A stretch of 64,000 bases of DNA from a bacterium (lineage in GTDB: Bacteria > Electryoneota > RPQS01). Positions 1 to 64,000 of this stretch are shown here, piece by piece. The notes beneath the pieces are model-generated. The model was not told where the DNA came from. It searched no databases and was given only the letters and a program-made list of their open reading frames with translations. Numbering within the stretch: position 1 is the stretch's first letter; every line of letters begins with the position of its first letter. The DNA lies in assembly GCA_023382385.1 (NCBI GenBank), contig JAHDVH010000001.1:1-64000 (forward strand). Reading direction: 5' to 3'. The position numbers were made by a program, and so were the translations under genes.

Positions 1-218
1 CCGGCTGACCGGCGCCGCGGTGGACGGGATCTACCTGCACCCGGCTGACCGGCGCCGCGGTGGACGGGATCTACCTGCAGCCGGCTGACCGGCGCCGCGG
101 TGGACGGGATCTACCTGCACCCGGCTGACCGGCGCCGCGGTGGACGGGATCTACCTGCACCCAGCTGACCGGCGCCGCGGTGGACAGGATCTACCTGCAC
201 CCGGCTGACCGGCGCCGC
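1..218. repeat. 40-bp GC-rich tandem repeat array
   Basis: Five full copies and one partial copy of a 40-bp unit beginning CCGGCTGACCGGCGCCGCGG follow each other without spacers, starting at 1, 41, 81, 121, 161 and 201. Copies differ at single bases: position 80 is G instead of C, and the fifth unit has A at two sites. The unit length is not a multiple of three, so it does not encode a peptide repeat. The array enters from outside the left edge, so its full length is unknown. Confidence 0.95.
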
Positions 219-273
219 AATACAGACAAATTTCCATGATTTTCCTCTCTGTTGGATTGCTTGTCTCGTCAGT

Positions 274-316
274 GCATGAGGAGCAACCTCATGCAGACCC
301 GGCCGCGGCCGGGTTT
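274..316. terminator. Pair of hairpins 3' of the beta-clamp gene
   Basis: Two adjacent perfect inverted repeats lie just beyond the stop codon of the leftward clamp gene. GCATGAGG/CCTCATGC occupies 274-294 with a 5-nt loop, and ACCCGGCC/GGCCGGGT occupies 297-314 with a 2-nt loop. In the leftward direction no T-run follows, so termination is inferred only from position and stem strength. The rest of 219-319 shows no gene. Confidence 0.45.
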
Positions 317-319
317 CGA

Positions 320-1547
320 CTATTGGGAAAGATCGACCGGCATTAGCAGTGAAAATCTGTCCGAATTTTCCGGAGTGTACGCAATTACAGCCGATCGAGG
401 AGTTCTCAATTCGAGGAGAATGCGGTTGCAGCTAAACGAATTGAGGATTGTTCTGATGTAATGAGGATTGAACCAAATATCAAATTGGTCCGAGCAGAGA
501 ACATTATCCGGATTGTGGCGCGCCCAATGACAGGAGGACAATTCGCAATCGGAGAATTTCCCGTCACCAATATTTTCAACTTTCATAACCACAGATCCAT
601 TCAGGGAAAGTCTGATAGACGGATTTACCTCGCAACAAATAGGCAATGCGCTCGATATAGAAATATCAACCTCCTCTGGATCGGCATAGAGAATTCCTGT
701 GTCAGGGGTTGACGGGACTACCGCCTTGTAATCTGGATATCTACCCTCGACGGGTTCTGCAATATGACGAAAGCCTCCGCAAGAAAACTCGACCAGATTG
801 ACGGCGCAGTTCTGTTCATCACTAAAGGAAGACCAGATCTCGAGAGTTTCTGAACGGTTTTTCTTGCTGATCTTTCCGATTGCGGATATGAGTTGCTGTA
901 GAGTGTGTCTCGACGCAATAAACGAGTAAGAGGTTTTTGTGTCATTAAATCTTGTGATTGCTGGAGTTTCTGTGTGGTGCAGAATGTGACCGTTGCTTGC
1001 CGTCAATGAAATTTTATCGGTTTCAACCTCAAACAATACGCCGCTGATCTGAGGCCGGAGTTCATCATGAGACACATAAGACAGACAGATCTTGAGTTTT
1101 TCGATGATCGGCGCAAGCTGGAGTTTTGTTGATTGCGTCGGATATTTGAGCGCTGGGATAAACGGATAAACCTCTGGTCCGTCGGTCATGGATATGCTGA
1201 CTTGGGCTGTCTTGTTGTTTGGTGTAAGAGAGAAAATTGTCAATTTTGTTTCGTTGTAGTTTTTTCTCCCAAGAGAGGTCAATCTGTGTGTCTTTGGGCA
1301 ACGCCTTTAGGATCGGGGTTGTCTGCTTAGGGTCGATCATTGCGCGCCCGGCGCCGGCCGTTATGGACCAGCAACCAAGCGGAGTTTCCTGATGATTTTC
1401 TAAGTCTGTTCCATGTAGGGTTACATTGTTGTCGCAATCGATAGTCACGAGTATTGACTGGATGATCGGGAGCGCTGATTTTTTGGGCGGTGAGGTTAGG
1501 GTTTGAATTGCTGAGAGTAGGTTTTCGCGCGTGGTGGAGAGTTTCAT
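320..1547 (-). CDS. dnaN: DNA polymerase III beta sliding clamp, split by a frameshift
   Basis: The clamp tethers the replicative polymerase to DNA. The first reading frame starts at 1547 and carries the N-terminal domain (MKLSTTRENLL, GTDLE, ALPKD). The second frame carries the middle and C-terminal domains and ends in a clamp-like tail (SLLMPVDLSQ, comparable to VVMPMRL of E. coli). The change of frame falls at a run of six A residues on the coding strand near 1266-1271. One extra A would explain it: five A residues would read E-K-N-Y-N and restore a continuous protein of about 408 residues, slightly longer than the usual 366-380. It could be a mutation, a homopolymer sequencing error, or recoding. 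A consensus promoter lies just upstream. Location beside the candidate origin suits a phage replication gene. Confidence 0.85.
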
Positions 1548-1599
1548 GGCTGCCTCTTGTGTCTTTTTTGTTTAGTGGTTGACCAACTACCGACGGACT

Positions 1600-1628
1600 A
1601 ATATACATTGTATTATTAATTTTGTCAA
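1600..1628 (-). promoter_or_regulatory. Sigma70-type promoter of the clamp gene
   Basis: Read leftward, TTGACA at 1628-1623 is separated by 17 bp from TATATT at 1605-1600, a near-consensus vegetative promoter 53 bp before the clamp start codon. The leader contains an imperfect palindrome TAGTGGTTGACCAACTA (about 1573-1589) that could bind a regulator; this is inference only. Confidence 0.75.
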
Positions 1629-1771
1629 TAGGAAATAGTGTATTGGTATAATTTGTTAGCACTGTTTTTTATGGTTTTATGTTGTTTTATTTATTTTTTT
1701 TTACGTGGTAACACCTCTCCGTTGTTTCGCCGGGGGTCAGTTGCCTTTAATTAGTGTTTTTTCGACCCCGC

Positions 1772-1924
1772 GTCCAGCCGCGGTCAGCCGGGTGACGGTG
1801 ACGGTGACGGTCCAGCCGCGGTGCAGCCGGGTGACGGTGACGGTGACGGTCCAGCCGCGGTGCAGCCGGGTGACGGTGACGGTGACGGTCCAGCCGCGGT
1901 CAGCCGGGTGACGGTGACGGTGGT
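1772..1924. repeat. 39-bp GC-rich tandem repeat array upstream of dnaN
   Basis: About four copies of a 39-bp unit containing CCAGCCGCGGTGCAGCCGGG followed by three GACGGT-type repeats. The outer units have CGGTCAGCC where the inner ones have CGGTGCAGCC. Because 39 is divisible by three, open frames of GD or VT repeats run through it, but there is no ribosome binding site or plausible protein context, so I treat it as non-coding. The words GTCCA, CCGCGG and TCAGCCGGGTG also occur in the reverse complement of the array at the left edge. Confidence 0.9.
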
Positions 1925-2184
1925 CAGCGAGGAGAGAATTTGGAATACTATTGTTTTTCGGGGTCAGACTTGGTGGAAACTTGCCAACCGTGTGAAGTGT
2001 TGGTAATTATATATTACCGACACCTTGCGTAGGCAAGTTTTCTTGACTTGGGTTGTTTGGGTTGAGAGGACGCAAGGCTCTAAAATATAGTATCTTATGT
2101 GTGACCAGTGGGAATTTAGGCGGAAGCGACCTCTAAAAGCCCTGTTCGCGCGGGTGTGGGTTGAACATTTGGGCCGCTTTTTAA

Positions 2185-2582
2185 GTTGGTGTTCCGTTGG
2201 TGTTCCACTTGGAACGCCAACTCAAGCTTTGGAACGCGAACTTTGGATGCTGTGTGGTGAAGCAGTCCGAAGATTTTAATGGAGTTGCGGATGGTTGGAA
2301 CGCCAACTCACGATCTGGCTGGATAATATAAGGGGTTTGCACGTTTCCGGGGACACAGGCAGGAACGCGACACAGAGTTTTCTAAGAGTATATTATAATA
2401 TAAATATATAATATATATAGACTTAGTTTTTGAAGTGTTCTCGTCGTAGGATTTTTATGGATGTTAAGGTGGTGGACTTGGAGAAAAGTTGGTGAGTTGG
2501 CGTTACATTTATTGTTAAATATAATAAAAACATAAAGAAAAACGGAACACCTTGACAAAAGTTGGTGTTCCGTTGGTGTTCC
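2185..2582. repeat. 11-bp iteron-like repeats (GTTGGTGTTCC / GGAACGCCAAC)
   Basis: Exact or near-exact copies lie at 2185-2195, 2196-2206, 2561-2571 and 2572-2582 in direct orientation, and at 2211-2221, 2231-2241, 2297-2307 and 2362-2371 in inverted orientation. A one-mismatch direct copy lies at 2496-2506. The two direct pairs are identical and 376 bp apart. Copies 2196-2206 and 2211-2221 form a hairpin with a 4-nt loop; 2294-2307 forms another palindrome, GTTGGaacgCCAAC. Confidence 0.8.
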
Positions 2583-2608
2583 GCAGCCGATTTGTCTGGC
2601 TGGTTGGA

Positions 2609-2899
2609 TCAGGGTTTGAGGAGTGTAGCTTGACAGTGCGGGCAGATGGTGGCGGTGTGGACCAGCAGATTGCCGCACTTTGGGCAGGGGGATTTGGCAT
2701 GGGGAAGCAGCGCGACGAAGAGGAGGTATGCCGGCGCGCCCAGACCGAAGAGGAAGAAAGGGCTAAGGGTTAAAAGCCCGAGGCTGGCGGCGATGATGGC
2801 ATGTAGAAAGCCAGATCTTCCACGGGATTCGGCGACGTAGTAGCAGCTGACAGAGCAGCCGAGGAGGACAAGAAGGTAGAGTAGGACGAAGTTGCTCAT
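2609..2899 (-). CDS. Small membrane protein with C-terminal zinc ribbon
   Basis: A 96-residue protein of unknown role. The first 60 or so residues are strongly hydrophobic (about 4-20 and 32-62), giving two membrane segments. The tail carries CPKCGNLLVHTATICPHC, two CxxC knuckles typical of a zinc ribbon. Its start codon overlaps the stop of the gene upstream (2896-3165), so the two are a two-gene leftward operon. Such zinc-ribbon membrane proteins are common in bacteria and phages, but I do not recognise a specific family. Confidence 0.7.
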   Translation of the reverse strand: MSNFVLLYLLVLLGCSVSCYYVAESRGRSGFLHAIIAASLGLLTLSPFFLFGLGAPAYLLFVALLPHAKSPCPKCGNLLVHTATICPHCQATLLKP

Positions 2900-3165
2900 G
2901 GGGTTTCCTGTGGGTTTTCTGTGATGAATTCCATGAATTTATACTTAGGGATGTCCAGCGCGCGGATGAGTTCCGCGATGAGTTTAGGGATCTGGATGGT
3001 AGGATGTTGTGTCATGTCCCGGCGGATGTTGAAGTACTGCTGTGGTCCGTACTGGAGTGGGAGTGTCTCGAGGATCAGCCGGCGGAGGTTGGAGTTTCCT
3101 CCGTATTTATTGGCAGACAGGATTTTTAGGTATTTGTCAAACGCCTTAATATCAAAGATTAGCAT
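2896..3165 (-). CDS. Hypothetical protein, first gene of a short leftward operon
   Basis: An 89-residue protein (MLIFDIKAFDKYL to ENPQETP) with no recognised domain. It appears soluble and helical, rich in Leu, Ile and basic residues. The frame remains open further upstream (ATG at about 3257), but a strong leftward promoter at 3202-3230 would start transcription near 3195, so the ATG at 3165 is preferred although it lacks a clear Shine-Dalgarno sequence. Its last bases overlap the next start codon. Function unknown. Confidence 0.55.
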   Translation of the reverse strand: MLIFDIKAFDKYLKILSANKYGGNSNLRRLILETLPLQYGPQQYFNIRRDMTQHPTIQIPKLIAELIRALDIPKYKFMEFITENPQETP

Positions 3166-3190
3166 GGCTTGTGTTGGTTGGATAGAATTG

Positions 3191-3218
3191 TTGACGAGGA
3201 GAAGATACACAAAATAAT
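3191..3218 (+). promoter_or_regulatory. Probable rightward late promoter
   Basis: TTGACG (3191-3196) and AATAAT (3213-3218), each 5 of 6 matches to consensus, are spaced by 16 bp. The site points at the terminase operon and lies face to face with the leftward promoter, so the two overlap and could be mutually exclusive. Confidence 0.45.
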
Positions 3219-3230
3219 AGACATTGTCAA
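3202..3230 (-). promoter_or_regulatory. Leftward sigma70-type promoter
   Basis: On the minus strand TTGACA (3230-3225) and TATCTT (3207-3202) are spaced by 17 bp, about 37 bp ahead of the ATG at 3165. The -10 hexamer is the same as that of the early promoter at 40.4 kb. Confidence 0.65.
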
Positions 3231-3340
3231 TATAAAACGATAGTGGTTTGTAGAACATTTGAACAAATTTCCCCTGCGAGGCGCAGGGTTTTCTTTTGTG
3301 CGTTTGTTTATGCGTTGTTTTTGTTTTGGATTGGGGTGTG

Positions 3341-4048
3341 ATGGCAGAAGGTTTCTCCCCAGACCCGCCGTCTGCACAGACGGACATGGCCCCGCCGCTT
3401 GCTTTGCCGCAGGTTGGCGGGGCTGTGCCGTTGGTGGATATGGAGGCGGCTGTTCCGAAGATTGTCGCGGAGTTATTGGAGAAGTTTGGACTGGTGAAGT
3501 CGGTGATGACGGAGACGTTGAAGAGTTTCAGTGTTGAGGAGTTGTCAATCTGCCGGCGGAATCTGGGGCGGATGTATGTGGATGGATTGATTCAGAGCGA
3601 GACTGACGCGTTGAACGCGTTGCGGGCGATCGTGAACCACTTATTGGCGTTGAAGGGTTCTGATGTGGGGATGAAGCAATTGACGAAATTGCAGAGTTCG
3701 GAGAGTTTATTCACGCCGTCTGACGCGAAGATTTACGACTGGATTGCGTCGGGGAATATGAAGTTTCACAAGACGGTAGTCGAGATCGAGGAGTCGTCGG
3801 CTTTTTCACAGAAGGCACGGCGGGAGTTGGGGAGTGTGTTGGGGTTCAATATAGAGACATGGATACAGGATGCTCTTGATGAAGAGGATTCGGGGATTGA
3901 CGCAGAGCTTGCGATTGAGGAGATGTTGCGCGAGTCGGCGGTATCTGTTTCAAAGGGAGGTTCTGAAGATCAAGGCGATGTGTTCGTGGAGGAAGGGCAG
4001 CGACGACCGGCTGTAAGCAAGGAGCAGCGGATGGCGTTGCGGGAGTAG
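3341..4048 (+). CDS. Putative terminase small subunit
   Basis: A 235-residue protein directly upstream of the large terminase (3-bp gap), the normal place of the small subunit that recognises phage DNA for packaging. I see no clear signature motif; the call rests on position, size and helical, charged composition. The start ATGGCAGAAGG at 3341 follows a G-rich stretch; an earlier GTG at 3296 would add 15 residues (MCVCLCVVFVLDWGV) and is less likely. The C-terminal third is acidic (EEDSGIDAELAIEEM), as is often seen at terminase interaction surfaces. It is the first gene of the late operon. Confidence 0.55.
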   Translation: MAEGFSPDPPSAQTDMAPPLALPQVGGAVPLVDMEAAVPKIVAELLEKFGLVKSVMTETLKSFSVEELSICRRNLGRMYVDGLIQSETDALNALRAIVNHLLALKGSDVGMKQLTKLQSSESLFTPSDAKIYDWIASGNMKFHKTVVEIEESSAFSQKARRELGSVLGFNIETWIQDALDEEDSGIDAELAIEEMLRESAVSVSKGGSEDQGDVFVEEGQRRPAVSKEQRMALRE

Positions 4049-4051
4049 GGG

Positions 4052-5920
4052 ATGAGTATACGGGAGAAGGATGCGCCGCGGGAGTTATTCCGGAAGTTGC
4101 TGCATCCGATGTTCATTGGCAAGCGGTTGGGCAGGATTCCTTATCCTGCCCAGATGGTGTATATGTTGTGTCCGCATCAGGACAAGGTGGCGATTTGCGG
4201 TCGCGGTGTTGGGAAGTCTACAGTTTTAGAGGCGGACGACATGACGCGTGCGGCGATAGCGATGCCGCATGCGAAGGGATATGTGAACAATGTTTCGAGT
4301 CCGATCCGGTTTGTGGGGTTATTTTTGGCTCCGACGAAGGAGCAGTCTTGGGAATTGGTGAACGAGGTTCGTCAGGGGTTTATGGCGGATCCATTTTTCG
4401 AGACGCGGTTATCTCCATTGACGACCAAGACCAACATAGTGCTGACGAATGGGGCGAGACTGCTGATACGTCCGGCGACGGCCGCGGCGCGCGGCCAGCA
4501 CGCGAAGACGTTGACGGTTGACGGGAAGGTGTTTCGGGGGATTATCCGGATCAAGGTTGACGAGGCGGCGTTTTTGCCGCGCGATGACTATGTGACGGAA
4601 GTGTTAGAGCCGATGCTATTGATAGCAGGGAGCGGGAAGTCGTTGGAGTTATTAACGACTCCGTACGGGAAGACGGGAGATGTATGGACCCGGTATTCGT
4701 CAGCGTCAACGGGGCGGTGTCAGCAGTGGTATTCGTTTGACGAGGAGGGGTTTAAGGTTTACGAGTTTGAGGATGACTTGCGTCGTCCGGTTTTGTTTGG
4801 GAATCAGCAGCCGGTTCCGGAGGTGTTGCGTGGTTCAGGCGGGAGGGTGAAGTTTGATTTGGGGAAGTGCCGCGGTTGTATGCTTCAGTACAAGTGCGTG
4901 GTTCACAATTTTCCGTCGGTAGAGAATCCGTATGCGGATGTGGATTACCTGCTTTCGACGAAGCGGGAGTTGTATGACACGGGTCGGGAGCATGTATGGC
5001 GGCAGGAGTTTTTAGGGATACCGGAATCGACGCGGGGGTTGTTTTTCAACGAGACTCATCAGCGGCGGATGTTCAACGACAGTTTGCCTCAGATACGTCT
5101 TGATGAGGATGGGGAGTTGCGGAAGATCCGGTTATCGGAGCGGATTATGGATTCGCGGGACGAGGGGTTTTACGACGAGCCGTTATCGTATACGGATGTT
5201 CGGGGCAGATTTTATCTATCGATAGACGGGAATGCGGGAGTTGAGTCGAGCCGTGCGGACTATGCAGTTGTGAGTTTGGTGGAGGAGGAGCCGTCTGGTT
5301 ATTGTCCGTTGCGGTTGATGGAGCGGTTTCGGTCTGGCAAGAGTTTGATGCCGCGGAAGAAGGGTGGAGTCCCTGAGCGATTTTTGGACAGCCGGTATAG
5401 CCCGAAAGATGTGACGGTGTTCATCATAGATTTTGTGTCGTATTTGGTGCGGACGTTTGATGTGAAGCGGGTATATATCGATCAAGGATTCGGTCAGCAG
5501 TATTACGTTCCGTTGACGCAGATGTTCGGGGAGAAGTTGATCGAGTATATCCCGAATTCGGCTCAACAAAAAATGCGCAGCTTGCTTCATTTGCGTCAGA
5601 TGATAGACCGGGGGTTGTGTCAGAGTCCCGAGATCGAGTTTTTGCGTCGGGAGATTCAGTACTTAGAGGTTGAAGAGGATTCACTGGAGGAGGATCGGCT
5701 GAAGGTGAAGAAGTCGCGGGGCTGGGGGGTGCTGGACGCTCAGGTGGATGGTGTGTTTAGTTGGGCGTATGCGATGCGGGGAACAGAGAAGGTATTGAAG
5801 CAGGCTTCAATCAGTTTTGATAATTGGTTGCCGATGATGGGGGAAGAGAACGAAGTGTCCGACGGAGAGAATTTATTGTCCCGGCGGGTGAATTTGGGGG
5901 AGTTGGTAGTCGGGGGATAA
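4052..5920 (+). CDS. terL: Terminase large subunit (TerL), ATPase and nuclease
   Basis: This is the 622-residue motor that pumps DNA into the prohead and cuts it. The N-terminal ATPase domain has Walker A GRGVGKST at residues 50-57 and Walker B IRIKVDEA with D170 and E171. The C-terminal RNase H-like nuclease is marked by YLSIDGNAG near residue 388 and VYIDQGFG further on, with Asp residues expected to bind metal. A Cys cluster (CRGCMLQYKC, about residues 270-280) between the domains may bind zinc. Codon use matches the rest of the late operon: G-rich coding strand, Leu mostly TTG. Confidence 0.9.
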   Translation: MSIREKDAPRELFRKLLHPMFIGKRLGRIPYPAQMVYMLCPHQDKVAICGRGVGKSTVLEADDMTRAAIAMPHAKGYVNNVSSPIRFVGLFLAPTKEQSWELVNEVRQGFMADPFFETRLSPLTTKTNIVLTNGARLLIRPATAAARGQHAKTLTVDGKVFRGIIRIKVDEAAFLPRDDYVTEVLEPMLLIAGSGKSLELLTTPYGKTGDVWTRYSSASTGRCQQWYSFDEEGFKVYEFEDDLRRPVLFGNQQPVPEVLRGSGGRVKFDLGKCRGCMLQYKCVVHNFPSVENPYADVDYLLSTKRELYDTGREHVWRQEFLGIPESTRGLFFNETHQRRMFNDSLPQIRLDEDGELRKIRLSERIMDSRDEGFYDEPLSYTDVRGRFYLSIDGNAGVESSRADYAVVSLVEEEPSGYCPLRLMERFRSGKSLMPRKKGGVPERFLDSRYSPKDVTVFIIDFVSYLVRTFDVKRVYIDQGFGQQYYVPLTQMFGEKLIEYIPNSAQQKMRSLLHLRQMIDRGLCQSPEIEFLRREIQYLEVEEDSLEEDRLKVKKSRGWGVLDAQVDGVFSWAYAMRGTEKVLKQASISFDNWLPMMGEENEVSDGENLLSRRVNLGELVVGG

Positions 5921-5942
5921 GAGGGGATGGAAAGGAGGGGAG

Positions 5943-6158
5943 ATGGCGTCGCCGAGATACAGGACGTTGAGATGTTACAATAAGAAGTGTCGCCGTGGGC
6001 ATCTGTTGGATTTAACAGCATACATGAGCGGGGAGCGGATTCGATGCAGTTGCGGGATGGAGTACGAATACGATGGTCAGCGATTTCGTCCGGTGGCACA
6101 GCGTCGGAGGGTGGACACAGATGTCTCTAAGGCATCGGTTTCAGACTCTGGGACGTGA
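5943..6158 (+). CDS. Small zinc-ribbon protein between terminase and portal
   Basis: A 71-residue basic protein (MASPRYRTLRCYNKKCRRG) with Cys at about 11, 16, 34 and 36 (CSCG), consistent with a small zinc-binding module. It is preceded by a very strong Shine-Dalgarno sequence AAGGAGGGG. Its 3' end overlaps the portal start by 38 bp in another frame, so the two genes are probably translationally coupled. Com-like zinc-finger translational regulators occur in some phages, but there is no specific similarity I can assert here. Confidence 0.65.
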   Translation: MASPRYRTLRCYNKKCRRGHLLDLTAYMSGERIRCSCGMEYEYDGQRFRPVAQRRRVDTDVSKASVSDSGT

Positions 6159-7656
6159 GCTTCGACTGCGATTGTCTGCGGATCCATTAGCGGAAGCGCA
6201 GCGGCAGATCATGGGGAGTCTACGCGATCAGCAGGAGGGTGCGCGGGGTTACTCATGGTTTTGGTCGGATCGGGAGCTTGAGACGCGCTGGAAGGTGTTC
6301 GAGTTTGAGGAGCATCGTCGGGGCCGGTACAAGGACGCGTGGGGTGCGTACGAGGGGTCATCGATTGTGTCGGCGGGATTGGATGCTATGGGGGTGGACT
6401 GTACTCAAAAGCCGTTTGACATACGATGCGACGATCGGGTTGCGCGGGAGATACTATTGGAGTGTTTTGCGCGGACGAATTATCAGGCGAGTCGGGCGGA
6501 GTTATTGACGAGGTTTTTGTTGACGGGCGACGTGTTTCGAGTGATTGATTTGAACGCACGTCCGCGGCGAAAGCGTGCGGTGGCGGAGATTTCGGGGATT
6601 CGGTTATTGCCGGAATATCAGATGTTTCGGCTAACGAATAGTCAGGGGTTTTTTGAGAATCCGGAGCGGGCCTTTGCGCAGACGCCGTGGTTGGAGCTTG
6701 AGAAGAAGTCCCGGCATGGAACGAAGGGTGTTGTGATAGCAGATCAGTCCGGGGGGAGGATTTACGCGGGACTATTAGGGTCAGGTTCAGGGATAGGATA
6801 TCGGGTTCCGCGGGACAGGGAGCAGAGTCCGGTGTATTTCGGGGTTCACGAGGTGGTTCATTCGCGGTTGAAGCCGATGATGCAGCGGATGGCGACGGGG
6901 TATGGATGTGGGGGTGTTTTGTCATCGGCTCGGTCGGATTACAATCGGGTACAGATGGCGATTCAGGATTTGGGGATAGGCCGCACCTTGTCGTCGTTTG
7001 CGCGGATGGTATCGGAATTTAATGAGGATGTGGACGGGAAGTCGGTAGCGGAGCATCGGAGATTGATGGAGAATCATCAGCCGTCAGCGGCTCAGGGGTA
7101 TACGATCCACGGGGGGAAGATGTATTTGCTGGACGGCAAGAACCACCAGTTGATGCGGATAGACGACATCTATCTGCACATTATGCTGTTGGGGTTGACG
7201 GTATATCCGATGGTGATGCTCGGGTTGGGATTAGAGAATGTCACCGGCGAGATATTGGACCAGATTATTCGCCGGCATAAGGCCCAGATCGGGCATTACA
7301 ATCTTTTGGAGGAGTACCAGTTTATCCGTCCGGTTGGTAATTTGGAGTTATTGTATCACGGGAAGGCGGGCGTGCGGTGGGATGTGGTATTTCCGGAAGT
7401 GTCGATTGAAGATTTGAATTTGAAGACGAAGCGGGATTTGTCGAAGATCAGTGCGGGGAGTTTGTCGCGGCGGACGGAATACATTGAGTCGCGTCAGGCG
7501 TCTGAGGAGGATTGGGAGCAGGAGTATGCGCAGATTCAGAAGGAGCTTCGGGAGTTGGGTCCGATTCAGAGGTATCAGTCGCCCGGAGAGTCCTTAGAGA
7601 AGGGGAAGCAGGGCGTGACGACGAAGGACAGTTCAGAGCAGGACATCGCGGAATAA
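6121..7656 (+). CDS. Portal protein
   Basis: A protein of 511 residues immediately after the terminase, with the size and layout of a siphovirus portal, the dodecameric ring through which DNA enters the head. The ATG at 6121 (MSLRHRFQTLG) is preceded by GGAGGGTG at a good distance, which I prefer over an upstream ATG at 6073. Long alternating helical regions (EVVHSRLKPMMQRMATG, DDIYLHIMLLGLTVYPMVMLGLG) and the C-terminal charged tail fit the family. Identification is by position and overall character rather than a diagnostic motif. Confidence 0.75.
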   Translation: MSLRHRFQTLGRELRLRLSADPLAEAQRQIMGSLRDQQEGARGYSWFWSDRELETRWKVFEFEEHRRGRYKDAWGAYEGSSIVSAGLDAMGVDCTQKPFDIRCDDRVAREILLECFARTNYQASRAELLTRFLLTGDVFRVIDLNARPRRKRAVAEISGIRLLPEYQMFRLTNSQGFFENPERAFAQTPWLELEKKSRHGTKGVVIADQSGGRIYAGLLGSGSGIGYRVPRDREQSPVYFGVHEVVHSRLKPMMQRMATGYGCGGVLSSARSDYNRVQMAIQDLGIGRTLSSFARMVSEFNEDVDGKSVAEHRRLMENHQPSAAQGYTIHGGKMYLLDGKNHQLMRIDDIYLHIMLLGLTVYPMVMLGLGLENVTGEILDQIIRRHKAQIGHYNLLEEYQFIRPVGNLELLYHGKAGVRWDVVFPEVSIEDLNLKTKRDLSKISAGSLSRRTEYIESRQASEEDWEQEYAQIQKELRELGPIQRYQSPGESLEKGKQGVTTKDSSEQDIAE

Positions 7657-7659
7657 TCC

Positions 7660-10110
7660 ATGAGACAAGATCAGCGCGATATGGAGTTGTTTCGGTCGTT
7701 GTTTCGTCGCAGGAAGGCGAGGCTGACATGGCCGCGCTGCTGGCGTGCGTTGTTGCTGATTGTGTGTCTGGTGTGTGGGTCGGGGTCGGTGCAGGCCAGC
7801 GACGTGGTGGACTCTGTGGGTGCGTCCCAGATGTGGGATGCGCAGATAATTCAGGTTGCGGCGGCGGTCCTGAATAATTACGGCGGTAGAGATTTTATGG
7901 ACATTGGGCACCACACGTCCAATGCGCAACTCGGTGTGGGCAATTTCAACATAGACCTCGGTGCGGCGAAACTCGCTAATCCCGGTCACAGACTGGACTC
8001 CCTGATATTTTGCATCTACTGCACAGCCGTGACGGGCACAAACGTCACGGTGTCAGGAATCCCCACTAACACAAAGTGGGTTGAGGGCACAGGGTCAAGC
8101 GCGTATCAGTTCGGTTCATGTAACTGGAACGTGCGCGGTCACGGATTGGCTGTAGACTCCACCACAATTGCACAGGCTGACTCGAACTGGTCCACGGCGG
8201 GCGGAGATTGGAATATCTCCAATGCCGAACAGACCAACACCATGAGTTCGGTCAATCAGTATTACTCATGGCGGTTTCTCTCCGCCGCGGACTCTTTTAA
8301 TGCGGGCAAAGAGAATTTTTCGTTTGTGCTGAAAGAACCGACGCACAACTCGCCGGGGAATACGGAGACGTGTCGTTTTCTGACAACGGAAAACTCCGGT
8401 TCAAAGCCGTATGTCATGGTTTACCTGACCGACACGAGCGCGGTTGCGGCTGTGGATTTTACGCAGGACGCAAACTGCGTCGGTGCGTGGTTCATGAACG
8501 GGCCGAGTTGCGGGTGGGAACTTGACCGCTCTGCGGGCACGGCGGACACGCTACGTCCTCCGTCTGTGGCAAACGGATATCTCCGCCGGAGTGATGACAC
8601 TCCGGTTGACTATTTCGGTGCGAGTCGAACGCTGGGCACGTATTACCTGAGTATGACTAATTCGACCGCGCTGAATCTGAACGGCGCGAATCAGACGATG
8701 ACGACGGCGGCATGGGTGAAGGTCATGACTGTGCCGAGTGCTGGAACTCTGGAAACGATTACTGGAAAGTATCAGGCGGGCGGAGGCGGTAACCGGCAAT
8801 GGCGGCTGACTATTACCGGGACCGGTGCGGGCAAAATCAAATTCGGCGGCACGCTGTCGAATGATGGAGCCGCTCAGGTAGATGTTTTCTCAACTGACAC
8901 GCTCTACAATGATTCCACGTGGTATCACGTAGCAATGGTCTACGACGATACGGACATTCGTCTCTACGTGGATGGCGTGCTTGCCAGCACACCTACGGCT
9001 CACACGTCCGGCATTGCGAGCAAGGCCGCATACTTCACAATCGGTTCGCAGCACCTCGGCGTCGGGGTCATGACCAATGCGCTGATTGACGAGGTGGGAT
9101 TATTCAGCCGTGCTCTGTCAGCAACGGAAGTGCTGAGTCTCTATACCTACGGATTGGCAGGGGACTCTGCGCAGAGCGACTTTCCGCTCTACACGGAGTT
9201 CGAGCCGTGGAGCGGTGCGGTTCCGCACGACACGCTGCTTTATGATTTTGTCAATGATTCGTTGCAGGCTATCTGCACGGCTTATTCCCATGACTACGTG
9301 GTGATCGGGCAGTCGGTAGAAGGGCGGGACATCGGAGCAATGGTGATTTCGCCGGCGCAGTTTGGGCGGACGATTCTTTTAGAGGCGGCTCTGCATGGGG
9401 ACAATGACGGGTCGAGTGAGAATTACACGTCTACGATTGCACTGGGTATGTGCAAGTATATCGCGCAAAATCCGGGACATCAGATTAGGTGGGTTATTGT
9501 TCCTCAAATGAACCCGGATGGAATTGTTTTGGGTCAGCGGATGAATGCGAACGGGGTAAACCTCAACCGAAACTGGGATTGGAACTGGGATCTGAATCCC
9601 TATGCGGAGGGGCACTACGAATGGGGCGGGGATTCGGCGTTTAGTGAGCCGGAAACGCGGGCGCTTCGGGACGTGTTTTTGACGTATAGTCCGGAGTTTG
9701 TGTTGGATATTCACGGGGCGAGTGACCAAGTGATCGGTATGACAGGCAACGCGGGGAACATGTCGTATGCGAACACGTATTTGCAGGAGAACGGACTTGG
9801 CCCGTTCGTGCGGTTCAATACGGCATACAGCGACTCTGGCGGCTACGCGTTTGGATGGTACAAGGAGCATGGGGCGAGCGAGTCATGGGCGTATGAGACG
9901 TTTTACACGGACACGGATAGCTTGCGGGCGGAAGAGGTTCAGCGGTTGATTGCGTTTGTGTCAAAGCAGTCAGAGCGGTTTGATAGTTTGTATGTTGCGC
10001 CGACTTTTGGGGTGGATTTAGTTGGTAGGCGTGGGGCGTATGGTCGGGTTTCTTCGCGGATGTCGTACGGGCGCGCGGGTTGGGGTGGTCGGAAAGGGTT
10101 TGGAGGATAG
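7660..10110 (+). CDS. Secreted LamG-domain plus M14 zinc carboxypeptidase-like protein
   Basis: An 816-residue protein. An N-terminal signal peptide (hydrophobic core LLLIVCLVCG, possible cleavage after VQA near 46) is followed by a beta-rich region, a LamG/concanavalin-like lectin domain (about 290-490: TTAAWVKV, WYHVAMVYDD, IRLYVDG) and an M14 carboxypeptidase domain (about 520-790). Visible catalytic elements are H579, the Arg region GVNLNRNW with R637, H685 in DIHG and E746. The usual zinc ligand Glu of HxxE is Asn here (HGDN, N582). M14 enzymes trim peptides, some of them peptidoglycan peptides. The segment 7.80-9.35 kb is C-rich, unlike the G-rich neighbours, which suggests acquisition. 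The 4-bp spacing from the portal places it in the late operon. Confidence 0.8.
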   Translation: MRQDQRDMELFRSLFRRRKARLTWPRCWRALLLIVCLVCGSGSVQASDVVDSVGASQMWDAQIIQVAAAVLNNYGGRDFMDIGHHTSNAQLGVGNFNIDLGAAKLANPGHRLDSLIFCIYCTAVTGTNVTVSGIPTNTKWVEGTGSSAYQFGSCNWNVRGHGLAVDSTTIAQADSNWSTAGGDWNISNAEQTNTMSSVNQYYSWRFLSAADSFNAGKENFSFVLKEPTHNSPGNTETCRFLTTENSGSKPYVMVYLTDTSAVAAVDFTQDANCVGAWFMNGPSCGWELDRSAGTADTLRPPSVANGYLRRSDDTPVDYFGASRTLGTYYLSMTNSTALNLNGANQTMTTAAWVKVMTVPSAGTLETITGKYQAGGGGNRQWRLTITGTGAGKIKFGGTLSNDGAAQVDVFSTDTLYNDSTWYHVAMVYDDTDIRLYVDGVLASTPTAHTSGIASKAAYFTIGSQHLGVGVMTNALIDEVGLFSRALSATEVLSLYTYGLAGDSAQSDFPLYTEFEPWSGAVPHDTLLYDFVNDSLQAICTAYSHDYVVIGQSVEGRDIGAMVISPAQFGRTILLEAALHGDNDGSSENYTSTIALGMCKYIAQNPGHQIRWVIVPQMNPDGIVLGQRMNANGVNLNRNWDWNWDLNPYAEGHYEWGGDSAFSEPETRALRDVFLTYSPEFVLDIHGASDQVIGMTGNAGNMSYANTYLQENGLGPFVRFNTAYSDSGGYAFGWYKEHGASESWAYETFYTDTDSLRAEEVQRLIAFVSKQSERFDSLYVAPTFGVDLVGRRGAYGRVSSRMSYGRAGWGGRKGFGG

Positions 10111-10458
10111 GTGTACCGGCATATCGTGACATGGTTTTGTTTGGTGAGCATGTCTGTGGGGATGTGTCAGGCTGTTCGTCCGTGGCAGCAGGATCAGCCG
10201 AATGCGGACGCAAAGGCATTGCGGGCGTATGTGGATGAGGCGCGCGTGGCGTCGGACACTCGCGAGGTGTGGGTGCGGATAGATTCAGTAGGGTATGACA
10301 GTTTATTGGGGGTGTTGGCAATAGCGACAGTGGGGGTTGTGCGTGCGGATGGCGGGGAGATGGATTTGCATTTGTGGTTGCCGATGTCTGCTTTGTTAGA
10401 CAGTTCGGTGATGCTTAGGGATACAGTTTATCGAAAGGGAGAAGCATCTCGTCCATGA
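10111..10458 (+). CDS. Hypothetical secreted protein
   Basis: A 115-residue protein starting at GTG 10111, immediately after the previous stop, with GGAGG five bases upstream. The N-terminus MYRHIVTWFCLVSMSVGMCQA is a Sec-type signal peptide. The mature part (RPWQQDQPNADAKAL onward) is about 95 residues with no recognised domain. The 3' end overlaps the next start codon (ATGA), indicating a tightly coupled operon. Function unknown; a periplasmic or envelope role is implied by the signal. Confidence 0.6.
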   Translation: MYRHIVTWFCLVSMSVGMCQAVRPWQQDQPNADAKALRAYVDEARVASDTREVWVRIDSVGYDSLLGVLAIATVGVVRADGGEMDLHLWLPMSALLDSSVMLRDTVYRKGEASRP

Positions 10459-10871
10459 ACGGAGAAGATCGAGAGGTGCGGAACGAAGAGCACTCTAATC
10501 GGCAGGTGTTGTTATCGATGTTCCGCGGGCTGGACGGCACGGGGAAATTTATCGTGACGTTGGTGTTTGTGGGTGTTTCTGTGTTGGGGGGATTGCAGGC
10601 GGTGGAGTGGGTATCTCCGGGGAAGTCAGGGACTTATGTACATCGTGCAGAGGCGGATTCATTGCGAAAGGATTTGAATTCGTTGAAGAGCGCAGTGGAG
10701 ATGCAATATCGGGCGTTGGAGCAGTCGAACATGCGACTACAGATAACGATTTCGGAATACATGCAGAAGATCGACGCGGCGTCTGCGGAGGTATTGCGGA
10801 CGGAAGTGAACTACGGATTGATTCGGAGCGGGGAATTGGACCGTAGGATTTTGGAGTTATCGAGACGATGA
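10455..10871 (+). CDS. Membrane-anchored coiled-coil protein, spanin-like layout
   Basis: A protein of 138 residues with a single membrane segment at about 32-50 (FIVTLVFVGVSVLGGLQAV), followed by a long predicted coiled coil (RAEADSLRKDLNSLKSAVEMQYRAL is part of it). A short cytoplasmic N-terminus, one membrane helix and a periplasmic coiled coil is the layout of inner-membrane spanins, which help rupture the envelope at lysis. There is no sequence motif to prove this. It overlaps both neighbours by 4 bp and sits beside a possible holin. Confidence 0.5.
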   Translation: MNGEDREVRNEEHSNRQVLLSMFRGLDGTGKFIVTLVFVGVSVLGGLQAVEWVSPGKSGTYVHRAEADSLRKDLNSLKSAVEMQYRALEQSNMRLQITISEYMQKIDAASAEVLRTEVNYGLIRSGELDRRILELSRR

Positions 10872-11335
10872 AGTTGTTGAAGAAGATAGCCCGTCTGTTT
10901 GGCGGGAGAAAGCAGGAGCGGAAGATGAACATTGTTGAGCAGATCAAGGCGAGACTGACGGAGGAATTCGGCGAGGCGATGGCCGAGTTGCGGGCCGCAT
11001 GGGCGAAACTGAAGGCGTTCAAGTTTGCTCAGGCGGCAGTGTTGCTTTACGAAGCGGCAACGGGTTTGGTGCGCGCGGTGGAAGAGATTGCGCAGGAATT
11101 GGGTGGTGCGAGCGGAGCAGAGAAGCGGAAGGCGGTGGTGGAATTTTTGAACGAGACGTTTGACATTCCGTGGATCCCGGAGGTGGCGGAGGGGTGGTTG
11201 TTCGGGAAGCTGGTGGATTACGCTGTCGGGAAGTTGAACTCGTTGCACGGGAAGATCTGGTTTTCAGGGGGAGTGCGGACGGGGAAGAGTTATTTTGCGT
11301 TCGTGAAGGGCGCGTTGGAGTTGGAAGGTCAATAG
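10868..11335 (+). CDS. Putative holin-region protein
   Basis: A 155-residue protein with a basic N-terminus (MKLLKKIARLFGGRKQERK), amphipathic helices and a segment AEKRKAVVEFLNETFDIPWIPEVAEG-like in style (about 95-125) that recalls C-terminal regions of some phage LL-H type holins. No strong transmembrane helix is obvious, so the holin call is weak. The tail contains GGVRTGKS, which looks like a P-loop but lies at the very C-terminus without other ATPase motifs. The start overlaps the upstream stop (ATGA). Confidence 0.4.
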   Translation: MKLLKKIARLFGGRKQERKMNIVEQIKARLTEEFGEAMAELRAAWAKLKAFKFAQAAVLLYEAATGLVRAVEEIAQELGGASGAEKRKAVVEFLNETFDIPWIPEVAEGWLFGKLVDYAVGKLNSLHGKIWFSGGVRTGKSYFAFVKGALELEGQ

Positions 11336-11353
11336 GGTTCCCCCGCCGCGGGA

Positions 11354-11593
11354 GCGGGCGGCAGAACTTGGTCTGCTTGCACAGATAAGCTGCCGCCCGC
11401 CCGCACCCTTAAGAGGAGAAAGACATGAAGAAGATAGGGAACGAGTTAGTATTGACGCTTCCGGCGGCTCGGTGCGGGCGGCAGAACTTGGTCTGCTTGC
11501 ACAGATAAGCTGCCGCCCGCCCGCACCCTTAAGAGGAGAAAGACATGAAGAAGATAGGGAACGAGTTAGTATTGACGCTTCCGGCGGCTCGGT
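11354..11593 (+). repeat. Perfect 120-bp tandem duplication with hairpin and ribosome binding site
   Basis: The segment 11354-11473 is repeated exactly at 11474-11593. Each copy contains a perfect 11-bp inverted repeat GCGGGCGGCAG/CTGCCGCCCGC with a 25-nt loop (which itself contains GCTT/AAGC), the Shine-Dalgarno AAGAGGAG, an ATG and the first 16 codons of the following gene. Only the second copy leads into the full gene. Confidence 0.97.
11425..11508 (+). pseudogene. Truncated duplicate 5' end of the next gene
   Basis: The first copy of the 120-bp duplication has an intact ribosome binding site and ATG (11425). It reads MKKIGNELVLTLPAARC, runs into the second hairpin copy, and stops after 27 codons at 11508. 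It may be translated as a short leader peptide or simply be a duplication scar. Confidence 0.7.
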
Positions 11594-12804
11594 GCGAGGA
11601 GTTGAGTTTGTCTGTATCGGATCGACGGGACGCATTGTTGGAGTTTATTTTCGGGTCGAAGTTAGATCGGATATTGGGGGAGGAGCAGCGGTTGGGTTCT
11701 GATCCTATGTTGGTTTTAGCGTCGGGATTTTTGGACCGCGGGAAGTTGGTGAACGGGGAGCAGACGTGGGTGTTTGGGTGGTACGGTCTGTGGATGACGA
11801 CGGGGGATTACAGCGGTTTCTACACGAAGAGTTTAGTCGGCGCTCCGATGTATCGTGGTCATATTGGGCACGAGGAATGGCATGAGCCGCCGTGTTCGAT
11901 AGTCTGGGCTGGGATGCGGAGCGAGTTGTCGGGTTTGGGTGGAGGTTTTGGTGGGGTTGACGAGCCGGCGGTGATATTTTATCCGAAGGCGGACGAGACG
12001 AAACTGCGGAGCAGTTTGCGTCATGCGATGATTATGGGAACGATGGAGCGGGATTTTCCGATGAGCTTGCGTCATCCGACGGGTCTGGAGTTTGATGAGC
12101 AGACGCAGCGGATTTTGAAGGTTCGACATCCGAAGCGGACGTCGTTGGATTTTGTGCGGAATCAGGGGACGGAGGAGGCGGCAGCTGAGAAGATGATGGC
12201 ATTAAGCGCAGGTCAAAACATAGAGACAGGAGAACAGGCGATGCGGTACCAGTTTGAAACGATTGAGGCGATGCTTGCGGACAAGGATGTTCAGCGGGTG
12301 ATCGCGGAGGAAACGACGAAGGGGGTGTCCGCGGCGCTCTCGAAGCCTGAGAAGGTGGAGGAGATTGTGTTGTCGGCGCCGGCGGAGGTGGTGCTGAAGC
12401 ACAGGGGGTTGATCGGGTATGTGAAGGTTGACGAGATTGTGGAAAAGATTTCGCCGGAACAGGTCGAGCAGTTATTGTCGTCGAGGCCGGAGGTCATGGA
12501 ACAGGCTTTGTCGGCTCAGAAGCATCTGGAGGATCGCAAGGCGGAGGTGTTGTCGGCGATGCGAGCGCATGGGGTTCAGCACAAGTTGCCTGAGATGGCA
12601 TTGAACGCGGCGATCGCGACGGCGGATCTGAGCAGTTTGACGAAGGAGCAGGGGATCGCGAAGATTGACGCGGCGTTGAGTGCGTGTGGTCTGAAGTGTT
12701 CGGGCGGGTCGCAGGGCGAGAGCGAGCGCCCGGAGCATCAGGATGGCGAGTCGGTTCGGCGGTCTGTGGTGAGCCGCGCGGCGTCGGCGGTGCTTGGCCG
12801 TTAG
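11545..12804 (+). CDS. Putative head assembly protein (scaffold/protease position)
   Basis: A 419-residue protein directly upstream of the putative major capsid gene, where siphoviruses carry a prohead protease, a scaffold or a fusion of both. Residues 1-225 look globular. From about 230 the sequence is helical and charged (MLADKDVQRVIAEETTKGV, EKISPEQVEQLLSS), and the last 60 residues are low-complexity and basic (SERPEHQDGESVRRS), which resembles scaffold regions. I do not see a convincing catalytic triad. The start at 11545 follows AAGAGGAGAAAGAC inside the second repeat copy. Confidence 0.5.
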   Translation: MKKIGNELVLTLPAARCEELSLSVSDRRDALLEFIFGSKLDRILGEEQRLGSDPMLVLASGFLDRGKLVNGEQTWVFGWYGLWMTTGDYSGFYTKSLVGAPMYRGHIGHEEWHEPPCSIVWAGMRSELSGLGGGFGGVDEPAVIFYPKADETKLRSSLRHAMIMGTMERDFPMSLRHPTGLEFDEQTQRILKVRHPKRTSLDFVRNQGTEEAAAEKMMALSAGQNIETGEQAMRYQFETIEAMLADKDVQRVIAEETTKGVSAALSKPEKVEEIVLSAPAEVVLKHRGLIGYVKVDEIVEKISPEQVEQLLSSRPEVMEQALSAQKHLEDRKAEVLSAMRAHGVQHKLPEMALNAAIATADLSSLTKEQGIAKIDAALSACGLKCSGGSQGESERPEHQDGESVRRSVVSRAASAVLGR

Positions 12805-12859
12805 GGGATAAGTCGGGAAGCGAACGAAGGGAAAACAACAGATATAAGGGGATAGAGAG

Positions 12860-14494
12860 ATGGGAAAGAATGCAGGGAATAGCGGTTTGCGGATGGGTCA
12901 CCGCGAGCGACGTGCTGCAGCGCAAGTTCCGTTGCGGACAGTGGAGTTGCCGCCGCGATTTTTGAATGCGGACAATGGCGGCTTGAAGGTCGATATTGTG
13001 GAGCAGGCGATGGAGTTTGCTCGGGAGGAGTTTCAGCTTGCGCACAAGCGTCCGATGTCGCACTGGGAGGAGTATCAGGCTTACAGCCGGATTCAATTCG
13101 AGGTTGAGAACGGGTTTGACCCGACGACTCCTGAAGTTGTGAATGCGGAGACGGGGGAGCGAGTGCGACTGGACTCGGTGATGCTGTCGGACATCAGGAC
13201 GTCTGGTCCGCGGGATCCGTTGTATCGCGGGAGGGATGTTTCACTGTCGACGCCGTTGGGTGTGAATCAGGGGAATACGGCGGGGGACCGTGCGGTGGTG
13301 ACGGCTCCGGTGGATGATGGTTTGCTGGGTCGGGCGTCGGCGGTGATGCCGATTGCGCTACTTGCGGAGATTTTGCGTTTACGCGGACGGAAGCGTTCGC
13401 ATACGTGGTTGTCCCAGCCCGGACCGGCTCCGGATTTGACATTTCGACTGCCATTGGTGACATCGTCGGCGGAGTCGAAGGGATTTGACGCGGACGCGCG
13501 CGGGAAGTTGTCCACGCTGAAGTCGGGGATTGTTCCGCGAGCGGAAGGCGGGATTGGATACGAAGTCGGGGTGGATGTGGACTTTTTCGATTTCATGTCG
13601 TGCGGCTACATGTTTCATTGTCCGACGTCTTGGGAGTTGATGGCGTCACGCGGCGGGCGGATGCTGCGTCTGGAGAACATGGGCAACGAGCACATGATGG
13701 AGTTGATGGATTTGGTGGACGACCACGACACGATTTTAGGGTTGTTCACGGCATTGACGAAGGGATACGTTCGCTATCGTCAGTCGGCCGCATGGGACGT
13801 TGCGACGCGCGAGGTTGCTCGCGGCAAGGCGCGCTATATTACGACGAATGCGCTGAAGTACTGGTGGTGGTTTGACCAGACTGGCGGACAGTTTTACACA
13901 CCGCACGCAGGTGCTAACTATCTGAAGTATGCGAACGCGTCGGCGGTGACGAGCGGATTTTTCGGAACGTCCCCGGTTCCGCATCCGATCTTCAAGGTGT
14001 TGTACGCGTTGGCGGCCTTGCTGGACGACCGGAATCAGCCGCTTGAGGCGGCATCCTTCCCGCGTGACTTGTTGATGCAATTGGGGGCGGACGAGAAGCA
14101 TCAGAACAAGCTGTACGAGACGGGCGACGATGTTCGGTTCACGGGAGATCCGGGCTATGTGGGAACGATCCGTTTGCCGGGGAGCGGCGAGCGTGTAGCG
14201 ATTATAAAGCAGGCGGCGGGTTCTGTTCCGTTGGCATCGATCGGGACGGCCGATACGTCGGCATTGTATCCGCAGGGGTTGGTGATTGGTGGATCGGTGG
14301 GTCGGGCGATGGTTCACAAGACGGTATGGGCGCCGACGTTGACGGTTGAGAAGGAGTACAAGCTGAATGCGAGCGACGTGACGCGTCCGACGGGCCGGAA
14401 TGTGGCGACGTTGTACAATTTGCGTTGCATTGAGCCGTTTGACTTGGAGTCGGTGGCGATGATTCAGGTGATGGACGGAGCGCCGGGCGCATAG
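12860..14494 (+). CDS. Probable major capsid protein
   Basis: A protein of 544 residues in the canonical place after the scaffold-region gene and before the tail genes. The N-terminal 110 residues are charged and helical (EQAMEFAREEFQLAHKRPM), comparable with a delta-domain or N-arm, followed by a mixed alpha/beta body rich in Gly and aromatic residues. It is followed by a strong hairpin, consistent with a highly expressed transcript. No diagnostic HK97 motif can be read by eye, so this is a positional assignment. Confidence 0.6.
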   Translation: MGKNAGNSGLRMGHRERRAAAQVPLRTVELPPRFLNADNGGLKVDIVEQAMEFAREEFQLAHKRPMSHWEEYQAYSRIQFEVENGFDPTTPEVVNAETGERVRLDSVMLSDIRTSGPRDPLYRGRDVSLSTPLGVNQGNTAGDRAVVTAPVDDGLLGRASAVMPIALLAEILRLRGRKRSHTWLSQPGPAPDLTFRLPLVTSSAESKGFDADARGKLSTLKSGIVPRAEGGIGYEVGVDVDFFDFMSCGYMFHCPTSWELMASRGGRMLRLENMGNEHMMELMDLVDDHDTILGLFTALTKGYVRYRQSAAWDVATREVARGKARYITTNALKYWWWFDQTGGQFYTPHAGANYLKYANASAVTSGFFGTSPVPHPIFKVLYALAALLDDRNQPLEAASFPRDLLMQLGADEKHQNKLYETGDDVRFTGDPGYVGTIRLPGSGERVAIIKQAAGSVPLASIGTADTSALYPQGLVIGGSVGRAMVHKTVWAPTLTVEKEYKLNASDVTRPTGRNVATLYNLRCIEPFDLESVAMIQVMDGAPGA

Positions 14495-14513
14495 GAGTCA
14501 TCAGGGGCACTCA

Positions 14514-14550
14514 GGGGGTCCGGCCGTATCATGGCTGCGTCCGGACTCCC
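14514..14550 (+). terminator. Hairpin after the capsid gene
   Basis: GGGGGTCCGG (14514-14523) pairs with CCGGACTCCC (14541-14550) with one G-T wobble and a 17-nt loop. There is no T-run, so it may be a transcript-stabilising or attenuating hairpin rather than a full terminator within the late operon. Confidence 0.45.
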
Positions 14551-14593
14551 GTCCTTGATAAGAAGGTGAAACAGTCAGAAAGGAGAGTGATCC

Positions 14594-15088
14594 GTGAAGC
14601 GGATGTGGTGGATAGTCTTGTTGGTGCTGATGCTTCAGATTCCGTCATTGGCGCAGGTATGGGGATCTCCGCAGCAGCCGGCGGTGAGCCGCGCGTATTT
14701 TTCGGCGAAGGTGATTTATCCGACGACGATTTCGATTTTCGACACGTTGGTGAACGGGGATACGTTGACGTCGGCGGGGATCGTGGTGGAGCATTTGCTT
14801 GGGAATTTCGGATTTCGGTTGGAATACGACTCGGTGGCGAGTTCGGCACCTCCGGATTCTGTGACGTTGTTTGTGGATTATCAGTTGAGTCCGAAGCATG
14901 CCCGGGCGGGCTATGCGAGACAGTTTATGCGGACGGCTGCACAGTTTACGGCATTTCGTAATTATTGGTCCCATAAGTGGGATTGGTCGGCGTTGGGCGA
15001 GAAGCCGTATAAGATTTGGGTTCGGGTGATTGCGTACGAGGGGACCACCTCGAAGGCAAACGCGACGGTCGAGTTGGTAAACTGGTAA
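14594..15088 (+). CDS. Hypothetical secreted protein downstream of the capsid gene
   Basis: A 164-residue protein starting at GTG 14594 with AAGGAGAG at good spacing. MKRMWWIVLLVLMLQIPSLA is a clear signal peptide, so the mature protein begins near QVWGS. The rest is beta-rich with many Thr, Val and Tyr residues. Its C-terminus (YEGTTSKANATVELVNW) resembles in style that of the secreted protein at 19132-19584 (ERGTSTAKLNATKTKVV), hinting at a shared fold. Function unknown. Confidence 0.6.
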   Translation: MKRMWWIVLLVLMLQIPSLAQVWGSPQQPAVSRAYFSAKVIYPTTISIFDTLVNGDTLTSAGIVVEHLLGNFGFRLEYDSVASSAPPDSVTLFVDYQLSPKHARAGYARQFMRTAAQFTAFRNYWSHKWDWSALGEKPYKIWVRVIAYEGTTSKANATVELVNW

Positions 15089-15116
15089 GGTAGAGTTTGA
15101 CTTGGAAGAGGACAGC

Positions 15117-15941
15117 ATGGCCCTTGAGTCGAGGTTTCTGCGGTTGCGGGAAGTGATTCGTGACGAGTTAAACGGATTTGACTTGGACACGGACGGTCAG
15201 GTGTCGTTGATTCAGGCGGCTTTGACGGCGTTTGGCGGGTCAATCAGTGGGGGCCGGTTGGTTCCGCTGGAGATTGACATCAATTTTCGGGCGATGGACC
15301 GCGGGAATTTTCGATTGGTAGAGAATGCCGTGTTGGACGACAGTTTGAAGGTGGCGGATAGCGGAGCGGGAGCGGCGGTGGTAGAGACATTGCCGATCCC
15401 GCTGTCCGGCCGTCCGTTGTTGTTGAGGTTTTCACGTGATTTGGAGTCGGAGTCTCAGGATGGTCCCGGCGAGTTTGATTTTTATTTGGATGCGCATCCG
15501 GATTATCCGGAGGCGGGGAGTTTGTGGAGTGCCGGGACGGGTGGATCATTGACGTGGGATACGGAGATTTATGTGGACGCGTATCCGGCGGATCATTTGG
15601 TGATTCGGATTTCTGTGACAGGGAATCAGAAGTTGGGATCGGTGAAGTGCCGCGTGTTGTTTGGGGGGTTTTTGACGGACGACAGTTTGATATTTCCCAT
15701 AGCATGGATGGGATGTTCGATATTTCACCGTAGGCGATTAAGTTCGGGGAACAAGAACCGGTTATCGGTGGAGCAGATGCAGGAGTTGCGGATGTTGTCT
15801 GACATGTACCGGAAGGACGCATTGGGGAAGTTATTGGGGGATACACAGCAATCTTCCGGGGCTGGTCAGGCGACTGGACCGGTTCAGGTTGCTGGTTATC
15901 ACAATCCGTATCGGGACGAGATATTGTCCGGGTCTGAATGA
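15117..15941 (+). CDS. Hypothetical virion-region protein
   Basis: A 274-residue protein starting at ATG 15117, six bases after GGAAGAGGA. A short helical N-terminus (RFLRLREVIRDELNGF) precedes a long beta-rich region (about 30-190) and a helical C-terminal segment with a predicted soluble tail (SVEQMQELRMLSDMYRKDALGKLLG). Position between the capsid and tail tube suggests a head-tail connector or decoration protein. The stop overlaps the next start (ATGA). Confidence 0.5.
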   Translation: MALESRFLRLREVIRDELNGFDLDTDGQVSLIQAALTAFGGSISGGRLVPLEIDINFRAMDRGNFRLVENAVLDDSLKVADSGAGAAVVETLPIPLSGRPLLLRFSRDLESESQDGPGEFDFYLDAHPDYPEAGSLWSAGTGGSLTWDTEIYVDAYPADHLVIRISVTGNQKLGSVKCRVLFGGFLTDDSLIFPIAWMGCSIFHRRRLSSGNKNRLSVEQMQELRMLSDMYRKDALGKLLGDTQQSSGAGQATGPVQVAGYHNPYRDEILSGSE

Positions 15942-16444
15942 AGCTGCACGAGTATCATGGTCGTTCGCAGCGATGGTCTTTGCTGCGGTGGTTGTATTAC
16001 CGTCACTATCAGACGGGATACTTGTTCAGTCCGGAGACAGCGGGGACGTCGGAGTTGGTGAATTTCCAGATAGACATGGATTTGGGTCCGACGTTGACGA
16101 AGCCGGGGTTTGTGTGTGATCAGGTGTTGGTTCAGCCTCGGGGGTTGGTATTAGGTCGGAGTTTACGGCAGCGGAACTTGCGGCTGATCTATTTTCCGAA
16201 TTTTTGGGCGGAGGATTCGGACGATTTTGTGAATCCGGTGGAGGAAGTGGATCGGTTTGTGGATACGGCGGGGAAGGAGTTGTTGTCAGGTGTCTGGATT
16301 GAGTATTGGGACTATCATGATTTATCCTCTCCGCGGCGTGTTCCGGCGTATGATTTTCGGGTGAAGGGGGTGGGAGTGGAGCGGGTGGATGGCGAGGAGG
16401 GCGCTCGGGATTATGCAATGGTTGTGAACTTGGAGATATTTTAA
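15938..16444 (+). CDS. Hypothetical head-tail joining region protein
   Basis: A 168-residue soluble protein with many aromatic residues near its N-terminus (YHGRSQRWSLLRWLYYRHY) and mixed beta content after. The start overlaps the previous stop by 4 bp. It lies before the tail tube gene in the region that normally encodes neck, stopper or tail-terminator proteins. No family recognised. Confidence 0.5.
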   Translation: MKLHEYHGRSQRWSLLRWLYYRHYQTGYLFSPETAGTSELVNFQIDMDLGPTLTKPGFVCDQVLVQPRGLVLGRSLRQRNLRLIYFPNFWAEDSDDFVNPVEEVDRFVDTAGKELLSGVWIEYWDYHDLSSPRRVPAYDFRVKGVGVERVDGEEGARDYAMVVNLEIF

Positions 16445-16469
16445 CCGAGATAAAGGACAGGAGCAGGCG

Positions 16470-16658
16470 ATGAAGGTTGTGAAGTTTAGTTGGCCGGAGA
16501 AGCTTGGCGAGGTTCAGGTTGGGCGGTTGTTGTTCGAGAAGAAGGGTCCGACGCTGGAGCTTTTGGAGGAGCATGCGGAGGCTTATCGGTCGGCCTTGTT
16601 GTCGGCGGGATTCAAGGAGCTTGGGCCGCAGGAGTCTGCGAAGCCGAAGGGCGAGTAG
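16470..16658 (+). CDS. Small hypothetical phage protein
   Basis: A 62-residue protein (MKVVKFSWPEKLGEVQVG) preceded by AGGACAGGAG. It is charged, with one probable helix (LELLEEHAEAYRSALLSAGF) and a basic, Pro-containing tail. It lies directly upstream of the tail tube gene. Codon use matches its neighbours. Function unknown. Confidence 0.5.
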   Translation: MKVVKFSWPEKLGEVQVGRLLFEKKGPTLELLEEHAEAYRSALLSAGFKELGPQESAKPKGE

Positions 16659-16711
16659 TTTCAGGGAAGTCAGGTCAACAAGAAGTCACTCAGATAGAAG
16701 GGCGGTAAGAG

Positions 16712-17728
16712 ATGTTTACGAGAGATCCCATGCGGATCGTGGCGACGCTTCCGGAGACGACGTACGCCATACTGTTTCCGTATCAGAATTCGACGAGCGA
16801 GGAGACGGACATAGCGAACGCGGACGCGGAGTTATTGACGCGGTTTTTGGGTTTGAACGCGACGTGGCAGGCGTTCAACGGGGGTGTTCGCGAGACGGAG
16901 GCGACGGGGGGGATTACGGATGTGGTGGTTGGTGACGGCACGAAGTATCCGACGGGGACGGGGTATACGTCGTTGGCGACGGACACGGTGATTGTGATGG
17001 CGGCAGCGTGGGAGGGTTCGGCATCGGTTCGGAAGTTTTTGCCGATCGTGGAATACAATGGCGAGCCGGTTCCGTGGGACGATATTTCTCACTTGGGGGA
17101 CGGCTACACGGCATCGGATCGCGTGATTATTTTGGACAACACAAACGGGGATTATCCGCATACGGATGATGCGAATTACCGGGTGACATTTATCCCGATG
17201 CCGTTGCCATTGGCGGGGATGAGTCCGGGCGCGGTGGATTTGCCGGTGTCTGAGGTGTCGTCGAAGATATTGTCTGTATCGGGGACGATATTGAAGCGGA
17301 AGACGAATGACGGGGAGTCTTCGTCGGTGACGTTGACGGCGTTGCGGAATATAGGCCGGATTCGCGTGGCGAACGGCGCGACGGGCGCCGCGGCGGAGAT
17401 CGTGAATGATCCGGGCGACGATTTCATGCGTGCGATTTACGGGTCGAACTGGACGCCGGGCGGTAAGAACCGGAAGGGGTATCTGGCTTCGGACCGGTCG
17501 TTGTGTTTGTGTGTGGTGGAGTTGAACAATGAATATCCGGAGTTTACGGCATCGGCGGCGGCGGCGGGTCAAGTGTGGGCGAAGCTGACGCTTCACTATG
17601 GCGGATCGATCACGTCACACGATTCATTGGCGAACATGGAAGGGGATTCGACGGATAACATCGAGCAGCCGGTGCAGTTTCAGTTCACGTCTGTTTGGGA
17701 GCGTTCGTTGTTGACGCTTTCGAGTTAA
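16712..17728 (+). CDS. Probable major tail tube protein
   Basis: A 338-residue beta-rich protein placed immediately before the tail chaperone pair and tape measure, the standard place of the siphovirus tail tube subunit. It contains Thr/Gly-rich strands and loops (TGYTSLATDTVIVMAAAW) and ends in QFTSVWERSLLTLSS. It polymerises into the tube around the tape measure if the assignment is right. No sheath gene is present anywhere in the operon, so the tail would be non-contractile. Confidence 0.6.
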   Translation: MFTRDPMRIVATLPETTYAILFPYQNSTSEETDIANADAELLTRFLGLNATWQAFNGGVRETEATGGITDVVVGDGTKYPTGTGYTSLATDTVIVMAAAWEGSASVRKFLPIVEYNGEPVPWDDISHLGDGYTASDRVIILDNTNGDYPHTDDANYRVTFIPMPLPLAGMSPGAVDLPVSEVSSKILSVSGTILKRKTNDGESSSVTLTALRNIGRIRVANGATGAAAEIVNDPGDDFMRAIYGSNWTPGGKNRKGYLASDRSLCLCVVELNNEYPEFTASAAAAGQVWAKLTLHYGGSITSHDSLANMEGDSTDNIEQPVQFQFTSVWERSLLTLSS

Positions 17729-17747
17729 ACAAGGAGGCGGGGATTAG

Positions 17748-18266
17748 ATGAAGGAAACGATTAGTGCGGTATTGCGTCGGATTGCGAGTTCCGGCGAGCG
17801 GGAGTTTGTTCCGGAGAGTGTTTCGCGTGCGGGGATGGAGTTGGTGTTTCGGGTGAAACCGGTGAGTGCGGCGGATCAGATGGCGATTCGGCAGTATACG
17901 AGTGAGCGACCGTTGACGACGATTACAGAGGTGGAAGAGCAGGAGATGCAGAAAGAGAAGGGAGGTCTTCCTCCGGATCGTCGGGTTCGGGTGTTTCACG
18001 AGTTTGCGGATGCGGAATACGCGATCGGGAGTTTCAAGATTCGGCGGTTGATACGTCCGCCGGCTGAATTGTCCGAGTTGTGGGAGTGGGGTCCTCCCAG
18101 TGGGAATGAGTATGTGTATCAGGACCGATCGGGGGATCCCTTTGAGGAGATGACGAGCGAATTGCGGAAGGAGTTGTTGTTTCGGGTCGAGCAATCCTTG
18201 CAAGGATCGTCATTGTTCGACAAAGTAGTTCCGGCGGAGGTGGAGGAGGCGGTGGGAAAATCATAG
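17748..18266 (+). CDS. Tail assembly chaperone (gpG-like)
   Basis: A 172-residue protein between the tail tube gene and the tape measure region. By analogy with lambda G it binds the tape measure during tail assembly. The last codons before TAG are GTG GGA AAA TCA, and the GGGAAAA heptamer there allows a -1 shift into the downstream frame. The N-terminal half is mixed; the C-terminal half is helical and acidic (DPFEEMTSELRKELLFRVEQ). It is preceded by a GGAGG ribosome binding site. Confidence 0.75.
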   Translation: MKETISAVLRRIASSGEREFVPESVSRAGMELVFRVKPVSAADQMAIRQYTSERPLTTITEVEEQEMQKEKGGLPPDRRVRVFHEFADAEYAIGSFKIRRLIRPPAELSELWEWGPPSGNEYVYQDRSGDPFEEMTSELRKELLFRVEQSLQGSSLFDKVVPAEVEEAVGKS

Positions 18267-18553
18267 CCCGGACGACTCAGGTGTTTCGGGCATGGCAGAT
18301 CGCGCGGGCGTCGGGCGGCACGCGGCACTGGATAGAGGTATTATACGGGGTTCGTCCGGGCTATACGACGGTGCTTGAGGAGCGGTTGACGTATCAGTTG
18401 ATGTTGGAGGAGCAGCGTCAGATCGAGATGAGCGCGAAGGTTGCGAAGAAGGAGAAGGTATTGAACGCGGCGAACGCGGACGGGTTTTATCTGCACGAGA
18501 GCGGCCGGTACTGGGTGATCGGTTTCAAGTGGCGGGTGAGGATTGAGTTATGA
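17748..18553 (+). CDS. Frameshift fusion tail chaperone (gpGT-like)
   Basis: Slipping -1 at 18254-18260 joins 171 residues of the gpG-like protein to about 97 residues of the downstream frame (IIARTTQVFRAWQIARASGG to KWRVRIEL), giving a product of about 268 residues, close to lambda gpGT. The downstream frame has no good independent start: a GTG at 18281 lacks a ribosome binding site. The fusion product is expected in small amounts relative to the short form. The end overlaps the next start codon (18550). Confidence 0.75.
18254..18260 (+). promoter_or_regulatory. Slippery heptamer GGGAAAA for -1 frameshifting
   Basis: The heptamer is read G GGA AAA in the frame of the gpG-like gene, exactly the X XXY YYZ phase required, and stops at TAG four bases later. 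The -1 frame is open from well upstream through the downstream gene. The lambda G-T site is the closely similar GGGAAAG. Confidence 0.85.
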
Positions 18554-19584
18554 GTTTTGAGATCATCATTGACCGGAGTTCTGTTCGTCGGGCACGGGTG
18601 GAGCTGCGTCGGCGGGTGGTTCGTGCGAACGGATCGGCGCGGCAGGTTTTGCGTCGGAGGTTTGTGGAGGTTCGTCAGGCGGCATCGGACATAGCTCCGG
18701 TTGCGCGGGGGGTTTTTCGGCGGAGTTTGACGGTGGAATCGCGGAGTCTGGGATCTGGCGAGTTTGAGATAGCGGTAGGGACTCGTCGGACAGGGAATCA
18801 GCATGAGGTGGACATAGAGCAGGGCGGTCATATCAACGAGCCGCACCGCGACATGGAGCGGCATGTTCACGGACCGTTTGGATGTGGGAGTGGGCGAGAT
18901 GGTGGTTGGGGGGATGACACGGAGCCGGTGAACTATGCGATGATGTTTTCATTGGGTGTGAATCCGCGGGCGGGGTGGCAGCCGTTGGGGAAGGCGTTGC
19001 GGCAGGTGTTGGGGAATGTGGTGGACGGGTCATCTGCTTCGCGGTTTATGAAGGGTCGAAAGAACGTCTACCGGAGCAGTCAGGGGCTTGTTTCGAGCGG
19101 TGGCGGGAAACTATTTCAGGAGATCTACTCGATGTTGCGAAAGATGGTGACGGTAATTGTGTTGGGGATATTGTTGACGGGGGCGGTGTCGGCGCAGACG
19201 TACAAGGAGACGCCGCGGACGATTTTCGCGGCAGATACGTCGTTGTCGGCGGGGAATTGGATACGGTCTTTGCCGCAGCCGATAGTGACGGGGAATTCGG
19301 TATTAGGCTTGTTCGACCTGCATTTGTGGGTCAGCGTGTCGGCTCCGGAATCGTTAGTGTGTTATGCGGAGGTTGGATTTGACACGTCGGCGATGGGGGT
19401 TCAGCGATTAGCGACGGGTGATACGTTGTGGGTAATTTCACCGGAAGCGACATTGAACGACAGCGGATACACGCAGTGGGAGATCCCGGTGCGATCGGGT
19501 CACTGGTACCGGTTGTGTTTTCAGGAGCGGGGCACCTCAACGGCGAAGCTAAACGCGACGAAGACGAAGGTTGTCCGGAAATAG
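18550..19584 (+). CDS. HK97 gp10-like tail completion protein fused in frame to a secreted protein
   Basis: A 344-residue reading frame with two parts. Residues 1 to about 175 resemble the HK97 gp10 family of tail completion or minor head proteins: basic N-terminal helix, IAPVARGVFRRSL (family pattern AP-x-G-x-LR-S) and a final GWQPLGKALRQVL. Residues 195-344 start with a signal peptide preceded by its own ribosome binding site, and read as a separate protein (next entry). There is no stop codon between. Either the fusion is real or the first gene runs into the second by loss of a stop. Confidence 0.6.
   Translation: MSFEIIIDRSSVRRARVELRRRVVRANGSARQVLRRRFVEVRQAASDIAPVARGVFRRSLTVESRSLGSGEFEIAVGTRRTGNQHEVDIEQGGHINEPHRDMERHVHGPFGCGSGRDGGWGDDTEPVNYAMMFSLGVNPRAGWQPLGKALRQVLGNVVDGSSASRFMKGRKNVYRSSQGLVSSGGGKLFQEIYSMLRKMVTVIVLGILLTGAVSAQTYKETPRTIFAADTSLSAGNWIRSLPQPIVTGNSVLGLFDLHLWVSVSAPESLVCYAEVGFDTSAMGVQRLATGDTLWVISPEATLNDSGYTQWEIPVRSGHWYRLCFQERGTSTAKLNATKTKVVRK
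19132..19584 (+). CDS. Secreted protein from an in-frame internal start
   Basis: ATG at 19132 is preceded by AGGAG nine bases upstream and begins MLRKMVTVIVLGILLTGAVSA, a typical signal peptide with an AxA-like cleavage site. The 150-residue protein is beta-rich (VCYAEVGFDTSAMG, WYRLCFQERG). Because it lies in the same frame as the upstream gp10-like part, both a long fusion and a short exported form could be made. No family recognised. Confidence 0.6.
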   Translation: MLRKMVTVIVLGILLTGAVSAQTYKETPRTIFAADTSLSAGNWIRSLPQPIVTGNSVLGLFDLHLWVSVSAPESLVCYAEVGFDTSAMGVQRLATGDTLWVISPEATLNDSGYTQWEIPVRSGHWYRLCFQERGTSTAKLNATKTKVVRK

Positions 19585-19591
19585 GGTTGCG

Positions 19592-22500
19592 ATGTCAGAT
19601 CTGAGCATACTGTACCGGTTGAAGCTGGCGGACACGTCGGAGGCGGAAGCACGTTCCGCCTTTTCGCGATTGTATGGCGAGCAGGTTCGGGCGTTGCGAA
19701 CGCAGCGTCCAATCGTGGCTCAGTTGACGAGCGAGCGGGACCGGTATTTGTTATCGGCTCAGAAGATTGCGGCGGCGGAGCAGACGATTTTGAAGACGTT
19801 GCTGGCGCAGCGGGCGGCGTTGCAGTTGGCAGGGACGGGTGGGAAGGGAGTGCGGGATCCTCTGGGGAAGCGGTTGGGAGGTGCTCGGGGGGGCGGGGTG
19901 ACGGACATGGGGGATTTATTGGGGAGTTTTACGACGTTAGAGGGGGTTGCCGGTCGGTTCACGAGTTTATTTGCGGGTCAGATCGGGACGTTGTATGCGT
20001 TCAATTTGGCGATGGAGTTGGTGACGGGTTCGATTCGGGGGATGGTGTCGGCTCAGTCGGAATTAATGAGCGCGACGGCGAAGTTGTCGGTGGTATTAGA
20101 GCCGACATTTGGTCGGATAGAAGATGATTTGAAGCAGTTGGAGTATCGATCCCGGCAGTGGTCGCGGGCGTTTGGTCAGAGCGCGGCGGAGATATTGGAG
20201 TCACAGTATTCGTTGGCAGCGGCGGGATTGCGGTCCGAGGAGATCTTGCGGGCGTTGCCGGGGACGGCGTTGCTGGCGGCGGCCGGATTCATATCATTGG
20301 CGGAATCGGCGGAGATTGTTTCGACGCAGTTTCAGGTGTTCAAGCAGGAGGGGTTGTCGGCGATCGATATTGCGAACCTAATACAGGAGACGGCAGACGA
20401 GTCTCAGGTGACGGTGGCGGAGTTGGGGAATGCAATGCGGTATGTTTCGGGAACCGCAGAGGCGTCGAATCTGACGTTTCGGGAGACGTTGGCCTTGTTG
20501 GGGACGCTGGGGACGTTGGGATTGCGTGGGTCGATTGCGGGAACCAGTTTGAATCAGGCGTTGTCTCAGATTGCCGCGAAGAAGGACAGGTTGCGGGAGT
20601 TGGGGATCGTAGTGGAGGACGTAGAGGGGCAGTTGCGTCCGTTCACGGAGGTATTGGCGGAGTTTCAGCGGGTGTTTGGTCAGGATATATCGGCGGGGGA
20701 GCAGAAGTTATTGACGGAGTTATTTGATATTCGTGGCGCGCGGGCAGTGCAGCGGTTGATCACGGATGTGACGATCTTGCCGAGGATGTTGCAGGAGTTG
20801 GAGAATTCTCAGACGTCGTTGTTTGAGAAGAGCGAGCGCGGCGCGGATACGCTGGCTGAATCGTGGCGGGTGGCGAAGAACCAGTTGGTGGATTTCGCGA
20901 CGGGGACGATGGGGATCGCGCGTGGCTTGCAGGCATTTTTCGATGCGTTCACGGGTCGGAAGGGGTTGCGGACGTTAGAGACATTGACGGCATCTGCGGC
21001 GGGGGCGCAATACGAGATCGAGAAGCTGACGTCGGCCATGGATCGGGGGTCGCAGTGGGCGTTGGTCTATGCGGCGGGGTTGCAGAAAATATCGGCAAGC
21101 CTTCCGGAGGAATTACGGGAGTTGGTGGAGGCGGTGGATACGCGTCCTCAGATGTTTGACGATCCTGAGACACTGGCGGCATTGGACAGGCTGGTTGCGG
21201 GGATGCGGGAGTGGCGGTTAGAGCTTGAGCGGATTGAGGATTTGCGGTCTGGTGCGCAGCAGTTGGAGACGGCGTTTGGATTCATGCCGCGGATGGCGGT
21301 GACAGCTCGGGAGGCATCGGATTTATTGCGGGGGACGGTTGAGGAGCAGCGGAAGTTTGTGGAGAATGAGTATCGGTTACTGTTGGAGAGCTTGGGGAAT
21401 TTCATGGGTCCGTTGACGCGGGACTCGAATTTTGCTGAGGATTTTTTACAGTTACAGAAGATCAGCGCGGCGTTGGGTCGGTTGGGGGATGATACGGATG
21501 CTGCGCGGGGGGATTTGACCCGTCAGTTGAAGGATGATTTGATTGGGATGGAGACGGATTTAGCGAAGGCTCGTCTCGAGTTGTTAAAGCAGACAGGCGA
21601 GCGGGATTATGAGGCACGGGCGGCGGCGATATCACGGGGGTTGTCGTTGAAGTTGGCGGCGATCGAGAGTGTGCGGGCGAAGCAGGCGGCGGCATTGAAG
21701 GAAGAGATAGCGGCGTCACGAGCGACGGGCGACGAGGCGAATGCGAAGTTGTTGGACGAGAAGTTACGGAAGTTGAATGCGATTGCGGCGATTCAGGCGG
21801 ATGCGAAGCGTGAGGAGGCGCGCGGGTCGCGGGCGGATTTGAGTTTATCGCGGTTGCAGCGGGAATATGATTTACGGAGTCGGATCGGGGATTTGGAGAT
21901 AGACTTAGAGCGGGAGCGTCTTGCGCCGTTGGAATTTGCGGCGAAGCAGCGGGCGAGGGAGCTTGAGAGCATTTCCGAGTTTGAGGAGTTTTTGCGGAAG
22001 AAGGTGGATTTAGAGAAGGAAGAGCGAGTCGTTGCGGACGATTTGCTGCGGATCGAGCGGTTGCGGTTTGCGATTTCAGAGGAGAAGCGGGCGGATTTGG
22101 CGCGGAAGGAAGCTGCGAAGCTGAATCAGATCAATTCAGAGCGGGTGTTGGCGGAGGCGAGGTTTTTAGCGTCTCAGGCGGGCGCGCACGAGACGCTGGT
22201 GTTGGAGAAGGACTATTGGAATAAGTGGTTGACGGCGGAAGAGCAGAAGATTCGTTCTGAGGAGGAGTTTGGGACGCGGGGGTATTATGCTCGGTTGATG
22301 GCGGCAACGGACGAGTATATTCGGAACAAGAAGCGATTGGAGACGACGGAATCCGAGTATGTGACATCGTTGCGGTTGGGCGAGGTGGCGTTGTTATCGG
22401 ACGCGTTCACAGGATTAGCTCAATTGCAGAATAGTTTAGGAGAGTCCACGACGGCGGCGGCGCTGCAGAACTTCGGGCGGATCGCGGACGGTGTTGGCTC

Positions 22501-22840
22501 GGTGTTGACGTTGTATGACAAGTTGGCGTCTCAGACGATCAGTGGATTGGGGTTTGGGTTGGGGGTAGTGGGGATTGTCTCGTCGTTGGTGGCGGGGTTT
22601 ATGGGTTCCAGACGGTCGGAGCAGGAGGATATTCGGCGGTTGGCGGAAGAATTCCGGTCAGGGGATGGGCGTTCGGTGTCGGCGGATTTTGGTCGGGCGC
22701 AGGTGATAAATGCGCGGATAGAGGTGAACGCGCAGTATCGGAGTTTGACGGCGCCGAACGCGCGGGAGCAGCAGATTTTGGTTGAGGAATTGGGTCCGGA
22801 GATTTTGGAGGAGTTGCGGAATTTGGGGGCGCGGATCTAA
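19592..22840 (+). CDS. Tape measure protein
   Basis: A 1082-residue protein that sets tail length. Residues about 150-420 match the TP901-type tape measure core in style: SAEIVSTQFQVF, a Gly-rich hinge LLGTLGTLGLRGSIAGTSLNQAL, ELFDIRGARAVQRL. The rest is long coiled coil rich in Glu, Lys, Arg and Ala (about 590-930), and a hydrophobic segment near the C-terminus (GLGFGLGVVGIVSSLVAGFMG) may enter the membrane at DNA injection. The start at 19592 (MSDLSILYRL) is chosen over the upstream TTG at 19571. Confidence 0.85.
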   Translation: MSDLSILYRLKLADTSEAEARSAFSRLYGEQVRALRTQRPIVAQLTSERDRYLLSAQKIAAAEQTILKTLLAQRAALQLAGTGGKGVRDPLGKRLGGARGGGVTDMGDLLGSFTTLEGVAGRFTSLFAGQIGTLYAFNLAMELVTGSIRGMVSAQSELMSATAKLSVVLEPTFGRIEDDLKQLEYRSRQWSRAFGQSAAEILESQYSLAAAGLRSEEILRALPGTALLAAAGFISLAESAEIVSTQFQVFKQEGLSAIDIANLIQETADESQVTVAELGNAMRYVSGTAEASNLTFRETLALLGTLGTLGLRGSIAGTSLNQALSQIAAKKDRLRELGIVVEDVEGQLRPFTEVLAEFQRVFGQDISAGEQKLLTELFDIRGARAVQRLITDVTILPRMLQELENSQTSLFEKSERGADTLAESWRVAKNQLVDFATGTMGIARGLQAFFDAFTGRKGLRTLETLTASAAGAQYEIEKLTSAMDRGSQWALVYAAGLQKISASLPEELRELVEAVDTRPQMFDDPETLAALDRLVAGMREWRLELERIEDLRSGAQQLETAFGFMPRMAVTAREASDLLRGTVEEQRKFVENEYRLLLESLGNFMGPLTRDSNFAEDFLQLQKISAALGRLGDDTDAARGDLTRQLKDDLIGMETDLAKARLELLKQTGERDYEARAAAISRGLSLKLAAIESVRAKQAAALKEEIAASRATGDEANAKLLDEKLRKLNAIAAIQADAKREEARGSRADLSLSRLQREYDLRSRIGDLEIDLERERLAPLEFAAKQRARELESISEFEEFLRKKVDLEKEERVVADDLLRIERLRFAISEEKRADLARKEAAKLNQINSERVLAEARFLASQAGAHETLVLEKDYWNKWLTAEEQKIRSEEEFGTRGYYARLMAATDEYIRNKKRLETTESEYVTSLRLGEVALLSDAFTGLAQLQNSLGESTTAAALQNFGRIADGVGSVLTLYDKLASQTISGLGFGLGVVGIVSSLVAGFMGSRRSEQEDIRRLAEEFRSGDGRSVSADFGRAQVINARIEVNAQYRSLTAPNAREQQILVEELGPEILEELRNLGARI

Positions 22841-23097
22841 TGGGGAAGTATCATGGAGATCCGCGGGTGCATGCTGCGGGCGGCCGGCGGGAGGTGATAG
22901 ATGCGCAGGTGGAGGAGGAGCCGATGTTGGACGACGAAGCGGTTTTGCACGGTTACGGATATTGTTTTGTGCGGGTGGGTGCGCGCGGGGAGTATTTGGA
23001 TTTGAGCAGTTTTTCGCAGGCTCCGCTCAGATGTTCGCTGGTGAACGGGGCGGTGCGGGTGGCGCGGCTGAAGGTAGAAGAGGATGGTCATGAGTAA
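22840..23097 (+). CDS. Small hypothetical tail-region protein
   Basis: An 85-residue protein starting at the ATG that overlaps the tape measure stop (TAATG). It is acidic in the middle (DAQVEEEPMLDDEAV) and beta-rich after. It overlaps the next gene by 8 bp. No family recognised; its position suggests a tail tip accessory. Confidence 0.5.
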   Translation: MGKYHGDPRVHAAGGRREVIDAQVEEEPMLDDEAVLHGYGYCFVRVGARGEYLDLSSFSQAPLRCSLVNGAVRVARLKVEEDGHE

Positions 23098-23617
23098 AGA
23101 GTATCCGTGTGTGGAGTTTGAGATGGAGTTGGGGGTCAGTTCGCAGATGCGGGTTGGCCGGTTGATGTTTTGGACGTCAGAGGGGAACGGCGTGAGCATT
23201 CCAGCCTCGGCGGGATTGCCGGGCTGGCAGGAGGCTGGTCATTGGATGTTGAAGGGGAAGGGACCGATTCCGCCGTCGTGCGTGTTGGGTGCGGGGCGGC
23301 CGTATTTATTGAGTCTGGTGGCGGAGCAACGTCCGAACGACAAGGGGATAGAGGGGCCGTTTTACCGTATTTCGCCGAATTCGGTGCGGGTGTCGAAGGA
23401 GGTTGAGCGGAATGGATTCGGGTTTCACATGGACCGGAACGTCATCGGGTCGAGCGGTTGTATTGTGCCTGTCGAACAGGTACGCGGGCGGGATATTTAT
23501 TGGAACGAGGCGGTGCTGACGTTAGGGGAATGGCGGCAGCGGACGGGGCAGCAGGTGGTTCCATTGTGGGTTCGGTATTGGGGGGATGGGGAAGTAGCGC
23601 ATGTGGGGATGGCATAG
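23090..23617 (+). CDS. YkuD/L,D-transpeptidase-like protein in the tail module
   Basis: A 175-residue protein with a FHMDRNVIGSSGCIVP segment: H113, a Gly-Ser turn and C124 in SSGCI, the catalytic Cys motif of the YkuD and related L,D-transpeptidase-like folds. Members cross-link or cut peptidoglycan peptides. The His-to-Cys distance (11) is shorter than in classic YkuD, so it may belong to a related phage or toxin-type family. The start at 23090 follows GAAGAGG. Located among tail genes it could act as a virion-borne murein-modifying enzyme or lysis factor. Confidence 0.6.
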   Translation: MSKEYPCVEFEMELGVSSQMRVGRLMFWTSEGNGVSIPASAGLPGWQEAGHWMLKGKGPIPPSCVLGAGRPYLLSLVAEQRPNDKGIEGPFYRISPNSVRVSKEVERNGFGFHMDRNVIGSSGCIVPVEQVRGRDIYWNEAVLTLGEWRQRTGQQVVPLWVRYWGDGEVAHVGMA

Positions 23618-24787
23618 ATGCCGGTCTATCAAGCAGTGATGGGATTTGCACCGCGGGGCGGAGTCGGAGTATTGTCTGACCGTTCTGTGATGCGGTGGAT
23701 TTTTCTGAGTGCGAACGCGGTGTTAGACCGGAGTCTGAGCGGGAGGAGTTTGGCGGGGGTGAGAGTGTTGAATTCTGGGTTGACGGAGTTGGATGTATCT
23801 CCGTCGTTGGCGCATCCGGCGGTGCATTGTTTAGACGGGCATGCGCAGACGTACTGCGAGGTGGATGCGCGGAGTTATTACGTGGAGTTGACGCTGGATA
23901 CGGGGTTGTCTGGACGGAAGGAGTTTTTGTCGTTGCGGTATCCGTACGGCAGGGAGATCGAGCCGACGCTGGTGGAGTTTGCGAACGACGCGAGCGGTCC
24001 GTGGGCGACTCCGACGGGGAGCTTGACGGCAGTGAGCCGTGGGATGACGGGCGCGGTGTGGCTCTTGCCGTGGCGGGGGAGTGTGACGGAGTTTGGGTCT
24101 TTTTCCGCGGTGTCCGCTGTGGAGGGGTTGCGGTTGGAATTTGTGTCTGCGGCGTGGACGGGGAACGAGTTGGCGGGTTGGACGGCCTATCAGACGACAG
24201 GTCCGAATGTTGGGGTTGAGCGGCAGATTGTAGCGAGCGCGTCGAGTCCGAATTATTGGTATTTGACGAAGCCGTTTCCGCACAATCCGGTAGGGTATAC
24301 CACATCAGCACGGCGGATTTCGGAGAATTACTTGGGGGGCAGGTATGTTCGGGTTCGGTTGCGGTTGCGGGGGAGCGCGGGTCGGGATGTCTTTCAGTTG
24401 TCGGGATTGGGGCTGCATGAGTTTTTATTTGAGTGCGTGGGGGACTTGTCTTTGCAGTTTGGGACGTGGCCGACGAATCCGTCGGCGGTGTCCGGGGAGC
24501 ATGATACTGGTCTGGTTCGTCGGAGGTTGTTGAGCGGTGGGCGGCATGTGCAGTCTGTATCATCTCCGGCGGACAGGATGAATGTATCGTGGGGGGTAAT
24601 GCACTCGGATCAGGTGGAGTTGTTGAAGGATCTTGGGCAGCGGGCGGAGATTTGCATTGTGGATCATCACGGGCATTTGCGGTCAGGTTACATAGAGGGT
24701 TCCGGGGGGATAGGCTGGGATGATTTGGAGCGAGCGGTAGGCCGCGGCGAAGAGCGGGCGGTTCGGATGACATTTCAGGAGGTATGA
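23618..24787 (+). CDS. Putative distal tail protein
   Basis: A 389-residue beta-rich protein following the tape measure block, where distal tail (Dit-like) proteins are usually encoded. No signal peptide. It contains repeated Ser/Thr/Val strands (YYVELTLDTGLSG) and a C-terminal region SDQVELLKDLGQRAEICIVDHHGHLRSG that resembles phage tail proteins with a terminal beta domain in general character. Its stop overlaps the next start (ATGATG). Confidence 0.45.
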   Translation: MPVYQAVMGFAPRGGVGVLSDRSVMRWIFLSANAVLDRSLSGRSLAGVRVLNSGLTELDVSPSLAHPAVHCLDGHAQTYCEVDARSYYVELTLDTGLSGRKEFLSLRYPYGREIEPTLVEFANDASGPWATPTGSLTAVSRGMTGAVWLLPWRGSVTEFGSFSAVSAVEGLRLEFVSAAWTGNELAGWTAYQTTGPNVGVERQIVASASSPNYWYLTKPFPHNPVGYTTSARRISENYLGGRYVRVRLRLRGSAGRDVFQLSGLGLHEFLFECVGDLSLQFGTWPTNPSAVSGEHDTGLVRRRLLSGGRHVQSVSSPADRMNVSWGVMHSDQVELLKDLGQRAEICIVDHHGHLRSGYIEGSGGIGWDDLERAVGRGEERAVRMTFQEV

Positions 24788-26295
24788 TGAATCGGTTGAC
24801 AGTCGGGTTGATTTTTTTGACGGTGTTTATTCCGTCGGTATTGTTTAGTCGGAACGGCCCGGCGATGTATTACGCGGACGGAGCGGTAACGGGCTTAACG
24901 ATCAAGTTTGTGTCCGCGGATTCCTGCACGGGAACACCTCCGTCGGTGACGATCAATGGGGGGGTGGTGGGGCATACGCTGTCGGACATGGGGGGAGGGG
25001 CCTATTGGAAGGATATTCCGGAGGGGATGTATCATGTATTTCAGAGTTCGACGTGGAAAGCGAAGACGTATGTCATATCGGACAGCGCTCATGTGAAGCT
25101 GGCGGCGGTGGACAGTAACAACTGGGTGACGAGTGACCGGTTGGCGGGGGTGTCGGTAACGGAGTCGAAGTTGGCGGGGAATTCGGTGAGTGGGGCGAAG
25201 GTTTCGGACGGGAGTTTGAATTCGGCGGACATAGCGAACACGAGTTTGTATTGGCTGAAGCTGCATACGACGGTGAAGGGTTCGGCGGATACGACGTATG
25301 ATTTAGGGGAGATGCAGACGGATTTGACGGGGATGAAGGGGAATTGGAATTCGGGGACGGATTATCATTTGGGAGCGATAGACTCAATTGTGAAGGGGTT
25401 GATCGGGACGTCGTTTTCGAGCGCGGCGTGCAGTTTGACGGTGACGGGATCGGCGGTGGGGGTGCGCGCATTCTGGTATATGAATTCGGCGGCGAATTAC
25501 GACGCGGTGAATTACTACGACGTGTTTGCGGGGGAGATTCCGTATCTGCATGCAGCGGGCGCGATGGACAGTTTGTCGTATGCGACGTTGCAGACTGGGA
25601 TGAACCGCGTGGCGCGGATCAGCAGTCCCGGGCGGCTGGCGCAGACGTACTTTGTGAATTGGCCGGATTCGGTGTATGTGGTGATTGTGGCGACGGACTA
25701 TGCGGGGAACATGGTAAGTTCTGGTTGGAAGGTTGGGCGGAGCGGGATGGTGAGTCCGGGATTTTCGTCGGATTTGGCGGGGAATCCGTTTTATGCACAG
25801 GGCCAGAATCTGGCGGACGTGTTGACGGTGATGGGGAACGAGTTGGCGACGGTATCGGCGGTATCATCGGCGGTGTCGAAGCCGAAGATCTTGGTGTATA
25901 ATTGGAATTCGACGGCGGCAGCGGGATACGATCAGGATGCGGCGGTGTACGGGATTCACCGGAGCAGTGCGGATTCAGGGGAGGGACCGAAGTATCCGAT
26001 TCGGTTTGGATTTGTGAAACACCCGGGCTACACGCGGGCAACGCTGTCGGTCAAGGGGCGTATGCAGTCGATTGGGGAGAAGGGGTATGTGCAGTTGGAC
26101 ATGGGGGGGAATCAGTCGATCGTAACGGTTGGCGGGTTGAGCACGGCACAGGACACAACGACGAAGATGTATACGGTGACGGTGAGTTTGCTGGGGCTGA
26201 CGGATGATGAAGTTTACGAGGGGAACATGTTGATTTGGGTGGGGAACACGGCGGACAGTTTGAGTGTGCATTTGCCGACGGTCTGGATGGAGTGA
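24784..26295 (+). CDS. Tail-fibre-like protein with N-terminal signal peptide
   Basis: A 503-residue protein. MMNRLTVGLIFLTVFIPSVLF is a signal peptide or membrane anchor. Residues about 115-160 have short repeats (DRLAGVSVTESKLAGNSVSGAKVSDGSLNSADIA in part), the style of trimeric tail-fibre stalks. The C-terminal half is beta-rich (VQLDMGGNQSIVTVGG). The location before the large tail-tip gene fits a receptor-binding fibre, but a signal peptide is unexpected for a virion part assembled in the cytoplasm. Confidence 0.55.
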   Translation: MMNRLTVGLIFLTVFIPSVLFSRNGPAMYYADGAVTGLTIKFVSADSCTGTPPSVTINGGVVGHTLSDMGGGAYWKDIPEGMYHVFQSSTWKAKTYVISDSAHVKLAAVDSNNWVTSDRLAGVSVTESKLAGNSVSGAKVSDGSLNSADIANTSLYWLKLHTTVKGSADTTYDLGEMQTDLTGMKGNWNSGTDYHLGAIDSIVKGLIGTSFSSAACSLTVTGSAVGVRAFWYMNSAANYDAVNYYDVFAGEIPYLHAAGAMDSLSYATLQTGMNRVARISSPGRLAQTYFVNWPDSVYVVIVATDYAGNMVSSGWKVGRSGMVSPGFSSDLAGNPFYAQGQNLADVLTVMGNELATVSAVSSAVSKPKILVYNWNSTAAAGYDQDAAVYGIHRSSADSGEGPKYPIRFGFVKHPGYTRATLSVKGRMQSIGEKGYVQLDMGGNQSIVTVGGLSTAQDTTTKMYTVTVSLLGLTDDEVYEGNMLIWVGNTADSLSVHLPTVWME

Positions 26296-26296
26296 G

Positions 26297-29200
26297 ATGA
26301 ACCGGAAGACATACGGGCTTGCGCGGGCGGCGGAGCTTGCGGAGATGCAGCGATTTGAGGCGGCTTTGGGGGGGACTCAGAAGCCGTTTTCGCGTTTACG
26401 GGTGTGGACGGGCGAGGAGTCGGCGAAGCGTCGGCTGGGGGGGGTAGATGCGGCGAATGCAGTGCGGGCGGATGGCCGGTATCAGGTGGTTATTGACATG
26501 GGCCGTCACGAGTGGTTTGTGCGGGTGTGGATGGAATTTTCGGGCGCTCCGGGGAATTACGAGTTGTATTACCTGTGTGACTTGGAGGGTCAGGGTTTTC
26601 CGGTTGGGGATGTTTCTGGCGAGGCGGGATGGACACGGTTTGGGGTTGGCCGCGCGACGGGTGTGTGGCGGTTGTGCGGCGGGAGCATCGGATTATCTGG
26701 GGCAAGGGAGGATGATACTCCGGCTTATCATGAGCAGCCGTCGCTGTTTGGGCGGTGGTTGGCGGTGGTGCTGGACGGGGACGAGTCGGTGACGCGGTGG
26801 ACGGTGGGGTTGGACAGTTATGTGGATGTGACGGAGTATTTGTCTGGCGAGCAAGGTCCGCGGTTGTCGGACCGTGGCGCGTTCGGGGAGTTGTCCCGTC
26901 CGGAGTTGAGTTTTACGGTATATCCTGATGCGGGGATGGATGTGGATGGGATCTTTGCGGACTATCGGCGGGTGACGTATGAGGTGGGGTTTCGGGGGGA
27001 TTTTTGGGAGCAGCCGGCGGGATTTGAGGGAAGCGGCTATTGGCCGCGGTTTACGGGTTATATCCGGCGGGCGAGTGTGCGGGAGGATGTTGAGGCGGGC
27101 ACGGAGGTTCAGGTCATAGCGCTATCCGGAAGACGGGAGTTAGATAGCGTATGCACGGTTCCGCTGGTGGAGCGGGTTCCGGTGGGTGAGTATGTGCGGG
27201 ACTGGCTGTTGATGGATGGCTTGACGGGCGAGCGGTTGATGGGGGTTCGGGAGGAGTTGGGGGTTGGAATCGGGACGGTTCGCGGGGAGTATGTGGGGAG
27301 GACACGGGAGTTTGGCGGTAATTGGTTTGAGCAGTTATTGAGTGTTGATGCGAATCAGGAGCGGGTATACGGGATTTGCTGGACGGGTGAGCATTTTGTG
27401 GGAGTTGTCTTGAAAGAGGACGTGGAGTCAGACGAAGACAATTCTGTGTGGGGTTTGGTTCGTTGGGATGCGGCGGGTCGGGAGATCGAGAGAATAGCGC
27501 TATGCTTGCGATATTATAGTGGGGATACTGCATCTCACCGATGGTTGCCTATGGATATTGAGCAGGTTGGAGATCGGTTATATGTTACAGTAAATCGCAG
27601 GGAAACACAGAGGAATGCCCCGAGGGAGGGGGGATATACTCAGGCGTTTCGGTTGGGGTATCTGACTGTCCCCTCGTCGAATTGGGCAGGAATAGGTGGA
27701 TTAACGAACTTGGGGTTGGCGGATGGGGTTGAGTTCGTAGGCGTAACGCCAGTCGGGCTTGGGTTGTCGTTGGCGGGCGGAATTGTTGTTCGCCCAGATG
27801 GTGGGTATATTCTGCTCGTGTTGAACATTGGAACGGCTCAAGGGTATCTCAAATTTTATACTGCTGACGGGACATTAGAAACGACAGCAGAAGTTTCCGG
27901 ATTGGGACGAATGCGCGTGGCGACTGTGGCGTGCGGGACGGATGAACGGTTCTGGTTGGCCGTAACAGGTGGAGTATCGGCGTCCCGACAGTTAGATGCG
28001 TATGGGTGGTCGGGGAATAGTGAAGAAAGTTTGCCGGGAGTGACGTGGGTTGAGTGTTGGCGGGAGGCGAGTGGTTGGTCGGCGGTGGTTCGGGGAGATG
28101 TTTCGTCGGAGTATTTATACTTGGGTTTGAGTCGGGCGGGGAATGACCTGTTGGCGATGGGAATTGGTCCCGAAGGGGGTCAGGCGTTGGCGCGGGTGGC
28201 TCAGTTCGGGTTTGCGCTGGAGAACGGGGGGTTGCTGTCGGCGGAGGCCGGTGACAGGACGGTAAATTACCGTGAGCCGCGGCTGTGGGTGGACGGGGAG
28301 ATGCGGGACGCATCCGAGGTCGAGTTGGACAGAGATCGTGGCACAGCGGTCATGCTGCGGCCATTTGGGGATGGTTTTGAGATTCGGGCGGATTATGATT
28401 ATCTGCCGACGGTGGATTTGGTGGCGGTGACGGAGCAGGAACGGTGGCGGGTGTTATCGGATTGTCTATTTGCGCATGGGATGAGTGCGCGGGTGGACGA
28501 GGTTGGCCGGTTCGTGTTTGGTCCGCGGGAGGTGGAAGAGATTTGGGTGCAGAGTGGGAGTTCGGGGAGTTACCGATTGGGGAGCATGTTTGCGGAGGGT
28601 GGGATTGGGGGCATTGTTGGGGAGTCGATTGAGGTGATGGAGGCGACGCCGTTTGAGGACGGGCTTCCGCAGGTTTCGGTGGTTCAGGTGGATGTGATTG
28701 CTGGGGGTCGCGGGGAAGCGCGGTTTGAGTTGCGCATGAGTTCCGGTGGATTTGCGGGGAACGCGGTGCGGATTCGGTACAGTGTTCAGGAGTCCGTCGC
28801 GGAATTGGGGATGGCGGCTTGGGAGCGCGGGTATAGTCGGGAATCGTCGCGGCGCGTGACGAAGGGGGTTGTTCGGGGGAGCTTGCGGCGGCCGTCGGAG
28901 TTGCCGCAACGGATGGAAGATTACTTGCGGATAGCTCCGGGGATTGGGCGTCGGAGTCAGTCTGCCACGTCTAAATACGGGGATTTTGCGCGGAGGCAGA
29001 CGCTGGAGATGCAGTTTGGGCGGGTATTGCCGGCGAGTGCGGATGTGTTAGAATGGCGAGTGCGGGAGAAGGTTTTTGAGCGGGCGGTTGAGGATACTCC
29101 AGCCTCGTCTGTGCAGATCCGGTTTGACGATCCGTTGTTGCTGGGTCGCGCGCGGGTGATCGTGTTTGAGGGGGTATTGCCGTTGTTGGCGAGCAATTTG

Positions 29201-30073
29201 AATAACTCGTGGACGGCGAATCAGCGATACCGGAAGTTTTCGATTGGCGGGGCGCGGGACGAGAGTTATGCGGTGTGGGTAGGTCCGCGGGAGACGTTTC
29301 GGGTCTGCACGGCGGATGATTTTGGGGATATGACTGCGAGCAACATGGTGGGCGGCTCGGGGAATTTGCCGGCGAGCGCGGCGGAGGTGAAAACGCGAAC
29401 GCAGTGTTACGTGAAGCGTATGAATGCGCTGAACAGCGCATCGGATATGCAGGCGTGGGAAGGGATGTGGGTGGAGTATGAGTTGGATGAATTCGGGCGG
29501 TTGGTGCGCTCGGCAGCGGCGGGGAGGCGTGTGCGGACGGCGTATGACGGCAAGGAGATCTTGATCCGGCTGCGTCCGGAAACAGTGGACGGGGTTGCAT
29601 TATTGCGGGAGTATCCGGCCGATCAAGCGTTTGTGGACCGGACGGCAAATACGCAGTGCGCGGTGACGGGATTTGAGGTTTTGCCGGAGGGGATTCGGGT
29701 TGGGGTTGAATCGTTGGCGTGGCAGGAGTTGCGGTTAGGCGTAGAGATTGTGGGTTATCCAGTTGCTCAGGTAGCGATGGTATCGGCGGTGTCTAAAGAT
29801 GTTTCAGGAGTGCGGATTTATGGGGAGCAGGTGACGACGGTGGAGAACGATTTTGTGCCGAATCAGGAGCGGGCGGAGCGTTTGTCGGCAGGACTGGTGC
29901 GGTGGGGGACAGGTCGGGAGTTATCGGCGGCCGGCCCGTTGTCGTGGTTTGTGCGGCCGGGTGATGTGGCATGGGTGACGGACTCGGGCGGGGATCGAAG
30001 TTTGAAGAGAATATCGGAGGTTGTGGTGTCCGAGGGGATTGGGGGGAGCGAAACGCGGGTGGTCTGCCGGTAG
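26297..30073 (+). CDS. Large tail-tip or minor tail protein, last late gene
   Basis: A 1258-residue protein beginning one base after the previous stop. The N-terminal 330 residues and the region after about 650 have the usual late-gene composition. The segment encoded by about 27,340-28,200 is less G-rich, with strand-turn repeats (RVYGICWTGEHFVGVVL, GGIVVRPDGGYILLVLN) that look like a beta-propeller insertion. The C-terminal region contains further beta domains (PGDVAWVTDSGGDRSLKRIS). By size and place it resembles central tail-tip proteins that contact the host surface. Confidence 0.6.
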   Translation: MNRKTYGLARAAELAEMQRFEAALGGTQKPFSRLRVWTGEESAKRRLGGVDAANAVRADGRYQVVIDMGRHEWFVRVWMEFSGAPGNYELYYLCDLEGQGFPVGDVSGEAGWTRFGVGRATGVWRLCGGSIGLSGAREDDTPAYHEQPSLFGRWLAVVLDGDESVTRWTVGLDSYVDVTEYLSGEQGPRLSDRGAFGELSRPELSFTVYPDAGMDVDGIFADYRRVTYEVGFRGDFWEQPAGFEGSGYWPRFTGYIRRASVREDVEAGTEVQVIALSGRRELDSVCTVPLVERVPVGEYVRDWLLMDGLTGERLMGVREELGVGIGTVRGEYVGRTREFGGNWFEQLLSVDANQERVYGICWTGEHFVGVVLKEDVESDEDNSVWGLVRWDAAGREIERIALCLRYYSGDTASHRWLPMDIEQVGDRLYVTVNRRETQRNAPREGGYTQAFRLGYLTVPSSNWAGIGGLTNLGLADGVEFVGVTPVGLGLSLAGGIVVRPDGGYILLVLNIGTAQGYLKFYTADGTLETTAEVSGLGRMRVATVACGTDERFWLAVTGGVSASRQLDAYGWSGNSEESLPGVTWVECWREASGWSAVVRGDVSSEYLYLGLSRAGNDLLAMGIGPEGGQALARVAQFGFALENGGLLSAEAGDRTVNYREPRLWVDGEMRDASEVELDRDRGTAVMLRPFGDGFEIRADYDYLPTVDLVAVTEQERWRVLSDCLFAHGMSARVDEVGRFVFGPREVEEIWVQSGSSGSYRLGSMFAEGGIGGIVGESIEVMEATPFEDGLPQVSVVQVDVIAGGRGEARFELRMSSGGFAGNAVRIRYSVQESVAELGMAAWERGYSRESSRRVTKGVVRGSLRRPSELPQRMEDYLRIAPGIGRRSQSATSKYGDFARRQTLEMQFGRVLPASADVLEWRVREKVFERAVEDTPASSVQIRFDDPLLLGRARVIVFEGVLPLLASNLNNSWTANQRYRKFSIGGARDESYAVWVGPRETFRVCTADDFGDMTASNMVGGSGNLPASAAEVKTRTQCYVKRMNALNSASDMQAWEGMWVEYELDEFGRLVRSAAAGRRVRTAYDGKEILIRLRPETVDGVALLREYPADQAFVDRTANTQCAVTGFEVLPEGIRVGVESLAWQELRLGVEIVGYPVAQVAMVSAVSKDVSGVRIYGEQVTTVENDFVPNQERAERLSAGLVRWGTGRELSAAGPLSWFVRPGDVAWVTDSGGDRSLKRISEVVVSEGIGGSETRVVCR

Positions 30074-30096
30074 TGATGGATTCAGGATAAACAGGA

Positions 30097-30133
30097 AGCG
30101 GCCCAGTCAGATTGACTGGGCCGCTGGTTTTTT
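30097..30133. terminator. Strong terminator between late and early operons
   Basis: A perfect 13-bp stem AGCGGCCCAGTCA/TGACTGGGCCGCT with a 3-nt loop is followed by GG and six T in the + direction. It ends the rightward late operon. It also lies just beyond the stop of the leftward early operon, whose last codon it touches. Confidence 0.92.
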
Positions 30134-30551
30134 AGAAGGGGATGTCGTCGTCGGGTGGGGGTGGAGACTCCGGTTCGGCGGGTTGCGCGGGTTGATCTTG
30201 CGGGGTGGTTGCGCGGTTGTCTTTGGATTCGAGATGTTTCCAATGGTTGACCGCGACGTATACGAGGTCTTTTTTTTCGCCGGATTGGGAGTCTGTCCAT
30301 TGGTCATGTTTGAGTCGTCCGTCTATCAGGATGAGGTTTCCTTTACGGATATGTTCGGCGGCGCGTTCGGCTTGTTTATCCCAGAGTTTGAGAAGAAACC
30401 AATCGGTTCTGTCCTGCCATTCTCCGCTGGTTGTTTTGAAGGGGGTTGATATTACGAGGCTGAAGTGGGCGAAGGCTTTCCCGTCCGGGAGATACTTGAG
30501 AGTGGGATCCTGCCCGGCGCGTCCGATGAGGGTGACGTGGTTGTAGTTCAT
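30132..30551 (-). CDS. ssb: Single-stranded DNA-binding protein
   Basis: A 139-residue SSB. The OB fold spans 1-105 (MNYNHVTLIGRAGQDPTLKY, AHFSLVIST, WFLLKLWDKQAERAAEHIRKG, LILIDGRL). A Pro/Gln-rich linker leads to the acidic tip DDDIPF that recruits replication partners in bacterial SSBs. It coats single strands during phage replication. It is the last gene of the leftward early operon and ends at the shared terminator. Confidence 0.93.
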   Translation of the reverse strand: MNYNHVTLIGRAGQDPTLKYLPDGKAFAHFSLVISTPFKTTSGEWQDRTDWFLLKLWDKQAERAAEHIRKGNLILIDGRLKHDQWTDSQSGEKKDLVYVAVNHWKHLESKDNRATTPQDQPAQPAEPESPPPPDDDIPF

Positions 30552-30799
30552 AGGAGTCCTGCGTGTTTCAGAGCTTGGATAGCGTGTTTAAGCGTTGTAG
30601 ATCGAGAATGGTGCCGCAGGCCTTGTAGTCGTTTGAATTCGACTAAGGCTTTACGGAAACCGGTTGCCGTTTGGTTTTTTTTCCACGTCGTGGCTTTGGC
30701 GATCCAGATGCTGCGCATTTCAGGGTCCGTGATGTCGGACTCGTGGAGACGTGGAAAGTTTTCGGCGAAGTAGTCACTGAGCAGATCGTGTTCGTCCAT
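30548..30799 (-). CDS. Hypothetical early protein
   Basis: An 83-residue basic, helical protein (MDEHDLLSDYFAENF, WKKNQTATGFRKALVEFKRL). It overlaps the ssb start by 4 bp and the upstream gene by 1 bp, so it is part of the replication operon. No domain recognised. Confidence 0.6.
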   Translation of the reverse strand: MDEHDLLSDYFAENFPRLHESDITDPEMRSIWIAKATTWKKNQTATGFRKALVEFKRLQGLRHHSRSTTLKHAIQALKHAGLL

Positions 30800-31134
30800 T
30801 ATTTCTTGAAGTGTTTTTCAAATGGTGTGGGGACGACGACGGGATCCTGCTCGAGGCCGAGGATGAGGTTATCGTTTTCGGCGCGGGCGCGGTGTTTGAT
30901 TTGCTGATGGAGGGCCATGTAGTCGTAGTCGGTGGGCCACGCGTTAAACTTCCAGCGTTCGCGGCGCAGCCATTGGAGGCGCCCGGCGACGGAGTGTCGC
31001 GAGCGGTTGAGTTTCGCGGCGATTTCTGTGACGGGGACAAAGACGCCGGCGCGGACGGCGACGACGCAGGCGAGCCAGAGGTATTCGATTTCCTCCGGGG
31101 TCCATTTGCGGATGGGGTTATTTGGTCGAGCCAT
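30799..31134 (-). CDS. Myb/SANT-like DNA-binding protein
   Basis: A 111-residue protein. Residues 8-60 (KWTPEEIEYLWLACVVAVRAG, VTEIAAKLNRSRHSVAGRLQWLRRERWK) have the spaced Trp residues and HTH pattern of Myb/SANT-like or RsfA-type DNA-binding domains. It may regulate early transcription or take part in replication. It ends at the adjacent gene start (1-bp overlap). Confidence 0.6.
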   Translation of the reverse strand: MARPNNPIRKWTPEEIEYLWLACVVAVRAGVFVPVTEIAAKLNRSRHSVAGRLQWLRRERWKFNAWPTDYDYMALHQQIKHRARAENDNLILGLEQDPVVVPTPFEKHFKK

Positions 31135-31138
31135 TATT

Positions 31139-32356
31139 TTAGATTAGAGTGATGGTGCGTTCGGCGCGGGAAACGGATTTAGTGATGCGGTCTTGCGCAA
31201 GTTTCAGATTCTTGGTATCGAGGTCAATGCCAATGACGTTGCGATTCAGACGCAGCGCAACTACTGCGGTGGTTCCAGACCCCATGAATGGGTCGAGAAC
31301 CGTATCGCCTTCCCTGCTTCCCGCTCTGATACACAACTCCGGTAGTGCTTCGGGGAATGTGGCGTAGTGACTTCCGGAATAGGGTTGCGTAGCTATCCAC
31401 CAAACGGATCGAAGATTTGCGCCGCCTTGTTGCTGTTCTTCTTTGCTCGTGTTATCCCAGCGTGCGTTGAATCCGGCGTGGCGGCGACTATGTCCGCGCT
31501 GTTTGTCTGCTCTTGGACCACGCGGGCCTTGTTTCATAGCATACTGTTTTGTGCCGTCATATGATGAACCTCTTTCGTATCGCGCGAATGACTCTTCTTT
31601 GGCGGGCGTTTTGACGGCATCCGAATCGTAGAAGTAGTCTTTGGATTTGGTCAGCAGATAGACCATTTCGTGACTGCGTGTAGTGCGGTCGGTGACGGAT
31701 TCGGGCATCGGGTTGGGTTTGGCCCAAACATTCTCAGCGCGGAGATACCAACCGTCATCCCTGAGCGCGATTGCTGTTTGAGCTGGAATCATGCAGAGGT
31801 CTTTGGGTTTTAGTCCTGCGATTGTTCTTGATGTTGGCGGACGTTCTGTTGAACCGGTGCGCTTGGATTTCTTATCATTATGTGATACCGCTCCCCATGA
31901 ACCATGATAGCTATCCCCCATGTTTAACCAGAGAGTGCCGTCATCGCGTAGAACACGTTTGCATTCTCTGAAGACCATGACGAGGTGTTCGATGAACAGT
32001 TCTGGAGTTGGCTCTTGACCGAGTTCTCCGATCCAGCCGTTGCATTTGGTGCAGACGTTGGCAGGAATTAAATCGTGCTGTGTGCCGCGACTGGTCGCTT
32101 GTTTTGATCTTTGGTCTACAACATCGTTCACGCTGCGTTTTCGGCGCGGGGCAGTCTGTTGCCATTCATGTTCGCAGGTCGGGTCGCCACCCCACAGTTG
32201 CGGCGCGGTGTTGTAGTTGCGCAATCCCCAATAGGGCGGACTGGTGACGATGCACTGCACGGATTCGGTGGGGAGCATACGCAAGCCGTCCAAGACGTTG
32301 ATACCGTAGATTAGGCGGACGGTGTTACCGTAGAATGAGTCCGTGTGGTCAATCAC
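31139..32356 (-). CDS. Orphan DNA methyltransferase (N6-adenine or N4-cytosine)
   Basis: A 405-residue methyltransferase with the catalytic motif IV TSPPYW at residues 38-43 near the N-terminus and the SAM-binding motif DPFMGSGTT near 355, the beta-class order. TSPPY is commonest in N4-cytosine and some N6-adenine enzymes, so the base cannot be fixed. Between the motifs is a target recognition region with CTKCNG, a possible zinc knuckle. No restriction endonuclease gene is adjacent, so it probably protects phage DNA or alters host methylation. Confidence 0.88.
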   Translation of the reverse strand: MIDHTDSFYGNTVRLIYGINVLDGLRMLPTESVQCIVTSPPYWGLRNYNTAPQLWGGDPTCEHEWQQTAPRRKRSVNDVVDQRSKQATSRGTQHDLIPANVCTKCNGWIGELGQEPTPELFIEHLVMVFRECKRVLRDDGTLWLNMGDSYHGSWGAVSHNDKKSKRTGSTERPPTSRTIAGLKPKDLCMIPAQTAIALRDDGWYLRAENVWAKPNPMPESVTDRTTRSHEMVYLLTKSKDYFYDSDAVKTPAKEESFARYERGSSYDGTKQYAMKQGPRGPRADKQRGHSRRHAGFNARWDNTSKEEQQQGGANLRSVWWIATQPYSGSHYATFPEALPELCIRAGSREGDTVLDPFMGSGTTAVVALRLNRNVIGIDLDTKNLKLAQDRITKSVSRAERTITLI

Positions 32357-32576
32357 TGTTAAACGGTTTTGTTATTGGCGGTGTGGGCGGTTTGGGCAGA
32401 GAGTGAGATGGTTGGTAACCTCCCGTTGCCCTAATCGAGTTAAATTGGTTCACGCCGATTCGCGTCAAGGGGGCGGCGTTCTTCACATGCCGCCGCAATT
32501 GGCGGAGACTGCGCCACGTGGTGATTAGACTATTTGCGGTCTGCCAGCGCGTGGAAATTAAAACGGCAAAAAACAT
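32349..32576 (-). CDS. Possible small gene between the methyltransferase and the 428-residue gene
   Basis: An open frame of 75 codons (MFFAVLISTRWQTANSL to KPFNSD) fills the gap. It starts 8 bp after the upstream stop and overlaps the methyltransferase start by 8 bp, which is operon-like. It is basic and has no recognised domain or clear ribosome binding site, so it may be only non-coding leader DNA. Confidence 0.3.
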   Translation of the reverse strand: MFFAVLISTRWQTANSLITTWRSLRQLRRHVKNAAPLTRIGVNQFNSIRATGGYQPSHSLPKPPTPPITKPFNSD

Positions 32577-32583
32577 AAGGTAT

Positions 32584-33870
32584 TCATGCGAGGATCCGTT
32601 TGAGTTCGCGGATAGTGTGGAGGACGTCGGCGCGAGTGGGTTCCCAGTAGAAGACGAGGATCGGGAGGTTACGGAGCGTTTGGATGCCGATGCCTTCGGC
32701 AACGGCGGAGACGGATTGCCGTCCTGCATAAATGCCGATCGCGGGATCGAAGCCGAAGCCGGAGACGCGCTGGAAATTGTTCTGCCAGAAGGCAAACGGC
32801 GCGTCCTCTCCCCAGATACAGATGGTAGGTCTGGTGGTACGCTTGGCGAGCCACCAGAGGTAATCTGGAGTGTAGCCCTCTGGCACGGGCGCGCAGTAGC
32901 GGTTATGGATCAGATCAGAGACACGCGTGCGGGGGTCGGTCAGGAAGAAGAGGGGTTCCTGATACGTCTGTGCTTCACAGAGCGCCGCATAGCCGGCGAG
33001 ATATTCGCCTAACCATTGCGGCCAGCCGCCCGGATAGAGTTCCTGATCAAGCGAATGCCCGAACGGGCTGTTGAGTTCGTCGCAGCAGCAGATCTGCGGG
33101 ACGTCCTCGAGATAGCGTTGAGCCATGTTGAAGGTGCGGGCGATGCCGAGCGCGTCGCGCGGGTCGGGCATGCGGCAATGCAGGAATCCGTCCTCGGACG
33201 TGCCGATCCAGTGTCCGTTGCTGTTGAGCGCTCCTTCCGGGTATTCGTGGGTTGAATAGCCGCGGATGCGCAGCTGCGCGACTTTTGCGCCGCTGGAGAC
33301 GAAGACGAGATCGCGCGGTTTCACGCCGGGCAGGTTCATGTGGGAGAGAGAATTCTGCGCTCCGGCGGCGATCGTCCGCTTGTTGAGCACGGTTTCGTCG
33401 GGATGTCTGAGGTAGACGGTGCCGGGCTGATTGCTGACGATCTTGATGCGGCAGAGTCGGTAATTCGGTTCGCTGCCGAGCGCTTCCCCGACTTCCGGGA
33501 AGAAGATCCGACCTTCCGTGGTGGACTTGGTGATGTTGAGCGTCTCGAAACCGGCGACCTCGTGATATTCGACCGGCAGGGTCATGCGTTGAGCAAGTCC
33601 CCAGTGTTTGAGGAGGGACGGTCCGGACTGGGTGGTGCCGAGGCCGCGGGAGCGGGCGTAGTCATGCAGATTACGGGTCGTCTCCATAATCGCCTGTGCC
33701 TTCGCTGATTGGTCCACGAGGTATTCGAGTTTTTCGCTGGTGGGGATGTTGATCGCCGAGCATCCGATTTCGGCGGCCATGTCTATCTGGCTGCGGAGGT
33801 GGGCCGCGGCGTCGGGAATTTTAGCGTGCGTGCTGGTCCAGCGTTGGAGCGGACAGAGGATGATATTCAT
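32584..33870 (-). CDS. Unknown 428-residue protein, possible TIM-barrel hydrolase
   Basis: No family recognised with confidence. The N-terminal part (MNIILCPLQRWTSTHAK, AAEIGCSAINIPTSEK) and the C-terminal part (ICIWGEDAPFAFWQNN, LPILVFYWEPTRADVLHT) alternate strands and helices as in glycosidase-like TIM barrels, separated by a beta-rich region (about 140-215). Acidic residues in DELNSPFGHSLDQE and WGEDAP could be catalytic. Its codons are far more C-ending than those of its neighbours, and its 5' side is bounded by an inverted repeat and a duplicated 70-bp element, which suggests a later-acquired cargo gene. The ribosome binding site AAGGA precedes the ATG. Confidence 0.55.
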   Translation of the reverse strand: MNIILCPLQRWTSTHAKIPDAAAHLRSQIDMAAEIGCSAINIPTSEKLEYLVDQSAKAQAIMETTRNLHDYARSRGLGTTQSGPSLLKHWGLAQRMTLPVEYHEVAGFETLNITKSTTEGRIFFPEVGEALGSEPNYRLCRIKIVSNQPGTVYLRHPDETVLNKRTIAAGAQNSLSHMNLPGVKPRDLVFVSSGAKVAQLRIRGYSTHEYPEGALNSNGHWIGTSEDGFLHCRMPDPRDALGIARTFNMAQRYLEDVPQICCCDELNSPFGHSLDQELYPGGWPQWLGEYLAGYAALCEAQTYQEPLFFLTDPRTRVSDLIHNRYCAPVPEGYTPDYLWWLAKRTTRPTICIWGEDAPFAFWQNNFQRVSGFGFDPAIGIYAGRQSVSAVAEGIGIQTLRNLPILVFYWEPTRADVLHTIRELKRILA

Positions 33871-33890
33871 ATTTTGATCCTTAAAATGGT

Positions 33891-33956
33891 GCGGGGCAGG
33901 TGCGTGAGTGCGACCTCCCGGACTCGTCTATGTGACGGAACGAGCACCTGCCCCGC
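33891..33956. promoter_or_regulatory. 13-bp inverted repeat ahead of the 428-residue gene
   Basis: GCGGGGCAGGTGC (33891-33903) is perfectly complementary to GCACCTGCCCCGC (33944-33956) with a 40-nt loop. It lies in the leader of the leftward gene starting at 33870. It may act as a processing site, attenuator or regulator-binding site. Confidence 0.7.
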
Positions 33957-34266
33957 TGTGCGGACGGCGTTAGTCTTTCTTCTTGCAGTGGCGGTGTTGT
34001 TCGTTAAAGTATTCGATGAATTTTACGAGAGCTTCTATGGACAGGGGGAGTTTTAGCTTTTCTTTTTTCCCGCAGATTTCACAGAATACTTCTTGGGTTC
34101 CTGCATCAACGAAAGTATGCAAGATTTTTTTCATTTCTTATTCCACTCGGCGAGTTTGAGTAAATTAGTTGGCTATAAATATAGCCGTTGCCTGTCGTGA
34201 GTGCGACCTCCCGGTTCTCGTCTATGTGACGGAACGAGCACCTGCCCCGCTGTGCGGACGGCGTTA
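33903..34266. repeat. Direct repeat of about 70 bp flanking a small zinc-finger gene
   Basis: Positions 33903-33972 and 34196-34266 are almost identical (CGTGAGTGCGACCTCCCGG at the start, CTGTGCGGACGGCGTTA at the end), differing by a 2- to 3-base change in the middle. Only the first copy has the left arm of the inverted repeat. Each copy follows the 3' end of a leftward gene and includes its stop region. Confidence 0.9.
33970..34134 (-). CDS. Small zinc-finger protein
   Basis: A 54-residue protein, MKKILHTFVDAGTQEVF followed by CEIC and, near the C-terminus, HRHC, giving a plausible CxxC...HxC zinc site. It is lysine-rich and probably binds nucleic acid. The gene sits exactly between the two 70-bp direct repeats, the stop codon lying at the edge of one copy. 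Function unknown. Confidence 0.65.
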   Translation of the reverse strand: MKKILHTFVDAGTQEVFCEICGKKEKLKLPLSIEALVKFIEYFNEQHRHCKKKD

Positions 34267-34268
34267 TT

Positions 34269-34580
34269 TTAGAGAACAATGTTGCAGATTTCGGCGACGC
34301 GGCGGACGGCTGTGGGGAAGTCTGCTCCCTCGACACGTTGAACCAGGGCGAAGACGTCCGCACTTTCGCCACAGGAGAAGCACTTTACGGTATTTGTGCG
34401 CGGATAGGCATGGCAGGACGGATGTTTGTCGTCGTGCGTGCCGAAGACGCATTTGAAGTTCGGCCCGTAGCGCGCATGGGTGAAGCCGAGGGCGCGCAGG
34501 ACGCGCACGACGTCGGATTCCCGTTTGATGCGCTCAACGTCCAATCTGGTATGAGGTGCGCGTGCGGAGGTGTTGGTCAT
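34269..34580 (-). CDS. Stand-alone CHC2-type zinc-binding domain of DnaG primase
   Basis: A 103-residue protein homologous to the N-terminal DNA-binding domain of bacterial and phage primases: ERIKRESDVVRVLRALG, FKCVFGTHDDKHPSCHAYP, VKCFSCGESADVFALVQ. The ligands are C44, H48 or H53 and the CxxC pair 67 and 70. In DnaG this domain recognises primer start sites and is fused to the Toprim core; here it is separate from the Toprim-helicase protein at 37304-39955, so the two probably work together. It overlaps the upstream membrane gene by 47 bp. Confidence 0.85.
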   Translation of the reverse strand: MTNTSARAPHTRLDVERIKRESDVVRVLRALGFTHARYGPNFKCVFGTHDDKHPSCHAYPRTNTVKCFSCGESADVFALVQRVEGADFPTAVRRVAEICNIVL

Positions 34581-34869
34581 GGTTGTTGGTCAGTTGGAAT
34601 TGCCAGTCAATCAGGGAACAGGCGAGTAACATGCCCCAGACGGTTCCGATCACGAAGGTCAGAGCGACCTGAAGCCAGCGTTTTCGTGCCTTAAACTCCG
34701 GGTCAATCCGGATTTCCGGTGATTCTGTCCAGACGTTGCGCGCGAGCCAGTGTTTTACTCGGCAGCGGCGGATCCAGTATCTTCGGCTGACGCGGCAGAG
34801 TGTCCAGTGACATAGGGCCGCAGCGAGAGGAGCGGCCACGAGGAGCAGGGTGAGGCTGAGTGCAGACAT
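34534..34869 (-). CDS. Small membrane protein, two transmembrane helices
   Basis: A 111-residue protein with hydrophobic segments at about 3-24 (LSLTLLLVAAPLAAALCHWTL) and 68-88 (VALTFVIGTVWGMLLACSLI), joined by a basic, Arg-rich loop. It overlaps the HD gene by 115 bp and the primase zinc-finger gene by 47 bp in other frames. Such long overlaps make either the start or the reality of this gene uncertain. No family recognised. Confidence 0.45.
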   Translation of the reverse strand: MSALSLTLLLVAAPLAAALCHWTLCRVSRRYWIRRCRVKHWLARNVWTESPEIRIDPEFKARKRWLQVALTFVIGTVWGMLLACSLIDWQFQLTNNHDQHLRTRTSYQIGR

Positions 34870-35453
34870 TGTTCAATCTCCTGATATGCTTTGAGAAATT
34901 GGAAGGCGGCTTCGGGCGGTTTTAGAAAATCGAGTTTCGTGAAGACATGATCGACATGGATCGGGAGTTTCCCGTTGGTTCCCCAGTCGATCTGATGAAA
35001 GAGTGCGAGGCGTTTCTCATTGACGAGCATGGCTTCGTCGGCGTAGGTCACGATGGCGCGGGAATCGGAATGGCGAAAGTCCACCAGTCCGCCGCTGAGT
35101 TTGCGGAAGATGGTTTTTTCGATTTGAGCGCAAATGATGTCGAAGGAGGCCATGAAGTTCTGGCCGGTTTTGGCCCAGAGCTGTGCCCGCCACGGTTTGG
35201 GGATGTCGCAGGTATAGGCTTCGTGAGCATCGTGCATGAGGGCGGCCCATGCGACGCGGGGATCCGTCGAAAGGGCCGCGGCGATGCGGGCGGTGTGGAG
35301 GCTGTGTTCAGCAACGGAATAGAATTTCTTCGTGTGTCCGTTGAAGCGGCAGATATGGGCAAGGGCGTGAGCAATATCTTCGATGCAGACGTCTTCGTCG
35401 CGCGGATTGAAGATGTCGAAGCGCTTGCCGGAATGGGTTTGGGTCCAAGTCAT
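34755..35453 (-). CDS. HD-domain phosphohydrolase (YfbR-like)
   Basis: A 232-residue HD-superfamily protein with FYSVAEHSLHTARIA, a first metal His, HDAHEAYTCDIP, the HD pair followed by the EAYxxDIP pattern of YfbR-type 5'-deoxynucleotidases, and a later Asp in TYADEAML. Members dephosphorylate dNMPs or related nucleotides and so alter nucleotide pools, a common phage trait. The last 35 residues (SPCSSWPLLSLRPYVTG) are of unusual composition because they overlap the membrane gene. Confidence 0.8.
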   Translation of the reverse strand: MTWTQTHSGKRFDIFNPRDEDVCIEDIAHALAHICRFNGHTKKFYSVAEHSLHTARIAAALSTDPRVAWAALMHDAHEAYTCDIPKPWRAQLWAKTGQNFMASFDIICAQIEKTIFRKLSGGLVDFRHSDSRAIVTYADEAMLVNEKRLALFHQIDWGTNGKLPIHVDHVFTKLDFLKPPEAAFQFLKAYQEIEQCLHSASPCSSWPLLSLRPYVTGHSAASAEDTGSAAAE

Positions 35454-36082
35454 GGTTTGAAGTGGGGGTTGGCGCCGGCGGCGAGCAGCGTCGCATGCAG
35501 GGTTTTGGGGTTTCTGAATTGCGGTTTAATGAACGGGATGCGAAGCCGGTCAAAGATGTTCTGCTCGAGAGAGCAATCGATCAGAGTGTTGTTGTGGATA
35601 ACGAGTCCGTCGCGAAGGACGTGTCCTGTCCTATTCAGTTGGATCATAGCGGCCATGTTCCAGTCGCGCGGGCCGGTACGGATGAAATGAATCCAGCCGA
35701 ATTGTCTGGGTTGGGTGAGATAGAGTTCGAGTTTGAAAGATTTCCCGTCATCAGTCAGGCAGTTGCAGTCAATCAGTTTGGTGCCGTGTTTGAAGCGGCC
35801 AAAGAATTCGGATGGGTTAATTTTGTTCTGAAAGCAATACTCGAAGAGTGTGCTTCGAATGGTTCCCGCAGCAAGTTCGACGCAGACGAGTTCGACGGAC
35901 TTGATTTGGGATACTCCTCTGCGGACCGAACCGGCGGCGGCGATCTGAGAGCAGACCGGCAGGAGCGCGCGGCGGATAGGCGATACAGCGCGCAGAGCCG
36001 CGGAGCGGGGCACTCTTTGGAGGATGTCGCTGGTCATGGCGTGTACGCCGGCCGCCGGTTCGGTGTAGAGGAGTGTGTGCAT
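35450..36082 (-). CDS. PolX/nucleotidyltransferase-like protein with substituted catalytic acids
   Basis: A 210-residue protein with AGSVRRGVSQIKSVELVCV (about 50-68), matching the GSxRRG...DID palm motif of family X DNA polymerases, and KLELYLTQPRQFGWIHFIRTGPRDWN (in part), matching the VDLF...P..FG..L...TG...FN region. The Asp residues of DxD and VDL are replaced (VELV, LELY), so polymerase activity is doubtful. It could be a binding-only relative or use Glu for metal. It sits in the replication operon with 4-bp and 1-bp overlaps. Confidence 0.6.
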   Translation of the reverse strand: MHTLLYTEPAAGVHAMTSDILQRVPRSAALRAVSPIRRALLPVCSQIAAAGSVRRGVSQIKSVELVCVELAAGTIRSTLFEYCFQNKINPSEFFGRFKHGTKLIDCNCLTDDGKSFKLELYLTQPRQFGWIHFIRTGPRDWNMAAMIQLNRTGHVLRDGLVIHNNTLIDCSLEQNIFDRLRIPFIKPQFRNPKTLHATLLAAGANPHFKP

Positions 36083-36333
36083 TACTCAGAGAGTTCGCAG
36101 TGTTTGGTCACGAAGTCGTAAAAGAGTTCAGCGATTTCGGTGTGCGAGGCATTGGCGTTGCGGCCGAGGAGTTTGATGGCGCGGGCGACAAAGACGGCTT
36201 TTTCGGGCACGCCATATGCGATTTTCTGTTCGGGCTGTTCCGCGCCGGGTTGATCCGTTAGATTCGGCGTAATTTCCTGTTCGGGATGTTCTGGGTTTGG
36301 TTCGAGAGTGGTTGTCTTAAATCTGGCGTTCAT
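36082..36333 (-). CDS. Hypothetical early protein
   Basis: An 83-residue protein with a Pro/Glu-rich, probably disordered N-terminal half (NPEHPEQEITPNLTDQP) and a helical C-terminal half (KAVFVARAIKLLGRNANASHTEIAELFYDF) that could be a small helix-turn-helix. It overlaps the upstream gene by 17 bp and the PolX-like start by 1 bp. Function unknown. Confidence 0.55.
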   Translation of the reverse strand: MNARFKTTTLEPNPEHPEQEITPNLTDQPGAEQPEQKIAYGVPEKAVFVARAIKLLGRNANASHTEIAELFYDFVTKHCELSE

Positions 36334-36922
36334 GTGCTGAGTTCCTTTCTGTTAGAATGATCCCGATCATATTGAAGTAGTTGATGAAGTCAGGGAGGAA
36401 GGTTCCGCGGTACGACACATCGAAGAGTTTTTCCGGATTTCTGGTGATGCCCTGCCGGTGGACAATGAGAGCCGCGTGGCAGACGTCGCGATGCCCTTCA
36501 AAAGCGTCCATGCAGAGGGCTTCCAAGATCTCGAAGCTGTTCTGGACGTTGAGCAGGTCGCTATAATTGGTGACGTATTGCGGAGCCAGTTGGCAGAGGG
36601 GGAGGGCAGCGATGCCATGCTCTGCGAACCAGTCATGACGGTTTATGCCCGCGGGTGGCGGCGGTGCGGAATTCAGGGATAATTCCGGTCTGAACTTTTT
36701 CCATGACACATCCCCTCCGGTCGCGGCCAGACAATAGGCAAGGCAAAATTGTCGGAAGAGCGGATTTTTTCCGGATAAAAGGTGCTGCCAGCGATGAACA
36801 AACTCGGTAGTGAGTTTACGATGTCTGGCATGCAGCACTTCAACAAAGAAGGCTGGTTCGACGCCGACGAGTTTGGATTTTGATTCATCGAATCCGATGA
36901 TTTTCCAGTTGTCGTATTTCAT
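36317..36922 (-). CDS. Hypothetical early protein
   Basis: A 201-residue soluble protein (MKYDNWKIIGFDESKSK) with mixed helices and a Pro-rich turn (APPPPAG). It overlaps the upstream stop through ATGA. It lies between the primase-helicase block and the PolX-like gene. No family recognised. Confidence 0.6.
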   Translation of the reverse strand: MKYDNWKIIGFDESKSKLVGVEPAFFVEVLHARHRKLTTEFVHRWQHLLSGKNPLFRQFCLAYCLAATGGDVSWKKFRPELSLNSAPPPPAGINRHDWFAEHGIAALPLCQLAPQYVTNYSDLLNVQNSFEILEALCMDAFEGHRDVCHAALIVHRQGITRNPEKLFDVSYRGTFLPDFINYFNMIGIILTERNSAHERQI

Positions 36923-37311
36923 AGTTTTTCAATGAACTCGGAGAGTCTTGGATTACTCAGAGCAAGCAATGTTATTTTGACTTGCTCTCCTGTAACCGTA
37001 TGCGAATGATTTCGTCTGGTGTGGTAGAAGACCCATTGTTGATGGAAGACGACTTCTCCCTCTGTGGAGCGGGTCAGGAGTTTGGCGGTTTTCTTGGATC
37101 CGAGTTTTTGTTCGAGGATTTGAATGACGCCGATCGGGTCAGCACCGAATAGATTGCGCACAATATCCAGTTTAGGAGTATTGGCTCTGGGCAGGGCCAC
37201 GCCGAGCATATTGGCGATCGTCCGAACATGGGAAGGCGAGACATGATGGCGATCGGCGATTTGATCGGCAGATCCCGATTTATTCAGGATGTCCCGTTCG
37301 AGGTCACTCAT
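36919..37311 (-). CDS. Hypothetical protein with possible N-terminal HTH
   Basis: A 130-residue protein starting at ATG 37311 after AGGGAAATCGG; an earlier ATG at 37338 would add nine residues. Residues 3-32 (DLERDILNKSGSADQIADRHHVSPSHVRTIA) read as a helix-turn-helix. The rest is helical and basic. It overlaps the primase-helicase stop by 8 bp, implying translational coupling and a role in replication or its control. Confidence 0.55.
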   Translation of the reverse strand: MSDLERDILNKSGSADQIADRHHVSPSHVRTIANMLGVALPRANTPKLDIVRNLFGADPIGVIQILEQKLGSKKTAKLLTRSTEGEVVFHQQWVFYHTRRNHSHTVTGEQVKITLLALSNPRLSEFIEKL

Positions 37312-39955
37312 CCGATTTCCCTTCTTCGGACTCATCATCGAAGGGCACTTCGTAATCGAGGGGGAAGCGTTTATCGATCATGGCTTTTTCGATTTTCCCA
37401 ATGTCCAATCTGACATAAGTCAGGTTTCCGTGTTCATTTTTGGCACGGACTCCGTATTCCTGTTCTGTGCAGATGCTGGTTTTAGTGGTGAGGCATTTTT
37501 CCAATGAGTTGTCGCCGCGGGTGCGCGGGAAATACTTCAGTCCGGCCAATCGGTGCAGATATTTATGCACGAGTTTGACCGGGTACCAATTGTAGCGGAG
37601 TTCGTCCGGTCTGTCGTCGAAGGAGATGGGTTGGACATCTCCAGTTTTAACCATTTGGCGAAGTCCGGCGAGAAAAATGCCGAAGGTGTCTTTTTCGACC
37701 ATGCTGCGAATTTTCGCCCGCGTCAGTTTTTTGCAGGCGTCAATGGTGAACTTGAGGACTGATGTAGGAATGTTCAGTTCGTCCTCGTCGTCTGTTTTCA
37801 GCGGGTAGGTGTTTCCGCTGCTGAAGTCGAGGGCAATGGCGACGGCGAGGAAGTTTCCCCAGATTTCTGCTTCTCGGTTGTTCAACCCAAGCGACTTAAG
37901 AATGGATCGGTCTTCGTGAAGTTTTTCGTAAATCGAGCGGACTTGGGGAGCGTGTGCGATGGCCCAATAATACATTCGATTACGGAGTTCGCGTGTGGAC
38001 TGAGCTTCCTGCTTTTCTTGAAAGTTTTCGATGATGACGTCGGAGGGGCACATTTGCGCATAGAGCAGGATCATGCGGGAGAGCAGAGTGGTATTGTAGC
38101 CTTTGGTGTTGCTGAAGATTTTAGGTCCGTAGACCTCAAAGGCTTTGGTAATCATGCGTTTTCCGTCTATCGGGACTTGCCGCAGGATAGGGGTTCCTTC
38201 TTTGTATCCGGAATAGACGGCGAGGATTTGCTCGTCCACTGTGTCGTTGACGACGGCCTGAGAGTGATATTTCTCAGCTTCATCGAAGGCGAGTGTGACG
38301 CCGGCTTCGTCGGTGACGTGAAACAGGGAGGAGAGGCTGGTGCTGGCAACGGGTTGGGTGTTAAAGCAGAGGCTGGTGAGGATTTGCAGTACGGTGCTTT
38401 TCCCGGATCCGGGTGTTCCGGTGATGCCGATGTATCCGGTAGCCGGGAAGACGCTGTAGCAGTAGGTGTAGATGGAATACAGGGAGAGGAAGGAGTAGAT
38501 CTCTTTATCAGCAAAGAACACAAACCGCTTAATGAAGTTTTGTGTGTCAGCAAAGAGACTAAAACCGTCCGGGGCGTCATCGACTCCATGTTCGAGCCAT
38601 TGGCTAACAGAGAATTTATCCCGCGGTTCAGTACTCCAGCGGAATCCGATCATGCTGGGTTCTGTGTTGTTTGGGAAGCGCAGGGAGCGAGTGTGCATTT
38701 CCGTGGATTCCGCGGCGAAGTAGTCCTGTTTTGAGGTGACTAAATAGGGGGTGTCGACAATCACGCTGAGTTTTTGTCCATTTTCGACACGCGTGCGAGT
38801 GGTGCTTCGCCAAACGGTATAATAGAGCATGCCATTTTGAAATGATTGCCCGGGTCGGATGGTAGTAAATAGGGCAGCGTTAAGCTGATCGGTTTCAGAG
38901 GCTTCTCCGCGGCTGGATTTGCTCGCTTGTTTTGCGATGCGAGTAAACTCGTTGCTGATGACGGCGCCTTGCCCCGTTTTTTTACGGATCCTGTCAATCA
39001 GGTTGCGGTTGACCAGTTCGCTGCGGTGGCTGACGATGCGGGCGAGGTCATCAATGCGGTTGGTCAGCTCGGTGGCTGAGGGGACTTCCTCGAAGGCACG
39101 TTCGGCGAGATCATTAAAGTCGAGGGCGCGGTCGATCCATTCGATAAGGTGTTTGGGTTCATGGGTTTTGAACCAGTCGCAGATGTCGCCTTTGCCATAC
39201 GTGGCAAGAAAGTCTTGCGGGTAGACCAAGATTTTCAGGTTTGACAACTGAGCCATGTGCGGCAGCAGTTCAAAGATTTTATCCGCCGCGGATTTCCCGG
39301 GGATAAATTTCTGGGTTCCGTCGGCAAGGGTGGTTAGGCCGCCTTGTGACGGTTTCAATACATCGGCGTCCGGAATCCAGATCGGCGAAGATAGTTTACG
39401 CAGGATCCCTCGCTGATACGTGTTCCAGAGTTTTGCTCCGATGGCAATGGCCGGGAAGCCGTGCTGCTGGAGGAGCAGTGCGTGGGTATGCCCTTCCACG
39501 ACAAAGCAGAGGTTATTGTACTCCGGCTCAAGATAGAACGGACGTTCGTCGATTTTAGCGACGTCCATTTTCATGTGCAGGAATTTCGGCGCGCTGGTAT
39601 TTGCGACGGCATCGGTTTTCCGTCCTGACCAGTAGCGCACGGAGTTGTTGATCAGGTAGGGGAACACGACTCGTCCAGAAAAGAACGAATAGATTCCGAC
39701 AGATCCCGCTGAGCATAGTCCGAAATAGTCGGCCGCGATGATTTCATCCGTGCGCAGTCCTGTCAGTTGTTGGATGATATTGAACGTGTTTTCGGTTGCT
39801 GGGACATAGCCCACTTTGAACCGTTTGCATGATTCCGCCGTGATTCCATACTTTTGCTGAATGGTTTGTCCGTCAATCAAAACAGAATCAAACTCTTGTT
39901 GCAGGCAATGCGCCCAATGGTCGGCGAGTTTGCCCCATACGTCGTGCAAGGACAC
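37304..39955 (-). CDS. Toprim primase fused to an AAA/P-loop helicase-like domain
   Basis: An 883-residue replication protein. The N-terminal half has a DnaG-like core with RVVFPYLINNSVRYWSGRK and a Toprim site: FVVEG (151-155), PDAD (about 195-198) and KGD. The C-terminal half has Walker A GTPGSGKST (513-521) and Walker B LAFDEAE (555-561), followed by helicase-like helices. It lacks its own zinc finger, which is encoded at 34269-34580. It starts at GTG 39955. It should prime and unwind DNA at the phage fork, possibly starting at the iteron region near 2 kb. Confidence 0.8.
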   Translation of the reverse strand: MSLHDVWGKLADHWAHCLQQEFDSVLIDGQTIQQKYGITAESCKRFKVGYVPATENTFNIIQQLTGLRTDEIIAADYFGLCSAGSVGIYSFFSGRVVFPYLINNSVRYWSGRKTDAVANTSAPKFLHMKMDVAKIDERPFYLEPEYNNLCFVVEGHTHALLLQQHGFPAIAIGAKLWNTYQRGILRKLSSPIWIPDADVLKPSQGGLTTLADGTQKFIPGKSAADKIFELLPHMAQLSNLKILVYPQDFLATYGKGDICDWFKTHEPKHLIEWIDRALDFNDLAERAFEEVPSATELTNRIDDLARIVSHRSELVNRNLIDRIRKKTGQGAVISNEFTRIAKQASKSSRGEASETDQLNAALFTTIRPGQSFQNGMLYYTVWRSTTRTRVENGQKLSVIVDTPYLVTSKQDYFAAESTEMHTRSLRFPNNTEPSMIGFRWSTEPRDKFSVSQWLEHGVDDAPDGFSLFADTQNFIKRFVFFADKEIYSFLSLYSIYTYCYSVFPATGYIGITGTPGSGKSTVLQILTSLCFNTQPVASTSLSSLFHVTDEAGVTLAFDEAEKYHSQAVVNDTVDEQILAVYSGYKEGTPILRQVPIDGKRMITKAFEVYGPKIFSNTKGYNTTLLSRMILLYAQMCPSDVIIENFQEKQEAQSTRELRNRMYYWAIAHAPQVRSIYEKLHEDRSILKSLGLNNREAEIWGNFLAVAIALDFSSGNTYPLKTDDEDELNIPTSVLKFTIDACKKLTRAKIRSMVEKDTFGIFLAGLRQMVKTGDVQPISFDDRPDELRYNWYPVKLVHKYLHRLAGLKYFPRTRGDNSLEKCLTTKTSICTEQEYGVRAKNEHGNLTYVRLDIGKIEKAMIDKRFPLDYEVPFDDESEEGKSDE

Positions 39956-39958
39956 TGG

Positions 39959-40249
39959 CTATGCCTCGTTGCAGATTTTCTCGGCCAGTGTTTTACGTTT
40001 AGTGTAAGTTCGGGGTTTTGGGGGAGCGTCCGCTCGTTGGGGGAAGCGGAGGATGTCGTCCTGCCGAAAACGGATGATTCCACCAATCGTCTCGTAGCCT
40101 ATGGCGTCCTTGTTCCGATAGACCCACCGAACAGAAATGCCCCAGATTTCCGCCACTTCGTCCGCGGACAGATAAGTCCCCGGCGGGAAGTCGTGAATAC
40201 TGAGGCGTTGCTTTTTTGGAGGATTGGTATTATTTTGCATAAACGGCAA
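39959..40249 (-). CDS. Excisionase-like HTH DNA-binding protein
   Basis: A 96-residue protein. Residues 24-75 (YLSADEVAEIWGISVRWVYRN, GGIIRFRQDDI) match the AlpA/excisionase type helix-turn-helix, in which a winged HTH reads DNA. The basic tail KPRTYTKRKTLAEK supports DNA binding. It is the first gene of the leftward early operon, so it may be an excisionase or an early regulator. The start may be 40249 or the ATG at 40240. Confidence 0.7.
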   Translation of the reverse strand: MPFMQNNTNPPKKQRLSIHDFPPGTYLSADEVAEIWGISVRWVYRNKDAIGYETIGGIIRFRQDDILRFPQRADAPPKPRTYTKRKTLAEKICNEA

Positions 40250-40293
40250 GGTTTGCCCAGATATTCATACTGGGTGAGGTTTGTCGAAAGCAA

Positions 40294-40338
40294 CGCGCTG
40301 GCGGCCCTCATGGTTGGCTGCCTCGGGGCCGCCGCGCG
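40294..40338. promoter_or_regulatory. GC-rich hairpin in the early leader
   Basis: GGCGGCCC (40300-40307) pairs with GGGCCGCC (40326-40333), extended by CGCG/CGCG outside. It lies in the untranslated leader of the leftward early transcript, between promoter and first gene, and could be an attenuator or antitermination site. Confidence 0.5.
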
Positions 40339-40414
40339 TATCTCAAGAGTTCTATTGGATTTGCATTAGGATTGGGGGCTAATGTTATATCCTTTAGTAA
40401 CTCTTTTGCGCTGG

Positions 40415-40443
40415 AAGATACTATCTTAAAAGATAAAAGTCAA
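40415..40443 (-). promoter_or_regulatory. Leftward early promoter with overlapping operator half-sites
   Basis: On the minus strand TTGACT (40443-40438) and TATCTT (40420-40415) are spaced by 17 bp. The same DNA holds three alternating half-sites, AAGATA c TATCTT aa AAGATA (40415-40435), giving palindromes of 13 and 14 bp that cover the -10 box and spacer. This is the expected binding site for the repressor encoded at 40471. Confidence 0.75.
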
Positions 40444-40470
40444 GCACGGAATGAATAGTTAGGTCAAATT

Positions 40471-40806
40471 GTGATTGGATTGCGTTTGCGGGCATTGCGA
40501 GAAGCGGCGGGTTTGAGCCGGGCAGAGTTGGCGCGGGGGTCTGGAGTTGATGAGCAATGGGTGGCGAAGGTTGAGACGAATAAGATTGAATCTCCCGGAA
40601 TTGACAAACTCCAAGCTATTGCCGCTTATCTGCGGGTTGACCTTGCTTCTTTCTGGGAAGATGTTCCAGAAGGATCACTCGTTCCCTTGACTGTGAAATT
40701 CTCATTGCGGCCGGGCCGGAAGTTGTCTCAGGCGAAGCGGTTGCAGATCGAGCGCATATTGCGGGAAGTTGCGAAAGGACTGATTTCTGAAGAGTCGGAC
40801 GCTTGA
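40471..40806 (+). CDS. XRE-family lysogeny repressor
   Basis: A 111-residue protein with a Cro/CI-type HTH at residues 3-60 (LRLRALREAAGLSRAELARGSGVDEQWVAKVE) and a short C-terminal part, without a LexA-type peptidase domain. It starts at GTG 40471. It is divergent from the early operon and next to the palindromic operator, and is followed after 10 bp by an ImmA-like gene, so it is the probable prophage repressor of ImmR type. Confidence 0.85.
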   Translation: MIGLRLRALREAAGLSRAELARGSGVDEQWVAKVETNKIESPGIDKLQAIAAYLRVDLASFWEDVPEGSLVPLTVKFSLRPGRKLSQAKRLQIERILREVAKGLISEESDA

Positions 40807-40816
40807 CATCGGGACA

Positions 40817-41236
40817 ATGAATTTGGCAATAAGAATGCGCGCAGAGGTGGGTCAGCCTTGTGGAGCGATAGATATTTTCAGGTGGGAAGAATACTGGGGT
40901 GTGCGGCTATGGTATGCCGATCTTCCGGAGGTGATTCGGGCGGCAGCGGATAGAACATATCGGATCATCTTGTTGTCGAAGGATATTGATGCTTCTGAGG
41001 AGCGGTTCTTATTTGCGCATGAGTTGTCTGAGATTTTGTACCCGTCGTTGAATGGATACCACGGTCGCTTCTATAACGAGTTCGCCGGTCATTTGGTGGC
41101 GCCTCCACCAGTGCTTTATGAGCTTTGGATGAATCAATGGACAGTGGGTGAGCTTGCGAACGAGTTTGGTGTAACCATTAGTGTTGTCTTGTACCAACTT
41201 AGACTTATGGCTCCGGTTTATGGCTTCACTTTATGA
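40817..41236 (+). CDS. ImmA/IrrE-like protein with altered metal motif
   Basis: A 139-residue protein. RFLFAHELSEILYP matches the HExxH helix of ImmA/IrrE metallopeptidases, but the final His is Glu (HELSE). NEFAGHLVAPP matches the downstream family pattern E-x-x-A-x-x-(L)-x-x-P. ImmA cleaves the ImmR-type repressor upstream of it to induce mobile elements. The loss of a zinc ligand could make it inactive or dependent on another ligand. It overlaps the integrase start by 17 bp. Confidence 0.7.
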   Translation: MNLAIRMRAEVGQPCGAIDIFRWEEYWGVRLWYADLPEVIRAAADRTYRIILLSKDIDASEERFLFAHELSEILYPSLNGYHGRFYNEFAGHLVAPPPVLYELWMNQWTVGELANEFGVTISVVLYQLRLMAPVYGFTL

Positions 41237-42329
41237 GCGACAATTCAAAGCGGGGGGGAGTGTCTGGTATTTGCGGGTTAAGCTTCCGACTGGGCGGTGG
41301 TATGCTTGGAATTCGGGGATTCCGTCACGAAGTGCGACTGGGGAATTGATTAATGATCAGAAGGCGCGGAAAGATCTGCTGAAGATTCAGGGGTTGATCG
41401 ATGCAGGGATTGATCCGTTTGCGGAGACAGGCGATGGCATAGAGGTGAGGAGTGCGGCGGAAGAGTACTTGCGGGAGCGGTCGATGTTTTGGGGTCAGCG
41501 GACCCTGCCGTTGCATGAGAATACATTGCGGATGGTTTGTGCGGCTGTGGGGGAAGTGTCGATAGCAGCGCTGACTGATGCGCATTGGAAATTGATTGAG
41601 ACTGGATTTCGGCGCGGGGTGTCCGTTCATACGTTAAACATCGACATCCGGAACTTGCGTGCGTTTTTGCGTTGGGCGAAGACGAGATATGGACTGGATG
41701 GTTGGAAAATTCCGGTCATTTCTGAATACCATGTAGGACAGTCTTCTCATAGGGATTTTTTTGACCCGGAAGAATCCGAGAGGTTGGTATACGCGGCGAC
41801 GGGAATCAAAGTAAACGGGAGTTGTTTTGGGTCTTATGTTGCGTTTCTCTTGTTGACTGGGTTGCGTAAGCGCGAGGCGTTGGCGTTACGCTGGGAGCAC
41901 ATCAGCAAGTCAAGCAAGATGATCTTGCTTTCTCGTACAAAATCTGGACGTGCGGAAATGTTTCCAATACTCGAAGAGGTGGGGGTTGTGCTGGATCGGA
42001 TAGGAGGAGGGGTTAGGCGTGGTCAGTTGTGGGAGATGTCGATGTGGTCAGGCCATATTGATGTTTGTTGGGCGCGGGCGGTGCGGACCGCGGGGGTTAG
42101 ATGGTTGAAGCTCCATAACTGTCGGGATTCGTTTGCCGTAAATCATTTGCTTGAGGGGATGCCGCTGGCCGTGGTGAGCAGGTTGCTGCGGCACGGGGAT
42201 ATTTCCACGACAATGAGGAATTACGCCGGGTTTTCATTGGAGGATATTTCGGCGATCATGCGAGGAGGAGGCCCTGTGCAGTCGCCGGGGTCTTATGTTA
42301 CTGCTGTGTTACGTGGCTTAGGTAGATAG
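41220..42329 (+). CDS. int: Tyrosine recombinase, phage integrase
   Basis: A 369-residue integrase with all core residues visible: R216 in TGLRKREALALRW, a Lys in SRTKSGR, H299 and R302 in HNCRDSF, H325 in LLRHGD and the nucleophile Y335 in MRNYAGF. The N-terminus has a small arm-binding domain (YERQFKAGGSVWYLRVKLP), followed by a SAM-like core-binding domain. It starts at ATG 41220 and lies 20 bp from the tRNA-Gly fragment, so it catalyses integration at that site. Confidence 0.93.
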   Translation: MASLYERQFKAGGSVWYLRVKLPTGRWYAWNSGIPSRSATGELINDQKARKDLLKIQGLIDAGIDPFAETGDGIEVRSAAEEYLRERSMFWGQRTLPLHENTLRMVCAAVGEVSIAALTDAHWKLIETGFRRGVSVHTLNIDIRNLRAFLRWAKTRYGLDGWKIPVISEYHVGQSSHRDFFDPEESERLVYAATGIKVNGSCFGSYVAFLLLTGLRKREALALRWEHISKSSKMILLSRTKSGRAEMFPILEEVGVVLDRIGGGVRRGQLWEMSMWSGHIDVCWARAVRTAGVRWLKLHNCRDSFAVNHLLEGMPLAVVSRLLRHGDISTTMRNYAGFSLEDISAIMRGGGPVQSPGSYVTAVLRGLGR

Positions 42330-42348
42330 TTGATTTATATTTGATTAT

Positions 42349-42397
42349 GTCAGCTTCCCAAGCTGGAGGTTGCGGGTTCGAGTCCCGTCATCCGCTC
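42349..42397 (+). other. Prophage attachment site: 3' part of tRNA-Gly(CCC)
   Basis: The sequence TCAGC TTCCCAA GCTGG forms an anticodon stem-loop with anticodon CCC, then the variable loop and T arm (GCGGG TTCGAGT CCCGT) and the acceptor strand CATCCGC with T/C discriminator region. The 5' half, which should begin GCGGATG, is absent; the DNA upstream is AT-rich phage sequence. This is the usual scar where a tRNA gene was interrupted and the phage copy restored it at the other end. Confidence 0.85.
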
Positions 42398-42402
42398 AAA
42401 TA

Positions 42403-42430
42403 AAAACAACAGCCCGTGCTGTTGTTTTCT
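42403..42430 (+). terminator. Terminator after the tRNA-Gly fragment
   Basis: A perfect 11-bp stem AAAACAACAGC/GCTGTTGTTTT with a 4-nt loop and a T-rich 3' arm. It is presumably the original terminator of the tRNA-Gly transcript. Confidence 0.85.
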
Positions 42431-42451
42431 TGTCTTGAACAGTAGGACGTG

Positions 42452-43105
42452 ATGACCCCGAAGCCTTGCCCTCTCTGCGCACTCCCATTGCCCGCTCCGC
42501 ATTTGTCATTAAACGGTCGCCGCACCGCGCGCTGCCGCCAATGCGATCTCATCTCGGTCCACGAATCAGACTGGCTTACCCCTGAGCAGGAGCGTGAACG
42601 TTACCTGCTTCACCGGAATTCACGAGAGAACGCCGACTACATCGCATTTCTGAATACGCTCGTTACCGCAGTCGCAGAACACGTGACTCCTCCTGCCGCA
42701 ATTCTCGACTTCGGAAGCGGACCCGAACCCGTCTTGGCGGAACTGCTGCGAGCACGCGGCTACGACGCAGCGCTGTTCGATCCGCTCTTCGCACCACACG
42801 AAAGTGTGTTGGGCGAGCAATATGACGCAGTAGTTTGTTGCGAGACTGCCGAACACTTCAGGACGCCGGCTTCAGAGTGGCAAACCATGTGTGATGCCAC
42901 GCGACGGGATGGGTTTCTGATAGTCAAAACTCTCTTCCATGACGACTCCACCGACATTGAGAACTGGTGGTATGTCCGCGATCCGACGCACGTTTGTTTC
43001 TATTCGGAGCGCACACTGGCTTGGACCGCCAATCGGTTTGGATTGCGATTAGTGTCTACAGACGCACGCCACGGCATCTTAAAAAAGCAAACGGGACTCA
43101 ATTGA
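42452..43105 (+). CDS. Class I SAM-dependent methyltransferase with N-terminal zinc ribbon
   Basis: A 217-residue protein. N-terminal Cys pairs (CPLC near 6-9 and CRQC near 30-33) form a probable zinc ribbon, followed by a methyltransferase domain with motif I ILDFGSGPEPVL (about 85-96) and a later acidic motif (AALFDPLF) and post-motif (YDAVVCCETAEHF). This build is common in methyltransferases of sugar or small-molecule pathways. The substrate cannot be told. It is the first host gene after the prophage. Confidence 0.8.
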   Translation: MTPKPCPLCALPLPAPHLSLNGRRTARCRQCDLISVHESDWLTPEQERERYLLHRNSRENADYIAFLNTLVTAVAEHVTPPAAILDFGSGPEPVLAELLRARGYDAALFDPLFAPHESVLGEQYDAVVCCETAEHFRTPASEWQTMCDATRRDGFLIVKTLFHDDSTDIENWWYVRDPTHVCFYSERTLAWTANRFGLRLVSTDARHGILKKQTGLN

Positions 43106-43112
43106 GTCCCGT
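43091..43112. terminator. Palindrome at the end of the methyltransferase gene
   Basis: A perfect 22-bp palindrome ACGGGACTCAA/TTGAGTCCCGT covers the stop codon. No T-run follows. It lies between convergent genes and may terminate both or stabilise the transcript. Confidence 0.5.
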
Positions 43113-43136
43113 TCTGAAACCGGCATACGGCAGTAT

Positions 43137-44909
43137 CTAAATCGCCGCCGTCATTTTCTTCAACCAGGTTGCAGCTTTCCCCTTTACTTTTGGCAGCAGC
43201 ACCCGCCTGACTGTAGCGTGATAGCTGTTAAGATACGCGCGCTCCTGTTCCGTCAGCAGCTTCGTATCAATCAGCCTCCGGTCAATCGGACACAAAGTCA
43301 GATTGCCGAACCGGTAGAACCCTGGAAGCTCCGGATCCTCATACACGAAAACGAGATTTTCAATCCGGATTCCGTACTCACCCGCAAGATAGTATCCCGG
43401 TTCATTCGACAACACCATGCCGGGTTGCAGAGGCTCATTGGGGAATCGCGGCGCGATGGATGCGGGACCCTCATGCACGCACAGGTAGTGGCCGACGCCG
43501 TGCCCCGTGCCGTGAATGTAATCCAATCCGGCCTGCCACAGCGATCTCTTCGCCAGCACTTCAAGTTGCGGACCGCGAACTCCAGCGGGAAACGCAGTCG
43601 TTGCAATCGCAATGTGACCTTTCAGCACTCGTGTGAAGTGTTCTTTCTGCTTACGCGTCGGACTGCCGCAGCATACTGTGCGCGTAATGTCGGTCGTTCC
43701 ATCGGGATATTGTCCGCCGGAATCAATCACCATCAGCCCGCGCGGCTTCACTTGCCGGTTCGTCTCAGTCACCGCACGGTAGTGGATAACCGCGCCGTTG
43801 CCCGCATAGCCGATGATCGGCGAAAAACTTGGCCCGCGATAGAGTTTGGATGCTGTCCGCGCCCGTTCGAGTTCTACTTCCAATGACAACTCGCTCATCG
43901 GAATCTTGCCCATGTTCTCGTCAAGCCAACTCAGGAATTTGACCATCGCCACGCCGTCGCGCACGTGGGCGGACTGCATGCCGCGAATCTGATGCGGAGT
44001 CTTGCAGGCTTTCAGCAGAGTAATCGGCGACCGTTCGGTCAGCAATCTGGCCTTTCCGACCAATGAAAAAATCCATTGACTGGCCGTGCCTGAATGTACC
44101 CAAACCTTGCCGCGCGATTTGCTGAGCTTCTTGACCGCTTCGCCGAATGCGTCATAGCGATGCACGCGGACAAACTTCCCAAGATGTTTACGGACCTTGG
44201 GAGTCACTTTTCGCAAGTCCACATAAAGATGCGCCGTGTCTTCTTTGACAATCGCGTAGGAGACAAACACGGGATTGTAGTCAACGTCCGTTCCCCGCAG
44301 ATTGAACAGCCAGGCAATCGCGTCAAGCTCCGTGATGATGTGCGAACTTGCCCCGCGTAGCTTCATCTCTTTTCTTACCCGCAACAACTTTGCGGAAACG
44401 CTTTCCCCCGCGTAGGCAAGCTCATGAACGGCAAGAGCTCTGTGCGGAATCTCCGGGCGGCCTTGCCAAACCTCATCCACGATGTTTCGCGACATCGCCA
44501 CGAGCGTCAGCCCCAACGCAGTAAACTCTTCACGCAACTGATTGAAACGCTCATGCGTGATCACTTGCGAGTCTACACCTATCCGCGCACCTTTCGAAAG
44601 CTGTGCGTGAAGCCAGCCGGTAAGGGTCGGAGTGCCGCGTAATCCGATCTTCTGAATCTTTATGCCAGTTCCGGCGAGTTCTCGTTCGGCCTGCAAGAAA
44701 TAGCGCGAATCCACCCAGAGTGCAGTCGCGGAAGACGTGATGCAAGCCTCACCCATCGAGCCGGTGAATCCCGAGACGAATTCTCTGCGTTTCCAGTGAT
44801 CGGGGACGTATTCACTTCCGTGCGGATCAGCGTTAGGTACTAACAACGCGTCGATGCCGGCCAATTTCATCCGACCTTGGATGTTCTGTAATCTTTTCTT
44901 GACGTTCAT
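43137..44909 (-). CDS. Xaa-Pro aminopeptidase (aminopeptidase P, M24B)
   Basis: A 590-residue peptidase that removes N-terminal residues before proline. It has the three-domain build of long (eukaryote-like) aminopeptidase P: two creatinase-like N-terminal domains (GIDALLVPNADPHGSEYVPD) and a pita-bread catalytic domain with the metal ligands in VIDSGGQYPDGTTDITRT (two Asp), HGTGHGVGH (His), LSNEPGYY (Glu) and GIRIENLV (Glu). The start at 44909 follows GGAGG. The upstream 193 bp to the divergent algD-like gene probably holds promoters for both, but I see no clear consensus. Confidence 0.92.
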   Translation of the reverse strand: MNVKKRLQNIQGRMKLAGIDALLVPNADPHGSEYVPDHWKRREFVSGFTGSMGEACITSSATALWVDSRYFLQAERELAGTGIKIQKIGLRGTPTLTGWLHAQLSKGARIGVDSQVITHERFNQLREEFTALGLTLVAMSRNIVDEVWQGRPEIPHRALAVHELAYAGESVSAKLLRVRKEMKLRGASSHIITELDAIAWLFNLRGTDVDYNPVFVSYAIVKEDTAHLYVDLRKVTPKVRKHLGKFVRVHRYDAFGEAVKKLSKSRGKVWVHSGTASQWIFSLVGKARLLTERSPITLLKACKTPHQIRGMQSAHVRDGVAMVKFLSWLDENMGKIPMSELSLEVELERARTASKLYRGPSFSPIIGYAGNGAVIHYRAVTETNRQVKPRGLMVIDSGGQYPDGTTDITRTVCCGSPTRKQKEHFTRVLKGHIAIATTAFPAGVRGPQLEVLAKRSLWQAGLDYIHGTGHGVGHYLCVHEGPASIAPRFPNEPLQPGMVLSNEPGYYLAGEYGIRIENLVFVYEDPELPGFYRFGNLTLCPIDRRLIDTKLLTEQERAYLNSYHATVRRVLLPKVKGKAATWLKKMTAAI

Positions 44910-45102
44910 TTCGTAACCTCCTTCAGTCAAGTTACAGCTAAACTCCTGAATTATCAAGCGAACAGTAATTGAACATACGAACACTTCACTGACTTCCCGC
45001 TGACTCGTGGCGCACGCTTTGCGCCAGAATAGGGAGTTTGCGGAATTCGTTGGGAATCGTTACACTTAAGTCTACTCAAATCACTTACTGAATTAGATTT
45101 AG

Positions 45103-46416
45103 ATGAAGATCAGCATATTTGGCCTTGGATATGTAGGGTGCGTTTCAGCAGCCTGCTTGTGCGAATTCGGTCACGAGGTCTGGGGAATCGACGTTGACGA
45201 AAGCAAAGTCAACTTTCTCCGCGAGGGCAAAAGTCCAATCGTTGAGACTGAACTCCCTGAACTTATAGCAAAGCATCGTTCTTCCGGCAGGCTGAACGCC
45301 ACAACTTCGATCGAAGAAGCGGTGCGCAATACCGAACTTGCCCTAATCTGTGTTGGCACGCCGTCCCTGCCGTCAGGTGCTTTGAACACGGAGTATGCGC
45401 GACGCGTATGCGAACAAATCGGCGCAGCGATGAAACCGTTGGATCGCCCATTCACGGTGGTTGTGCGCAGTACGCTCCTCCCCGGAACAACCCGCAAGGA
45501 GCTTCTGCCTAATCTTGAGAAACACTCGGGCAAGACTGAAGGCAACGGCTTCAGGCTCGCCTATAATCCGGAGTTCCTGCGGGAAGGCACAGCAGTTGCC
45601 GACTTCTTTGCACCGCCCAAGACGGTCGTCGGCGCGGATCACGAGGGCACTGCAAGGCTTGCCGCAGACCTTTACAAGGGGTTGCCCGGAGCCTTCCACC
45701 TGACCAAAATCGAAGAAGCGGAGCTGGTGAAATACGCGGACAACGTCTTTCACGCGGTCAAGGTTGTCTTTGGCAACGAGATTGGCGCGGTCGCCAAGTC
45801 TGTCGGAGTGGACAGTCATCGCGTCATGGAGATCTTTTGCACAGACACAAAGTTGAACCTGTCACCGTACTACTTGAAGCCGGGTTTCGCATTTGGCGGA
45901 TCATGCCTGCCGAAGGACGTGCGCGCTCTGATGGCGTGCGCGAGACAGCAGAACTTGAAAACGCCCATGCTGTTCTCGTTAATGGAGTCAAATGAAGAGC
46001 ACGTCAGGCGTGCGGCTAAAGCTATCATGGCCTTTGGAAAGAAAAAGCTCGGCGTGCTCGGACTGGCATTCAAAGCCGGTACAGATGATATGCGTGAAAG
46101 CCCGGTGGTGGAACTCGTCGAGACACTCTTAGGCAAGGGCTTTGACATCAAGATATACGACCGGAATGTGTCGCTTGCTCGCCTGCTCGGCGCAAACAAG
46201 CGGTTTATCGAAACAGCTATTCCGCACCTGGCGGAGTTGCTGGTGAAGTCAGCAGATGAAATCGCAACGCATTCGGAAATTGTGCTGGTCACCTATCGTG
46301 ATGAAGAATTCTATCCGGTGCTGAAGAAATTGACGCGCGAGCAGGTTGTCTACGACTTGGCTCGGGTGCCCAATGAGAGCGATATTCACGCGGAGTATCA
46401 TGGCGTCTGCTGGTAA
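45103..46416 (+). CDS. algD: GDP-mannose 6-dehydrogenase (AlgD-like)
   Basis: A 437-residue nucleotide-sugar dehydrogenase that oxidises the sugar C6 to a carboxylate. The N-terminal Rossmann motif is ISIFGLGYVGCVSA. The catalytic Cys is C268 in FGGSCLPKD, and the preceding KLNLSPYYLKPGFAFGG segment closely follows Pseudomonas AlgD, where the Cys is also 268. This favours GDP-mannose over UDP-glucose as substrate, though the two families are close. Product would feed uronic-acid polysaccharide. It overlaps the following glycosyltransferase gene by 17 bp. Confidence 0.85.
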   Translation: MKISIFGLGYVGCVSAACLCEFGHEVWGIDVDESKVNFLREGKSPIVETELPELIAKHRSSGRLNATTSIEEAVRNTELALICVGTPSLPSGALNTEYARRVCEQIGAAMKPLDRPFTVVVRSTLLPGTTRKELLPNLEKHSGKTEGNGFRLAYNPEFLREGTAVADFFAPPKTVVGADHEGTARLAADLYKGLPGAFHLTKIEEAELVKYADNVFHAVKVVFGNEIGAVAKSVGVDSHRVMEIFCTDTKLNLSPYYLKPGFAFGGSCLPKDVRALMACARQQNLKTPMLFSLMESNEEHVRRAAKAIMAFGKKKLGVLGLAFKAGTDDMRESPVVELVETLLGKGFDIKIYDRNVSLARLLGANKRFIETAIPHLAELLVKSADEIATHSEIVLVTYRDEEFYPVLKKLTREQVVYDLARVPNESDIHAEYHGVCW

Positions 46417-47593
46417 GGTCCTCGTTCTGGTCGAGAACCTCTCTGTCCCGTTTGATCGCCGCGTCTGGCAGGAATCGCTTGCGCTGACCCGAGCGGGCTA
46501 TCAGGTCAGCGTGATTTGTCCTCGGATGGTGGACAAAAAGCCGTTTGAGATGATTGACGGAGTTGCCATCTATCGCTATCCGATGCCCTATACCGCCAAT
46601 CGCGCGATTGGCTATTTATGGGAATACTCCTGGGCGATGGTCTGGACGTTTCTCTACGCAGCATATGTCTTCTTTCGGCGTGGATTTAAAGTAGTCCATG
46701 CGTGCAATCCGCCGGACTTGTTCTTCTTAGTGACCTTGCCATTCAAGCTGTTCGGAGTCAAATTTGTCTTTGATCAGCACGACCTCAGTCCTGAGACGTT
46801 TGAGTCGAAGTATCCCAACAAGGGAGGTTTGATCCTTAAGGCATTGCGCCTGCTTGAGCACTGGACCTACCGAACTGCGGATGTTGTCATCTCGACAAAT
46901 CAATCGTATCGAAGAATCGCCATTGAGCGCGGCAAGCTGAATCCTGATCTTGTTTTTGTCGTTAGAAGCGCTCCGGACCTGCAAAAATTCAGTCCTCTCC
47001 CCGCAAATCCTGAATGGAAACGCGGCAAGAAGTATCTTGCAGCCTATCTTGGGACGATGGGCGCGCAGGATGGCCTCGATTACCTTCTTCAAAGTGCCAA
47101 GGTGATTGTGCAAGAGTGGGGAAGGAACGACATTCATTTTCTTCTGATGGGCGGAGGCGAAAACCTGTCCGTTCTGAAGAAGATGGCCGAAGAGCTCGAG
47201 CTGCAGGATTTCGTCGAGTTCACGGGACGCGTCTCGAATGAGCAAGTCAGGGAGGTCCTGTCTACTGCGGATGTCTGTCTTGCGCCGGATCCGATCAATC
47301 CGCTCAATACACACTGCACGATGAACAAAATTCTTGAGTATATGGCCATGTCTCGTCCCATCGTTTCGTACCGGCTGACAGAGTCCGAGTTTTCAGCTCA
47401 ATCTGCAGCGGTCTATGCGAAGGATAATGACATCGAGGACTTTGCCCGTCAGATCGTGAACTTGCTTGAAGATATCGCTCGGCGCGAGGAGATGGGCAAC
47501 TTTGGCAGCAAGAGGTTGCGCGAAGAGCTGTCGTGGGAGCATAGCACACAGGAACTACTCAGGGCCTATTCCGCGGCTTTTGGCCGGTCATAG
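46400..47593 (+). CDS. GT4-family glycosyltransferase
   Basis: A 397-residue GT-B fold glycosyltransferase: N-terminal LVENLSVPFDRRVWQESLALTRAGY, a binding loop FDQHDLSPE and the C-terminal donor-site motif NKILEYMAMSRPIVS (E-x7-E type). It probably transfers a sugar to a growing surface polysaccharide in cooperation with the AlgD-like enzyme. ATG 46400 (MASAGKVLVL) is chosen because it overlaps the upstream stop by 17 bp, whereas 46346 would extend further into that gene. Confidence 0.85.
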   Translation: MASAGKVLVLVENLSVPFDRRVWQESLALTRAGYQVSVICPRMVDKKPFEMIDGVAIYRYPMPYTANRAIGYLWEYSWAMVWTFLYAAYVFFRRGFKVVHACNPPDLFFLVTLPFKLFGVKFVFDQHDLSPETFESKYPNKGGLILKALRLLEHWTYRTADVVISTNQSYRRIAIERGKLNPDLVFVVRSAPDLQKFSPLPANPEWKRGKKYLAAYLGTMGAQDGLDYLLQSAKVIVQEWGRNDIHFLLMGGGENLSVLKKMAEELELQDFVEFTGRVSNEQVREVLSTADVCLAPDPINPLNTHCTMNKILEYMAMSRPIVSYRLTESEFSAQSAAVYAKDNDIEDFARQIVNLLEDIARREEMGNFGSKRLREELSWEHSTQELLRAYSAAFGRS

Positions 47594-47602
47594 AAGTGAA
47601 AA

Positions 47603-47624
47603 GGCCGCGTCGATTGACGCGGCC
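47603..47624. terminator. Bidirectional terminator hairpin
   Basis: A perfect 9-bp stem GGCCGCGTC/GACGCGGCC with a 4-nt loop, with A residues on the left side and AAAAG on the right. It lies between convergent genes. Confidence 0.7.
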
Positions 47625-47647
47625 CAAAAGTCAGTCCGGCAATCGCG

Positions 47648-48196
47648 CTATTCGTTTGATTTGGGGACTCCAAATGCGACTCTGGCCAGCAATGTCATCA
47701 GTCCTCCCCCAAGCAGTGCTAAAGCGAGGGCCATCGCAATCGGACTTGGAGATAGACCCGCATTTCCCCCGATGAAAACATCGTCTCCCGCGTCATGTTT
47801 GGATAAGACCACGTACCAGTCACGCCCCTGCGCGGACTTTAGGATATAGTGCGTGCCTTTCTCATTGACGAGCGTAATGCCTTGTCCGGGCTTAAGGGCT
47901 GAGACTTCACCGGCCCTGTCGCGCGGCATCCCGACATCGGCGGCAGCTTCACCAGCCGCTTCACGGATTCGGATATTTGCGCCAAGCACTGACTCCCAGG
48001 ACCGCGGGTTGCTCGCTCTACCCGAATTCGGTGCCTTTGACAGGCAGAATTCATCGACGAGCTGCGCCTCGCGCACCAGTAATCCTCCCTGACTTACATG
48101 GGATGTAGTTCTCCCCGAGATGACGCCAACCGGCCATAATGCCAGCAGAAAGAGCACAATAGTAGAGGCAATCCAGAATTTTATATAGCGATTCAT
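47648..48196 (-). CDS. Hypothetical bitopic membrane protein
   Basis: A 182-residue protein with hydrophobic segments at about 7-26 (FWIASTIVLFLLALWPVGVI) and 152-173 (PIAMALALALLGGGLMTLLARV), and a soluble domain between of about 120 residues (GITLVNEKGTHYILKSAQGRDWYVVLSK). The topology suggests an extracytoplasmic domain held by two helices. ATG 48196 is preferred to an upstream start. No family recognised. Confidence 0.65.
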   Translation of the reverse strand: MNRYIKFWIASTIVLFLLALWPVGVISGRTTSHVSQGGLLVREAQLVDEFCLSKAPNSGRASNPRSWESVLGANIRIREAAGEAAADVGMPRDRAGEVSALKPGQGITLVNEKGTHYILKSAQGRDWYVVLSKHDAGDDVFIGGNAGLSPSPIAMALALALLGGGLMTLLARVAFGVPKSNE

Positions 48197-48473
48197 ACGT
48201 CCTGTCTTGAGTGGAAATCGGAACTGCTGAGGCACTAAAAGAAACGGAATTTTCAGTCTAAATCAACCATTCTTGCTGATTTACACCAGAATTCTCGCGC
48301 TTCCCCGTGCCATTGGAACAACAAAGCGATAAAAAACAAAATATAGGGAACTGGATTTGGATTTGCAAAGCATGTTGCCGAGATTCGACACACTTCGCCC
48401 ATTTCGCGGAAACTTCTGTACGGGTTACTGCGTAAGAATAGGTAAGCAGATCAGGTGGGGGACACCTCCTAAT

Positions 48474-48516
48474 GAGTCCGGCCCGTTCGTGAAATGGGCC
48501 GGACTCGACAATTTTG
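48474..48516 (+). terminator. Hairpin in the 342-bp gap before the carbonic anhydrase gene
   Basis: GAGTCCGGCCC (48474-48484) pairs perfectly with GGGCCGGACTC (48496-48506), followed by GACAATTTT. It is a terminator or leader attenuator 33 bp before the next start. The rest of 48197-48473 shows no gene or clear promoter that I can support. Confidence 0.65.
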
Positions 48517-48538
48517 CAGGCAGAGTTCTGGGGCAAAG

Positions 48539-49090
48539 ATGGCCTTGATCTTGCCGTATGAGGGTAAAGCACCGCGCATCGACGAGTCGGCTTGGCTCGC
48601 GCCAACTGCTGTCGTAACTGGGGATACAGAGATTGGACCGGAGTGCTCTTTATGGTTTGGCACAGTCGTTCGTGGTGATGTGAACTGGATTCGCATCGGA
48701 GCCAGGACGAACTTGCAGGACGGCGTGATTTGCCACGTCACCATTGCGAAAGCGCCTTTGACAATCGAAGAGCTTGTCTCGGTCGGACACGCAGCTGTGG
48801 TTCACGGATGCACCCTCAAACGGGGTTGCTTAATTGGAATTGGTGCTCGGGTGCTTGATCTCGCGGTGGTGGGTGAGCAATCACTGGTCGCAGCCGGTTC
48901 AGTGGTCTTGGAGGAGACGATCATTCCATCCGGCGAGTTGTGGGCGGGAGTGCCGGCAAGGAAGAAGCGGGATCTTAGCAGCGAAGAAAGAAGAAGTCTG
49001 CTCGACACGGCAGAACGTTACGTACAATATCGATTGAGTTATCAAGGGCAGTGGGGGGAAATTTCTCCGGACTTGCTGCCGAAAGTGTAA
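48539..49090 (+). CDS. Gamma carbonic anhydrase-like hexapeptide-repeat protein
   Basis: A 183-residue left-handed beta-helix protein. Repeats begin at AWLAPTAVVTGDTEIG. Three candidate zinc ligands are seen: H in GVICHVT and the two His of GHAAVVHGC, within the family pattern NLQDGxxxH...GHxAxxHGC. The C-terminal helix SSEERRSLLDTAERYVQY is typical. Members include YrdA/PaaY-type proteins, many without proven carbonic anhydrase activity, so the reaction is not certain. It is followed after 9 bp by the cold-shock gene. Confidence 0.88.
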   Translation: MALILPYEGKAPRIDESAWLAPTAVVTGDTEIGPECSLWFGTVVRGDVNWIRIGARTNLQDGVICHVTIAKAPLTIEELVSVGHAAVVHGCTLKRGCLIGIGARVLDLAVVGEQSLVAAGSVVLEETIIPSGELWAGVPARKKRDLSSEERRSLLDTAERYVQYRLSYQGQWGEISPDLLPKV

Positions 49091-49099
49091 GGTTTTCTG

Positions 49100-49351
49100 A
49101 TGTTTTCTACTGTCCGTCCAAAATCTCCGACTCCTCCAAACGGAATAACTGACCGTGGAGTGGTGAAATGGTTCTCGCAAAAGAAAGGCTTTGGGTTCAT
49201 TGAATCGGAGGCTGGCGAAGAGATTTTTGTGCACTACTCATCAATCCGAGGACGTGGCTATCGCGTTCTCGAGCCGGGGGATCGTGTGACTTTCGAAAAG
49301 GTGCCGGGACCGAAAGGCGATCAAGCATTCCATGTTGAAGTGTTGTCCTGA
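49100..49351 (+). CDS. Cold-shock-domain RNA-binding protein
   Basis: An 83-residue protein with a cold shock domain from residue 18: GVVKWFSQKKGFGFIES containing RNP1 (KGFGFI) and EIFVHYSSI containing RNP2 (IFVHY). It binds single-stranded RNA and DNA and relieves structure. The first 17 residues (FSTVRPKSPTPPNGITD) are an extension not found in typical 66- to 70-residue Csp proteins. A terminator follows. Confidence 0.9.
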   Translation: MFSTVRPKSPTPPNGITDRGVVKWFSQKKGFGFIESEAGEEIFVHYSSIRGRGYRVLEPGDRVTFEKVPGPKGDQAFHVEVLS

Positions 49352-49377
49352 TTCCGTATGAAGGGGAATCGCGAGCG

Positions 49378-49407
49378 GGCTTCCGGCAGCGACCGGGAGC
49401 CTTTTTT
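49378..49407 (+). terminator. Terminator after the cold-shock gene
   Basis: GGCTTCCGG pairs with CCGGGAGCC (one G-T pair) across a 6-nt loop and is followed by six T residues. Confidence 0.85.
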
Positions 49408-49470
49408 GTGGGCTTGCGGTTTGCTCTTTGTCGCTGTGATAGCCCTTTTATGACCACAAAGGTTGTGAAA

Positions 49471-52400
49471 ATGAAACGCAGCGTTGCCATATTCCTGTTG
49501 TCCACAATTGCCGCAAGTCACTGCAGTCTTGCGGCTGGCAGGTCAGAGTCGAGTCCGCTCAGGTGGAGTCAGATCGGCCGATCGGAGTGGCTGATCGAAT
49601 TTACCTTGCCGGAATTTCGACTTGATAGCGTGGAGAGAGCAGGAGCACAATGGTCTACGATTACGACAACAGGACTGACCCGTCTTGCGGTTCCGGGTGA
49701 ACCTGCCCTGCCGATTTTTGCAGAGTGGATCCCAGCACGGATCGAAGTCAGCGATATTGAAATTGTTGAACAGACATCGAGTGAAATTGTTTGCGCACCA
49801 CCGCTTCCGGCTCCCGAGCCAATGGACCGCGCGCTGTCTCCCAATCTAACCTACGTGCCAAGTCCGGCGATCTACGAGCGTGAGTCGCAATACCCTGACG
49901 AAATGCTTACGGTCATCAATCACGGCTATCTGGGAGGGATAGAGGCATCACTTCTTAGCATTTCACCAGTAAGTTACAACTTTCTTACCAGCACGCTTAC
50001 CGTGACCGAGCGGCTAACCCTGCGCTTGAGCGTCCCAGCCGGACGCAGTCTCGACCAACTCAACGTGCAGAATCGTCGCGACTTTCAGTTCTGGCAGGAG
50101 TTCTGTCCGATCCCGCGATCTGAGACGATTCCGGAGGAGATTACGCAGCCTCGGCTTTGGATCGTCACGGACTCTCCCTTTGATTCTCAATTGGATGAGT
50201 GGCGAGACTTTAAGCAATCATGTGGAATCCCGTCGGAGGTTATACTCTTCAGTGAAGTCGCGACAGACGCGCAGACTCTGCGAAGCTATTTACTTCAACG
50301 GTATGAGGGAGCCGCGGAACCTGCAGAGTTTCTGCTCATCGTGGGTGACTACAACATTATCCCTGCCTTCTATGGAGTGCATTCGAGCCTAACCGACCAC
50401 CCGTATAGTATGCTGTCAGGCCAGGACTATCTGCCTGATGTCTCGGTCGGCAGAATTCCTTGCAATACGTCGTCACAATTGACGGGATGGTTGGCGCGCG
50501 CGCTTGCCTATGAACGCGATGGCGAAATCCTGTCATCCGGGACAGCTACAGTGTTTTCGAGTTCCGTTGCGCTCGACCCGCAGCACGGGCAGCAGGCCGG
50601 GGGAATTTTTGGAAGTGCTGGCCTCTCTGTGACTCAGTTGCAGCAGCCGCAAACGGGCGCACTGCCGCTACTGCTGAATGCTCTGAACACCAGTCCGCTT
50701 TGGACATTTTATATTGGACATGGGAGCGTGTCATCTTGGTCATCGGTTTCGCCGCACTTCACCACTCAAGGGATCCAGCAGATCGGTGATTCGCACGCAA
50801 GCATTGTTGTGTCGGTGGCCTGCGCGACGGCGGACTTTGACGAGCAGCAGTCGAGCATCGCCGAGCACTGGAGCCTGAATCAAGTTACAGGAGGAGCGCT
50901 ATGCTATGTTGGGGCCACGGAAAGCACTGCCTTCTTCTACAGTGACACAATCGGACTGGGGACTTTGCAAGCCGTTTTCAATCAGGGCATTGAGTACCTT
51001 GGTGCAGCATTAGACTACGGGAAGCTGCGTTGTGCAACGTCATTTCCACAAGCTGCAGGCGGTTTGACAGAAGAGACCATCCAGCAATTTGTTCTGCTGG
51101 GCGACCCATCGCTGCGTCCCTACACATCGCAGCCGCGCACCATCGCCGTGAACATGCCGGAACTACTGCCCATCGGATCTACTCACATCCCGATCAATGT
51201 CACACGAGACGGTTCACCACTGTCCGGAGCGGAGGTTATCTTAACTAGTGATGTGACGTTCCCGCGAGTTACCGAAACTGACGCTTCTGGTTTCGCTTTG
51301 GTCTCGCTGCCTTTCTCGACCTCCCACGAGTGGACGATTCGCATTCGCGGGCAAAACTCGATTCCCGTTAGACGTCAAGTTACTGTCGCTCCGATTGCGG
51401 GCCCGCTGATCCAGATTCTGGATGTTGAGCTGACAGAAACAAGGGGGGACCAGGACGGTCACGCAGATCGTGGCGAAAGCGGGGTACTGCGGATCATGTT
51501 GCGCAACGCAGGCACAATGACGGCAGGGAGCGGAGTGCTCCGCTTGCAGATATCGGGAACCGGGTTGGCTATCACTCCGCAGACACTACAAGTCCCCTCA
51601 ATGCCATCCCAAAGCGAAGATTGGTTGGATGCAACAGCAACTTACTCGATAGGTTCTTTAGTGCCGGATCGAAGCGTGGTCAGCATTCAGGCGTGGTTTG
51701 AGCGAGATGGGGAGTCACAGTTTGCAGGAAGCCGAACGATCGTGCTTCAGGCACCGGCCGTCGAGCTTGTCAGTCAAGCTTTAGTGGAAGTGGAGGGAGA
51801 CGGCGACAGGGAGCCGGAGGGCGGCGAGATGCTTGGTCTGGAACTGATAATCAGGAATCGCGGGGGAGAGTCACTGCGCGGCATAGCAGTAGATTGTTTT
51901 CCTTCACACGATTATCTTCATATCGAAGAAACGCGCTGGTCACGAGACTCGCTGATGGAGTCTGAAACAGACACGGTGACATTTTTGTTCCGGTGCGACT
52001 CGTTAACGCCGCGTGGATATCCTTTCGAGTACAACGCCACGTTGACCAGCTTGAACGGTGACACAACTTTATTCTGGGGCAGGCATCGCATCGGACAGGT
52101 GCCCGTCTTACTGTACGTTTTGGATAGCTATCCCCAGCAACTTCCGGGATTAATTGCTGCACTAAACGTACTGCGCATCGAGTACGAGACTTGCCAGCAA
52201 CTTCCACCCGATTTGAGCAAGTACAAATCGATATGGATCTTCTGCGGCGTGCATCCCAACGAACAGTCGCTCTCAAATCAAGCGGCGCAACGCCTCGCAA
52301 GCTATCTCGATGACGGTGGAAGCTGTTATTGGGAGGGTGGCGATGTTTGGGCCTTCGACAGTCCGACTGTGCTGCATCCCTATTTCGGAATAAATGGACT

Positions 52401-53766
52401 TTCCGACGGTGTGGGTGATGCCGGTCCGTTAAGCGGCGTTAGAGGTCGCTTCACGGAAGGCATGTCATTCACGTACTCAGGCGAGAATAGCTACATTGAT
52501 CGAATTGAACCCATAGGCTCCGCAATCGAAGTTCTGCGCAACAGCAGAGACAACGCGAATTACACAGTATGCGTTGCTAACTCAAGTGCAAACTATCGGA
52601 CGGTTGGGTGTTCTGTAGAATTGGGCGCATTGAATGATCTTGAAGCGCCGTCGACGCGTGTCCATTTGGTGCGAGAAATTCTGCTGTGGTTGGGCATTTC
52701 AGTTCTGCATGATATTCACCCTCCGGTCATCACTCACGTACCAGTAACGGAATGGCGCAACCCGCGCACGCCTATTCCAATTCTGGCCGATGTTCAGGAC
52801 GAAAGCGAAATCGACTTCGTGGCGTGTGACTATCGAGTGAATGGCGGCAGCCCAGTGAGTATCGTGCTCCAGAGGATTCAGGAGGGGTATTTCGTCGAGC
52901 TTCCCGCGCAGACCCATGGCACGAGAGTGAGATATCGACTGCGTGCAGCGGATCAGTCAGAACCGCAGAACACGGTCGTTACAGACGAGTATGAATTGTT
53001 GGTCAGCAATTGGTCGGATCGCGTTCGGTTCGTTGTTTCAGAATACGAAACTCTTCCAGCAATGCGAAGGCGCGGCTCAACCGGACTCATCACACTTGTT
53101 CCAAATGAAGAACAGAATACGTCGGTAGTCCTGATGAACAACCGTCGTGGCAACGTCTCGTCCTACGTGACAGAGTCCCTTGACCTGACGGCGTTTTCCA
53201 TGCCGGAGATTTCACTGTGCAGTCGTATCGCGGGGGAGAACTCGCGTGAGGCCGTAATTGCACGGATACTGGCGAGCACAGACGGCGGGCTGACTTTCCC
53301 GCATTTGATTTGGCGGCAAGGTCCGGTTAATGGATCAGAGCTTGAGAACATTCGAGAATCGAACCTCACAGCATTATCGGGCCAAGCAAACGTTGTTCTG
53401 AAGTTCCTGTACTATGGCGACCGCTTCTGGGAATTATCTCGGATTGAGTTCAAGGAAGCAGCCTTTGAAAGTTCTCCCGTCAGTCAACTTGTGGTTGTGC
53501 CGGGTGAGAACATCACGCTAATGTGGCAACCAGCGAAGTACGACTCTGTCGAGTACAAAGTGTATGCATCAAGTACTGCCGGTGGTCCCTATGCACTGAT
53601 AGCGACGACCGGAGATACAACATTTGAGGACAAGAACTGGCGTGATTTTGACCAGAGATTCTACCGGGTTGAGTCTGGGAAGAGGTCTTCGGAGACTGGC
53701 GGTTGTCTTCCCGCGCGCTTTTCCACTGCAGGAAAGGTCGCTCGGTCGTTTGAACGACGACGATAG
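49471..53766 (+). CDS. Secreted gingipain-like C25 cysteine peptidase
   Basis: A 1431-residue exported peptidase. MKRSVAIFLLSTIAASHCSLA is a signal peptide; ATG 49471 is chosen for it over 49450. The peptidase C25 domain (about 205-560) has the catalytic pair H417 in YIGHGS and C451 in SVACATADFD, and ends with the family-typical LLGDPSLRPY. Beta-sandwich and CARDB-like domains follow (DVELTETRGDQDGHADRGESG type repeats). The C-terminus is an FN3-like domain (ITLMWQPAKYDSVEYKVY) and not a YPNPFN-type sorting domain, so the secretion route is unclear. Confidence 0.88.
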   Translation: MKRSVAIFLLSTIAASHCSLAAGRSESSPLRWSQIGRSEWLIEFTLPEFRLDSVERAGAQWSTITTTGLTRLAVPGEPALPIFAEWIPARIEVSDIEIVEQTSSEIVCAPPLPAPEPMDRALSPNLTYVPSPAIYERESQYPDEMLTVINHGYLGGIEASLLSISPVSYNFLTSTLTVTERLTLRLSVPAGRSLDQLNVQNRRDFQFWQEFCPIPRSETIPEEITQPRLWIVTDSPFDSQLDEWRDFKQSCGIPSEVILFSEVATDAQTLRSYLLQRYEGAAEPAEFLLIVGDYNIIPAFYGVHSSLTDHPYSMLSGQDYLPDVSVGRIPCNTSSQLTGWLARALAYERDGEILSSGTATVFSSSVALDPQHGQQAGGIFGSAGLSVTQLQQPQTGALPLLLNALNTSPLWTFYIGHGSVSSWSSVSPHFTTQGIQQIGDSHASIVVSVACATADFDEQQSSIAEHWSLNQVTGGALCYVGATESTAFFYSDTIGLGTLQAVFNQGIEYLGAALDYGKLRCATSFPQAAGGLTEETIQQFVLLGDPSLRPYTSQPRTIAVNMPELLPIGSTHIPINVTRDGSPLSGAEVILTSDVTFPRVTETDASGFALVSLPFSTSHEWTIRIRGQNSIPVRRQVTVAPIAGPLIQILDVELTETRGDQDGHADRGESGVLRIMLRNAGTMTAGSGVLRLQISGTGLAITPQTLQVPSMPSQSEDWLDATATYSIGSLVPDRSVVSIQAWFERDGESQFAGSRTIVLQAPAVELVSQALVEVEGDGDREPEGGEMLGLELIIRNRGGESLRGIAVDCFPSHDYLHIEETRWSRDSLMESETDTVTFLFRCDSLTPRGYPFEYNATLTSLNGDTTLFWGRHRIGQVPVLLYVLDSYPQQLPGLIAALNVLRIEYETCQQLPPDLSKYKSIWIFCGVHPNEQSLSNQAAQRLASYLDDGGSCYWEGGDVWAFDSPTVLHPYFGINGLSDGVGDAGPLSGVRGRFTEGMSFTYSGENSYIDRIEPIGSAIEVLRNSRDNANYTVCVANSSANYRTVGCSVELGALNDLEAPSTRVHLVREILLWLGISVLHDIHPPVITHVPVTEWRNPRTPIPILADVQDESEIDFVACDYRVNGGSPVSIVLQRIQEGYFVELPAQTHGTRVRYRLRAADQSEPQNTVVTDEYELLVSNWSDRVRFVVSEYETLPAMRRRGSTGLITLVPNEEQNTSVVLMNNRRGNVSSYVTESLDLTAFSMPEISLCSRIAGENSREAVIARILASTDGGLTFPHLIWRQGPVNGSELENIRESNLTALSGQANVVLKFLYYGDRFWELSRIEFKEAAFESSPVSQLVVVPGENITLMWQPAKYDSVEYKVYASSTAGGPYALIATTGDTTFEDKNWRDFDQRFYRVESGKRSSETGGCLPARFSTAGKVARSFERRR

Positions 53767-53787
53767 AGCAGAACAGAATTCGCGATG

Positions 53788-53809
53788 CAGAGGCCCCTCG
53801 GGGCCTCTG
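53788..53809. terminator. Hairpin after the C25 peptidase gene
   Basis: CAGAGGCCCC/GGGGCCTCTG, a perfect 10-bp stem with a 2-nt loop, is followed by TGCGTTTG with only a short T-run. Confidence 0.7.
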
Positions 53810-53886
53810 TGCGTTTGTCACCAACAGAAGCTCCTTGAATTTCTTCTGTAAGAGTCGTAGATTTTGCTTAATATTGCTTTGATTCA

Positions 53887-55851
53887 ATGATTTATAAAGT
53901 ATTTATAATTCTTATCTTAGCCATCACAGCGGGTGCTGAAGAGTGGCATGACCGCTTTGTAGACCCTGATCTAAGTCGAGACTTACTCCGACGCAACTGT
54001 AGATTGCCTCGGTTCCGTGCGCTGGATGATTCGCTGCACTTCTATGACGTACAGAAGATTTGGTCGGAACTATCTGTCAATTTGGACAGCAGCAAAATTG
54101 AGGGCTCAGCACGGATCGCGTTGACTTCGACTGCGAATGGACTGAGCACGATTGATCTTCGATTAGTTGAAAGTCTTGCGATAGATTCGATTGTGAGCTC
54201 GACACACAAGGTGACGTCGTTCACACGCGTAGGGACAGATTCGCTCCAGATTTTCCTCATGCCTGCACTAAGTGTTGGTGATACAGCTGATGTGACAATC
54301 TACTATCGCGGCAGACCGTCAATCATCGATGCTTGGGGTGGGATGCGATTCGCTCAGACGAACAGTTGGCGACCTCAAATCTGCTACACGCTTGGCGACG
54401 GACTCGATTTGGAGCCTCCACCAGCGAACTATGCCTGGCTTCCCAGCTATGCGGATCTCAATGACAAAGTCCAATGGGAAATCTTGTTGAGAGTTCCGGA
54501 AGACAAAGTTGGAGTGAGCGCCGGAGCTCGGCTCGACACGATGCATCATGGTGACGGAACAGTGACTTGGCACTATCGCCTTGACCAACCTGTATCAACT
54601 TATCTGCTTTTTATCTCGGTATCTGACTACCTCATTATGACTCAGCGAGAGAGCGGTCCTGTAATAGAGAATTTTGTCTATCCGCTTCGCTGGGATCAGG
54701 CCCAAGTGCACTTTGAACCCGTTCCGCAGTGCGTCGACGCATTTTCGAGTGCCTTTGGGCCATATGTGTTTGACAGATTCGGATACAACATGACCAGAAA
54801 TGGGGACATGGAACACGCCACATGTGTTTCGCACTACGATGCCGCCGTCGTAAACGGGCGAAACTATGATTGGCTTCTCTTTCACGAATTGGCGCACCAG
54901 TGGTGGGGTAACTGGGTGACGATTGCCGATTGGCGCGACTTATGGCTGAACGAGGGGTTCGCAACTTATTGCGAAGCGCTCGGAATGGAATGGGTGCGCG
55001 GCGAGAATGACTTCAGAAGTTACGTTCGCAATGACTTGCAGCCCGCAGCTCGCAACGCAGGTTCAGGTTCCACAATATACGACCCGAGCTACTATTGGGG
55101 GAGCATTGTGTATGAAAAAGGTGCCTGTGTCCTGCACATGTTGCGTTGGGTCATGGGAGACACACTGTTTTTCACGGCCCTGCGGGCCTATGGGCAGCAG
55201 TTTGCGTTTGCGAATGCCACGACAGCGGACTTTCAAGCGATTTGCGAAGCACACCATGACTCGACACTGCAGTGGTTTTTCGATGAATGGGTGTTTGAAG
55301 GAACTGGGTATCCGCAGTACAGAGTGAGTCTTTGGGGTGATAACAGTCCTTTCGGTCATCACTTGCACATTGTTGATGAAAGCGCCTTTCAATTCTCAAT
55401 GCCCATGGAAGTCGCCTATTACCGTCAGGGCACATTGCTTTATATGGACACCATAGATGTTGATGGGGAACTCTTGATCGAAGCGTTGCCGGGGCTCCCC
55501 GATTCTGTGGTCTTAGATCCCAATGGCTGGCTGTTGAAGACTGTTCAATACGGCATCAATCTGCCATCCAGTTCACCTGATCAATCGCCGATCGATTTCA
55601 CATTGACGTCAGCATACCCCAATCCCTTCAATCCGACGATCACCGTATCGTTTGAATCTCCCATCGTCCAACCTATCGGAATGCGAGCCTTCAACATTGG
55701 TGGACAATTAGTCTACGCGCATGACGGCGTTGCGGTTCCAGGAACAAATCAAGTTTTGTGGAACGCGTCGGCGCAATCATCGGGCATCTACTTGATCAAA
55801 CTCTTTACAAGCACAGAATCACAAACGGTCAAAGCCGTGTTGTTAAGATAG
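53887..55851 (+). CDS. Secreted M1 aminopeptidase with C-terminal sorting domain
   Basis: A 654-residue zinc aminopeptidase. It begins with a signal peptide ([17 protein letters not shown]). The M1 core has GDMEH, a variant of the exopeptidase motif GAMEN, and HELAHQWWG with H333, E334, H337 and the third ligand E356 in NEGFA. The last 80 or so residues form a FlgD/type A sorting-like domain ([24 protein letters not shown]) typical of FCB secreted proteins. It would process extracellular peptides. Interestingly the C25 gene just upstream could supply such peptides. Confidence 0.9.
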
Positions 55852-55866
55852 TCCATTTGTTATTGC

Positions 55867-55885
55867 GGGACGGCTCATCCGTCCC
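55867..55885 (+). terminator. Hairpin between the M1 peptidase and ppdK
   Basis: GGGACGG/CCGTCCC forms a perfect 7-bp stem with a 5-nt loop, followed by AACTTGTTTT. It is placed 30 bp before the next start codon. Confidence 0.6.
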
Positions 55886-55915
55886 AACTTGTTTTCACAC
55901 CTGGAGAAGCACCCC

Positions 55916-58690
55916 TTGAGTAAGTATGTTTACACGTTCGGAAACGGTCAGGCAGAAGGCCGCGCTGACATGAAGAATCTGCTTGGTGGCAAAGGCGCAA
56001 ACCTTGCGGAAATGAACCACCTTGGTCTTCCAGTTCCCCCAGGATACACAATATCTACAGAAGTTTGCACGTATTACTATGCCAATGGTCGTAGCTATCC
56101 GTCCGAACTCAAAGCACAGGTTGCGGATGGTATAAAGTACATCGAGCAGTTGACCGGTACCAAGTTTGGCGACGTGAAGAATCCATTGCTAGTCTCGGTG
56201 AGAAGCGGCGCAAGAGCGTCAATGCCCGGCATGATGGATACAATCCTGAACCTGGGATTGAATGACAAGACAGTGGAAGGATTGATTGCTCGTTCCGGAG
56301 ACGCACGATTCGCATACGATTCCTATCGGCGCTTTGTCGCGATGTATGGAGACGTTGTGCTTGATTTGAAGCCGCAGACAAAGGAGGAGCACGACCCGTT
56401 TGAAGATCTACTTGAAGCCAAGAAGAAGAATGCCGGTGTCAAGTACGATTCCGAGCTCAATGCTGATCAACTGAAAGAACTGGTCGCTGAGTTCAAGGAT
56501 ATTATTCGTAAACGTAAGGGAGTTGACTTTCCCGAAGACCCGCAGGACCAGTTGTGGGGTGCCATAGGTGCAGTATTCAATTCATGGATGAACGAGCGGG
56601 CGATAGTTTATCGGCGATTGAATAAGATTCCGGAAAGCTGGGGAACGGCGGTCAATGTACAGGCAATGGTGTTCGGAAATCTGGGGAATGACTGCGCGAC
56701 GGGTGTTGCGTTCACAAGGGACCCGGCTACAGGTGAGAAGGTGTTTTACGGAGAGTTTCTGGTGAACGCTCAGGGTGAAGACGTCGTCGCGGGGACTCGG
56801 ACACCGCAGCAAGTTGCATTGAAGGCATCTCAGGTGTGGGCGACAAATCATAATATCTCCGAATCCGACCGTAAAGTGAAGTATCCGTCGCTCGAGGAAG
56901 CGATGCCTGATGCCTACAAGCAACTGTTGGCGATTTCCGACTCGCTCGAAAAACACTTTAAGGATATGAACGATATCGAGTTCACCATTCAGGATCGCAA
57001 GCTATGGATGCTTCAGTGCCGAGCCGGCAAGCGCACAGGCATGGCTGCCGTTCGTATTGCAGTGGAAATGGTTGAGGAAGGACTGTTGTCGCCTGAAGAA
57101 GCTGTTCTTAGAGTGGATCCGAATGCGCTGAACCAATTGCTGCGTCCGGTGTTTGACGCAGAGAAGCTAAAGAGTGTTGCACCGATTGCGCGCGGACTCA
57201 ATGCCGGACCGGGTGCGGCTGCCGGACGAGTTGTCTTTCATGCGAGTGACGCAGAGTCGTGGGCGGCAAAAGGGGAGAAGGTTATCCTTGCACGAATTGA
57301 AACTAGTCCTGAAGATATTCGTGGAATGGATGCGGCACAAGGAATCCTGACGCAGCGCGGTGGAATGACTTCGCACGCCGCGCTCGTCGCGCGCCAAATG
57401 GGCAAAGTCTGCGTTGCGGGGTGTGAGTCCATCCATATTGACTATACAAAAGGTCAATTCACAGTTGGAAGCAGTATTGTAAAGGAAGGTGACTGGATTT
57501 CTCTGAACGGCACGACAGGCGAGATCTATACCGGTGCAATAGCAACCAAGCCGTCTGAAGTTATTCAAGTCCTGCTTGACAAATCACTGGATCCCAAGGA
57601 CGCTCCGACTTACCAGCTCTATGCAAAGCTGATGTCTTGGGCGGACAAGTTCCGGAGAATGCGGGTCAGGACCAACGCCGATCAACCCGATCAGTGCTTG
57701 AATGCGCTTGCCTTTGGGGCAGAAGGTATTGGATTGACGCGAACGGAGCACATGTTCTTCGAAGGTGACCGCATCGATGCAGTTCGTCAGATGATCCTTG
57801 CTCCTGATCTGGAAGGCCGGAAGAAAGCTTTAGCAATCTTGGAGCCGTATCAGCGTGAAGACTTCATAGGAATCTTTCGTGCAATGAACGGACTTCCTGT
57901 CACCATTCGTCTTCTCGACCCGCCGCTGCATGAATTCCTTCCCCATGGAGAAGCGGCCATAGCGGACTTGGCAAAGAAGATGGGTGTCAGTGCGAAAAAG
58001 ATATCTGACAAGATAGAGCAGTTGCATGAGATGAATCCGATGCTGGGTCATCGCGGTTGCCGTCTCGGAATCTTGTATCCAGAAATTACCGAGATGCAAG
58101 CGCGAGCAATTTTTACTGCGGCCTGCGCCGTCAAGAAAGAAGGAGTGGATGTTCACCCTGAAGTCATGGTGCCCTTGGTCATGACTCCGGGAGAACTTAA
58201 GGCACAAGCAGAGGTTATCAATCATGCCGCAGAAGAAGTTTTCAGATCTGCAGGTGTAAAGGTGGATTATCTTGTAGGCACGATGATTGAACTACCTCGC
58301 GCCGCACTGGTTGCTGATCAAATCGCTGAAGTCGCGGAGTTCTTCAGCTTTGGCACAAACGATCTCACGCAAACATGTATGGGACTATCGCGCGATGATT
58401 CAGGACGTTTCCTGCCTTACTATGTGCAGTCACAATTGCTGCAGGCAGATCCTTTTGAAGCACTCGATCAAACCGGTGTGGGGCAGTTGGTTGAAATGGG
58501 GACTTCTCGCGGGCGGCAGACGAAGCCAAAGCTGAAGGTTGGAATCTGCGGAGAGCACGGTGGTGAACCCTCCTCCGTAATCTTCTTCGACGGTGCGGGA
58601 TTAGACTACGTGTCCTGCAGCCCATTTCGCGTACCGATCGCGCGGCTTGCGGCAGCACAAGCGACTCTTCAGCATCGCAAGGGACAGTAG
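55916..58690 (+). CDS. ppdK: Pyruvate, phosphate dikinase
   Basis: A 924-residue enzyme interconverting pyruvate, ATP and phosphate with phosphoenolpyruvate, AMP and diphosphate. The ATP-grasp N-terminal part begins [14 protein letters not shown]; the swivelling domain holds the phosphorylated His H487 in [16 protein letters not shown]; the C-terminal PEP-binding TIM barrel has [11 protein letters not shown] and [14 protein letters not shown] 55916 gives the typical start SKYVYTFG and follows GGAG, so it is preferred over 55889. It serves gluconeogenesis or diphosphate-linked glycolysis. Confidence 0.95.
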
Positions 58691-58701
58691 TAACCGCTCG
58701 A

Positions 58702-59328
58702 ATGCTTAGCGACGATTTTTGGACCATAGCGGGGCCCGGCATGGCGCAATTGCGAGTGCTGGGCTCCCGTTTTTCGGCCACGGCATTTCCGATTGACACC
58801 GAAGATGAGCTGCATGCAACGCTTGAAAATGCTATGCGAGAACATTACGATGCAACTCATCATTGTTGGGCAATGCGGATTCGAATGGATCAGGAGATTC
58901 TTCAGCGATCAAGTGATGCCGGCGAACCAAAAGGGACGGCGGGCAAACCAATTCTCAACGAAATTGTTAACAGCAAGCTGGAGAACTGCGCAATTATCGT
59001 TACACGCTGGTTCGGCGGGACGAAACTTGGAACCGGCGGATTGGCACGTGCGTACGGGGAAACCGCGGCTCGAGCGATTCATGATGCCACACGCGTGCTT
59101 CGAAGGACGGGGGTCGTTGTCTCGATTGCTACGCCCTATGAGCTTCAATCACAAGTCTATCACATCGCGGGACGATACGGAGCAGCGGTTGAACAAGCCG
59201 CATCAGAGCAAAGTGTACGCATGCGGGTGAAGCTCCGCCGCAGTCAGATTGAGCAATTTGCCGCTGACCTTCTCGAAGAGAGCGCGGGACGATTGCTGGT
59301 TGAGGAAGAGGGAATATGGATATCCTGA
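58702..59328 (+). CDS. YigZ/IMPACT family protein
   Basis: A 208-residue member of the UPF0029/IMPACT family. The N-terminal domain has the characteristic SRFSATAFPIDTEDEL, DATHHCWAMRI, SDAGEPKGTAGKPIL and ARVITRWFGGTKLGTGGLARAYG-type sequence (here VTRWFGGTKLGTGGLARAYG). The C-terminal ferredoxin-like domain follows. The biochemical role in bacteria is unresolved. It overlaps the next gene by 13 bp. Confidence 0.9.
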   Translation: MLSDDFWTIAGPGMAQLRVLGSRFSATAFPIDTEDELHATLENAMREHYDATHHCWAMRIRMDQEILQRSSDAGEPKGTAGKPILNEIVNSKLENCAIIVTRWFGGTKLGTGGLARAYGETAARAIHDATRVLRRTGVVVSIATPYELQSQVYHIAGRYGAAVEQAASEQSVRMRVKLRRSQIEQFAADLLEESAGRLLVEEEGIWIS

Positions 59329-60563
59329 TTCTGGCTTTATTCGCGTTGGCGATGAGCAGTTACTTTTCGGCGCTTGAGATTTCATATACGACTTTTGATG
59401 CGATTATCGTTGGCGGCTGGAAGAAGTCAGGCAGATTCGGCAGTCGCATCGTGGAGTTCTTTGTCAACGTGCCGGAGCGGTTTCTCTTCACAACCCTTGT
59501 CGGCAACAATCTGGCGAACGTCGCGTATTCCTCGCTTATAGTAATCTGGGCGGAGCAGAATGGGATTTCGCAAGGCATGATCCTAATCGTATCACCCTTT
59601 GCGGTTATCATATTTGGCGAAGTCATCCCGAAAACGCTTGGGCTTGCGTTCGCAAACCTCATCGTTCGTTTTTCTTCGGCGTCACTGTATGTATTTTACT
59701 TCGCGTTTCTACCTTTCAGGTCTCTCATTGCTCCGCTTGAAAGAATTCTGAGACGTGGAGCAGCTAGCAGCGAGAGGGCTGCCCACGCGTACGACGTGTT
59801 ATTCCGCCGGGAAATTGATGCAGTGTTAAGCCGTGCGAGCCGCGAGGGTACCGTAACACCCAAAGAATCCGAGATACTCGAAAGGTACCTTCACGCACGT
59901 GAAGTCCGAGCACGTGACATTATGACTCCAAGACCACTTCTGGTGGCGCTGCCGCAAACGGCAACGATTGCTGAAATCGTGGAGGCACTGAGTGATAGTA
60001 GGCATAGCGTCATACCGATTTATGACCAATCGATCGATGACATTGTGGGCGTCGTTCACTCACGCGACCTGCTCACACCTCGCACCAGCACCTCTGAAGT
60101 TATAAGACCTGCGGTTTTTGTGCCTGAATCGAAGTTACTGACGGAGCTGCTGGAACAATTCAAGCGCGAACGCACGCCTGCCGCCATTGTCGTGGATGAG
60201 CATGGAGGTACGGACGGGATCATCACACGTAAGGATATTTTCCGTGAACTTGTTGGTCCGCTGAGCGAAACCGACGCAGTACGAGCACAGACGATTAAGC
60301 GTGTGGCGCGCGGTCGATATCTGGTGTCCGCGCTTGCAGACCTCTCGGACATAGCAGAAGTCACAGGATGGCGCCCGCCGGATGGGGACTATGCCACGCT
60401 TTCAGGTCTCCTCTCTGAGTATCTCGGGCACATTGGGCATCCTGGTGAAGAGCTTGTAATTGATGATGTTACGATTCGGATCTTGAGATCGACAGACCGT
60501 AGAGTCGAGAGTTGCCTCTTGAAACTCGATGATCTCGATGCGAAGTCTGGCGGAAAAGTGTAG
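59316..60563 (+). CDS. CNNM/CorC-HlyC-type membrane protein with CBS pair
   Basis: A 415-residue protein. The N-terminal DUF21/CNNM membrane domain (1-140) has several helices (LILALFALAMSSYFSALE, TTLVGNNLANVAYSSLIVIW, FGEVIPKTLG). Two CBS domains follow (ARDIMTPRPLLVALP, IYDQSIDDIVGVVHSRDLL, IVVDEHGGTDGIIT), and a C-terminal CorC_HlyC domain ends the protein (VSALADLSDIAEVTGW). Relatives take part in Mg2+ or Na+ transport; the older name hemolysin is misleading. Confidence 0.9.
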   Translation: MDILILALFALAMSSYFSALEISYTTFDAIIVGGWKKSGRFGSRIVEFFVNVPERFLFTTLVGNNLANVAYSSLIVIWAEQNGISQGMILIVSPFAVIIFGEVIPKTLGLAFANLIVRFSSASLYVFYFAFLPFRSLIAPLERILRRGAASSERAAHAYDVLFRREIDAVLSRASREGTVTPKESEILERYLHAREVRARDIMTPRPLLVALPQTATIAEIVEALSDSRHSVIPIYDQSIDDIVGVVHSRDLLTPRTSTSEVIRPAVFVPESKLLTELLEQFKRERTPAAIVVDEHGGTDGIITRKDIFRELVGPLSETDAVRAQTIKRVARGRYLVSALADLSDIAEVTGWRPPDGDYATLSGLLSEYLGHIGHPGEELVIDDVTIRILRSTDRRVESCLLKLDDLDAKSGGKV

Positions 60564-60566
60564 TGC

Positions 60567-60594
60567 TTGACATTGGCAGCCAAATCCCTATATT
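60567..60594 (+). promoter_or_regulatory. Promoter of the initiator tRNA gene
   Basis: TTGACA (60567-60572) and TATATT (60589-60594) are separated by 16 bp, ending 10 bp before the tRNA 5' end, as for a strong stable-RNA promoter. Confidence 0.85.
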
Positions 60595-60604
60595 AATGGT
60601 TCCT

Positions 60605-60678
<74 letters not shown>

Positions 60679-60684
60679 CAAAAC

Positions 60685-60714
60685 GAACAGCCGCAGCGTA
60701 GTCTGCGGCTGTTC
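60685..60714 (+). terminator. Hairpin after the initiator tRNA
   Basis: A perfect 12-bp stem GAACAGCCGCAG/CTGCGGCTGTTC with a 6-nt loop. No T-run follows. Confidence 0.7.
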
Positions 60715-60727
60715 ACGTAAACAGTAA

Positions 60728-60766
60728 TGGAAACGGCGCGTACTTGTCAGGTATGCGCCGTTTCCA
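60728..60766. terminator. Hairpin at the 3' end of the leftward secreted-protein gene
   Basis: TGGAAACGGCGC (60728-60739) pairs perfectly with GCGCCGTTTCCA (60755-60766) across a 15-nt loop, 22 bp beyond the stop of the leftward gene. It may serve both strands. Confidence 0.7.
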
Positions 60767-60788
60767 TTTAGGTTCAGCATCCAAGAGA

Positions 60789-63700
60789 TTATGGTGTGCT
60801 TGAGGAGACCACAATGTAGAAGTTCTGTGCGGCCGTTGGCACGATACCAGTATGAGTGTACGACGTGCCGGACGTTGAGGCTACGAACGTATCGTAAGGT
60901 CCATTTGAATTCGTGGCCGAGAAGATCTTGTAATACGGCGCGCCAGTCGAAGTCCAGCGCAAGATCACATCACTTCCACTGCTCTGAATTGTTATGACAG
61001 GAGCTTCGAAGTTGAAGCCGCTTACTCTAATCATGCGATTGCCAAGTCGTGCATTCTCAGTAGCAGAACTCTCGTTGTACCAAGCCTCGTCGCATTCATC
61101 GTAGTAGTACGAATTTCCGGCAGGCGCCTGCGTGTCCAGCGCAAAGGCTACTGGGCAATCACGCGGTTCGAGATTCTCCAAGACAAGATAGAAGGGACCA
61201 GCTACCGGGACGTTGCCAAACACAATATCTGTCCACGCAGCTCCGGCAGGCAAACCACCGATCGAGTTGACACTACCAGTCGTGTCAGTAGTAACTGTCG
61301 TTCCAGGCGTTCCGGCCGGGCCGTCAGCGAGCTGAACACGCACTACTACGGGACCCTTCAAGTGCGTCGGTGCGGCAGGATTAATTGCATACTGAGCAGC
61401 ACACAGGTTAAACGGATAATTGCCCGGATCATAATATACGGCCCATTTGAAACCCGGTCCGTTAACCCAATTGTAGTTCTCCGCAGATCCGTCATCATAC
61501 GATATCCATGGAACACATACATCACCAATATCAAAGGTCAGATGACCTGCGTCAGGTACGCGATCGCTCAGTCCTTGGGGGTCGACGGCTAAGACAAAGT
61601 ACTCGTAATGGCCCGAAACTGCTGCAGGAATTATCGCCGAAAACTCATCCGGGTTGCCGGTTGGAATGAAGCTCACAGAATCATAAGCTCCGCCACCGAC
61701 GAATCTATAGTAAGCGCGGAACGTATTAAGACCGGGATCGTCATCCACTAAGAAGGCAACAAAAGTAACTGAACCTGCCGCCTGATCAGCTTGCTGCTTA
61801 TGAGAGACAACCGGTCTCTGACCAATCGCGAATGAAGCGTCTGACACATCCGAAACGAGGGAATTGGCGATTCCTTTGACTCGGACGCGAGCGTTGGCCG
61901 TTGCGGGGCCGGAAACCGTCCAAACAAAGGCCTCCGAAGCGGTGGGGGCAAGCAGTTCCCAGGCTCCAGCCGGGTAGTTTCTATTCAACTCCACCATAGC
62001 AGGTCCCAGCCCCGTGGAACTCCAGAAAATCTCAAATTCTTCACCGGGAACCAACAACTCTCCGCCATTTGGAGCTTGCAGCTGCACAATTGGAACGGCA
62101 ATCGTGAAGTTGGCATCAGATGTATCCCCGAACTGCGGCTGAGTGACACTCGTCACACGTATTCGAGCAGCACTCGTCGCTGTCCCAAGTGCCTGCCAAG
62201 TGTAGACACCATCGTTTAAAGTATTCAGTGCGACATCTTCCCATGCGCCTGCAGGGTAACTGCGATTCAAGTGAATATTCACATTGCCTGAGATTGCCGA
62301 GGTCTGCCAGAGAATGTTGTAGCTTTGCCCAATGTAGTAGGTTTCTCCACCATTGGGGTTGTTAACCGTGACGGAAGCATTAAGTTGACCTGACGGGTCA
62401 GTCGTGTACATCACAGAGCGTCCTGCAATCAGCGAAGCTGCGCCGGGGCCATATGTGTTCCAGTAGTAATAGTCGATGCCCGTCGAATGGTCGCTATTCT
62501 GAATGCCGACTGACGCATAGTCGTTGTCATTTGTTGCGCTGTTCGGGCTAAGGTTCACAGTATTATACTGCACCTTTATCTTGCCGTCACCCGTCGCAGA
62601 CGGATAGAAAGCAGGGTCATACAAAATGATCTGGAACGTCTCAACGACACTGGTCCAGAGCGTCCGTGCGCGCCATTCAACGACGTAGAAGTGCTCGACG
62701 GTGTTATGGTATACATAGACGTTCTCATTTGCGCCGGAGACCTTCAAGTCATCCCAATAGGCAGCCACCATATATGGCGGGCCGATCGGCGTTCCCATTC
62801 GATAATTCCGGAAGTCTATCATCGTTGGATAGTTTCCAAAGGCAATCCACCCGTTTGAACAGATTGTTACGGTGTCGAATGACTGGCCATAGAAAGTGAA
62901 ACTGAAGGGAATCCGTCTCACTTGCGTGTCATCATCATCCTCAGCAACGTCCGACATATTGAGGGAAGTACCGGACCCTCCGAATGCCGGCGCAATCTCA
63001 ACCCACGAATACATGGAGGCGACACCAGGCTGAGCTTCCGTGTTATCAAAAGCATAGTACCCGTACGCATCCGGTCCAGAAGGACTCGTTGTGGTGAAGG
63101 CGCCAATGGTTAGATTGAAGTCCGTACTGTCGCGGAATCCATTGTCATCAAAGACAACCAATTGCATCGGGGCAATATGCCCGTTAAACATTGCGCTGCT
63201 GATCAAAATCGAGAAAGTGTTACCTGCGCTACTGCCATTAGCACCTGCACTGATGTTTCCAAAAACCCCAATCGAGTCCGTGACGCTTACGCGCGGATCA
63301 AACGATCGCAGAATTCCATCTGCACCGACAAGCGCGCGCGCGCCAGAGTTCGTGATTGTGGGTGTGAATGTTCCAGACTCGTTGGGATCGAGGTTGCCAC
63401 CCGGTCCACCGAAAATGAATGAAGAATAAGTAACATCCGGTGCAGCAGGAGTAAGATCAATTCGAACTTGGAAATTTCCTTGTGCGGAGGTTAGATTCAA
63501 ATAGAGGGCGACCGGTTCCCCATTGAAGACGGATGAAACCTGAACACGGAAAGACGAAATTGGTCCGCCCGTTCCACCCGACGAGATATTGGGATAGGAT
63601 TTCGATCCATCAACAATGGTAACGCCTGGTGCAGAACTCGTTAGAATGCCTGAAATCCCCGATACCGTGTTTGTTCCGGTATTGGTGAGGACAATGTTCA

Positions 63701-64000
63701 GGTCAACGGTCTCGCCCGGATTCAGAACATCGTCGTTATTCCCGAAGGTACCCCCGACGTTGTCGTCATCAATGGCAACGGATGAGAAAGCGAGATTAGC
63801 AGCCACGGTATTAACAGTAACTGAACCCAGATAAGGCAACTGATCTTCTTTGGTCACAGTGATCAGCAATGTTCCGACGGTCGGAGTTGCAATGGGGAGA
63901 TTGACCTGTCCATTTGAATCAGTGTACCCGCGCGCGAACGTCTCCGTTCCTTTCAGAAGACAAACCAATGCGCCTTCGACATTCGCAGCTAACGGATTCG
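60789..64000 (-). CDS. C-terminal part of a large secreted multidomain protein, probably C25-peptidase family
   Basis: The frame enters from beyond the right edge and ends at 60789, leaving 1070 residues. It begins with a beta domain of the kind that follows C25 peptidase domains (LLKGTETFARGYTDSNGQVNL). Next come CARDB-like domains, a nidogen-like globular region (ICSNGWIAFGNY), two repeats of about 85 residues starting PNGGE with LNRxYPAGAWE, further Ig-like domains, and a final FN3-like domain (DVILRWTSTGAPYYKIFSA). No sorting domain is present. The catalytic part, if any, is outside the window. Confidence 0.75.
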   Translation of the reverse strand, partial: NPLAANVEGALVCLLKGTETFARGYTDSNGQVNLPIATPTVGTLLITVTKEDQLPYLGSVTVNTVAANLAFSSVAIDDDNVGGTFGNNDDVLNPGETVDLNIVLTNTGTNTVSGISGILTSSAPGVTIVDGSKSYPNISSGGTGGPISSFRVQVSSVFNGEPVALYLNLTSAQGNFQVRIDLTPAAPDVTYSSFIFGGPGGNLDPNESGTFTPTITNSGARALVGADGILRSFDPRVSVTDSIGVFGNISAGANGSSAGNTFSILISSAMFNGHIAPMQLVVFDDNGFRDSTDFNLTIGAFTTTSPSGPDAYGYYAFDNTEAQPGVASMYSWVEIAPAFGGSGTSLNMSDVAEDDDDTQVRRIPFSFTFYGQSFDTVTICSNGWIAFGNYPTMIDFRNYRMGTPIGPPYMVAAYWDDLKVSGANENVYVYHNTVEHFYVVEWRARTLWTSVVETFQIILYDPAFYPSATGDGKIKVQYNTVNLSPNSATNDNDYASVGIQNSDHSTGIDYYYWNTYGPGAASLIAGRSVMYTTDPSGQLNASVTVNNPNGGETYYIGQSYNILWQTSAISGNVNIHLNRSYPAGAWEDVALNTLNDGVYTWQALGTATSAARIRVTSVTQPQFGDTSDANFTIAVPIVQLQAPNGGELLVPGEEFEIFWSSTGLGPAMVELNRNYPAGAWELLAPTASEAFVWTVSGPATANARVRVKGIANSLVSDVSDASFAIGQRPVVSHKQQADQAAGSVTFVAFLVDDDPGLNTFRAYYRFVGGGAYDSVSFIPTGNPDEFSAIIPAAVSGHYEYFVLAVDPQGLSDRVPDAGHLTFDIGDVCVPWISYDDGSAENYNWVNGPGFKWAVYYDPGNYPFNLCAAQYAINPAAPTHLKGPVVVRVQLADGPAGTPGTTVTTDTTGSVNSIGGLPAGAAWTDIVFGNVPVAGPFYLVLENLEPRDCPVAFALDTQAPAGNSYYYDECDEAWYNESSATENARLGNRMIRVSGFNFEAPVITIQSSGSDVILRWTSTGAPYYKIFSATNSNGPYDTFVASTSGTSYTHTGIVPTAAQNFYIVVSSSTP

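Follow-up and report, generated by a model that had tools for sequence, protein, structure and literature searches.

A candidate iteron-type replication origin beside the clamp gene of a temperate prophage

A non-coding interval near the start of the window, by which we mean the whole 64,000-nucleotide stretch of DNA analyzed here, contains repeated copies of an 11-bp word in both orientations. This raises the question of whether these repeats mark the site at which a prophage begins to replicate or instead serve packaging, transcriptional control, partition or recombination. We favor the hypothesis, with a probability of about 0.66, that positions 2185–2582 are an iteron-type replication origin of a temperate phage of roughly 45 kb and that this origin is worked by the phage's own primase-helicase. 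If this is right, it provides a defined and testable origin for a phage without a close relative in the collections searched.

The prophage and the genes of its left arm

The original prediction assigned the locus to a prophage, and the element is indeed an integrated temperate phage. Its attL lies in a tRNA-Gly(CCC) at the end of contig C6, and its attR (42348–42409, + strand) consists of 62 bp that are identical to the 3′ part of this tRNA and beyond (C6:121418). A tyrosine integrase (41181–42329, + strand) adjoins attR, and a terminase is encoded within the element. Contig C1 ends at the left edge of the window, and a genome search with the unit of the 40-bp tandem array at 1–218 led to contig C6. 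Because this array also ends C6, the prophage continues into that contig, and given the 62-bp repeat of the tRNA it therefore spans C6:121418 to window position 42409. Its size is roughly 45 kb plus collapsed repeats, and ~42.4 kb of it are in the window.

The prophage genes in the window include those for a beta clamp, TerS and TerL, structural proteins, a methylase, a primase-helicase and a repressor-like protein, and the product of 39959–40249 resembles an excisionase. The left arm in C6 encodes an LPD29-domain protein and, near attL, a second tyrosine recombinase (locus L072, 18005–19093) besides the integrase on the attR side. No close relative was found with TerL among phages, viral contigs, genome contigs and 99 related genomes or with the primase-helicase among phages and viral contigs, and no relative that keeps the iteron region was found in the collections searched. 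GC-rich tandem arrays with units of 35–49 bp surround the left-arm genes (C6:121738–122113, C6:123898 to window position 218, and window 1772–1922); one of these arrays is in the opposite orientation, and the arrays also broke the assembly. In addition, there is a perfect 120-bp tandem duplication over the start of a structural gene (11354–11596).

The repeats were originally described as bordering a DNA polymerase clamp gene. The neighbor is a DNA polymerase III beta-clamp gene (320–1547, − strand), although it is split into two overlapping frames (1065–1547 and 320–1282). The frame change falls at a run of six A in 1250–1285, and the gene is either a pseudogene or affected by an assembly error. 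A Type II hammerhead ribozyme (255–321, − strand; RF02276, 42 bits against a gathering threshold of 37) overlaps the end of the clamp gene. Its core is intact (CGAAAC/GUC/CUGACGAG), and it probably cuts the leftward transcript. Prophages were already known to carry type II hammerheads (PMC3088659).

The 11-bp repeats and the DNA between them

The repeat unit at 2185–2582 is GTTGGYGTTCC, and it is present in eight full copies, six of them exact and two with one mismatch, and in two truncated copies. Thus, the original count of at least nine copies in 400 bp stands if the partial copies are included. The copies fall into a left group (2185–2307) and a right group (2488–2582). The left group opens with a pair of exact copies of GTTGGTGTTCC at 2185 and 2196 (2185–2206, + strand), followed by copies on the − strand at 2211–2221 (exact GTTGGCGTTCC), 2231–2241 (GTTCGCGTTCC, one mismatch) and 2297–2307 (again exact GTTGGCGTTCC), of which the first forms an 11-bp stem and a 4-nt loop with 2196–2206. 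In the right group (+ strand from 2488 to 2506), a truncated copy, GTTGGTGA, at 2488–2495 is followed by a copy with one mismatch, GTTGGCGTTAC, at 2496–2506, then by a truncated inverted copy at 2544–2551 (− strand, GGTGTTCC) that forms a stem with 2564–2574, and finally by exact copies of GTTGGTGTTCC at 2561 and 2572 (2561–2582, + strand), a pair identical to the first. Within both pairs the units are arranged head to tail, each 11-bp unit corresponding to about one helical turn.

The claim of identical direct pairs 376 bp apart is verified by an identical 24-bp pair with this spacing, and that of inverted copies forming hairpins is borne out by the hairpin potential of 2180–2240 (z −2.9) and 2530–2600 (z −3.3). 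The complement named in the original prediction (GGAACGCCAAC) was in error and is actually the complement of the C variant (GTTGGCGTTCC). A match to ctRNA_pT181 at 2526–2617 scored far below threshold and is taken as a chance match to the hairpin.

The original interval of 1640–2604 is wider than the repeats, which occupy 2185–2582 only. The rest includes a GC-rich 39-bp tandem array of about four copies (1772–1922), related to the arrays that flank other left-arm genes, and, to the left of the iterons, a nested inverted repeat of 64 bp with a strong hairpin (1977–2040; z −5.4). The inner arms of this inverted repeat are 11 bp long (GTGTTGGTAAT/ATTACCGACAC) and surround TATAT; it could be a recombinase site or an RNA hairpin. 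As originally claimed, no gene was found in 1640–2604.

Several lines of evidence suggest that the cluster is not a product of chance. Seven matches to GTTGGYGTTCC with at most one mismatch were found in the window against 1.16 expected, a count reached in 0 of 100 shuffles. The largest local cluster comprises six sites, whereas simulated sequences gave at most four, whether the local region (1000 Markov simulations) or all 42.4 kb of prophage in the window (12 simulations) was modeled. An unbiased repeat scan identified the iterons as the sole dispersed short-repeat cluster in the 42.4-kb prophage part of the window; the three further matches corresponded to the 120-bp duplication (~11.4 kb) and to the GC-rich arrays. 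Furthermore, a search of this single genome (2.9 Mb) with the 22-bp pair gave no occurrence outside the iteron region.

The left and right groups bracket a candidate DNA unwinding element at 2378–2427, which ranks first in the 42.4 kb as the least stable of all 50-bp stretches in the prophage part of the window (−46.2 vs. a mean of −74.0 kcal/mol). A second AT-rich stretch between iterons (2503–2552) is the third least stable, so that the description of the repeats as flanking AT-rich tracts is well founded. DnaA boxes adjoin many, although not all, iteron-plasmid origins; none was found near these iterons, and the closest match is at 3802. The features of an origin that are present at this locus are clustered short repeats in non-coding DNA, beyond chance expectation, and an adjoining, easily melted AT-rich segment, and the candidate is phage-borne and lies beside the phage clamp gene.

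The arrangement of the copies also bears on the proposal that they form an operator cluster through which a phage repressor or activator controls leftward (clamp) transcription or transcription at the origin. Promoter-like sequences at 2497–2525 (+ strand) and 2558–2529 (− strand) share bases with copies in both inverted and direct orientation, but there are ten promoter-like matches in this AT-rich region, which gives them little weight, and the genes adjoining the iterons start elsewhere. Moreover, there is no copy in the repressor/excisionase intergenic region (40250–40470), at the clamp promoter (1628–1600) or at the promoter at 3230–3202, and we regard an operator function as improbable.

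Strand bias and the proposed initiator

In each of the 31 genes or gene pieces of the prophage that were tested, on either strand, G exceeds C on the + strand at third codon positions (skew of 0.11 to 0.75), whereas the skew of the flanking host genes is near zero. Between C6:121418 and window position 42409, this bias reaches 0.86 at fourfold sites. Transcription alone does not explain the skew because the minus-strand genes have the same sign. When the circular map is opened at the iterons, and only then, their skew, followed over 14 minus-strand gene pieces, declines steadily along it (rho −0.77, p 0.0012); this cut was set beforehand and is also the best of 14 cuts. Bidirectional replication would be expected to give a sign change at the origin, and since none was seen at the candidate origin, one-way replication fits better. 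The gradient is suggestive of one-way replication that starts at the iterons; another cause could also account for the minus-strand trend. A strand-bias gradient of this kind would be a simple, sequence-only way to locate the origins of orphan prophages.

Neither this start of the strand bias nor an AT-rich melting segment between the two groups is expected if the repeats are recognition boxes for TerS in a pac or cos packaging site. Packaging sites are commonly near terS, and the repeats precede the putative start of terS (~3342) by 0.76–1.2 kb, with terL at 4052, but two leftward genes lie between the repeats and terS, and we consider a packaging site unlikely. It is very improbable that the repeats are a partition, incompatibility or copy-control locus or the recombination site of the second tyrosine recombinase, given that no ParA or ParB was recognized among the prophage proteins scanned, that the element is integrated and that the most recombinase-site-like inverted arms (1977–2040) are separate from the iterons, even though repeats and hairpins are typical of such sites too and the left arm carries this recombinase.

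The iteron-origin reading of the original prediction remains the best supported, based on the repeats around the weakest-melting DNA, the skew gradient from the repeats and a primase-helicase with some iteron-bearing relatives. This protein of 883 aa is encoded at 37304–39955 (− strand), ~7.4 kb from the iterons on the circle, and combines a DnaG-type primase core, recognized by a DNAG_N domain and by profile matches to DnaG structures, with a Walker-A ATPase. The model of its C-terminal domain (pLDDT 35) is too low in confidence for use. No recognized Rep initiator was found among the prophage genes. The helix-turn-helix (HTH) proteins encoded at 39959–40249 and 36919–37338, which had originally been put forward for binding tests, are possible iteron binders, and we prefer the primase-helicase over both as the candidate.

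Distant relatives of the primase-helicase, with 20–29% identity, are found in other genomes and in one viral contig. Short-repeat clusters are present at three of eight such loci (L105, L097 and L096), in two cases at the 3′ end of the helicase gene: L105 has seven copies of GGTGGCGCC within 215 bp, the first of them 5 bp past the stop codon, and the five repeat copies of L097 fall inside the helicase gene itself, at its 3′ end. In L096, five copies of TGGTCCCGT are ~2.7 kb downstream of the gene. No cluster was found in the DNA examined for the other five, some of which are short contigs. If the iteron-origin hypothesis is true, it connects short-repeat origins with a family of phage primase-helicases about which little is known.

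According to this hypothesis, a phage initiator, most likely the primase-helicase, would bind the iterons in both groups, melt the AT-rich segment at 2378–2427 and load itself there, and the neighboring phage-encoded clamp may assist the polymerase. Judging from the strand bias, replication would leave the iterons mainly in one direction, rightwards, cross the genes for the terminase and the structural proteins, continue around the excised circle and end in the left arm at the clamp gene. A more far-reaching version, which we think doubtful, is that of a split replicon: its DnaG-type primase-helicase would act remotely on non-coding iterons by the clamp gene, and strictly one-way replication would produce the extreme, phage-wide bias.

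The 11-bp word is also found elsewhere. Exact gap-free pairs are present in two viral contigs, both times in DUF1376 genes (L010, 7370–7391; L011, 2752–2773). In these genes, which belong to unrelated phages, the head-to-tail 11-bp repeats are out of step with the codons, which suggests that origins may be located inside the genes. A DUF1376-type initiator was rejected for the present prophage, as there is no DUF1376 in this genome. Three genome contigs also contain the exact gap-free pair; one of them, a small Chloroflexi contig (L103), has thirteen 11-bp units close to CGGAACGCCGA at 2204–2349, after Rep-like and primase-like genes. A phage primase/ATPase gene (L106) has a shorter form of the pair at its 3′ end. 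The contexts in L101 and L102 (exact 22-mer) and in L107 and L108/L109 (19-mer) look like chance. When gaps of 0–30 bp were allowed, there were 54 matches to repeat pairs in viral contigs, of which the gapped ones were in-frame, mostly GTPT-type coding repeats, and were dismissed as coincidence; among these matches, DUF1376 genes held only the gap-free pairs of L010 and L011. The plasmid blastn matches were weak coding matches (E 0.4). Taken together, the contexts of the unit elsewhere hint at replication and do not thereby make the prophage kin of those phages. In the split-replicon version, the occurrence of one GGAACGCCAAC unit at replication genes in phages that are not related would suggest that they have in common a class of origin-binding domain that has gone unrecognized.

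Comparison with known origin systems

Satellite phage P4, with its alpha protein and ori/crr, has a primase-helicase fusion and short iterons in two repeat groups. The prophage is similar in all of these respects, the fusion being its candidate initiator, but its DnaG core represents a different primase type, and membership in a P4-like family was not found in Pfam, NCBIfam or PHROGs scans. In the lambda/Stx ori, which is served by the O protein, the iterons lie beside an AT-rich tract inside the initiator gene (PMC7466680). The likeness consists of four to six iterons adjoining an AT-rich tract; unlike those of lambda, the prophage iterons are non-coding, in both orientations and on both sides of the AT-rich segment, and no lambda O-like protein was found in the prophage.

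As in the PLE RepA_N origin (PMC7145576) and in iteron plasmids (PMC4980987), the repeats are non-coding and the initiator, here a candidate, is encoded by the element. In contrast to these systems, no RepA_N or Rep_3-type initiator was recognized in the prophage, its 11-bp units are shorter than the 17–22 bp plasmid iterons and DnaA boxes are absent nearby. The helicases of SaPI and SCCmec (Cch2) bind iteron origins via their C-terminal domain, and SaPI-type origins are directly downstream of their own helicase gene (PMC7581432). The prophage differs from these elements in that primase and helicase are fused, the iterons are ~7.4 kb away from the gene rather than directly downstream of it, the iteron sequence is unrelated and the element is a full phage rather than an island. 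What it shares with SaPI Rep/ori and SCCmec Cch2 is an AAA helicase of a mobile element as the proposed initiator, together with origin repeats, such that no separate Rep would be needed.
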